Shown here: positions 1 through 36,624 of the stretch, piece by piece
Position numbering within the stretch: the stretch's first letter is position 1
Layout of the letters: the number at the start of each line of letters is the position of its first letter
From: Psychromonas sp. psych-6C06
GTDB lineage: Bacteria; Pseudomonadota; Gammaproteobacteria; Enterobacterales; Psychromonadaceae
Assembly: GCF_002835465.1 (NCBI RefSeq)
Contig: NZ_PIZM01000019.1
Location: forward strand, 1 to 36,624
Length of the DNA stretch: 36,624 nt
Reading direction: 5' to 3'
Made by a program: the position numbers and the translations under genes
The notes under the pieces: model-generated
What the model saw: the letters and a program-made list of their open reading frames with translations, nothing else
Databases searched by the model: none
Told to the model about the DNA's origin: nothing

Positions 1-50
1 ACCTAGCAGCCTAAGATTCTCGAGCTCCAGTAACCCGACCACATTTAGAA

Positions 51-85
51 AATCCCTATTAACACAATAGTTAAGCGGGATTTTT
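51..85 (+). terminator. Type A terminator, copy 1 (decayed)
   Basis: The outer stem AATCCC (51-56) pairs with GGGATT (77-82) and is followed by T residues to 85. The inner stem is imperfect compared with the copy at 286-321. Confidence 0.6.
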
Positions 86-174
86 GCATTTTAGCCGTTT
101 AGAAATAAATATCTAGCAATACAACCTCTGGGGCTACTTAAACATTCGAATCCTCTATCACCGACCACATTTAG

Positions 175-211
175 AAAAGCCCGTAACATGTAAAAGTGCT
201 ACAGGCTTTTT
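175..211 (+). terminator. Type B terminator, copy 1
   Basis: AAAAGCC(C)GTA pairs with TACAGGCTTTT and a T-run follows. One base differs from the two later type B copies (ACAGGC rather than ACGGGC), leaving a mismatch in the stem. Confidence 0.75.
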
Positions 212-285
212 GCATTTTAAGGCTATAGAAATAACCTCTGGGGCTACTTAAACATTCGAATCCCCTATCACCGACCACATTTAGA

Positions 286-321
286 AAATCCCGCTTAACT
301 TCATTGTTAAGCGGGATTTTT
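286..321 (+). terminator. Type A terminator, copy 2 (perfect stem)
   Basis: AAATCCCGCTTAAC (286-299) pairs perfectly with GTTAAGCGGGATTT (306-319) around a 6-nt loop, followed by T residues. This is a textbook intrinsic terminator. Confidence 0.88.
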
Positions 322-410
322 GCATTTTAGCCGTTTAGAAATAAATATTTAGCAATACAACCTCTGGGGTTCCTTATACATTCGAATCCTCTATCACCGA
401 CCACATTTAG

Positions 411-447
411 AAAAGCCCGTAACATGTAAAAGTGCTACGGGCTTTTT
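411..447 (+). terminator. Type B terminator, copy 2
   Basis: AAAAGCCCGTA pairs with TACGGGCTTTTT across a loop of about 15 nt that is shared with the other type B copies. Confidence 0.85.
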
Positions 448-520
448 GTATTTTAAGGCTATAGAAATAACCTCTGGGGCTACTTAAACATTCGAATCCT
501 CTATCACCGACCACATTTAG

Positions 521-557
521 AAAAGCCCGTAACATGTAAAAGTGCTACGGGCTTTTT
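521..557 (+). terminator. Type B terminator, copy 3
   Basis: Same hairpin and T-run as the copy at 411-447, in the last complete repeat unit. Confidence 0.85.
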
Positions 558-610
558 GCATTTTAAGGCTATAGAAATAACCTCTGATTCTTTAGGTATT
601 CGATCTAATT

Positions 611-1022
611 ACAAAGCACCAATACGGTGCATAAACGCCTTAAATTCGATCATAGATGCACATTTAGCTTCTCTACGTGAATAAAACGACTTATTACTTC
701 GCTCTATAAATTTATTTTTTACAGCAAGGCAAGCACAAACAATCATTTAGAGGTACCTAGACCACCTACTAAGTGGTAGGTATGAAAAGGTGACAAATAA
801 CACCATAACATTTTGTTTTATCTTTTCCTGCGCATAACGTGCATGACTTTTAACTGCCTTTAAAGATAGAAAGTAACTCTCTAACCATCTGTATTTATTG
901 GATTATAAAATCATCTTTTACATTTTTTCTTTCCTGTTTCACTATCTTTGGATCAATAGTTGCTCACTGTATATCAAGCTATTAAAAAATAGCGGTTAAT
1001 TTTACTAGGTGGGAAATTTACA
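611..1022. other. Intergenic stretch, no gene seen
   Basis: About 410 bp of AT-rich sequence between the tRNA-Pro repeat array and the asparaginase gene. I see no credible coding frame. It should contain the asparaginase promoter, but I could not single out a convincing CRP or FNR box. A ribosome binding site (AGGTGG, 1007-1012) lies just before the start at 1023. Confidence 0.6.
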
Positions 1023-2051
1023 ATGTTTAAAAAATCAATACTGTCATTAACGCTTGTGTTTAGTTTTAGTACTTTTGCATTAGAGAAACCAGAGGTGATG
1101 ATATTTGCCACTGGTGGCACCATTGCCGGATCCGCTCAAAAAGCTACAGATATTACTGGTTATAGTGCCGGTGAAATCGCAGTGTCGACACTGATTGAAG
1201 CCGTCCCAGAGATAGCTGATGTCGCAGATGTTAAGGGCATTCAAGTCGCAAATACATCAAGCTCAAATATCAGTAATGAAATTCTTTTAGAATTAGGCAG
1301 AGAAGCAAAAGTCGCGCTTAATGGAGAGGCTAAAGGTGTGATTGTTACTCATGGGACAGATACCGCAGAAGAAACTGCTTTTTTTCTTGATCTTGTAAAT
1401 CAAACCGATAAGCCAATTGTGGTGGTAGGCGCAATGCGCCCAGCAACGGCGATCAGTGCCGATGGCCCAATGAACCTTTTAAATGCAGTCACACTAGCCA
1501 CCAGCGATGAAGCAAAAGGCCGTGGCACTATGATCATGTTAAATGATTTTATTGGCTCCGCTTATTACACCTCTAAAACAAACTCGACATCATTAGATAC
1601 TTTTAAAGCTTATGATCAAGGTTTCCTCGGCACTTTTGCTGGCGGAGTACCGAAGTTTTACTTCGATGCAGCACAAGCAACCGGAAAACCAAGCTTCGAT
1701 ATATCTAAAATTGAAACGCTTCCACAAGTCGATATTATTTATAGCTACTTAGGTATGCAGGCAGATCAGTTGGATGCTTTAGTTGCATCAGGCTCTAAAG
1801 GTATCGTGGTTGCAGGAAGTGGCAACGGATCTACCCCGCAGGCTGTACGCGATCGTATTGCAGAGCTACAAAAGAAAGGTATCCCTGTCGTGCTATCTTC
1901 ACGAACAGGCACAGGTTATGTCACCAGTAAAGAACATGGTATCGCATCCGGTACACTAAACCCGCAAAAAGCACGCATTATGTTGATGCTAGGTTTAACG
2001 AAAACTCAAGATCTTGATGAATTAGCCGCACTATTTGGCACAGATGTTTAA
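1023..2051 (+). CDS. ansB: Periplasmic L-asparaginase (type II)
   Basis: Hydrolyses L-asparagine to aspartate and ammonia, probably in the periplasm. The 342-residue protein begins with a signal peptide (residues 1-19, cut after STFA). The two asparaginase signatures are present: TGGTIAG at 30-36 with nucleophile Thr30, and HGTDTAEE at 110-117 with Thr112-Asp113. The conserved lysine of the TKTN-type segment is at about 185. Length and both motifs fit the high-affinity secreted type rather than cytosolic AnsA. The start has a good ribosome binding site (AGGTGG). The gene stands alone and is closed by a terminator at 2067-2103. Some family members also act on glutamine, which the sequence cannot decide. 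Confidence 0.93.
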   Translation: MFKKSILSLTLVFSFSTFALEKPEVMIFATGGTIAGSAQKATDITGYSAGEIAVSTLIEAVPEIADVADVKGIQVANTSSSNISNEILLELGREAKVALNGEAKGVIVTHGTDTAEETAFFLDLVNQTDKPIVVVGAMRPATAISADGPMNLLNAVTLATSDEAKGRGTMIMLNDFIGSAYYTSKTNSTSLDTFKAYDQGFLGTFAGGVPKFYFDAAQATGKPSFDISKIETLPQVDIIYSYLGMQADQLDALVASGSKGIVVAGSGNGSTPQAVRDRIAELQKKGIPVVLSSRTGTGYVTSKEHGIASGTLNPQKARIMLMLGLTKTQDLDELAALFGTDV

Positions 2052-2066
2052 TTATCGTTTTATTTC

Positions 2067-2103
2067 AAAGTCCTGTAATTTTAACCTCTTACAGGGCTTT
2101 TCC
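2067..2103 (+). terminator. Terminator after the asparaginase gene
   Basis: AAAGTCCTGTAA (2067-2078) pairs with TTACAGGGCTTT (2089-2100) and T residues follow. Confidence 0.8.
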
Positions 2104-2322
2104 CCAGCCTATTCATCACATCAGAGTCGTCCTCCTGAACAGCATGTTTTTCTTAGCCTAATCAATTTAATTCAATAACTTGCGTTGTGTAGCATTGCTA
2201 GCGACTAAATAAAATCATTATTCGGGTGAGTTCAATTTTTTATCTGTCTCAATGCGCAATAATGACCTATCATTTATATTTCAGTGACAGTTAAAATACA
2301 TGTTATACCTTAAGGATAAGAT

Positions 2323-4407
2323 ATGAACTACAAGTTAAACAAAATAGCGCTCGCACTGAGCTTGCTACCTCTTTCTGTCAATATTGCCACAGCAAACGTA
2401 CTAAGCGAACAAATGTATCAATCAGAATTAGATCAATTAGAAATGACTCAACTGACACAGCAGGTTGAGCCATCACAAGATCTACAATCATTATTTTGGA
2501 CAAAAAATACCAATGATAGTGATACTGCACTTTTTTCATGTGTATTAACAACATCACAAAGCCCCTATGCCGTTAAGCAGCAAAATAGTTTTGAAGCCTG
2601 TGTTGTTAACAATTTTGATGTTGAGATAATTAATGATCAGCTCGCAATCAGTGAGCTAGCAAAACTAAGTATTGACGATAATGCAATGCAGGCTCGTAGT
2701 TTCAGTACCACAAACGCAGACGATACCATTCTATCTGAGCATATTATTTCCTGGTTAACACCACAAAATAGATCTCAACAAAGCTCATTAGAAAGCACGT
2801 TAAAACAAGGATTTGTTATAGAGTTACCATCACGAGATGATCTGCTCATTAACCAAGTACGCATTTACCCAAGTGCGTCAGGTTTCAGCGTACAAGGTAA
2901 AGTGGACGGTGATGAATACTCAAATGTATTCTTACACTTTAATGGTCAATATTGGAACGGATCCATCCATAGCAACAACGAAGTATTTACTTTAACTGCA
3001 CATACTGAAGACCAACTTTTGTTACAACTTCGTCGTTTAACTGAATTTGATGAGCATGATGATGTGGTGGAACATGATCATGAACACCAAGGGTTAGAAC
3101 AACATCAGCATGACGAAACATTACAAGTGCGTGCCAGTGGCACCTCAATCATTGATATTGTAGTGGTTTACTCAACAGCTTATGCTAATAGCTATGCAAG
3201 TAATGATGCCAAGATCCGCGCAGCCATTGAAACGCGTGTTGCTGAAGCAAATGTTATTTATCAAAACTCCAACATTGACCAAAAAATTGTTCTACTCGGT
3301 TATAAAGAGATCTCTCTAAAGGATAATGTACGCTCAGGATCTGATGTTGCGCAATCTTCAGAAGCTCGCGCGATGCGCGATGAATATGGTGCAGATTTAG
3401 TCTCATTCTGGACAGTAAATGGATCCGCAGGTAGTGCTCAAAATTACTCTGGTAGCTCAAACAACGCTTATAACACCTCACGTAAAAATGATATTGAAAC
3501 ACGTTATACGTTTGTACATGAATTAGGCCACAGCATGGGTGCTAAACATGATCGTCAAACTTACGTTGAACAGGGACGTGGTAATGAGCTAACCCCAAGT
3601 CTATACAAATATGGTAAAAGCTTTACTAACTACCGCACCGTGATGTCTTACGACAATTGCCCTACAGGTAACTCCTGTAACCGCATCATGCACTTTACCA
3701 ACCCACGCATCGATTACCGTGGCACAGCAACGGGTATTGCCTATGATCCAAGTAACCCGATTAGCGATAAAATTAATGGGCCAGCCGATAATGCACGTCG
3801 CTTGAACGAAACTCGTGCTAGCATTGCTAATTTTAAGACGCGTAAAAAGATTTATACCGATACGGGGGCAACCACGCCAACACCGGTACGAGTTACGCCA
3901 ACGCCAATTAGCACACCAACGCCAATTCGTTCTACACCGACACCGATTATCACGCCGACACCTGTTACCGGTGACATGATAATTTTTATTCCGGGTAAAA
4001 CCCAAGTCAGCAATGGTGATGTGGTAACCTACAAAGGTAATTGTTTCCAAGCAAAGAATAACCCCGGTGTTTGGGAAACACCGAGTGATGCATCTTGGTT
4101 CTGGACACCTATTGCTTGCCAAGGTGACATCCAAATCCCCCCCACACCAAAAGTTTCGACGCCAACACCAGCAGTGATAACGCCAACACCAGCCGTAATC
4201 ACCCCTACGCCAATTACGGCAACACCAACACCTGTTGTCATTACCCCTACTCCAATTATCGGAGACTCAAATTGGAGTGCATCTCAAGTTTATAACAAAG
4301 GTGATACGGTAATAGTCAATGGTATTACTTATATTGCAGGTTGGTGGACAAAGGGTGAAGAGCCCGGCACTACCGGACAATGGGGAGTTTGGAAAGCAGT
4401 GAAATAA
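2323..4407 (+). CDS. Secreted metzincin metalloprotease with chitin-binding-like modules
   Basis: A 694-residue extracellular zinc protease. The order is: signal peptide (1 to about 25); propeptide-like region to about 240; a His/Asp/Glu-rich stretch at 241-265; catalytic domain about 272-510; and a TP-rich tail with two small modules. The zinc motif HELGHSMGAKHD (H399, E400, H403, H409) followed by a Met-turn (VMSYD, Met441) identifies a metzincin, closest in look to reprolysin-like M12B or M72 enzymes. The C-terminal module (about 651-694, Trp-rich, ending WGVWKAVK) resembles CBM5/12 chitin-binding domains. A related Cys-bearing module lies between the TP linkers at about 550-605. The same linker and tail recur in the neighbour at 4707. 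The tail suggests binding to chitin or particles. The real substrate is unknown. Confidence 0.88.
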   Translation: MNYKLNKIALALSLLPLSVNIATANVLSEQMYQSELDQLEMTQLTQQVEPSQDLQSLFWTKNTNDSDTALFSCVLTTSQSPYAVKQQNSFEACVVNNFDVEIINDQLAISELAKLSIDDNAMQARSFSTTNADDTILSEHIISWLTPQNRSQQSSLESTLKQGFVIELPSRDDLLINQVRIYPSASGFSVQGKVDGDEYSNVFLHFNGQYWNGSIHSNNEVFTLTAHTEDQLLLQLRRLTEFDEHDDVVEHDHEHQGLEQHQHDETLQVRASGTSIIDIVVVYSTAYANSYASNDAKIRAAIETRVAEANVIYQNSNIDQKIVLLGYKEISLKDNVRSGSDVAQSSEARAMRDEYGADLVSFWTVNGSAGSAQNYSGSSNNAYNTSRKNDIETRYTFVHELGHSMGAKHDRQTYVEQGRGNELTPSLYKYGKSFTNYRTVMSYDNCPTGNSCNRIMHFTNPRIDYRGTATGIAYDPSNPISDKINGPADNARRLNETRASIANFKTRKKIYTDTGATTPTPVRVTPTPISTPTPIRSTPTPIITPTPVTGDMIIFIPGKTQVSNGDVVTYKGNCFQAKNNPGVWETPSDASWFWTPIACQGDIQIPPTPKVSTPTPAVITPTPAVITPTPITATPTPVVITPTPIIGDSNWSASQVYNKGDTVIVNGITYIAGWWTKGEEPGTTGQWGVWKAVK

Positions 4408-4419
4408 CAATAATATTCA

Positions 4420-4445
4420 GGGGTGCTTTCGCATCCCTTCTTATC
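4420..4445 (+). terminator. Putative terminator after the metalloprotease
   Basis: GGGGTGC-TTTC-GCATCCC forms a 7-bp stem with one G-T pair, followed by a weak pyrimidine tract. About 260 bp of gene-free AT-rich sequence then precedes the next start. Confidence 0.5.
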
Positions 4446-4706
4446 AATGATAAATGCACTTTCAAGCTATATCGCACGCTATCCATAATAAGATATACAT
4501 CCCTTCCAAAATAACAACGTGACTTATTTTTGACTTAAAGTTTAAATTACCATAGGATCGCCTCAAGATCATGATACTTAATGATTTTATCTTTAATACT
4601 TTGAATTAATAAAGTGTTTAACTCGATACTAATTGAATTTTATCAATGACAATTAAATCGTAATATCTTTAAAAGGTTACGATTAAAGTCGCTAATGGAG
4701 TAGTGT

Positions 4707-6215
4707 ATGCACCTGAATTTTCGTAAACGATGTTTATCTTTCGTTTTTATCTTTTTTTGCTTTTCCCTAAATGTATCAGCCAAACCCGGTGATGTTGTTT
4801 TAGATCTGGAAATGACCCCTAAAGTTTTTATCAGCGATCCTAATACAAACCAGATCTTTGTCGGTGTCGCAGGTTCAGAAGTCGTCCCTGTCAATCTGGC
4901 TAATTTAACCCTAGGTGAAGCGATCAATATTGGTGGTATTCCCGCAGGTATGGCGTTATCTCGAGATCAACGTTTACTGTATATTTCACTTTCTAATCGC
5001 CCAGCCTTAGCAGTTATCGACATTAACAACTGGCAATTACAAGACGAGATTCGAATCACACGACCAGGTGACCAAGTCGCTGTTGACTGGAAAGATCGTA
5101 TTTATATTGGCTCTATGGACAGAAACGAAGATATCATGGTTTATGATGCAGATAAGGGTGGCGTTACTGAGCCAATTCCTTACCACTGTAGTATTTGTTA
5201 TCGCCCACTATTACAAATGAGCGCGGATGGAAAAACCTTGTTTGGCGCCAATCGAGGGATCTCAGCAGCCACACTCGCGAGTTATGATGTTTCAGGAGAG
5301 GTACCAGTCAAATTAACAAGTCGATCGGACTTAGGCAGTAATGGACAAGATCTACATTTAAGCAATGATAACCAACACCTGTATTTTGCAGTTGGCGGTG
5401 GTAACGGCACTGGTTACGACGTTGCACAAATAGATATACAAACAAATACCGTAGAAGGTTATATGGAGATAGGTGCTTATCCTCGCGAACTGACGACTAG
5501 CCCAGATGGTACCTATTTTTATGCCGTGCATACAAGTGGTCATATCGATGCATGGAACGCAAACACGCTAGTACAAATCACTCAGTACCCTGTTGTTGGC
5601 GAAGCTTTTGACTTAATGACCGACCTGAGTGGTAACTACCTAATTGCAGCGTTCAGTAATGCATTACGTATTATTGAAGCTGAAGGAACCTTAGTTGTCG
5701 TTGATGAAGATAGTGATGGTATCAGTGACACTATTGATAACTGTCTTGATATCTACAACCCAGAGCAACTTGATAGCGACTCCGATAGCCTTGGTAATGC
5801 TTGTGATCAGTTTCCACTTGAAAGTAATCATAAATATGCTCAATGTGCAGTCGAGTTAGAACTGTCACAATCAAGATTTAGCCAAGTCAGTACTGACCTG
5901 GCCACTTGCCAAATAAATGCACAAGATAAAGCGATACAAATTGAAGCGCTACTACTAGAACAAGTAGCACTTAATGCGCGTATCACTGAGCTAGAACAGA
6001 TATTAGGTACTGTGACACCAACACCAGTTATCACTCCTACACCGACGATCACTCCGACGCCCGTTATTGGCGATTCAAATTGGAGTGCATCAACCGTCTA
6101 CAACAAAGGTGATACAGTAACCGTTAACGGTATTACCTATGTTGCAGGTTGGTGGACAAAAGGCCAAGAGCCCGGCACTACCGGTGAATGGGGAGTTTGG
6201 AAAATAGTAAAATAA
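4707..6215 (+). CDS. Secreted beta-propeller / thrombospondin-3-like / CBM5/12-like protein
   Basis: A 502-residue secreted protein of unknown function. After a signal peptide (about 1-25, ending VSA) come YVTN/lactonase-type beta-propeller repeats to about 330 (repeated P-x-x-x-x-x-S-x-D-G-x-x-x-Y patterns). A short Asp-rich, calcium-binding-looking thrombospondin type 3 motif follows (DEDSDGISDTIDNC and DSDSDSLGNACD, about 335-370). Next are a probable coiled coil (about 380-430), a TPTP-rich linker and a CBM5/12-like tail nearly identical to that of the metalloprotease at 2323. GGAG (4697-4700) supports the ATG start. I infer binding or scaffolding on a polysaccharide surface; no catalytic residues can be assigned. 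The 299-bp gap upstream suggests its own promoter. Confidence 0.78.
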   Translation: MHLNFRKRCLSFVFIFFCFSLNVSAKPGDVVLDLEMTPKVFISDPNTNQIFVGVAGSEVVPVNLANLTLGEAINIGGIPAGMALSRDQRLLYISLSNRPALAVIDINNWQLQDEIRITRPGDQVAVDWKDRIYIGSMDRNEDIMVYDADKGGVTEPIPYHCSICYRPLLQMSADGKTLFGANRGISAATLASYDVSGEVPVKLTSRSDLGSNGQDLHLSNDNQHLYFAVGGGNGTGYDVAQIDIQTNTVEGYMEIGAYPRELTTSPDGTYFYAVHTSGHIDAWNANTLVQITQYPVVGEAFDLMTDLSGNYLIAAFSNALRIIEAEGTLVVVDEDSDGISDTIDNCLDIYNPEQLDSDSDSLGNACDQFPLESNHKYAQCAVELELSQSRFSQVSTDLATCQINAQDKAIQIEALLLEQVALNARITELEQILGTVTPTPVITPTPTITPTPVIGDSNWSASTVYNKGDTVTVNGITYVAGWWTKGQEPGTTGEWGVWKIVK

Positions 6216-6560
6216 ACACCTAAGTCTTAAACAAGCCTTTTTATTATCTTTATATAACAATATAAAGGCTTGTTATCGATATCAGCTTTCATTAACACTG
6301 ATCCATTGCTTGAGTTAACTTTCATGCCAATAGTGTTCAAGCCTTTCCACGCTCTTCACTCCATGAGCTTAGCCAAAAACGACTTCCACCAGCTATTGCC
6401 AGCTGTCATCAAATTGCAGTTATGTCGTGGGTTTATCGCAATACACTAGATAGCCTGTTGCCTATACAGATTACAAAGAAACAGGCTTTAAACATTGCAG
6501 ATGCAGTCGACTTTCGAAGCTAATAAACTCGATACCCGTGACTAACAGCTGATAGCTGAT
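6216..6560. other. Intergenic stretch with one hairpin
   Basis: Lies between two genes that converge. An inverted repeat, ACAAGCCTTT (6231-6240) with AAAGGCTTGT (6264-6273), could end transcription of the propeller gene, but neither strand has a proper T-run after it. I see no coding sequence or RNA gene in the rest. Confidence 0.45.
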
Positions 6561-7904
6561 TCAAAAAGGCTGCTGTAGCATCACCCACATGGCACTGCCC
6601 TCATCACCAAATGCCATCTCAAAACGTACTGGCACTTTCGAGGCTAGGGCCCTAACACTAAAACCAACATCGTATTTCATGTCGCTTAGTAGTACCCCTA
6701 AGTCATATTTTTCAGCAACACGTCCCGCTTCTGCAAACCAAACTATCTGGAACCAATCGATTGGAAAAGGATTCCACTTTTGATCTGCCATTGGATTAAA
6801 AATAGGGATAAATCGGTATTCGACAGCGCCATAAAGGGCGGCTTTGTCATTAAAACGATTGTTATCGTAGGCACGCATTCGTGTCCAACCACCTAAACGC
6901 GCCCCTTCCCACATTGGCGTTTGGTTTTTTTTCAATACTCCCCCTGCAACATGAGATTGTGATTCATCCCATGACGGACTGTAAGCACTCCATAAATTAA
7001 CTGCGACAACACTTTGCCGTGTCCATGAAAAGTTATCGAGCTCGATATAGTGAGAATAATCGGCTTCTAATGCATTCCAGCTTTGTGTTGAGTTGCCCCA
7101 GCCAAAGTCAGTGGATACTTTGGCGCCAAAAGAGTAACCGCGTGAAGGGTTACTTGGATAATCAGTATTATTATGTTCGAGATAAAAACGTAACCCATTG
7201 GTATTAATTTCTGGCGATTCGCTAAATTTATCGGCGCTCCATTTAGCGTAAAAGAGATCAGTACCGACAATTGTTTGTCCAGTAACAAAAGGTTGACCAC
7301 CACCAATATGATCACGATTTACTGCAATACCGCGTTGCAATTTAATTGTCGGCAAAACACGATTTTTACTCTCGCCTAACGCTAGGACATGACGGAAGTG
7401 TAAGTCAAACCAGTTATTATATCCCTGAGATTGAAGTGGCGTAATACTCTCGTAATTATCCGTTTCAATATCTTTGACAGAATCATTGCCTCCTTCAAGA
7501 TAAAGGCGTTGATTTGGGTAATAACCATAAGCCCCCAACCCACTAATAAAAAGGCGATCTGAGAAGCTTGGCCGATAGCCTGAAATAGCCAACATACCTC
7601 CCGATGCTCTATCTGTTTCTGGCTCTCTCAGGTCTTGACTTCGAATTGGTAGTGACTCACCAATAAAAGTAGTCGCCACCACGGTCATTTGTGGTTGGAT
7701 ATAACCATTAAAAATACCTACTGCTCCGGCAGTGAACCCCATGCTTTCTGAACTAAATACATAGGGAAGCACTAGCCAAGTTTGTTGCTGGTTTTTATCA
7801 CGGTTCAGATCTTCAATTAAAAACTCACTGCTAATAACGGTTGTGGTGTGAAAAATTAGAAATAAAAAAGAAAGCTGTAGTTCATAGAGACGGTTAAAAC
7901 ACAT
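6561..7904 (-). CDS. Omp85/BamA-like outer-membrane barrel protein lacking POTRA domains
   Basis: A 447-residue protein with a hydrophobic N-terminal signal (about 1-25) and then alternating aromatic-rich strands typical of a 16-stranded barrel. It ends in Phe, the usual outer-membrane C-terminal signature. The segment about 334-365 (GGWTRMRAYDNNRF, then LYGAVEYRF) resembles the conserved Omp85/bacterial surface antigen motif (G-x-x-x-x-R-G-Y ... R-F), with Met-Arg-Ala-Tyr in place of the usual Leu-Arg-Gly-Tyr. There is no room for POTRA domains, so it is not BamA or TamA and belongs with the short family members of unknown role. No strong ribosome binding site precedes the ATG, so the start is less certain. 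Confidence 0.68.
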   Translation of the reverse strand: MCFNRLYELQLSFLFLIFHTTTVISSEFLIEDLNRDKNQQQTWLVLPYVFSSESMGFTAGAVGIFNGYIQPQMTVVATTFIGESLPIRSQDLREPETDRASGGMLAISGYRPSFSDRLFISGLGAYGYYPNQRLYLEGGNDSVKDIETDNYESITPLQSQGYNNWFDLHFRHVLALGESKNRVLPTIKLQRGIAVNRDHIGGGQPFVTGQTIVGTDLFYAKWSADKFSESPEINTNGLRFYLEHNNTDYPSNPSRGYSFGAKVSTDFGWGNSTQSWNALEADYSHYIELDNFSWTRQSVVAVNLWSAYSPSWDESQSHVAGGVLKKNQTPMWEGARLGGWTRMRAYDNNRFNDKAALYGAVEYRFIPIFNPMADQKWNPFPIDWFQIVWFAEAGRVAEKYDLGVLLSDMKYDVGFSVRALASKVPVRFEMAFGDEGSAMWVMLQQPF

Positions 7905-8040
7905 AAGGTCAGAGCACTATGTTAATCGATGTATTTTAAGTATATCTCAGTAATATCAACATACGAAAGAAGTTGAGTCGTAAATGTTAAGCAGATAAAC
8001 TTTGCTCTAATATTCCACAATTAAATTTAAAGGTACAAGA

Positions 8041-8451
8041 ATGAAAAAATTAGTGCTCAATGTCGTGTGCTTGATTAGCATACTTGCTAGTAGCTCAGCA
8101 TTCGCAACAGCTAAAGTCGGTATAGCACTTGATCAAGGCTTTGGTGTCGCGGGACAATTTGAAAATATCAATGCCTTTATCGGTAACGATGGACTGAGTG
8201 GCGACTACTTGATAAACCAAGGCGACTTCGGCAAGGATATTCCATTTAACTGGTATGTGGGTGGCGGTGCTTATTATAACTGGTCAGGCAACGATAATAT
8301 CGGTGCGCGAGTTCCACTCGGTTTAACATTACCTTTTGCAAAAAAATGGGACGTTTATGGGCAACTTGCTCCTGCATTAGAATATGACTTAGACAACAAC
8401 AATGCTAAGTTCAGATTAGACTTTGCAGTGGGTATTCGCTACGCATTCTAA
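8041..8451 (+). CDS. Small outer-membrane beta-barrel-like protein, function unknown
   Basis: A 136-residue protein with a clear signal peptide (about 1-22, cut after SSAFA). The rest is made of short glycine- and aromatic-rich amphipathic strands ending in RYAF, as in outer-membrane proteins. It resembles small uncharacterised barrels of marine gammaproteobacteria, but I do not recognise a named family. It is a single gene, followed by a strong terminator at 8472-8492. Confidence 0.6.
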   Translation: MKKLVLNVVCLISILASSSAFATAKVGIALDQGFGVAGQFENINAFIGNDGLSGDYLINQGDFGKDIPFNWYVGGGAYYNWSGNDNIGARVPLGLTLPFAKKWDVYGQLAPALEYDLDNNNAKFRLDFAVGIRYAF

Positions 8452-8471
8452 GCATTCACAAACAACAATAG

Positions 8472-8492
8472 AAAGGGCATCAGCCCTTTTTT
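8472..8492 (+). terminator. Intrinsic terminator
   Basis: AAAGGGC-ATCA-GCCCTTT followed by a T-run. It closes the small barrel gene. Confidence 0.88.
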
Positions 8493-8554
8493 ATTATCTA
8501 ATTTATTATTAATGCAATCTATTCAGACTGTCACACTAACTTAACGGAGTTTTT

Positions 8555-8959
8555 ATGCGTTTATTACATACCATGTTACGCGTGGGTAATTTAGAGAAAT
8601 CGATTCAGTTTTATACCGATATATTAGAGATGAAACTACTGCGCCAATCTGAAAACGAAGAGTATCAATACACACTGGCATTTTTAGGTTACGGGGATGA
8701 AGTTGATACCACAGTATTAGAGCTGACCTATAACTGGGGCACAACGGAATATGATCTGGGCAATAGCTACGGGCACATTGCTATCGAAACCGATGATATT
8801 TATGCAACCTGTGAAAAAATCAAAAGCATGGGCGGTCAAATCACACGTGAGCCAGGCCCAGTTAAAGGCGGCAAAACAGTGATTGCGTTTGTCAAAGATC
8901 CTGATGGTTACATGATTGAACTGATCAATAAAAAAGATGCAGGTAAAGGCTTAGGTTAA
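8555..8959 (+). CDS. gloA: Lactoylglutathione lyase (glyoxalase I)
   Basis: Converts the hemithioacetal of methylglyoxal and glutathione to S-lactoylglutathione, detoxifying methylglyoxal in the cytosol. The 134-residue protein has the four metal ligands at exactly the E. coli GloA positions: His5, Glu56, His74 and Glu122. It contains two beta-alpha-beta-beta-beta vicinal-oxygen-chelate modules, and the DPDGYMIEL motif sits near the C-terminus. Length matches the nickel-type bacterial enzyme. It depends on glutathione, whose first synthetic enzyme (gshA) is encoded at 22495-24075. Confidence 0.95.
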
Positions 8960-8960
8960 G

Positions 8961-9116
8961 CTAGGGCCTGTTGAACTTTCTAGTTTCTTTTTGCAACAAT
9001 TTGTTGGCTGTTTATACAAGGCTGAGCCTATGACATCTGGTTATTCCACATCAATAGGCGAAAACGCAGTAAAAATGTTCAACAAAATTTAAAAGGCAAA
9101 GATCAACAGACCCTAG
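8961..9116. mobile_element. MITE-like element, IS5-like ends
   Basis: A 156-bp non-coding block bounded by imperfect inverted repeats: GGCCTGTTGAACTTT at the left and, read on the other strand, GGTCTGTTGATCTTT at the right (13 of 15 identical). Both ends are flanked by CTAG, which fits the 4-bp YTAR target duplication of IS5-type elements. A second nested inverted repeat (TGTTGAAC near 8969, GTTCAACA near 9077) lies inside. No transposase is encoded. The IS5 link is inference from end sequence and target size only. Confidence 0.55.
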
Positions 9117-9120
9117 TCAC

Positions 9121-9162
9121 TTTATCCCGCCACCTTTATAGGATTAAAGGTAGCGGGATAAA
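9121..9162. terminator. Long hairpin between converging genes
   Basis: TTTATCCCGC-CACCTTTA pairs with TAAAGGT-A-GCGGGATAAA around a short loop. It sits between gloA plus the MITE and the convergent serine hydrolase gene. Neither strand has a clean T-run after it, so terminator activity is plausible but unproven. Confidence 0.5.
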
Positions 9163-9165
9163 TTA

Positions 9166-10620
9166 CTATTCAATCAAAGCTGGAATGATAAACTGGCTCA
9201 GCATTTCACCGACTTTTCCGGAAGATTCAAAATTTGAAGCGGTGGTCACCACGACTAAGCCTAACTCCTTAACTATAACAATCTCCTGACCTCCCCAGCC
9301 ACTTGCATGTACATAGTGATATGTTTTGCCACTCTGTAATACAAATACATCGCTATGCCACCAAAAATAACCATATAGGCTATTAAATGGGTTAACGGTG
9401 CGGTCTAAAGAATCCTCTATCCATTGTTTATCAATGAGTTGCTTATCTTGCCACTCCCCACCATCCAGCATTAATTGGCCTATCTTAAGCATATCAATCG
9501 GACGCATCATTCCACCACCAGCAGTGTTGGTTTTCCCATCTTTTTGTTTGTACCAATAAGCATTATTAAAACATAGTGTTTTTAATGGACCATGCTTGGC
9601 ATAATCGGCAGCCGTCTCTTGTTTTGATAAGTTGCTTATCACAGTACCAACCACCGATACATAGCCACCACTATACGCAAAAACCTCTCCCGGCTTATTA
9701 TTCATCGGTAAGCCTAAGGTAAATGCCACGGCATCATCACTTTCCATCTCTTTACCACGAATATTGTTAGGATCGGTATAACGTAAAGTCCATTCATCCC
9801 ATTCTATACCCGCTGCCATGTCCAGAAAATTGGCTAAGGTAATGGTGGCTTTTTGGTCTTGTAACCAGTGTTTATATTCCGGTAAAAATTTCACGATAGG
9901 CGTATTAACGTCAGTGATTTTTCCTTGCGTGACCAAGCTACCGACCAACAATGAGGTTAAGCTTTTACTGACCGATTGGATTTGATGAGGGTCTTGGCGC
10001 CTGTAACCATTAAAGTATTCCTCAACCAGTAACTTACCATCTTGGTAAATCAATAAGCTGTCCTGCTCTGCCCATGCATATTTTTTAGATTGTATCTGTG
10101 CAATCAATGCCTCAATTTTTTCTGGCTTATGACTGTTATCGGCTAAGTTACTAAGCTTGTAGCTATCACTATCGCAGGTACCTAGTGGCTGACTAAAATT
10201 ACTCGCATACCCCTCTTTTTGATACAAGAAGCCGATGTCATTAATATCCACATCAATGCGTTTATAGTCATAATCGACACCATCTACAGTGCCGGTATAT
10301 CCTTGAAACTTACCATTATCAAAATCATGGATTTTTCCTTTAAGTCCCCATTTTTCTATTTCAAAACTATGATCTGCTTGGATGTTTATCTCAGTAAGCC
10401 CCCAAGTATTTTGGATATACAGTTTGTTATCACGCTCTACTACAAAAAAATTATAAGCGTCATCCCCGGTAGATTGATAAGCACCAATATAACTTGCAAG
10501 CTCTACCTTTTCATTGACAATGGTTCCTTCTCTCTGCGCGCAACCAGCAATCGGCAATAATACACAAGCACCTAATAACGATATCGCTAACTTTTTATAA
10601 CCACTTACATAAACAGCCAT
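9166..10620 (-). CDS. Serine hydrolase lipoprotein (beta-lactamase class C / PBP4* family)
   Basis: A 484-residue predicted lipoprotein: the lipobox LPIAGC gives acylated Cys27. An N-terminal beta-rich domain (about 40-125) precedes a class C beta-lactamase-like fold (about 165-484). Catalytic motifs are visible as SVSK (Ser216, Lys219), YSG (Tyr316) and HASGWGG (438-444, in the position of KTG). The family includes esterases, D-aminopeptidases and penicillin-binding proteins; true beta-lactamases are a minority, so drug resistance should not be inferred. The ATG has AAGGAA upstream. The substrate cannot be told from sequence. Confidence 0.82.
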   Translation of the reverse strand: MAVYVSGYKKLAISLLGACVLLPIAGCAQREGTIVNEKVELASYIGAYQSTGDDAYNFFVVERDNKLYIQNTWGLTEINIQADHSFEIEKWGLKGKIHDFDNGKFQGYTGTVDGVDYDYKRIDVDINDIGFLYQKEGYASNFSQPLGTCDSDSYKLSNLADNSHKPEKIEALIAQIQSKKYAWAEQDSLLIYQDGKLLVEEYFNGYRRQDPHQIQSVSKSLTSLLVGSLVTQGKITDVNTPIVKFLPEYKHWLQDQKATITLANFLDMAAGIEWDEWTLRYTDPNNIRGKEMESDDAVAFTLGLPMNNKPGEVFAYSGGYVSVVGTVISNLSKQETAADYAKHGPLKTLCFNNAYWYKQKDGKTNTAGGGMMRPIDMLKIGQLMLDGGEWQDKQLIDKQWIEDSLDRTVNPFNSLYGYFWWHSDVFVLQSGKTYHYVHASGWGGQEIVIVKELGLVVVTTASNFESSGKVGEMLSQFIIPALIE

Positions 10621-10772
10621 AACTTTTCCTTAATATTAAATAACCTTCAAATACAGAAGCAAAAAGCAAGCCACCCCATAAATCACTGAAATATAATAGA
10701 TTGTTTTAATTAATTTTTCATAAAAACCATTTTTTCCCAGTTTTGGGATATGCGTTTCCCAACAATGAGACA

Positions 10773-10798
10773 CAAAAAAGCCCCGTAAAAACGAGGCG
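10773..10798 (-). terminator. Terminator after prfB-lysS
   Basis: On the minus strand, GCCTCG-TTTTTA-CGGGGC is followed by six T residues. It lies about 55 bp beyond the lysS stop. Confidence 0.85.
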
Positions 10799-10853
10799 AT
10801 ATGTTTGCTTTTTTATGAAAGCTGAGAGCTAATAGCCGACCGCTATTTTCATA

Positions 10854-12371
10854 CTATTTGGCTTGTGGGCGCATGTGTGGGAATAACAATACGTCACGAA
10901 TAGTATGGCTGTCAGTGAATAGCATGACTAAACGGTCGATACCAATACCTTCACCCGCTGTTGGTGGTAAACCATGTTCAAGTGCCGTGATGTAATCTGC
11001 ATCATAGAACATCGCTTCGTCATCACCAGACTCTTTCTGTGCAACTTGATCCATGAAACGCTGTGCTTGATCCTGTGCATCATTTAGCTCAGAGAAACCA
11101 TTAGCTAGCTCACGACCACCAACAAAGAACTCAAAACGATCCGTAATACTTGGATCTTCATCGTTACGACGCGCAAGCGGTGAAACCTCTGCAGGATAAG
11201 CGGTAATGAACGTTGGCTGCATGAGTTTGTGCTCTGCCGTTTCTTCGAAAATTTCAGTTAATACTTTACCTTCGCCCCAGCTGTCTTTAAGGTTAACGTT
11301 AAAGCGTTTAGCAACTGCTTTTAAGCCTTCCATTGATTCAAGCTCACTCGCTTCGATACCTTCGTTGTATTCAAGAACAGACTCTTTCATGGTCATACGA
11401 ATAAACGGTTTACCAAAGTCGAATACTTCTTCGCCGTAATTCACAATGCTTGAACCTAAAACATTTTCAGTGATAGTACGTAACATATCTTCAGTTAGGT
11501 TCATCAGGTCAATGTAATCTGCGTAGGCTTGGTAGAATTCGATCATTGTGAATTCTGGGTTATGACGTGTTGATACTCCTTCGTTTCGGAAGCTACGGTT
11601 AATTTCGAAAACACGCTCAAAACCACCAACGACTAAACGTTTAAGGTTTAATTCTGGTGCAATACGTAGGAACATAGGTAGATCTAACGCGTTGTGGAAT
11701 GTTTCAAAAGGTTTTGCCGTTGCGCCACCCGGAATCGCTTGTAACATTGGCGTTTCTACTTCCATGAACTCACGTTCATTTAGGTAGTTACGAATTGCTG
11801 AAACAATTTTGTTGCGCAGAATAAACGTTTTACGTGATTCTTCATTGGCAATTAAGTCTAGGTAACGTTGGCGGTAACACGCTTCGGTGTCTGATAAACC
11901 GTGGAATTTATCAGGTAGCGGACGAAGTGCTTTAGTCAGAATACGAATTTCGCTGACTTTTACACTCAGCTCGTCCGTTTTAGTTTTGAATAAGGTACCT
12001 TTAACACCAACGATATCGCCTAAATCCCACTTTTTAAACTCAGTGTTGTAAAAGCCTTCAGCTAAGTTATCACGTGCTACATACACCTGTAGACGGCCGC
12101 CCATATCTTGGATAGTCGCAAAACTTGCTTTACCCATAATACGACGTGTCATCATACGACCCGCGATGGTCACTTCAACCGCTAACTCTTCTAACTCTTC
12201 TTTTGAACTTTGGGCATATTTCGCATTCAGCTCGTCAGAGATATTCTTTCGACGGAAATCATTTGGGAAGGCTTGTCCCTTGGCACGCATTGCGTCTAAT
12301 TTCTCTAGACGTGCAGCTAAAATATCGTTTAACTCTTCTTGCGGTGCTTCTGCTTGGTTTTGCTCTGACAT
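10854..12371 (-). CDS. lysS: Lysyl-tRNA synthetase (class II)
   Basis: Charges tRNA-Lys with lysine. The 505-residue protein has the N-terminal OB-fold anticodon-binding domain (about 65-145), then the class II core with motif 2 ([14 protein letters not shown], 261-274) and motif 3 (GEGIGIDRL, 473-481). Length equals E. coli LysS. It lies 40 bp downstream of prfB on the same strand, the conserved prfB-lysS operon, and is closed by the terminator at 10773-10798. Confidence 0.97.
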
Positions 12372-12411
12372 GATTTTTCCTATCTGTTTAGTTTTTACTA
12401 TAAATTTTTTA

Positions 12412-13510
12412 TTACAAGCCTGATTTCAAGCTTGCTTCTATAAATTGGTTTAGTTCACCGTCAAGTACACGCTGTGGGTTACGACTTTCAATCCCAGTAC
12501 GCAAATCTTTGATGCGCGCATCATCTAAAACGTATGAGCGGATTTGACTGCCCCAACCGATGTCTGATTTATTATCTTCACTGATCTGTTTTTCTGCATT
12601 TTGAAGCTGTAGTTCATGCTCATAAAGCTTTGCTTTAAGCTGCTTCATCGCTTGATCTTTATTTTTATGTTGTGAGCGATCGTTTTGACACTGCACCACA
12701 ATATTAGTCGGAACGTGCGTAATACGTACCGCAGATTCAGTTGTATTAACGTGCTGGCCACCTGCGCCTGATGCACGGTAAACATCAATACGAAGATCCG
12801 CAGGGTTAATTTGAATATCGATATCATCTTCAATTTCTGGGTAGATAAATGCAGAGGCAAAAGAGGTATGGCGTTTACCAGAAGAATCAAATGGAGATTT
12901 ACGGACTAGTCGATGCACACCAGTTTCTGTGCGTAACCAACCGTAAGCATATTCCCCACTAAAGCGGATCGTTGCGCCTTTAATACCTGCGACGTCACCC
13001 GCTGATACTTCCATCAACTCTGTTTTGTAACCGTTTGCTTCGCCCCAGCGTAAATACATACGCAACAACATATTGGCCCAGTCTTGCGCCTCTGTGCCAC
13101 CACTACCCGATTGAATGTCGAGGTAACAAGAACAAGGATCATTTTGACCTGAAAACATACGGCGAAACTCTAATACTTCTAGTTGTTTTTCAAGCGCTTC
13201 TGTTTCACTAACCGCTTCATCAAAACTATCTTGATCTTCCTCTTCAACCGCCATATCCACCAGCATTTGAATCTCTTCACAACCCGCGTCTAATGCGTCA
13301 ATAGTATTAACGACTAACTCTAATGCACTGCGCTCTTTACCGAGTGCTTGGGCGCGCTCTGGTTCATTCCAGACTTCGGGGGATTCAAGTTCGCGGCTGA
13401 CCTCTTCTAAACGTTCAGATTTGGCATCGTAGTCAAAGGTACCCCCTAAGCAACTCAGCGCGCTCAGTTAGGTCTTTCACTTTATTTAAAACGGGGTTGA
13501 TTTCAAACAT
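12412..13510 (-). CDS. prfB: Peptide chain release factor 2 with programmed +1 frameshift
   Basis: Recognises UAA and UGA stop codons. The gene must be read as two segments, 13510-13436 and then 13434-12412, skipping base 13435. The first 25 codons run into an in-frame TGA (13435-13433) in the classic slippery context AGGGGG-TAC-CTT-TGA-C, with an internal Shine-Dalgarno-like AGGGGG three bases before CTT. The joined product is 365 residues, as in E. coli. It has SPF at 205-207 (stop recognition) and GGQ at 250-252 (peptide release), with Ala at 246 as in most RF2 proteins rather than the Thr of E. coli K-12. An annotation starting at 13266 would miss 81 residues. Confidence 0.97.
13434..13448 (-). 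promoter_or_regulatory. RF2 autoregulatory frameshift site
   Basis: On the minus strand the order is AGGGGG, TAC, CTT, TGA, C. Low RF2 slows termination at TGA and lets the ribosome slip +1 on CTT, making full-length RF2. Every known element is intact, including the C after TGA that weakens termination. Confidence 0.95.
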
Positions 13511-13610
13511 CAATTATCTCTATAGCTTCGCGTTAAAAAGAGGCGAATTTTAACCAATCTACATGGAAATAAATAGTGTATAGATGAAATAAATATTGGC
13601 TTTGATTTAA

Positions 13611-14084
13611 TTACACCGAAGAAGGACGATGATTAGGTTTACTTCGTTTAATTCGTAAATACCTTTCTAACCATTGATGAAATTTTCGTTCAGTGATTAG
13701 CCCATGCACACGCCTATATTCCACTCCCGACTTAAACAGAATAAAAGTAGGGATATCGACTAATTTATAGTGGTTTGCTAATACCTGATGTTGTTCACTA
13801 TCAATGCTAAGAAAAACGACATCTTGCTGGAACGTTTGCGAGAGAGATTGTATTACAGTTGCCATTTCATGGCTTACACCTGACCATGTTCCCCAGAAAT
13901 TAATTAGGACCGGCAGAGAGGAATGAGTAATAAAACGATTAAAAAGCTCCTCATCAACATCAATCGGTTGGTCACTGAGTACTGGTTGCTCACATTGACT
14001 GCACATTGAGAGATCATGCCCCTGCGAGAGTTGCAAATCGTTAATGGCAAAACAGTGCGTACAAACAATAATTTGATCACTCAT
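13611..14084 (-). CDS. Thioredoxin-2-like zinc-ribbon protein with Ser-x-x-Ser active site
   Basis: A 157-residue protein with the TrxC layout: a zinc ribbon (Cys8, Cys11, Cys28, Cys31) and then a thioredoxin fold. The redox motif that should read WCGPC reads Trp-Ser-Gly-Val-Ser (67-71), so both catalytic cysteines are serine (codons TCA and AGC). The cis-proline loop (DIPT) is kept. It therefore cannot perform dithiol-disulfide exchange in the usual way; a chaperone, binding or regulatory role is possible. The start at 14084 is chosen over the longer frame from 14159 because GGAGGAGG precedes it and the product then begins as TrxC does. The frame is intact, arguing against a pseudogene. Confidence 0.82.
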   Translation of the reverse strand: MSDQIIVCTHCFAINDLQLSQGHDLSMCSQCEQPVLSDQPIDVDEELFNRFITHSSLPVLINFWGTWSGVSHEMATVIQSLSQTFQQDVVFLSIDSEQHQVLANHYKLVDIPTFILFKSGVEYRRVHGLITERKFHQWLERYLRIKRSKPNHRPSSV

Positions 14085-14281
14085 CAGCTTCCTCCTCCAA
14101 TTATCATAAAGGTAGTGTAATGAAGGCAAAAACTCTAATTTAGAAAGGCATTGCAGCAAAAGTCATAAAATAAACCCTTTATTATCACTTTATAGGTGCA
14201 ATTTTTTTTCATTACAGTACAGTTAACTTCCACTTGTTAAGTCAAAGTTATTAATAGCTTCTGGCTAACAAAAAAGTTCGC

Positions 14282-14302
14282 TTCTACCCGATACAGGTAG
14301 AA
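14282..14302 (+). promoter_or_regulatory. Leader hairpin upstream of ilvI
   Basis: TTCTACC-CGATACA-GGTAGAA is a perfect 7-bp stem about 40 bp before the ilvI start. I saw no leader peptide rich in branched-chain codons, so classical attenuation is not supported; the role is unknown. Confidence 0.4.
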
Positions 14303-14340
14303 AGTGAAGCAATTTACCAATTGTATTTTAAGGAATAGAT

Positions 14341-16065
14341 ATGGAAATGTTATCTGGTGCGGAAATGGTTGTCCGCTCTCTACAAGACGAAGGTATTGAA
14401 CATATTTTCGGTTACCCCGGCGGCAGTGTTTTAGATATTTACGATGCGATTTTTCAATCGGACAAAATTGAACATTATTTAGTACGTCACGAGCAAGCGG
14501 CTGTGCATATGGCTGACGCATACTCACGTGCAACCGGTAAAGTCGGCACAGTATTAGTGACCGCAGGCCCAGGCGCGACAAACTGTATAACAGGTATCGC
14601 AACAGCCTACATGGATTCTATTCCTTTAGTCGTGTTATCAGGTCAAGTACCTACGAATTGGATTGGTGATGATGCCTTCCAAGAAACGGATATGATTGGC
14701 GTATCTCGCCCTGTCGTAAAACACAGCTTTTCTTGCCGTACGGCAGAAGAGATTCCAATCGCTATCAAAAAAGCATTTTATATTGCCTCTACAGGTCGAC
14801 CTGGCCCAGTGGTTATTGATCTTCCAAAGGATGTACAAAATCCACTTAATAAATTCCCGTATGAATACCCTAAAAGCGTTAGCTTACGTTCATATAGCCC
14901 AACACTAAGTGGACATAAAGGACAGATAAAGCGTGCTGTTGCCGCATTATTAAGCGCGAAAAAACCAGTGTTATATGTTGGTGGTGGCGCCATTATTGCC
15001 AACGCCTCAAAACAGGTTTTAGCACTTGCTGAAAAATTAAACCTACCAGTAACAAATACGTTAATGGGTCTTGGCGCTTTTCCTGGCGAACATAAACAAT
15101 TTATCGGTATGCTAGGTATGCACGGTACTTATGAAGCGAATTTATCGATGCACAATGCTGATCTTATATTTTCTGCTGGTGCCCGTTTTGACGACCGTGT
15201 GACGAACAATGTTGATAAGTTCTGTCCAAACGCAAAAATTATGCAAATAGATATCGACCCAACGTCGATCTCTAAAAACATTCATGCAGACCTGCCTATT
15301 GTTGGTTCGATTGAAGTTGTTTTACAGCAAATGTTAGATCTTCTTGAAGAGACCCAAGCAACTAATGATCAAGAAAGCATTAATGCTTGGTGGGATCAAA
15401 TCAATGAGTGGCGCGCTAAAGACTGCCTTGCTTACAAAACATCAGAAACGCATATCAAGCCACAGCAAGTGATTGAATGCTTGTACAAAGTAACGAAAGG
15501 CGATGCAATCGTTACTTCTGATGTTGGTCAGCACCAAATGGTCGCAGCGCAATATTACCCATTTAAAGAACCTCGCCAATGGATAAACTCTGGTGGCGCT
15601 GGCACGATGGGCTTTGGTTTACCGGCAGCAATGGGCTGTAAAATCGCCTTTCCAGATCGCCCTGTTGTTTGTGTAACAGGAGATGGTTCTATTCAAATGA
15701 ATATTCAAGAACTTTCAACCTGTATGCAGTACAACATTCCCGTTGTAATCCTACTACTAAACAACCGCTCACTCGGTATGGTAAAACAGTGGCAAAAAAT
15801 GTTTTATGGTGGCCGTCAATCGCACTCATATATGGATAGCGTACCTGATTTCGTAAAATTATCAGAAGCCTACAACCACATTGGTATTAAAGTAGATACT
15901 ATTGATGAACTTGAGCCAGCACTGGTTCGCGCCTTTGAATTAAAAGAACGCGTCGTGTTTGTTGATGTTGCTATTGATCCAGAAGAGCACGTTTACCCAA
16001 TGCAAGTTAAGTTTGGCAGTATGCAGGATATGTACCTGAGTAAGACGGAGAGAACCGATGCGTAG
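14341..16065 (+). CDS. ilvI: Acetolactate synthase III large subunit
   Basis: Condenses two pyruvates to acetolactate, or pyruvate and 2-ketobutyrate to acetohydroxybutyrate, the first common step in valine, leucine and isoleucine synthesis. The 574-residue protein shows the three domains of the thiamine-diphosphate family: the N-terminal domain with the catalytic Glu (HEQ, Glu51), a central FAD-binding domain, and the C-terminal cofactor motif (GDGSIQMN to LLLNN, about 440-475). Length matches IlvI. The stop overlaps the ilvH start by 8 bp. AAGGA precedes the ATG. Confidence 0.95.
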
Positions 16066-16558
16066 TATTATTTCAGTATTATTAGAAAATGAATCAGGTG
16101 CACTGGCACGTGTTGTTGGACTTTTTGCACAACGCGCTTATAACATCGAGTCATTAACCGTTTCTCCAACGAACGACTTGACATTGTCGCGCATGACCAT
16201 CACAACAGAAGTTGATTGCCAAGCAACACTTGAACAGATGATGAAACAGCTGCATAAACTGGTTGATGTATTACGTGTTTCTGAGTTAACCGAAGGTTCA
16301 CACGTTGAGCGTGAATTAATGCTACTTAAAGTGCGTACGCCAAACAGTGAAGTTCGTGAAGAGATTAAACGCACTGCTGATATCTATCGTGGACAAATCG
16401 TTGATATCACACCTAACTTATACACGATTCAATTAACCGGCGCCTGTTCAAAGTTAGATGCTTTTCTAGCAACGATAGAAGAGTCGAGCGAAATTGTTGA
16501 AGTAGTACGTTCAGGGGTTTGTGGTATTGCGCGTGGTGAAAAAGCATTACGCGGTTAA
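16058..16558 (+). CDS. ilvH: Acetolactate synthase III small (regulatory) subunit
   Basis: The 166-residue partner of IlvI that activates it and confers valine feedback. The N-terminal ACT domain (about 2-78, beginning [20 protein letters not shown]) binds valine, and a C-terminal ACT-like domain follows. It overlaps ilvI by 8 bp, implying translational coupling, and GGAGAG within the ilvI end serves as ribosome binding site. A terminator at 16596-16636 ends the operon. Confidence 0.95.
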
Positions 16559-16595
16559 CCCGCTTTCACTCGTTCAGTCCAGTTAACTTTATAAC

Positions 16596-16636
16596 AATGC
16601 AAAGTGCAATTTTCTGCCTTTGCATTTTTCTTTTTA
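16596..16636 (+). terminator. Terminator of the ilvIH operon
   Basis: AATGCAAAG (16596-16604) pairs with CTTTGCATT (16618-16626), followed by a T-rich tract into the next ribosome binding site. Confidence 0.82.
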
Positions 16637-16645
16637 AGGAGCGTT

Positions 16646-16855
16646 ATGTTTGAATTAGCGGCACTTTTATTATCAGCATTTGTTCTGTTTATGTTTGGTA
16701 TTTCAGTCATTAGTTTAAGTGTAATTGCACTGATTATGGTGCTCAGTTTTATTTTATTAAGCACCTTATCCTTTATTTTTAAATTTGGCTTTTGGATATT
16801 ACTTGCCATCGGCCTTTACTATTATTTTTTCAAAAGAGATGGCAATAAATTATGA
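16646..16855 (+). CDS. PspG-like small inner-membrane protein
   Basis: A 69-residue, almost wholly hydrophobic protein with two predicted membrane helices (about 2-24 and 30-60) and a short basic tail. The start MFEL, the GIS segment and the K-x-x-x-W-[IL]-L-L-A-I stretch near the end recall phage shock protein PspG. That similarity is by eye and modest, and I saw no sigma-54 site upstream. The start at 16646 has AAGGA ideally spaced; an earlier start at 16604 would fall inside the ilvIH terminator. Its last 4 bp overlap the start of the next gene (ATGA), so the two are probably translated together. Confidence 0.62.
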   Translation: MFELAALLLSAFVLFMFGISVISLSVIALIMVLSFILLSTLSFIFKFGFWILLAIGLYYYFFKRDGNKL

Positions 16856-17301
16856 AACTATTAACCTCATTATTTCTAAGTAGCACACTACTCATTAGCA
16901 CACTAGCAAATGCGGCGACTTTTACTATCGAAGATGCCCACGTACGAGCGACCCCTCCACATAGCCAAAATAGTGCCGCTTTTATGAAAATTCATAATAA
17001 TAGCGATATGTCACGCAAACTGGTTTCAGCAAGCAGTGATATCGCTGAACGTGTCGAGCTACATAACCACATTATGAGTGAAGGCATGATGAAGATGCGC
17101 CAAGTTGATGAGATCAATATTGATGCAAATGCTAGCGTTGAACTACGACCAGGTAGCTTCCATGTCATGTTTATTGGTTTAAATGCACCTTTAGTGGCAG
17201 GGGAGATGGTTAAATTAAAACTTTATTTTAATAATGGTGATGAAGTTATTATTGACGCACCAATTAAAAAAATTAACATGAAAAAGAAACACAACCACTA
17301 A
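16852..17301 (+). CDS. Periplasmic copper chaperone, PCu(A)C family
   Basis: A 149-residue secreted protein with a signal peptide (about 1-21, ending ANA). The copper-binding pattern of PCuAC proteins is visible: His near 80 (LHNHIM), a Met-rich segment (SEGMMKM), then HVM after about 20 residues (SFHVMF). The C-terminus is Lys/His-rich (KKKHNH). Family members carry Cu(I) to the CuA centre of cytochrome oxidase. Here it overlaps the PspG-like gene by 4 bp and precedes an outer-membrane protein gene by 15 bp. Confidence 0.85.
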   Translation: MKLLTSLFLSSTLLISTLANAATFTIEDAHVRATPPHSQNSAAFMKIHNNSDMSRKLVSASSDIAERVELHNHIMSEGMMKMRQVDEINIDANASVELRPGSFHVMFIGLNAPLVAGEMVKLKLYFNNGDEVIIDAPIKKINMKKKHNH

Positions 17302-17316
17302 ACATTGGAATTCATT

Positions 17317-17946
17317 ATGAAAAAACAAATTTGTGCGGCTGCAATTGCCACTGCTTTCAGTATGCCAACAATGGCAGACTTTTTAGGCGTTTATGCAGGT
17401 ATCGATTACCGTACAACAGCAACAAGCTTTGAAGGTAACGACAGTGGTTTTGAAGACACCAATAATCTTTCTGGTTACGTTGCCTTAGAACATTTCATTC
17501 CATTAGTACCTAACGTGAAATTAAAATATTCAGATCTTAGTACTGAATACAATGTAGGTACAAAAGTAGAGCCGTCAAGCTCAGCGTTAAACGGTATTCT
17601 CTATTATCAATTATTTGATAACGGACTCTTCGAGTTTGATTTTGGTTTGGCTTACACAAAGGCTGAAGATATCGCAGGACAAAGTGCTGATTTGGGTCAA
17701 GCCTATGGGGCCGCGAAAGTTCATGTACCGGGTGTAGGCATGCATGCTTTTGCAGAAGTTATTGCCGGCAGCTTAACTGATGATGATGCAACAGATGCTG
17801 AAATCGGGTTAGCTTATACATTTAACCCAGACTCTGTGTTATTAAATTTCTCTGTTCGCGCAGGTTACCGTTATCAAGAGATGATCATTAATAATTACAA
17901 CCAAGAAAATAAAGGCGTATTTGCAGGCTTAGAAGTACACTTTTAA
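17317..17946 (+). CDS. TIGR04219-type outer-membrane barrel protein
   Basis: A 209-residue protein with a signal peptide (MKKQICAAAIATAFSMPTMA), then ADFLGVYAGIDY and alternating beta strands ending VFAGLEVHF, with terminal Phe. The layout fits the TIGR04219 family of outer-membrane proteins, whose role is not known. The ATG at 17317 is preferred over the TTG at 17305 because the signal peptide then has a normal length and TTGGAA gives a ribosome binding site. It is likely the last gene of the run from 16646, ended by the terminator at 17975-18015. Confidence 0.75.
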   Translation: MKKQICAAAIATAFSMPTMADFLGVYAGIDYRTTATSFEGNDSGFEDTNNLSGYVALEHFIPLVPNVKLKYSDLSTEYNVGTKVEPSSSALNGILYYQLFDNGLFEFDFGLAYTKAEDIAGQSADLGQAYGAAKVHVPGVGMHAFAEVIAGSLTDDDATDAEIGLAYTFNPDSVLLNFSVRAGYRYQEMIINNYNQENKGVFAGLEVHF

Positions 17947-17974
17947 CGTCAGATAAGCTTAATTTTAGCAAAAT

Positions 17975-18015
17975 AAAAAAGCCCCGACATAAATAGTTAT
18001 GTCGGGGCTTTTTTA
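17975..18015. terminator. Bidirectional terminator between converging genes
   Basis: AAAAAAGCCCCGACATAA pairs with TTATGTCGGGGCTTTTTT around a 4-nt loop. The A-run and T-run on either side serve both the barrel gene and the chemoreceptor. Confidence 0.95.
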
Positions 18016-18051
18016 GTTTATATCCCTCAGTAAAGTGTTACTGAAGTCATG

Positions 18052-19668
18052 TTACAGTTTGAAAGACGCAAGCTCCTCTTCTAGGTTAGCGGCTGCTGTA
18101 CGCATATTTTCCGTTGAGCTTTTAGCACCCGACGCAATTTCACTACCGTTACGCGCGTTATCAGAAATAATGCTGATACGTTGTGAGATATCATCTCCAA
18201 CACGAGACTGCTCACCCGCAGCTTCAGCAATATGATGACTCATTTCTGTTATTGTCGATAAAGACTCTGCAATGCGACCTAATGCTTCCGCGCTCTCTTC
18301 TGACTTCTCAACAGTCGTTTGACTATTCTCGATGCTCATGTTGATAGAAGATACCGCGCGTTGAGAAGCGCTTTGAAGGCGCTCAATCATACCTTGAATT
18401 TCAGTCGTACTATCCTGAGTTCTCCCTGCTAAACTACGTACTTCATCAGCAACAACAGCGAAGCCTCGCCCTTGCTCTCCAGCACGCGCAGCCTCGATAG
18501 CGGCATTTAACGCTAACAGATTAGTCTGCTCGGCAATACCACGTATCACATCAAGTACCGATACAATATTATCAACATCGCCACCAAGCTCTTCTATCAC
18601 CTCGCCCGCTTCGCTTACTCGTGTTACCAGCGACATCAATGAAGCAGATGATGCTTCCGTTAACGTACGCGCTTGCTCACCCTCTTTATCTGCTTGTTGT
18701 GTCGCATGAGCAGTGTTTTGGGCATGTTCTGAAACAGTTTGCGAAGAACTAGTCATTTCGACCATCGCAGTCGCCACCATGTCTGTTTCACTGTTTTGTG
18801 ATTGTGAAACTTCATCCATACTTTGGGTACGGCGATCTGCTTCGTTAAGCTCGGCACGGAAACCCTCTACTAATTGGTTGACCGATAATAACATATGGTG
18901 AAGTGATGATTTCATGGTCAGCGTCGCCCCATAAATACTTTCAGGACTCACACCAGCGTCATCAACATTAAATGCTAAATCACCTTGCGCCACTTTTTGT
19001 ACCACTGATAATACTTCTGATGGTTCGCCACCTAATAAACGCAATAAATCTCGTACAAAGAAGAACAGTAGAATCGAGATAACAATTGCTAGTGCAATAC
19101 TTGCAAGTACCATCCATTTAGCCGTGGCCCAAAAACGTTTGTCAGTTTCTGCATTACTAATACCGGTTCCAACAACCCAGCCCCACTTAGGGGACTTTTG
19201 CGCAATTGAAGTGATCATCACAACAGTACCATCACGCTCAGAGCTCCATAAATATTTTGCAATACCAGATGTTTTATTCACAGCAGCCAGCAAAATATCA
19301 GCAACACTACCACCACTCGCATCTTTAAAATCATGGAAACTAGTACCATGTAATTGAGGATCAAGAGGTGTAGCCACAAAATCCATTTTATCATCGGCTA
19401 CATAAACGTACTCATTCTCGCTATATTTGTTTTCGCGCAGAATTTGTGTGGCCATTTTTTTACCGTCTTCCAGCGAAATAACATTGGTATCGACCAAGTT
19501 TTCAATCTGAACAATAGTATTGTAAGCGCTTTTAAATAACTGATAGATGCGCGCTTCATTATCTGCTTCGCTGGCACTTTTTAAGGTTAACAAGCTAATA
19601 ATAGAGAGCAGCAATAATGCAGCAAAAATCAATATTGAAGCAAAGGTAAATTTCAACTTGAGGGTCAT
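18052..19668 (-). CDS. Methyl-accepting chemotaxis protein with single Cache sensor
   Basis: A 538-residue membrane chemoreceptor. The order is: TM helix (about 7-29); periplasmic single Cache-type sensor (about 35-180, with the YVYV and GWVVGTGI strands of sCache_2); second TM (about 183-207); HAMP linker; and the cytoplasmic signalling coiled coil, with the conserved tip [20 protein letters not shown] near 383-403 that contacts CheA and CheW. There is no C-terminal NWETF-like tether for CheR. sCache_2 sensors often bind small carboxylates, but the ligand here is not known. AAGGAA precedes the ATG. Confidence 0.92.
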
Positions 19669-19848
19669 GTGGCATTCCTTTTTTGATAAAGATTATTTTT
19701 AATCGATACGGGATTTAATTTAAAAGTAGCCCAAGATCTTTGTACTGTCCTCAAATCTTTATAATATTAGCGGCAATCAACTTTGTTTTATGCTGTTTTC
19801 TTCGCTAATATCGGCTAACTCACATTTACTTAACTAAAAGAGAATACA

Positions 19849-21129
19849 TTGAACGACATACCTACTAGCGCATTACTAATCTCATTGATTGTTTTGATCG
19901 TTATTTCCGCTTACTTTTCTAGCTCAGAAACAAGCATGATGTCGCTAAATCGTTACCGATTACGCCATATGGCTAACGATAAAAATAAAACCGCGATCCG
20001 CGTAGAAGCTTTATTAAACAAACCAGATAAATTAATTGGCTTAATATTGATTGGTAATAACCTCGTTAATATCTTAGCTTCGGCATTGGCAACTATCCTA
20101 GGGCAACGTTTATTTGGTGACGCGGGTATCGCTATCGCCACCGGAGCACTAACATTAGTAATTTTGATCTTTGCGGAAGTTACCCCAAAGACATTAGCGG
20201 TGCTTTACCCAGAAAAAATAGCCTTTCCTAGCTCTTTCATACTAACCCCATTACAAAAGTTACTTAGCCCACTAGTATGGCTTATTAACGGTATCTCAAA
20301 TGGCTTATTACGTATTTTTGGCATCAATGTTAACCACCAGAGTGATAATGCGCTATCGCGTGATGAGTTGCGTTCAGTGGTACACGAAGCGGGCACTATG
20401 ATTCCTGAACATCACCAACAAATGCTTTTGAGTATTTTAGAGTTAGAAAAAGTGACCGTTGATGAAATCATGATCCCGAGGAACGAAATTGCTGGAATCG
20501 ATATCAACCAAGACTGGGAAACAATATTAAAACAGCTAAAGCATCGAACACATACTATGACGTTGCTATATCGAGATACCATCGATGACGCAATCGGCTT
20601 TGTCCACGCGCGTGACTCATTATTAATTTTATTAAAAGAAGACTTTACCAAGACAACGCTATTGCGGAGTGTACGAGAGCTATATTTCATTCCCGAAGGG
20701 ACGCCATTAAATACCCAGCTTATTAAGTTTCAGCATAATAAAGAGCGTATTGGCTTAGTCGTTGATGAATATGGCGATATTCAAGGCTTAGTGACGCTTG
20801 CAGATATTCTCGAAGAGATTGTTGGTGACTTTACGACTACACGTGTACCAAATAGCTCTCAGGAGATTCATAAGCAACATGATAACTCTTATATTATTGA
20901 GGGTAGCTTAGGTATTCGAGATATTAATAAAGAGATGGACTGGACATTACCAACTGATGGGCCACGTACTTTGAATGGCTTAATCTTGGAACACTTAGAA
21001 GCAATTCCTACAGGACGCATTAGCGCAAGAATTTGTGGCTATCCGATGGAAATATTAGAAGTTGAAAATAACATGGTTAAACTAGTAAAAGTAATGCCAC
21101 ATTTATATAGTGGTGATGAGGAAAGCTAG
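19849..21129 (+). CDS. CorB/YfjD-type CNNM membrane protein with CBS domains
   Basis: A 426-residue inner-membrane protein. A DUF21/CNNM transmembrane domain (about 1-190; FSSSETSMMSLNRYRLRHMA and LIGNNLVNILASALAT are its signatures) is followed by a CBS pair (about 200-320, MIPRNEIAGID) and a CorC/HlyC domain (about 335-420). It closely resembles E. coli YfjD, related to Salmonella CorB in magnesium export. The start is TTG: the N-terminus then aligns with YfjD and AAGAGA lies upstream. There is no in-frame ATG before the first helix. Confidence 0.88.
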   Translation: MNDIPTSALLISLIVLIVISAYFSSSETSMMSLNRYRLRHMANDKNKTAIRVEALLNKPDKLIGLILIGNNLVNILASALATILGQRLFGDAGIAIATGALTLVILIFAEVTPKTLAVLYPEKIAFPSSFILTPLQKLLSPLVWLINGISNGLLRIFGINVNHQSDNALSRDELRSVVHEAGTMIPEHHQQMLLSILELEKVTVDEIMIPRNEIAGIDINQDWETILKQLKHRTHTMTLLYRDTIDDAIGFVHARDSLLILLKEDFTKTTLLRSVRELYFIPEGTPLNTQLIKFQHNKERIGLVVDEYGDIQGLVTLADILEEIVGDFTTTRVPNSSQEIHKQHDNSYIIEGSLGIRDINKEMDWTLPTDGPRTLNGLILEHLEAIPTGRISARICGYPMEILEVENNMVKLVKVMPHLYSGDEES

Positions 21130-21140
21130 CAAGTAGGATC

Positions 21141-21171
21141 ATTGATTGTTTGCAACATGCAAACAATCAAT
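21141..21171. terminator. Perfect hairpin between converging genes
   Basis: ATTGATTGTTTGC pairs with GCAAACAATCAAT around a tiny loop. It lies between the corB-like gene and luxS, which converge. There is no T-run on either strand, so it may act with Rho or as a 3' stabiliser. Confidence 0.55.
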
Positions 21172-21183
21172 GAAGGGGTTTAA

Positions 21184-21693
21184 TTACAGTTGATTTAATT
21201 GCGCTTCGCTTAATGCAATATCATCGTTTTTGTTCACACCAACACCTGCATCAATAATCGCCTGTGCAATCTCTTTCGCTTCTTCTAATGAGTGCATTAA
21301 ATAAGTACCGCACTGAAATTCATTAAGTTCAGGGATCTCATTTTGTGCTTTTACATTCAATACATCCTGCATTGCAGCAAGCCAAGCAGCTCCCACTTCA
21401 GACTCTGTTGGTTCACCGATCAAGCTCATGTAAAAACCAGTACGACACCCCATTGGCGAGATATCGATAATCTCAACATTATCACTGTTTAGGTGATCGC
21501 GCATAAAACCTGCATAAAGATGCTCAAGAGTATGGATACCTTTCTCAGATAAGATATCTTTATTTGGTGCAGTAAAACGTAGGTCAAACACAGTGATGGT
21601 ATCTTTACCTGGTGTTTGCATTTTTTTAGCAATACGCACAGCTGGCGCATTCATGATCGTATGATCAACGGTAAAACTATCTAATAGTGGCAT
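21184..21693 (-). CDS. luxS: S-ribosylhomocysteine lyase (AI-2 synthesis)
   Basis: Cleaves S-ribosylhomocysteine to homocysteine and DPD, the precursor of autoinducer-2, in the activated methyl cycle. The 169-residue protein has all metal ligands in place, His54 and His58 (HTLEH) and Cys128 (FQCGT), plus the catalytic Cys83 (MGCRTGFYM). Length is standard. It is a single gene; its upstream neighbour, the lipoprotein, is on the same strand 21 bp away, so the two may be cotranscribed. Confidence 0.97.
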
Positions 21694-21714
21694 TTTTTCT
21701 CTCTCTTTTTAACA

Positions 21715-22329
21715 TTAGGCGAAGAATAATCTCCACAACCAACTTGAATCTAAGTTTTCTTTGCAACCACGCAGTTGGGCTGCATATTTTTTGGATCGAG
21801 CATCAACTGTACGCGATACTTTAATTAACCAAGGTTTTTTATTATAACTCTTGTTTTTGTATCCGCCCCAGCCTTCATGGTAATTCAAGTATTGTGCATA
21901 AGCATCCCACTTGGAAACACCGTTTACTTTTTGTGTTTTGTGGGTAAACCATCCCATAAAGTCAATTGCATCATCAAAATCGCTACGACTTGCCCAGCTA
22001 TTTCCGGTTTCTCGCTGGTAATCATCCCAGGTCATAGTCTTAGCTTGCGCGTAACCATACGCATCACTGGCACGTCCAATTGGGATAAACCAAAAGTATT
22101 GCATCGGTGGTGCTGCATTATGTTTGAAACTACTTTCTTGATACATCATCGCTAGAGGAACATGTATTGGTGTCCCCCATTTTTCATTCATCTTTTTGGA
22201 AGCTTTATACCAGTCACGATGTTCAAAAAATATCTCACAAATGTTATCAGGATTTTTAGGCGGTGGTGTGGCACAGCCAGATAATATTAAAAGCGTAAAA
22301 ATAAATATTAACTTTTTTTTTATTTTCAT
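21715..22329 (-). CDS. Lytic transglycosylase-like lipoprotein
   Basis: A 204-residue predicted lipoprotein: the signal sequence ends ILSGC, giving Cys19. The segment MMYQESSFKH carries the probable catalytic Glu65 of an SLT-type transglycosylase fold, followed by AYGYAQAKTMTWDDYQ and a YLNYHEGWGGY stretch typical of such enzymes. It would cleave peptidoglycan glycan strands in the periplasm. The ATG at 22329 gives a normal lipoprotein signal; a TTG 15 bp upstream is possible. It lies directly upstream of luxS on the same strand. Confidence 0.8.
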   Translation of the reverse strand: MKIKKKLIFIFTLLILSGCATPPPKNPDNICEIFFEHRDWYKASKKMNEKWGTPIHVPLAMMYQESSFKHNAAPPMQYFWFIPIGRASDAYGYAQAKTMTWDDYQRETGNSWASRSDFDDAIDFMGWFTHKTQKVNGVSKWDAYAQYLNYHEGWGGYKNKSYNKKPWLIKVSRTVDARSKKYAAQLRGCKENLDSSWLWRLFFA

Positions 22330-22467
22330 TGAACTTAATTCCAAATAGGTGGACTAATAACTTATAAACAGAACAACCTTTTTATAAACATATTGTTATA
22401 ACCAAGTTGACTAACCACCAACTCAGTACAGCGGACTAACCACCCGAAATATTATATTCCTTACTTT

Positions 22468-22494
22468 AAAGCCTCTCATTTGAGAGGCTTTTTT
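22468..22494. terminator. Hairpin at the end of gshA
   Basis: AAAGCCTCTC-ATTT-GAGAGGCTTT is followed by a strong T-run on the plus strand. Both neighbouring genes are on the minus strand, where the tail after the stem is only three Ts. The hairpin abuts the gshA stop codon. Confidence 0.7.
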
Positions 22495-24075
22495 TTATAC
22501 TTTTTCTGCGTTTTTAAAATAACTTATCAAGTAATCATCAAAATTCAATTTATCAGCAAGCTCAATTTCACGCTGCTTAATCTGCGAGGATTCTTTTTGA
22601 TCTTCAAAATATTGGTCTGACCAAATTTGATATGGCTGATCAATTAACGCCTGTTTGTATTCTTTAGAGAGTGCTAAAGCCAATGGTCCATTATCACTAT
22701 CTGCTGAGATAATTTTATCTAAAATACGTGCCGAACTAGTTAACTCGGGAGCATTAAAACGCGGTGCAATATGCTCAATAGCTTGCTTATAGCGCTCTTC
22801 ATTACCACTTTTATCTAATACAACTGCTAATGCTTTTAATTCATTAGTGATCCATTCTCCCCACTGCGCAACAGATAAGGTTCGCCCATCAATTTCTAAT
22901 GTTAAATCAGGATTTCTTCCTTCCGTGACAATCGCACTTAAGTTACCTGCAAAGTGTTTCGATTCAGTAGCAGAGATATCCTCAGAAGGTTTAATCGCAC
23001 ACCAAGTTAAGAATAGATCTAAAAAGTTAACCTGCTCCTCGGTAATACCGACTTTAGAAAATGGGTTTACATCTAATGAACGTATCTCGATATACTCAAC
23101 GCCACGTGCATGCAAAGCTTGTGAAGGTGTTTCCCCAGTTTTTTGCACGCGTTTAGGGCGAATAGAGGCATACAGCTCATTTTCAATCTGTAATACATTA
23201 TCATTTAGTTGAATGTATTTATCGCCATCTTTAACGCCTAGCTCTTTAAATTCAGGGGCTTTTTTATGTAAGGCTTGTCGCACCGAATCAATATAATTAT
23301 CAACGCTGTTATAACAAATATTTAGGGAAGATTGCGAACTGTTGGTATAGCCTAAATCGCTTAAACGTAAGGAAGTCGCATAAGGTAAGTAAATAGTACC
23401 TTTACCAACTTTTTTAAAGTCCAGTTTAGTCTCTTTACCCTGTAGAAATGATTGGCATAATGCAGGAGATGCGCCAAATAGATAAGGGATCACCCAGCCA
23501 TAACGGAAATAGTTACGCACCAATCCTAAATAGCCCGCTGATTGCGCTGCATGTCCTGTGAGTGATGATTGGTGAATTTCTCGCCAAGTATCCCAAAAAG
23601 AGGCCGGTAAGGAAAAATTATAGTGCACGCCTGCAATAATCTGCATCATGCTACCGTAACGGTTTTTTAAACCTTGTCGGTAAGCTGTTTTCATTTTCCC
23701 GGTATTCGAGTTACCGTATTGTGCCAACTCAATGTTATCTTGACTTTCAACAAAACAAGGCATGCTAATTGGCCATAACGTTTCATCATTTTCAAGGTGC
23801 ATAGCAGCGTAATGGTGAATATCATTAAGGTAATCAAATAACTGATCCACGCCCTTTGCAACAGGTGTAATAAACTCTAATAAGCTCTCAGAAAAATCAG
23901 TGGTAATTGAATCATGACAAAGCGCACTGCCAAATGCATAAGGATGACTTGCTTCTGATAGTTTACCATCTGGCTTAACGCGTAACCCTTCACGTTCTAC
24001 ACCACGGCCAAAACCAACCAATGCATGAGACTGTTGTTCAATTATATCTAAACGTTGTTGGAAATTAAGAGACAA
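22495..24075 (-). CDS. gshA: Glutamate-cysteine ligase
   Basis: Makes gamma-glutamylcysteine from glutamate and cysteine with ATP, the rate-limiting step of glutathione synthesis. The 526-residue protein matches the proteobacterial GshA family along its length (LEFITPV, ELAQYGNSNTGKMKTAYRQGLKNRYG, GVHYNFSLP, YLPYATSLRLSDLGYTN, ENELYASIRPKR, EYIEIRSLDVNPFS). The start is TTG with AAAGGG upstream; E. coli gshA also starts with TTG. The hairpin at 22468-22494 lies at its end. Confidence 0.95.
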   Translation of the reverse strand: MSLNFQQRLDIIEQQSHALVGFGRGVEREGLRVKPDGKLSEASHPYAFGSALCHDSITTDFSESLLEFITPVAKGVDQLFDYLNDIHHYAAMHLENDETLWPISMPCFVESQDNIELAQYGNSNTGKMKTAYRQGLKNRYGSMMQIIAGVHYNFSLPASFWDTWREIHQSSLTGHAAQSAGYLGLVRNYFRYGWVIPYLFGASPALCQSFLQGKETKLDFKKVGKGTIYLPYATSLRLSDLGYTNSSQSSLNICYNSVDNYIDSVRQALHKKAPEFKELGVKDGDKYIQLNDNVLQIENELYASIRPKRVQKTGETPSQALHARGVEYIEIRSLDVNPFSKVGITEEQVNFLDLFLTWCAIKPSEDISATESKHFAGNLSAIVTEGRNPDLTLEIDGRTLSVAQWGEWITNELKALAVVLDKSGNEERYKQAIEHIAPRFNAPELTSSARILDKIISADSDNGPLALALSKEYKQALIDQPYQIWSDQYFEDQKESSQIKQREIELADKLNFDDYLISYFKNAEKV

Positions 24076-24143
24076 GAGTACACCCTTTAAGTGATAAAAA
24101 GAGGTAGCAGAGTACCTTAAATAAGGCTCTGTTTACAAGTTAC

Positions 24144-24575
24144 TTATATAAAATAAAGCATTGGAATGACAATCATTAGGTAGCGAATTGCTTTGCCTGT
24201 CAGGATACATATCACCGATTTAATGATCGCTAATTTTAACCAACCAGCAACTAAAGGAAGTAGATCACCGACCACTGGTAACCAGCTTAATAGTAATGAA
24301 TAAATACCGTACTTATGACAAAAAAATATCGCTTTTTGATGCTTAGCTTGTGCTTTTTCTCTACCCCAAGAGAAATAGTACCCCATATAATAAGTTAATA
24401 TTGCACCAAGGCTATTGCCGATAGTCACCGCAATAAAATACCCCCATGCCCCTTCAGGGTTATTTTTTACATAATAAATCAGCAATAACTCAGAACCACC
24501 AGGTAACAGAGTAGATGAGATGAAGGCACTCATAAAAAGGCTACCTAACTCAATTAGCGTAGTATCAAAAAACAA
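24144..24575 (-). CDS. YqaA-family inner-membrane protein
   Basis: A 143-residue membrane protein with about four helices and the family motifs SSTLLPGGSE, GNSLG, LLSWLPVVGDLLPLVAGW and GKAIRY, closely resembling E. coli YqaA, a small relative of the DedA/VTT group. Function is not established. A frame open to 24599 would start with GTG inside the oad terminator; the TTG at 24575 has GGAG upstream and gives the YqaA length, so I choose it. It could also be expressed by read-through from oadB. Confidence 0.78.
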   Translation of the reverse strand: MFFDTTLIELGSLFMSAFISSTLLPGGSELLLIYYVKNNPEGAWGYFIAVTIGNSLGAILTYYMGYYFSWGREKAQAKHQKAIFFCHKYGIYSLLLSWLPVVGDLLPLVAGWLKLAIIKSVICILTGKAIRYLMIVIPMLYFI

Positions 24576-24587
24576 AATAACTCCAAT

Positions 24588-24617
24588 AAAAAAGGCCACT
24601 TAACTAAGTGGCCTTTT
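24588..24617 (-). terminator. Terminator of the oadGAB operon
   Basis: AAAAGGCCACTTA-AC-TAAGTGGCCTTTT is nearly perfectly palindromic and is followed on the minus strand by a T-run that leads into the yqaA-like ribosome binding site. Confidence 0.88.
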
Positions 24618-24639
24618 AAAAACGAATAATACTTAACGC

Positions 24640-25770
24640 TTAACCAATTAGCGCTAGCAGCACACCAGCAGCAACAGCACTACCAAGTACACCAGCTACG
24701 TTTGGTCCCATCGCATGCATCAGTAGGAAGTTATGAGGGTTTGACTCTAAGCCTACTTTATTAGCAACACGTGCAGCCATTGGAACTGCAGATACACCTG
24801 CCGCACCGATTAATGGATTAATAGGATCTTTAGAGAACTTATTCATTATTTTCGCCATGATAACACCTGAGGCAGTACCAATTGAGAAGGCGACAGCACC
24901 TAGTCCTAAAATACCTAATGTTTCGATATTTAAAAACGACTCAGCTGATAATTTAGAACCAACACCGAGACCTAAGAAGATTGTCACAATGTTAATTAAT
25001 TCATTTTGCGCTGTAGAGCTTAAACGATCAACAACACCAGACTCACGCATCAAGTTACCTAGACAGAACATACCTACCAGCGGCGTTGCTGCCGGTAAGA
25101 AAAGAATCGTCATCATTAATACTGCTAATGGGAAGATAATTTTCTCTTTTTTGCTCACAGGACGTAGTTGCTTCATCTTGATTTCACGTTCAGCAGGCGT
25201 TGTTAATGCACGCATAATCGGTGGCTGAATTAGCGGTACCAATGCCATATATGAGTATGCAGCAACGGCAATTGCACCGAGTAACTGAGGCGCAAGCTTA
25301 GAAGCTAAAAAGATAGCCGTAGGACCATCTGCACCACCAATAATGGCAATCGCAGCAGCATCTTGCATGGAGAATTCCATCCCAGGTACATAGTTAAGTA
25401 AAATTGCACCAAATAGCGTAGCAAAAATACCGAACTGCGCAGCAGCCCCTAAAAATAGTGTTTTAGGGTTCGCAATCAACGCACCAAAATCGGTTAATGC
25501 CCCAACCCCCATAAAGATAATCAGCGGGAAAACACCCGTTTCAATACCAATATGGTAAATGTAATAAAGCATTCCGCCTTCGTCATTAAAACCAGCATTA
25601 GGAATATTGGCTAAAATAGCACCAAAACCAATCGGCAATAATAATAAAGGTTCAAATTTTTTGGCAATTGCAAGGTATAGCAGAATACAGCCAACCGCAA
25701 TCATCACCAGATCAGGAAACTCAAAATGAGCAATACCTGTATCATTCCAAAGTGTTAATAATCCATCCAC
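24640..25770 (-). CDS. oadB: Oxaloacetate decarboxylase, sodium-pumping beta subunit
   Basis: The membrane subunit that decarboxylates carboxybiotin and pumps sodium ions out. The 376-residue polytopic protein has the conserved GGADGPT signature (145-151) in the ion pathway and a second conserved stretch near the end ([26 protein letters not shown]). The start is GTG with AAGGAA upstream, 13 bp after the oadA stop. The last gene of the operon; the terminator at 24588-24617 follows. Glutaconyl- or methylmalonyl-CoA decarboxylase beta subunits look alike, but the oadA neighbour decides it. Confidence 0.95.
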
Positions 25771-25783
25771 TTTTATCTATTCC

Positions 25784-27571
25784 TTAACCGACAGTAAACA
25801 GGGCTTCACCCACTGCCACTGCATCACCTTCTCGAACTAATACAGATTGCACAACACCTGATTTTGGTGCGCGGATCTCTGTTTCCATTTTCATCGCTTC
25901 CATCACAAGTAATACATCACCTTCGTTTACTTGCTCGCCTTCTGCGACTAATACTTTAAAAATATTACCCGCTAAAGGTGCTGGCACATCTTCACCCTCA
26001 CCTGTAGGTGCGGCAGGTGCCTCACTAACAGCGGTTAACGGGGTTGTTGCAGCGCCTGCAGGTGTAATACCATCAATACTTCCTTCAGGGCCAACTTGGA
26101 CGTTAAATACCTGTCCATCGACAGCAACAGAGTAAGTTTTAGGCTCAGATGGTTTAGACTCACTTGCAACCGCCATATCATCAGCACTCGGAACTGGTTC
26201 AAAGGCATCAGGGTTATTACGGTTCTCTAGGAACTTAAGACCAATCTCTGGGAATAAAGCATAAATAAGGGCATCATCAATTTCTTGATCTGCAACTTTA
26301 ATCCCTTTTTCTGTGGCTAGCTTTTTAAAGTCATCTTGAATCGCTTGCATCTCTGCAGGAATATTGTCTGCAGGACGACAAGTAATCGCCTCACCACCTT
26401 CTAAGACTTTTGCTTGTAGCTCAGCATTAACGGGTGCTGGTGTTGCACCATATTCACCTTTTAACACACCCGCAGTTTCTTTAGTGATGTTTTTGTAACG
26501 TTCACCCATTAGTACGTTAATTACAGCCTGGGTACCAACAATTTGTGATGTTGGTGTTACTAAAGGAATAAAACCAAGATCTTCACGAACTCGCGGGATC
26601 TCTTGTAATACAGCATCCATTTTATCAGCAGCACCTTGCTGTTTAAGCTGGCTTTCCATGTTAGTTAACATGCCACCCGGTACTTGTGCGATAAGAATAC
26701 GTGGATCAACGCCTTTCAATTCACCTTCAAACTTCACATACTTTTTACGTACTTCACGGAAGTAAGCAGAGATATCTGCAAGCTGCGGTAACGCAAGGCC
26801 AGTATCTCGCTCAGTCCCTTCAACAATAGAAACTAATGTTTCTGTTGGTGAATGTCCGTAAGTCATACTCATTGAAGAGATTGCGGAATCGACAATATCG
26901 ATACCTGCATCGATCGCTTTTTGCTGTGTCGCAAGGCTTAAGCCAGTTGTTGCATGGCAATGCAGTGCCAATGGAATATCGGTAGCCGCTTTAATTTTAG
27001 TAATTAGCTCGTGTGCTTCGTAAGGTTTTAACAATCCAGCCATATCTTTAATACAGATAGAGTGTGAGCCCATATCTTCAAGACGCTTAGCCATATCAAC
27101 CCAACCATCAATGCTATGCACTGAACTTGTTGTGTAAGAGATTGTGCCCTGTGCATGCGCGCCCACTTTTACTGCAGATTTAATCGCAGTTTCAAAGTTA
27201 CGAACATCATTCATTGCATCAAAGATACGGAATACATCAACACCATTGGTATGAGCACGCTCAACAAATTTTTCTACTACATCATCAGCATAATGACGGT
27301 AGCCTAATAGGTTTTGACCACGCAACAACATCTGTTGAGGCGTATTTGGCATTGCCCCTTTCAGTGCTCGAATGCGATCCCATGGATCTTCGCCAAGGTA
27401 ACGGATACAAGCATCAAATGTAGCACCACCCCATGTTTCTAAAGACCAGTAACCAATTTTATCTAATTTTTCTGCAATCGGTAGCATATCGTCGATACGC
27501 ATGCGTGTTGCAAACAGTGATTGATGTGCGTCACGAAGTACAACTTCGGTGATCGCCAGTGGCTTAGACAT
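25784..27571 (-). CDS. oadA: Oxaloacetate decarboxylase alpha subunit, biotin-carrying
   Basis: The carboxyltransferase subunit that moves carboxylate from oxaloacetate to biotin, releasing pyruvate. The 595-residue protein has an HMGL-like TIM barrel (LRDAHQS at 12-18, HCHATTG) and a conserved carboxylase domain. An Ala/Pro-rich linker (about 500-525) follows, then a biotinyl domain with EAMKM, biotin on Lys561. The frame is open to an ATG at 27604 that overlaps the oadG stop, but AAGGAG lies 9 bp before the ATG at 27571 and the product then begins MSKPLAIT, so I prefer the shorter form. Confidence 0.95.
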
Positions 27572-27603
27572 ATTCACTTGCTCCTTCATATTTTGGTTTT
27601 CCA

Positions 27604-27864
27604 TTATGCGAGTTCAGCTTTACGATATTGCTGCACAGCACTGGTAATCGCCGCGATTACTTGTGGATTGATTTCAGATTTTGAAGTCGTAGCGGGCGCT
27701 ACTTTATTATTTTTTGCACGTTGACTAATAACGGGTGCATCTGCAGGTATAAATTTTGCCATCAGTTTAACGGCAATCAGTAATAACCCTAGAAATGAAA
27801 AAACAAATGCCATCCCTAATCCAAAAAGTGTTATTGCTTGAAATAACGACTCATTAATATCCAT
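27604..27864 (-). CDS. oadG: Oxaloacetate decarboxylase gamma subunit
   Basis: An 86-residue assembly subunit holding alpha to beta. It has one membrane helix (about 10-35, [17 protein letters not shown]) and a charged cytoplasmic tail ending in QYRKAELA. First gene of oadGAB. AAGGA precedes the ATG. Its stop codon overlaps the upstream ATG of the oadA frame (TAATG). Confidence 0.92.
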
Positions 27865-28363
27865 ACTTGTTATCCTTTTTTTGCACTATAGAAGAGTGCC
27901 CTTTTAGAAACAATCTCAATAAGTGAATAATTATTCAAACTGAGATTGCATTTAACGCCCTATAAACGATGAATAATCATCAAAAGAAACGACGCTAAAA
28001 GCAGAAACAATGTGTTTATTTAATTATCCTACGGTTGAAAAAGTAGGAAAAAAAATTAAACAACATTTCCAAAACGACACATTATAATAGTTTCCGGATA
28101 AAATTGGAAGCAGGTGCACTTTGCTGGCAAGCTTCCCTGTATTTTATGGTCTAGCTAAGTAACACGGGTGTTAGAGAAGGATGAAAGAATAGTTATGCAA
28201 AAAACAGGTCAGTAATCGACAATTTCAATATTGATCTAACTCCCAAAAACACGAAGATTCACAATGAAATTTTATTCATAAAAAATAAATATTTATGCAC
28301 ATAAATTTAACATTGTAATAACATTATTATTTTAAAGATAAGGAAGGTATTAAAAAAATAAGA
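27865..28363. other. Intergenic stretch upstream of oadGAB
   Basis: About 500 bp with no credible coding frame, between the tRNA-Arg array and oadG. It holds the oad promoter region, the palindrome at 27911-27948 and a repeated TGAATAAT half-site (27924 and 27970). A small hairpin (CCTAC ... GTAGG near 28028-28046) is also present. I saw no clear terminator behind the last tRNA-Arg, only a T-run. Confidence 0.5.
27911..27948. promoter_or_regulatory. Nested palindrome upstream of oadG (candidate operator)
   Basis: CAATCTCA (27911-27918) pairs with TGAGATTG (27941-27948), enclosing a perfect 14-bp palindrome TGAATAATTATTCA (27924-27937). It sits about 47 bp before the oadG start. Half-site TGAATAAT recurs at 27970-27977 inside another dyad (GATGA-ATAA-TCATC). 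This suggests a dimeric regulator of the oad operon; which one is unknown. Confidence 0.5.
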
Positions 28364-28440
28364 TGGTGCGGGTGAAGGGATTCGAACCCCTGACCGCCTG
28401 GTTCGTAGCCAGGTACTCTATCCAGCTGAGCTACACCCGC
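28364..28440 (-). tRNA. tRNA-Arg(ACG), copy 3
   Basis: A 77-nt gene with encoded CCA, anticodon ACG (read as ICG, for CGU/CGC/CGA). The acceptor GCGGGTG pairs correctly, the T-loop is GGTTCGAATCC, and the anticodon stem is CTGGC/ACCAG-like. Last of three identical copies in the transcript. Confidence 0.97.
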
Positions 28441-28521
28441 ATAGATGCAAAATATTGAGGAACAATATTTTCAAAGCTCTAAAAACAAAAAAACTTACCT
28501 AAGTAAGCCTTTAAAAAAGAA

Positions 28522-28598
28522 TGGTGCGGGTGAAGGGATTCGAACCCCTGACCGCCTGGTTCGTAGCCAGGTACTCTATCCAGCTGAGCTACACCCGC
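28522..28598 (-). tRNA. tRNA-Arg(ACG), copy 2
   Basis: Identical in all 77 nt to the copies at 28364 and 28661. The 81-bp spacer to the next copy differs in sequence, so only the tRNA body is conserved. Confidence 0.97.
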
Positions 28599-28660
28599 CG
28601 CGATATTCTTTTATGTTTTCATTTCGATTCAAAAATCACCATTTCGTGCAAATAGAAATA

Positions 28661-28737
28661 TGGTGCGGGTGAAGGGATTCGAACCCCTGACCGCCTGGTT
28701 CGTAGCCAGGTACTCTATCCAGCTGAGCTACACCCGC
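28661..28737 (-). tRNA. tRNA-Arg(ACG), copy 1
   Basis: First tRNA-Arg after tRNA-Ser. Same 77-nt sequence as the other two copies. The order Ser then repeated Arg mirrors E. coli serV-argVYZQ. Confidence 0.97.
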
Positions 28738-28756
28738 TTTAAGAATCTATACAAAA

Positions 28757-28849
28757 TGGCGGAGAAGGAGGGATTCGAACCCTCGAACAAGCTATAAACT
28801 CGTTACTCCCTTAGCAGGGGAGCGCCTTCGGCCACTCGGCCACCTCTCC
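28757..28849 (-). tRNA. tRNA-Ser(GCT)
   Basis: A 93-nt class II tRNA with a long variable arm, anticodon GCT (serine AGC/AGU), acceptor GGAGAGG paired with CTTCTCC, discriminator G and encoded CCA. Length and layout match E. coli serV. First gene of the four-tRNA transcript. Confidence 0.97.
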
Positions 28850-28867
28850 GTCGTCTTGTTGGCGCTC

Positions 28868-28895
28868 ATAATACTGTCTTATGAAAACAAGTCAA
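28868..28895 (-). promoter_or_regulatory. Promoter of the Ser-Arg tRNA operon
   Basis: On the minus strand, TTGACT, a 16-bp spacer, then TATTAT, followed by a GC-rich discriminator (GAGCGCC). That discriminator is typical of growth-rate and ppGpp-controlled stable-RNA promoters. The -10 box is about 20 bp upstream of the tRNA-Ser 5' end. Confidence 0.75.
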
Positions 28896-29061
28896 ACTTT
28901 TTTTAAAGAGTTACTCCTGTTTGCTCACTAAATCAACAAAGGTTCTATTTTATGAACAAAATCACCTTTTTTAATCTCTAAAATTGTTCACAATGTATTT
29001 TTACAACTAGCTCAAAGCACTGAGGCGATCAGAAATACAGGCAAATATTTTTTAGCAGATC

Positions 29062-29084
29062 AAAAAAAAGAGCCCTTAGGCCCT
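29062..29084 (-). terminator. Terminator of csrA
   Basis: On the minus strand, AGGGCC-TAAG-GGCTCT followed by a T-run, about 20 bp after the csrA stop. Confidence 0.78.
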
Positions 29085-29102
29085 TTATGTAATCGCTAAC
29101 AA

Positions 29103-29279
29103 TTACTTGTTATCTTTTTCTGCTTGGATACGCATATAAATTTCTTCACGGTGAACAGATACTTCTTTAGGTGCATTCACACCTACACGTACCTGATTTC
29201 CTTTTACGCCCAATACGGTAACGGTTACGTTATCGCCGATCATCAGAGTTTCACCAACTCGACGAGTTAAAATTAGCAT
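29103..29279 (-). CDS. csrA: Carbon storage regulator CsrA
   Basis: A 58-residue RNA-binding homodimer that represses or stabilises mRNAs at GGA motifs and governs carbon flux, motility and biofilm switches. The translation begins [16 protein letters not shown] and contains [16 protein letters not shown], including the conserved Arg44 region. The gene lies between lysC and tRNA-Ser, the usual gammaproteobacterial place. Its Shine-Dalgarno AGGAGCAGGAC contains two GGA motifs, so CsrA probably represses its own translation as in E. coli. Confidence 0.98.
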
Positions 29280-29292
29280 GTCCTGCTCCTAT
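29280..29292 (-). promoter_or_regulatory. csrA ribosome binding site with two GGA motifs
   Basis: AGGAGCAGGAC directly before the ATG combines the ribosome binding site with two CsrA-type GGA motifs, 3 nt apart. This fits negative autoregulation, but two motifs so close would not be bound by both faces of one dimer. Confidence 0.55.
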
Positions 29293-29379
29293 TATTATTA
29301 GTTTTTCCCAGTTGCGCTTTTATTATGAACTAACGGTAAAAATAATTCATATCTTTTTTACGGAATGAGAGATTAAGTG

Positions 29380-30612
29380 TTATTTTTCTTCTGTAGGCTC
29401 TGTTGCTAGCTCAAATGCCTTATGTAATGCACGCACTGCTAACTCTAAATACTTACTATCAACTAAAACTGAAATTTTAATTTCAGATGTCGCTATTTGA
29501 TGAATGTTTATACCTTCTTCGCCTAATGTTTCAAACATTGTTTTAGCAACACCAGGGTGATTCCACATACCAACACCAACAATAGATACTTTTGCAATTT
29601 CCTCATTACCTTGTACAGTTTCCGCTTTTAACTCCGCACATACCGTTTCCAGTAATGCTTTGGCTTGCTGATAATCATCACGATGAACAGTAAAAGTAAA
29701 ATCTGTTTTTCCATTACCCACGGTATTCTGTACGATCATATCCACATCAATATTCGCATCACCAATTGGTGAAAGAATTTGCGCTGCAACAGTTGGTTGA
29801 TCAGGTACACCAGAAAGGGTTAAACGCGCTTCATCACGATTAAACGCGATACCAGAGATAACTGGAGATTCCATTTTATTTTCCTCATAACTGATTAACG
29901 TTCCGCCACCATCTTTAAAACTAGATAGTACACGAAGTGGTACATTATATTTCCCTGCAAACTCTACAGAGCGAATTTGTAAAACTTTAGTTCCTAAACT
30001 TGCCATCTCTAACATCTCTTCAAAAGTGATGCTATCTAAACGACGAGCATTAGGTTCGACACGTGGATCGGTAGTGTATACACCATCGACATCGGTATAT
30101 ATTTGGCATTCATCGGCCTTAAGCGCGGCGGCAATAGCCACGGCAGAAGTATCACTTCCCCCACGGCCTAGCGTAGTAATATTATTGTTTTCACAGCGCC
30201 CTTGGAAACCAGCAACAACCACAACACGTCCGGCCTTAAGGTGTGACTGTAAATTTTCAGTCTCTACGTCTAGAATACGTGCTTTAGAATGACTTCCATC
30301 TGTTTTCATACGGATTTGATCACCCGTCATTGAAACAGCATCAACACCTAAGTGATGCAAAGCCATTGATAACAATGCTATCGTTGTTTGCTCACCTGTT
30401 GTTAATAACACATCCATTTCACGAGCGCTTGGGGTTGCATGCAACTCTTTAGCTAATGCGATCATACGATTCGTCTCACCAGACATTGCTGAAAGTACGA
30501 CCACAACATCATGCCCAGCATCTCTGGTTGCTTTTACTTTATCTGCAACAACCTTAATTCGTTCGACATTCGCGACCGATGTACCACCATACTTTTGAAC
30601 TATTAATGACAT
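29380..30612 (-). CDS. lysC: Aspartokinase
   Basis: Phosphorylates aspartate, the entry step to lysine, threonine, methionine and diaminopimelate. The 410-residue protein has the kinase domain (KYGGTSV at 7-13, GFQGR, TLGRGGSDTSA, TDVDGVYTTDPR) followed by two ACT domains (about 265-400). This is the monofunctional class found between alaS and csrA in Vibrio and Pseudomonas, not the E. coli LysC type. Feedback by lysine and/or threonine is expected for the class. The alaS gene ends 44 bp upstream, too little for a lysine riboswitch. Confidence 0.95.
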   Translation of the reverse strand: MSLIVQKYGGTSVANVERIKVVADKVKATRDAGHDVVVVLSAMSGETNRMIALAKELHATPSAREMDVLLTTGEQTTIALLSMALHHLGVDAVSMTGDQIRMKTDGSHSKARILDVETENLQSHLKAGRVVVVAGFQGRCENNNITTLGRGGSDTSAVAIAAALKADECQIYTDVDGVYTTDPRVEPNARRLDSITFEEMLEMASLGTKVLQIRSVEFAGKYNVPLRVLSSFKDGGGTLISYEENKMESPVISGIAFNRDEARLTLSGVPDQPTVAAQILSPIGDANIDVDMIVQNTVGNGKTDFTFTVHRDDYQQAKALLETVCAELKAETVQGNEEIAKVSIVGVGMWNHPGVAKTMFETLGEEGINIHQIATSEIKISVLVDSKYLELAVRALHKAFELATEPTEEK

Positions 30613-30631
30613 CTTTTTTGCTTCTCAGTTA

Positions 30632-30650
30632 TGGCGTCACTCAGACGCCA
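30632..30650 (-). other. Hairpin in the alaS-lysC spacer
   Basis: TGGCGTC and GACGCCA form a perfect 7-bp stem with a 5-nt loop in the 44-bp gap. There is no T-run right after it on the minus strand, so it is more likely an mRNA processing or stability element than a full terminator. Confidence 0.45.
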
Positions 30651-30656
30651 ATCCAT

Positions 30657-33290
30657 TTATAATTTTGTTGTTAGCCAAGGCTCAACAAGTGCGAGTGCAT
30701 CATTTAATGCATCAGGGTTATTTCCGCCAGCCATCGCCATATCAGGACGACCACCACCTTTACCACCCACAGGAACAGCGACTAAGTTAACAAGCTCACC
30801 GGCTTTTACCTTCTTCGTTAGATCTTTAGTTACACCGGCAATAATGCTTACTTTATCATCGGCAACTTTAGTCGCTAAAACAACAATGCCTGATTGTAAT
30901 TTATTCTTCATTTCGTCAACACTGTCACGTAGCGTTTTAGGATCAATACCTTCGATATTAGCAACAACGACTTTAATACCGTTAATTTCAATTGCATTAC
31001 CCGTTAAGTTAGAACCTTTTTCACTCGCGATCTTAGCTTTAAGTGTCGCTAACTCTTTTTCTAGTGCTTTGTTGCGATCTAGTGTTTGCATGATTTTTTC
31101 ACCAATGCTGAAAGAATCACCTTTTACTAAGTCGCAAGCTTTACTAAATTGCTCACGAAGGTTAGATAACTTTTCTTCCGCTGCAATACCAACAGAAGCT
31201 TCAACACGTCGAACGCCGGCTGCAATACCAGCTTCTGAAGTGATCAGGAATAGTCCCATATCACCAGTACGTGTTGCATGAGTACCACCACAAAGCTCGA
31301 CTGAGAAATCACCCATTTGAACAACACGCACCATTTCATCGTACTTTTCACCAAACAGCGCCATTGCCCCAGTAGTTTTAGCTTCTTCAATGTCCATTAG
31401 CTTGGTAACAATTTCAAAGTTATTACGAATTGCTTGATTAACCAAATGTGTAACTTGATTTAGTGTCCCCATTGATAATGCTTCAAAATGAGAGAAATCA
31501 AAACGCAGTTTTTCAGCGTCACACAACGATCCCTTCTGAGTTACATGTTCACCTAATGTATGGCGTAACGCTGCATGCAATAAGTGCGTAGCTGAATGAT
31601 GTAAGGCAATTGCTTGGCGACGATCATTTTCCACTTCTGCGTGTACTTTTTCATTAACGGTTAATGAGCCTGAGCTTAAATAACCGATATGTAAGAAGGC
31701 ATCGCCTGATTTTTTAGTATCCGTTACAGTAAAAATCCCATTATTAAGCTTTAAAACGCCAGCATCACCAGTTTGACCACCAGATTCAGCATAAAATGGT
31801 GTTTTCGATAAAACCACTTGCGCATTATCGCCTTCTGTTAAAGCATCAACAAAAGTGCCATCTTTAACAAGATTTGTTACCGTAGCGCTACCTTCTAAGG
31901 TTTCATAACCGATAAATTCAGTTTTGCCTTCGATTTTTAAAACATCATTATAATCTTTACCAAAGTTATTAGCCTGTTGAGCACGAGAGCGTTGCTCTGC
32001 CATCGCTATATCAAACCCATCTTGGTCAATTGTTAGCTCACGCTCACGGGCGATGTCTGCAGTTAAATCAGCAGGGAATCCGTAAGTATCATAAAGTTTG
32101 AACACAACATCACCAGGTACCACTGAACCTTCTAGATCATTAAGTGCACCATCAAGAATCTGTAAACCACGCTCTAGCGTTTTACCAAATTGCTCCTCTT
32201 CTAAACGAAGAATTTTCTCAACAAATAAACGTTGTTGTAATAGCTCAGGGTAAGCATTACCCATCTGCTGGATAAGCTCCTCATAAACTTTATAGAAGAA
32301 AACTTCCTTTGCGCCTAACTTATGGCCATGACGAACCGCACGGCGAATGATACGACGTAATACATATCCACGCCCTTCATTAGAAGGCATCACACCATCT
32401 GCAATTAAGAATCCACATGAACGGATATGATCAGCGACGACGCGTAATGACTTATCTTCAAGATCAGTCGCTCCAGTCACTTCCGCTACTTTTTTAATTA
32501 AACCTTGAAAAATATCGATATCGTAGTTGGAATGTCCATTTTGTAAAATAGCAGAAATACGTTCAAGCCCCATCCCTGTATCAACAGACTGTTTCGGAAG
32601 CTCTTCCATTTTTCCATCTGCATGGCGGTTATATTGCATGAAAACTAAATTCCAGATCTCAATAAAGCGATCACCATCTTCTTCTGGAGATCCAGGAGGA
32701 CCTCCCCAAATGTGCTCACCGTGATCATAGAAAATTTCAGAACATGGGCCACAAGGCCCTGTATCACCCATTGACCAGAAGTTATCAGATTCAAATTTCT
32801 TATCAGGTGATTTATCACCAATACGGATAATCTTTTCTTTCGGCACGCCAATTTTATCGGCCCAGAATGAAAATGCTTCATCATCACTTTCATAAACAGT
32901 AACCAGTAATTTTTCTTTAGGTATATTTAAAACCTCAGTTAAATATTCCCACGAAAAGGAAATCGCTTCTTCTTTGAAGTAATCACCAAAGCTAAAGTTA
33001 CCTAACATTTCAAAAAAAGTATGGTGGCGAGCCGTATAACCAACGTTATCTAAATCATTATGTTTACCGCCAGCACGAACACAACGCTGACTAGAAGTCG
33101 CACGAGAGTATGCACGCTGTTCTGAACCAAGAAATGTATCTTTAAATTGATTCATACCTGCATTAGTAAATAACAAGGTAGGATCGTTATCAGGTACAAG
33201 AGAGCAACTGCTCACTATTTGATGGCCTTTCTTAGTAAAAAAATCAAGAAATCCTTGGCGAATTTCAGACGTCGACATAATCGTGGTCAT
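30657..33290 (-). CDS. alaS: Alanyl-tRNA synthetase
   Basis: Charges tRNA-Ala. The 877-residue protein has the class II catalytic core (about 1-460), a tRNA-recognition segment, and the editing domain with HHSATHLLH (about 562-570) and CGGTH (about 663), which clears Ser- and Gly-tRNA-Ala. The C-Ala domain follows, ending with the Gly-rich [19 protein letters not shown] precedes the first ATG; a second ATG at residue 5 lacks its own site. The leading gene of the conserved alaS-lysC-csrA run. Confidence 0.97.
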
Positions 33291-33401
33291 GAGTTATTCC
33301 AAATTTGATAATGGGTAAAAAATTAGTGGTTAATATAACACGGAGCATGTAACGGGGAAAGTAGGCATCCCCTCACATTCAGCCTAATTTTCATTCAACT
33401 A

Positions 33402-33407
33402 TTGACA
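33402..33407 (+). promoter_or_regulatory. Candidate -35 box of the MarR-GNAT/azlCD operon
   Basis: A perfect TTGACA lies about 26 bp before the palindrome at 33433-33452. No good -10 is seen at the standard 17-bp distance; the TATGAA at 33422-33427 is only 14 bp away. The promoter is therefore tentative. Confidence 0.35.
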
Positions 33408-33432
33408 CAGAACCGCACATATATGAAACTAC

Positions 33433-33452
33433 ATACGTAACCAGTTACGTAT
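33433..33452. promoter_or_regulatory. Perfect palindrome, candidate MarR operator
   Basis: ATACGTAAC-CA-GTTACGTAT, two perfect 9-bp arms with a 2-bp spacer, lies 14 bp before the MarR-GNAT start. Size, symmetry and place fit an autoregulatory MarR-family site. Confidence 0.72.
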
Positions 33453-33466
33453 AGAGGGGGATACAA

Positions 33467-34426
33467 ATGGATTATATGAAAAGCTTGGCAACACTCAGCC
33501 TTGGAAGCCGATTGAAGCGCCTAAGTGACCAGTTATTTGCCGAAGTTGCAATTATTTATGATCAGGCAGGGTTAAAACTCAATCCCAATTATTTTCCCCT
33601 TATTAATTTACTTAATAGCGTTGGCCCTATTGGTATTACACAGGCAGCAGATTATTTATCTATCAGCCACCCTGCTGTTAGTAAAATAGCTGATAAAATG
33701 ATTAAAGAAGGCTATTTAATAAAGCAACCACACCCTACTGATAAACGCGCTAGTTTATTAAGTTTAACGATAAAAGCGCTACATATAATTAAACAAGCGA
33801 CGCCAGTTTGGGAAGCGCTGAAACAACAACTTGATTATATTGAAAACCTGCAAACTCATTCCTTATTGACATCTATCGATCAGTTTGAGAGTAACTTAAA
33901 TAATTATAACTTAGCGCAAGCAGTCGCTAATCAGCTTACAAGAAAGAATGCCAAAATAGAGCTAATAAACTGGCACCCAGATTATAAGAATGATTTTTAT
34001 AAGTTAAATTTTAATTGGTTAGAGAGTGAGTTTTACGGCGACCTTACAGAGAAAGATAAACATGCGCTAGAAAATCCAGAAAGTTATTACCTTTCACATG
34101 GAGGCTATATATTTTTTGCGAAACAAGAAGCAAAAATTGTTGGTTGTATTGCGATGAAACCAGAAGAAAATGGCTATATGGAACTTTCAAAAATGGCAGT
34201 TACGCCAGAAATGCAAGGTCAAGGAGTAGGCAGAAAACTGATCTTGGAAGCAATTGCAAAAGCACGAGAACTGGCAGTTTCTACCATTTATTTAGAAACT
34301 AACAGCAAATTAAAACGGGCACTTACTTTATATCAACATATCGGTTTTGCACATTGTAATCATCCAAAAGGAAAAAGTGACTACCACCGAGCTGACGTTT
34401 ATATGGAGCTTAAACTCTATGTCTAA
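33467..34426 (+). CDS. MarR-family regulator fused to a GNAT acetyltransferase
   Basis: A 319-residue two-domain protein. Residues 1 to about 145 form a MarR winged helix (GITQAADYLSISHPAVSKIADKM is the recognition helix region, then PHPTDKRASLLSLT is the wing). Residues about 160-319 form a GNAT domain with the acetyl-CoA loop VTPEMQGQGVGRKL near 244-257 and a C-terminal YQHIGF motif. Such fusions occur in many bacteria; the acetyl acceptor is unknown. GAGGGGG precedes the ATG. The stop overlaps azlC by 8 bp, so it probably controls amino acid export by AzlCD. A cognate palindrome lies just upstream. Confidence 0.9.
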   Translation: MDYMKSLATLSLGSRLKRLSDQLFAEVAIIYDQAGLKLNPNYFPLINLLNSVGPIGITQAADYLSISHPAVSKIADKMIKEGYLIKQPHPTDKRASLLSLTIKALHIIKQATPVWEALKQQLDYIENLQTHSLLTSIDQFESNLNNYNLAQAVANQLTRKNAKIELINWHPDYKNDFYKLNFNWLESEFYGDLTEKDKHALENPESYYLSHGGYIFFAKQEAKIVGCIAMKPEENGYMELSKMAVTPEMQGQGVGRKLILEAIAKARELAVSTIYLETNSKLKRALTLYQHIGFAHCNHPKGKSDYHRADVYMELKLYV

Positions 34427-35132
34427 CCGTCAACCAAAAATAGAGCTTATTTCAGGTGCAAAAGCAGCGCTCCCCCTGATGCTTGGAGCAATACCGTTTG
34501 CAATCTTATTTGGTACATTAGCACCTACGAGTGGATTAACGCCTTTAGCGACTATAGCAATGTCAATCTTTGTTTTTGCAGGATCTGCACAATTTATTGT
34601 ATTAGCTTTAATCGTAGCAAAAGCACCATTAGAAATGATTTTACTCACCACTTTTGTTGTTAATTTGCGACATATACTTTATGCAACAGCATTAGTAGAA
34701 CATGTAAAAGATCTGCCAATGAAGTGGCGCGCAGTGCTAGCATTTGGGCTAACGGATGAAACCTTTGCCAATATGAGCCAACGTTACTTACAAAGAGATA
34801 AAGAATATGCGCACTACTTCTATTTGGGCTCTATGTGCAGTTTTTACTTAACATGGGTTTCATTTACTATTTTAGGCGTTTTACTAGGCACTATGATTCC
34901 TGATATGAGTAACTGGGGCTTAGAATTTGCAATGTCGGTTACCTTCATTGGTATGGTGGTCCCCTATATGGATAGTAAAGCAATGATAAGCGCGATTATA
35001 GCAGCAGGGTTTAGTTCACTGATATTTGCACAACTACCAAATAAACTCGGCCTGATCATCAGTGCATTAATAGGTGTAATGATTGGACTAACGATTTCAA
35101 AGCTAAGTAAAAGGCAATTATCTTATGAATGA
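34419..35132 (+). CDS. azlC: AzlC-type branched-chain amino acid exporter, large subunit
   Basis: A 237-residue membrane protein with about seven helices and the AzlC/YgaZ signatures (PFAILFG, FAGSAQFI, NLRHILYA, LTDETFA). With AzlD it exports branched-chain amino acids in the LIV-E family. The ATG at 34419 is chosen over one at 34347 because the latter would add 24 polar residues lying inside the previous gene, and GGAG is 10 bp before 34419. It overlaps the previous gene by 8 bp and azlD by 8 bp. Confidence 0.92.
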   Translation: MSNRQPKIELISGAKAALPLMLGAIPFAILFGTLAPTSGLTPLATIAMSIFVFAGSAQFIVLALIVAKAPLEMILLTTFVVNLRHILYATALVEHVKDLPMKWRAVLAFGLTDETFANMSQRYLQRDKEYAHYFYLGSMCSFYLTWVSFTILGVLLGTMIPDMSNWGLEFAMSVTFIGMVVPYMDSKAMISAIIAAGFSSLIFAQLPNKLGLIISALIGVMIGLTISKLSKRQLSYE

Positions 35133-35442
35133 ATGGCTATTAATTTTCGGAATGTTTGCGATCACTTTTACAATTCGCTTTATTATGTATGCATTTGCAG
35201 GAAAGATGAATTTTCCAAATTGGCTTGCTGAATCACTAAAATTTGTGCCCCCTGCAGTCCTTACTGCAATAATCGTCCCTTCTGTATTAATGCCAACAGG
35301 CGAATTAGATTTCAGCATAACTAATAGCTATTTGATAGCAACGGTCTTTGCGTTTGTAATTGCGCTGTACACAAAAAATTTATTAAAAACAATTGGCTTA
35401 GGAATGATTTTTTTTCTGATTTTACGTTATATGGCAATGTAG
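35125..35442 (+). CDS. azlD: AzlD-type exporter, small subunit
   Basis: A 105-residue membrane protein with four probable helices and the AzlD features TIRFIMYAFAGKM and SLKFVPPAVLTAIIVP. It is the partner of AzlC. The 8-bp overlap with azlC implies coupled translation. No clear terminator follows; about 170 bp later the 5S repeat array begins, reading the other way. Confidence 0.92.
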   Translation: MNEWLLIFGMFAITFTIRFIMYAFAGKMNFPNWLAESLKFVPPAVLTAIIVPSVLMPTGELDFSITNSYLIATVFAFVIALYTKNLLKTIGLGMIFFLILRYMAM

Positions 35443-35625
35443 CCAAATAATATTTTCCCGTTTAGTTCTTTAATTTTAAAGGGATTTATATACTGCAAAG
35501 CTTATATTAAACCGATAAAATTAAGTTATGAATTAATCGCATTAACCCAATAGTATTATTTATCTACACAGGCTATAGACTTTTCACCATTCGAGTATAG
35601 ATCAACGTTATAAGCCACTAACATC

Positions 35626-35657
35626 AACAATCACTGCAGGCTTAGTGAACAGTGATT
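35626..35657 (-). terminator. 5S-tail hairpin, copy 5 (decayed)
   Basis: AATCACTG pairs with CAGTGATT. The stem position matches the other copies, but the bases have drifted in a compensating way and the T-run is lost. Confidence 0.45.
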
Positions 35658-35774
35658 GCTCGTATTAGGTGTTTTTGCGGTGGAAAGTCTTCGCAGAGGC
35701 CCGAAGCTAGTACCACATAGATTGCGCGATATTCGCCCTACTCTCTCTTTAGCCCATCATAAGTCATCAGAATT

Positions 35775-35810
35775 AAAAAACACCAGCAAGAAACACGTAC
35801 TTGGTCTGTT
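35775..35810 (-). terminator. 5S-tail terminator, copy 4 (degenerate)
   Basis: An imperfect stem (AACA-GACCAAG with GCTGG-TGTT) followed on the minus strand by six Ts. Confidence 0.45.
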
Positions 35811-35988
35811 TAATTGGGCGTTTGGCGATGGGTGGACATTGCTCATCGCTTCGCGATATTCGCCCTACTATCACTATACGTATGGTGCACTTAAATATTA
35901 AAGTATCTCAGAAATGATTATTAATCATTTCTTTCTGTCCAATTACGGCAAGCACTTAGCTATGCTTCATTTTTAAAATCCCTAAAAC

Positions 35989-36022
35989 GAAAAAATCCCT
36001 GCTGACGTAGTCAACAGGGATT
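35989..36022 (-). terminator. 5S-tail terminator, copy 3
   Basis: AATCCCTG (35994-36001) pairs with CAGGGATT (36015-36022), with a T-run on the minus strand. Identical to the copy at 36327. Confidence 0.85.
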
Positions 36023-36137
36023 GTTCGTATTAGGCGTTTGGCGATGGAAAGGGTTCGCAGAGCTCACCCGCTCGTGAAACATCGCTGTCGCGATACTCGC
36101 CCTACTCTCTCCGTAGCTCATCATAAATCGTAGGTAA

Positions 36138-36174
36138 TAAAAAACCCCTGTCGGGAACTAACTCAACAGGGGTT
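36138..36174 (-). terminator. 5S-tail terminator, copy 2
   Basis: AACCCCTG (36143-36150) pairs with CAGGGGTT (36167-36174), then a T-run on the minus strand. Related to, but distinct from, copies 1 and 3. Confidence 0.85.
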
Positions 36175-36326
36175 TGTTATTGGGCGTTTGGCGATGGGTG
36201 GACATTGCTCATGAGCCATCGCTTCGCGATATTCGCCCTACTATCCCATGATTTGCTACTACCTACGGCAGGCTGTTCACCTTTCCCCATGTGGGAGTAG
36301 GTCTTCATTTATCAAATGCATAAAAC

Positions 36327-36360
36327 GAAAAAATCCCTGCTGACGTAGTCAACAGGGATT
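36327..36360 (-). terminator. Primary terminator of the rRNA operon
   Basis: AATCCCTG (36332-36339) pairs with CAGGGATT (36353-36360), extended by GTTGAC/GTCAGC-like inner pairs, with a T-run on the minus strand. It lies 12 bp after the 5S 3' end. Confidence 0.9.
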
Positions 36361-36371
36361 GTTCGTATTAG

Positions 36372-36491
36372 GCGTTTGGCGATGACCTACTCTCACATGG
36401 GGAGACCCCACACTACCATCGGCGCAACTGCGTTTCACTACTGAGTTCGGAATGGAATCAGGTGGGACCACAGCGCTATTGTCGCCAAACA
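36372..36491 (-). rRNA. rrf: 5S ribosomal RNA
   Basis: About 120 nt on the minus strand matching bacterial 5S rRNA: TGTTTGGCGA at the 5' end pairs with TCGCCAAACG at the 3' end, and the conserved cores GTGGTCCCACCTGA, CCGAACTCAG and GATGGTAGTGTGGGGTCTCC are present. It is the last gene of an rRNA operon whose 23S lies to the right of the window. Exact ends are estimated from the terminal helix. Confidence 0.97.
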
Positions 36492-36624
36492 AAAAAATTA
36501 ATTAGAAAAGCTAATGTTTTTTCGTCGTTCTTAATCTTTGCAATGTTTTCGTAAAATATGCTTCGCAAGCATTTCTTTTATAGTCTTTCGACTCGTCTTG
36601 GTATACAAAACTCTTAGAGTTTGT
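36492..36624 (-). other. 23S-5S spacer of the rRNA operon
   Basis: AT-rich transcribed spacer. I see no 23S 3' end within it, so 23S begins further right. It contains a perfect small hairpin, ATGCTT-CGC-AAGCAT (36558-36572), possibly part of rRNA processing. Confidence 0.7.

Follow-up and report, generated by a model that had tools for sequence, protein, structure and literature searches.

Probably hairpin-invaded and recombining 5S rRNA remnants form a genus-wide array behind rRNA operons of Psychromonas

Behind one rRNA operon of Psychromonas sp. psych-6C06, the end of the 5S rRNA gene recurs several times in the company of hairpins. The locus raises the question of what these copies are, how they came about and what, if anything, they do. 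The window, meaning the whole stretch of DNA that was analysed, is the 36,624-nt contig C19 of this genome (G000; 3,719,886 bases in 32 contigs), and the region studied is the downstream side of its minus-strand 5S gene (Table 1). A sequence-only reading of this DNA had described a tandem amplification of 5S fragments rather than whole 5S genes. That description is right in substance: the repeats descend from 5S without amounting to whole 5S genes, but each unit is a composite of a terminator, an arm, two hairpins (termed B and C) and the 5S tail. Elsewhere in the window, three consecutive tRNA-Arg(ACG) genes and a tRNA-Ser(GCT) gene lie on the minus strand at 28364-28849.

Table 1. Features of the operon tail in the window. 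R1 is the covariance model described in the text.
Feature	Coordinates	Strand	Description
5S rRNA gene	36374..36489	-	Rfam RF00001, 98 bits; terminal gene of an rRNA operon that runs into the window across its right edge
Terminator 1	36332..36360	-	13-bp stem and T-run; -19.7 kcal/mol
Unit 1	36183..36325	-	Inverted 5S arm, hairpin B, short hairpin C variant, 5S tail; R1 match L037:1184-1326, 112 bits
5' strand of arm A, unit 1	36284..36306	-	Inverted copy of 5S 36381-36403; 23 nt, 91% complementary
Hairpin B, unit 1	36218..36230	-	ATCGC-GAA-GCGAT by sequence; B stem covaries across the family
Terminator 2	36136..36181	-	Inverted repeat; -21.5 kcal/mol
Unit 2	36033..36142	-	Other type, without inverted 5S arm, with full hairpin C; R1 match L037:1034-1143, 89 bits, outside the training set
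Hairpin C, unit 2	36051..36073	-	GAGCGG-GTGAGCTCTGCGAAC-CC; the window's only exact match to the C pattern
Terminator 3	35994..36022	-	Sequence identical to terminator 1
Unit 3	35817..35926	-	R1 match L037:818-927, 39 bits, outside the training set
Hairpin 4	35776..35816	-	Weak, terminator-like; -4.9 kcal/mol
Unit 4	35669..35788	-	Unit 2 type, decayed; R1 match L037:670-789, 23.8 bits, outside the training set
Last hairpin	35630..35668	-	Positioned like terminators 1 and 3; lacks a T-run

The 14-mer CATCGCCAAACGCC from the 5S tail is present exactly at 36384-36371, the copy of the 5S gene itself, and again at 36196-36183, 36046-36033 and 35830-35817. Three of the four further copies that had been claimed are thus exact, whereas the fourth, at 35682-35668, is decayed and carries an indel. 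When the 820-nt tail was shuffled 1000 times by mononucleotide, the 14-mer never turned up exactly; the closest match, seen once, had two mismatches. The units alternate between two types at spacings of 364-373 bp, which bears out the period of about 366 bp given earlier: units 1 and 3 have identical blocks of 29 and 34 nt in common (spacings 373 and 366), and units 2 and 4 are 74% alike across 112 nt (spacing 364). Other details of the sequence-only reading hold for part of the array. The 5S element said to persist in the copies, GAGAGTAGG, is exact in units 2 and 4, while units 1 and 3 read GATAGTAGG instead; the inserted ATCGC-GAA-GCGAT is exact in units 1 and 3, but unit 2 has a different loop (ATCGC-GACA-GCGAT) and the element is decayed in unit 4. 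Likewise, the hairpin ascribed to every copy is strong and followed by a T-run in three cases, at 36328-36364 (-19.7 kcal/mol), 36134-36184 (-21.5) and 35990-36026 (-19.7), but the fourth is weak and the last lacks the T-run. A generic terminator scan of the region was unremarkable by itself, with 2 found against 1.5 expected in shuffles; the shuffles behind the tail test above and the count of upstream hairpins below were mononucleotide and Markov, not exact dinucleotide.

One component had been overlooked, a 23-nt inverted piece of 5S in the arm of unit 1. An RNA reading through this piece would be largely complementary, over 23 nt, to the 3' part of 5S, and judging from this complementarity an antisense effect on 5S is conceivable. 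Unit 3 repeats the B, C and tail block of unit 1 nearly unchanged (7 nt shorter) with a different arm. The 5S gene is the only one in the window: 35560-36375 gave no 5S match at E values up to 1, the units do not reach the RF00001 gathering score expected of a 5S rRNA gene, and the window holds no expanded functional 5S, that is, a complete core with both ends and an inserted segment.

The same anatomy is seen in other tails. Units, usually preceded by a terminator, consist in order of a leading strand, an arm, GGGCGA, hairpin B, hairpin C and the 5S tail, and in some species the leading strand pairs with the 5S tail. The long form of the arm is made up of an inverted 5S piece (arm A), a variable tip hairpin and then CATGTGATAGTAGG; otherwise the arm is short or replaced. 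Hairpins B and C sit between the GTAGG of 5S and the 5S tail, units 1 and 3 of the window having a shorter variant of C, and the units lack the 5' part of 5S. A covariance model, R1, was built from an alignment (A1) of 34 long-arm units, including unit 1 of the window. These 34 came from 72 anchored windows after double B-C units, units without a long arm, duplicates and one pseudo-5S were set aside.

How widely is the array distributed within its own genome? G000 has nine 5S genes at eight operon ends, and all eight tails were taken. Units matching R1 are found in six of them (C5, C7, C11, C15, C16 and C19), with 15 matches in all and 4 in the tail of the window, and all 20 BLAST matches of the array within this genome fall at ends that bear 5S. 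Comparing rRNA operon tails thus upholds the earlier view that the blocks are not unrelated insertions with chance matches to 5S, an alternative rejected because the same block family occupies six of the eight tails and recurs in the genus. Tail C1 has only part of a long arm. Tail C6 (L032; G000:C6:211-551) is differently built, with a first 5S followed by a complete second 5S and a tRNA, and is without a unit; tails L068, L077 and L091 from three other genomes are arranged likewise (the tRNA anticodon is Thr by eye), again without units. E. coli rrnD carries a second 5S gene with a tRNA-Thr behind the rRNA operon. These four tails resemble it and, unlike the remnant units, hold intact genes. 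The arrays probably started from this state, an extra 5S with tRNA-Thr that, by eye, stands after a terminator. Tails C7 and C11 (L033 and L034) also contain another repeat, with ATACCAATTCCGCTAATATAGTGATCAAATATT at one end, which lies in opposite orientations and cuts into or ends the tails; similar repeats occur in tails of G006 and G022, and the element looks like a MITE.

Across the genus, BLAST with the window's array found matches, counted irrespective of their position, in 23 of 24 Psychromonas genomes and in none of 36 genomes from other families. For five genomes, every operon end from a 5S search was collected, a doubled 5S counting as one end, and R1 units were present in 34 of the resulting 45 tails (G000 6/8, G006 8/10, G010 9/10, G022 8/9, G019 3/8). 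With three tails of G009 and G011 added, there are 97 units in 48 tails, and all 97 units, 34 of which had built the model, lie in the sense orientation. Hairpins with a T-run are present within 70 nt upstream of 67 of the 97, against 2.4 in Markov shuffles. A pattern scan of contigs found only Psychromonas arctica DSM 14288, with two loci (L106 and L107). The R1 matches of L106 coincide in position with those of G003:C62, and the matches of L107 coincide with those of G003:C33 after correction for an offset of 32,000, so that G003 is taken to be this species. Counts per genome from the genome search are lower bounds, only the best candidates having been scored.

Comparisons of the tails show them to be mosaics. 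In G010, 14 combinations of terminator, arm-tip and B alleles occur among the 19 units caught of its 37, and free combination of this kind points to recombination between tails. Tails L075 (G006) and L087, L088, L089 and L093 (G022) contain longer, insert-bearing 5S cores that look like intermediates, although beyond the true 5S genes no part of them matched the 5S family at E 0.01. All told, this is a real, genus-wide and recombining array of hairpin-invaded 5S remnants.

The stems of these units are not static. On the 34 long-arm units RNAalifold recovered four elements, namely B, C, the hairpin at the arm tip and a GGCGA/TCGCC stem; 12 of the 20 pairs change on both sides. When a structure of 32 pairs was specified, 90.8% of the cells in A1 pair, and double-change cells number 124 against 49 in shuffles (none of 500 reached 124) and 4-17 when partners were slid; two other measures, pairs with a double change (107/500 shuffles) and further pair types (43/500), were unremarkable. 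In all 101 matches (A2), an alignment fitted to the model, there were 366 double-change cells against 141 shuffled and 33-67 slid. Compensating changes of pairs thus occur in the arm-tip, B and C stems. Arm A covaries little, with a double change in 1 of 12 pairs and 83.8% of its cells paired.

What account best accommodates these observations? That the array is a 5S-derived composite is nearly certain, and hairpins B and C are very probably related to a dispersed repeat discussed below. The explanation that we favour, if by a modest preference, is that the array consists of remnants of extra 5S genes, invaded by hairpins and shuffled by recombination, which act mainly as a staggered termination zone. 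Hairpin elements would have entered extra 5S copies early in the lineage, and recombination between operon tails would then have duplicated and shuffled terminator, arm and hairpin cassettes. RNA would be made from the array only if polymerase passed the first terminator, and no 5S product would be expected. The main effect may then be to stagger termination behind a very strongly transcribed operon, a proposal to which we give about even chances. Two findings sit poorly with this explanation: the covariation across families exceeds what a mere termination zone needs, and arm A itself covaries little.

The cross-family covariation bears on another reading, in which the units are not dead 5S genes but a conserved structured RNA family born from 5S, whose multi-arm fold is encoded in the read-through zone behind rRNA operons of several families of one order and has its own function. 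In the order as a whole, R1 matched 26 of 295 genomes, 22 within the genus and four outside (G037, G042, G108 and G194). Matches also occurred in 10 of 40 genomes of the genus to which G108 belongs, and genus g6, conceivably Pseudoalteromonas, has similar units. A second profile of the long arm, R2, was built on sequence without structure because RNAalifold gave no pair on its alignment (A6); it matched 30 of 394 genomes, comprising 16 of the 24 in Psychromonas, seven in f6, four in f15, one in f20 and two in f25. The units lie behind 5S in the loci inspected from f6, f15 and f20, three other families of the order. A 5S gene was present in 11 of 14 loci in one check (L167 and L168 being one region) and in 5 of 6 in another; no 5S above the gathering score was seen in L160, in L165 or in the single contig end represented by both L166 and L184. 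The presence of this layout in several families implies that it either predates the genus or has passed from family to family.

Several features of these units fit a fold maintained by selection, with read-through RNA cut into cloverleaf-like, 5S-derived small RNAs or retained as structured 3' external spacers. The 16 distinct units from outside Psychromonas, in an alignment fitted to the model, have 63 double-change cells against 20.6 shuffled and 6-17 slid, which adds to the compensating changes within the genus. Hairpin C in A1 has a variable stem and a loop that changes little. Nor is the long arm simply recopied from 5S, since 13 of the 22 long arms in A6, drawn from four families, read GATAG- and none reads GAGAG- as 5S does. 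A closing strand that fits its own 5S tail better than every foreign tail was found for 4 of 4 units caught in G006 and 4 of 7 in G010, but the own tail was no better in G000 (0/4), G009 (0/2) or G108, G037 and G042 (0/1 each); this test caught 22 units of the 117 rows in A2 and A4, leaving out two rows of the duplicate region L168. As far as sequence comparison goes, the absence of own-tail preference in G000 speaks mildly against 5S-like end processing of the units there, the window's included. Also unfavourable to a functional RNA are the copy number, which ranges from 0 to 7 units per tail with many decayed, and the covariation of B-C copies dispersed outside rRNA operons, for which a role in the tails is not required. 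We therefore consider a conserved RNA family unlikely, and processed small RNAs or selected spacers similarly doubtful. If such a family did exist, it might bind a 5S-associated protein or nuclease, or tune rRNA-operon termination.

The dispersed copies suggest a different view of the hairpins, namely that a REP-like element, B-C, whose single-strand hairpins a RAYT transposase recognises, moved into 5S remnants, and that the covariation reflects this recognition. The C pattern, GAGCGGNNNAGCTCTGCGNNNCC, occurs in 16 of the 24 Psychromonas genomes (none for the reversed control), and no genome has more than 24 exact copies of it. Where these copies lie differs greatly between genomes. Every exact C hairpin in G006 (13/13), G010 (18/18) and G000 (2/2) lies behind 5S, so that no dispersed B-C copies were found in G000, whereas all of those in G019 (24/24), G022 (8/8) and G011 (7/7) are at least 15 kb from every listed 5S; in G014 and G008 no 5S was found in the loci taken around the copies. 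An alignment (A3) of 27 of the 32 distinct dispersed copies, without five near contig ends (L126, L128, L134), has 24 double-change cells against 5.7 in shuffles, and the copies are thus short covarying hairpins, as REPs are. The selecting pattern itself fixed the loop of C and most of its two outer pairs, which therefore prove nothing in this respect. Covariation so far from rRNA operons means that covariation alone is no proof of RNA function in the tails. By eye, the B-C pair in L118 (G019) and L121 (G014) is nested in another palindromic repeat; this repeat, GGGGCGCATGC...TTTAGCCTGC and its inverse, is itself dispersed and only sometimes has B-C nested within it. Integron attC sites were dropped by eye as the nature of the dispersed copies.

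The genes that might move such elements are present in much of the genus. Matches to the Y1 transposase family occur in 19 of 24 genomes, and four small RAYT-like genes (in G011, G014, G016 and G005) lie 67-358 bp from an exact C hairpin. The 16 genomes that have the C pattern contain 53 Y1_Tnp matches, of which these are four; six further RAYT-like genes (in G022, G018 twice, G020 and G008 twice) lie about 4.6-10.6 kb from the nearest copy, and the gene neighbourhoods compared left out some of similar size, such as G021:C158 and G015:C7. The proteins exceed the Pfam Y1_Tnp cut-off, and their best NCBIfam match is REP_Tyr_transpos (NF047646), at 51-62 bits for six small proteins, below the curated cut-off of 80. 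G000 itself encodes two Y1 transposases, both of a larger class; they flank a gene that by eye resembles a chemotaxis receptor (G000:C1:611417-614531), and the locus contains no B-C copy. REP elements of E. coli have GTAG at their 5' foot; none was found at the foot of the dispersed copies in A3, and the GTAG of the rRNA tails belongs to 5S. The B-C repeat is thus like REP elements in being a short dispersed hairpin next to an IS200-like Y1 transposase gene in four genomes, and unlike them in its few copies, its nesting in 5S remnants, the missing foot and the sub-threshold proteins. G019, which has the most dispersed copies, 24, shows no Y1_Tnp match at all. Because of this genome we hold the odds that a RAYT-like enzyme moved the dispersed repeat lower, at about one in two; as an explanation of the array itself, mobility is rather improbable, with all exact C hairpins of G006 and G010 behind 5S.

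The array could also be explained by neutral decay of duplicated 5S pseudogenes, with the covariation produced by quasi-palindrome correction and by exchange of hairpin cassettes between operons. The free combination of cassettes, the mosaic tails and the weak covariation of arm A all fit such decay, and there is published precedent. Stepanov & Fox 2021 (PMC7812874) described 5S-like sequences behind the normal 5S in Pseudoalteromonadaceae and Peptococcaceae, with missing ends and large insertions. According to the part of that report available, several copies occur in some cases, with a putative terminator before each, and the sequences are likely untranscribed and may be pseudogenes. As far as this description allows, the Psychromonas units belong to the same kind of 5S remnants. 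They stand at the distal ends of rRNA operons, after a normal 5S, and they lack the 5' part of 5S and carry an insert between GTAGG and the tail; they too come in several copies preceded by terminators, although these are strong before units 1-3 and weak before unit 4 in the window and accompany 67 of the 97 units overall, not each. The likeness is one of description, and neither covariation nor a dispersed repeat appears in the available part of the published account. Two observations weigh against decay alone and make it a decidedly improbable explanation: a similar arrangement has been kept downstream of 5S in other families, and unpaired positions survive in arm A of many units, although correction of palindromes should have made that stem perfect.

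Of the remaining candidates, a known Rfam family is rejected, since the units have no match above gathering score (weak NsiR1 and sR10 matches fall below it). A phage or plasmid origin finds no support: the array matches none of 50,697 phage records and none of 72,556 plasmid records, and the related G108 tail has no plasmid match.

Repetition of this kind has a counterpart among tRNA operons. The E. coli tyrT tail repeats duplicate the end of tRNA-Tyr, and there, as in Psychromonas, the 3' end of a stable RNA gene is repeated behind its own operon; the tyrT repeats derive from a tRNA and the Psychromonas units from 5S, and no shared sequence is claimed. The available part of PMC2405808 contains nothing on the operon-tail repeats described here, Psychromonas is absent from the available text of PMC7812874, and the titles and abstract openings retrieved on Psychromonas 5S and rRNA operons and on palindromic or intergenic repeats mention no such arrays. 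New here, to that extent, are the genus-wide arrays, their covariation and the dispersed B-C copies of some Psychromonas genomes, four of them with a copy beside a REP-transposase-like gene.

Returning to the reading of the array as hairpin-invaded 5S remnants, what had been a published side remark on 5S pseudogenes becomes a testable family, with its layout present in several families of one order and with covarying stems. The finding also links hairpins inside the remnants of rRNA genes with a dispersed repeat, situated in some genomes beside a REP-type transposase gene, and this repeat is a concrete candidate for the source of the segments inserted in 5S genes.
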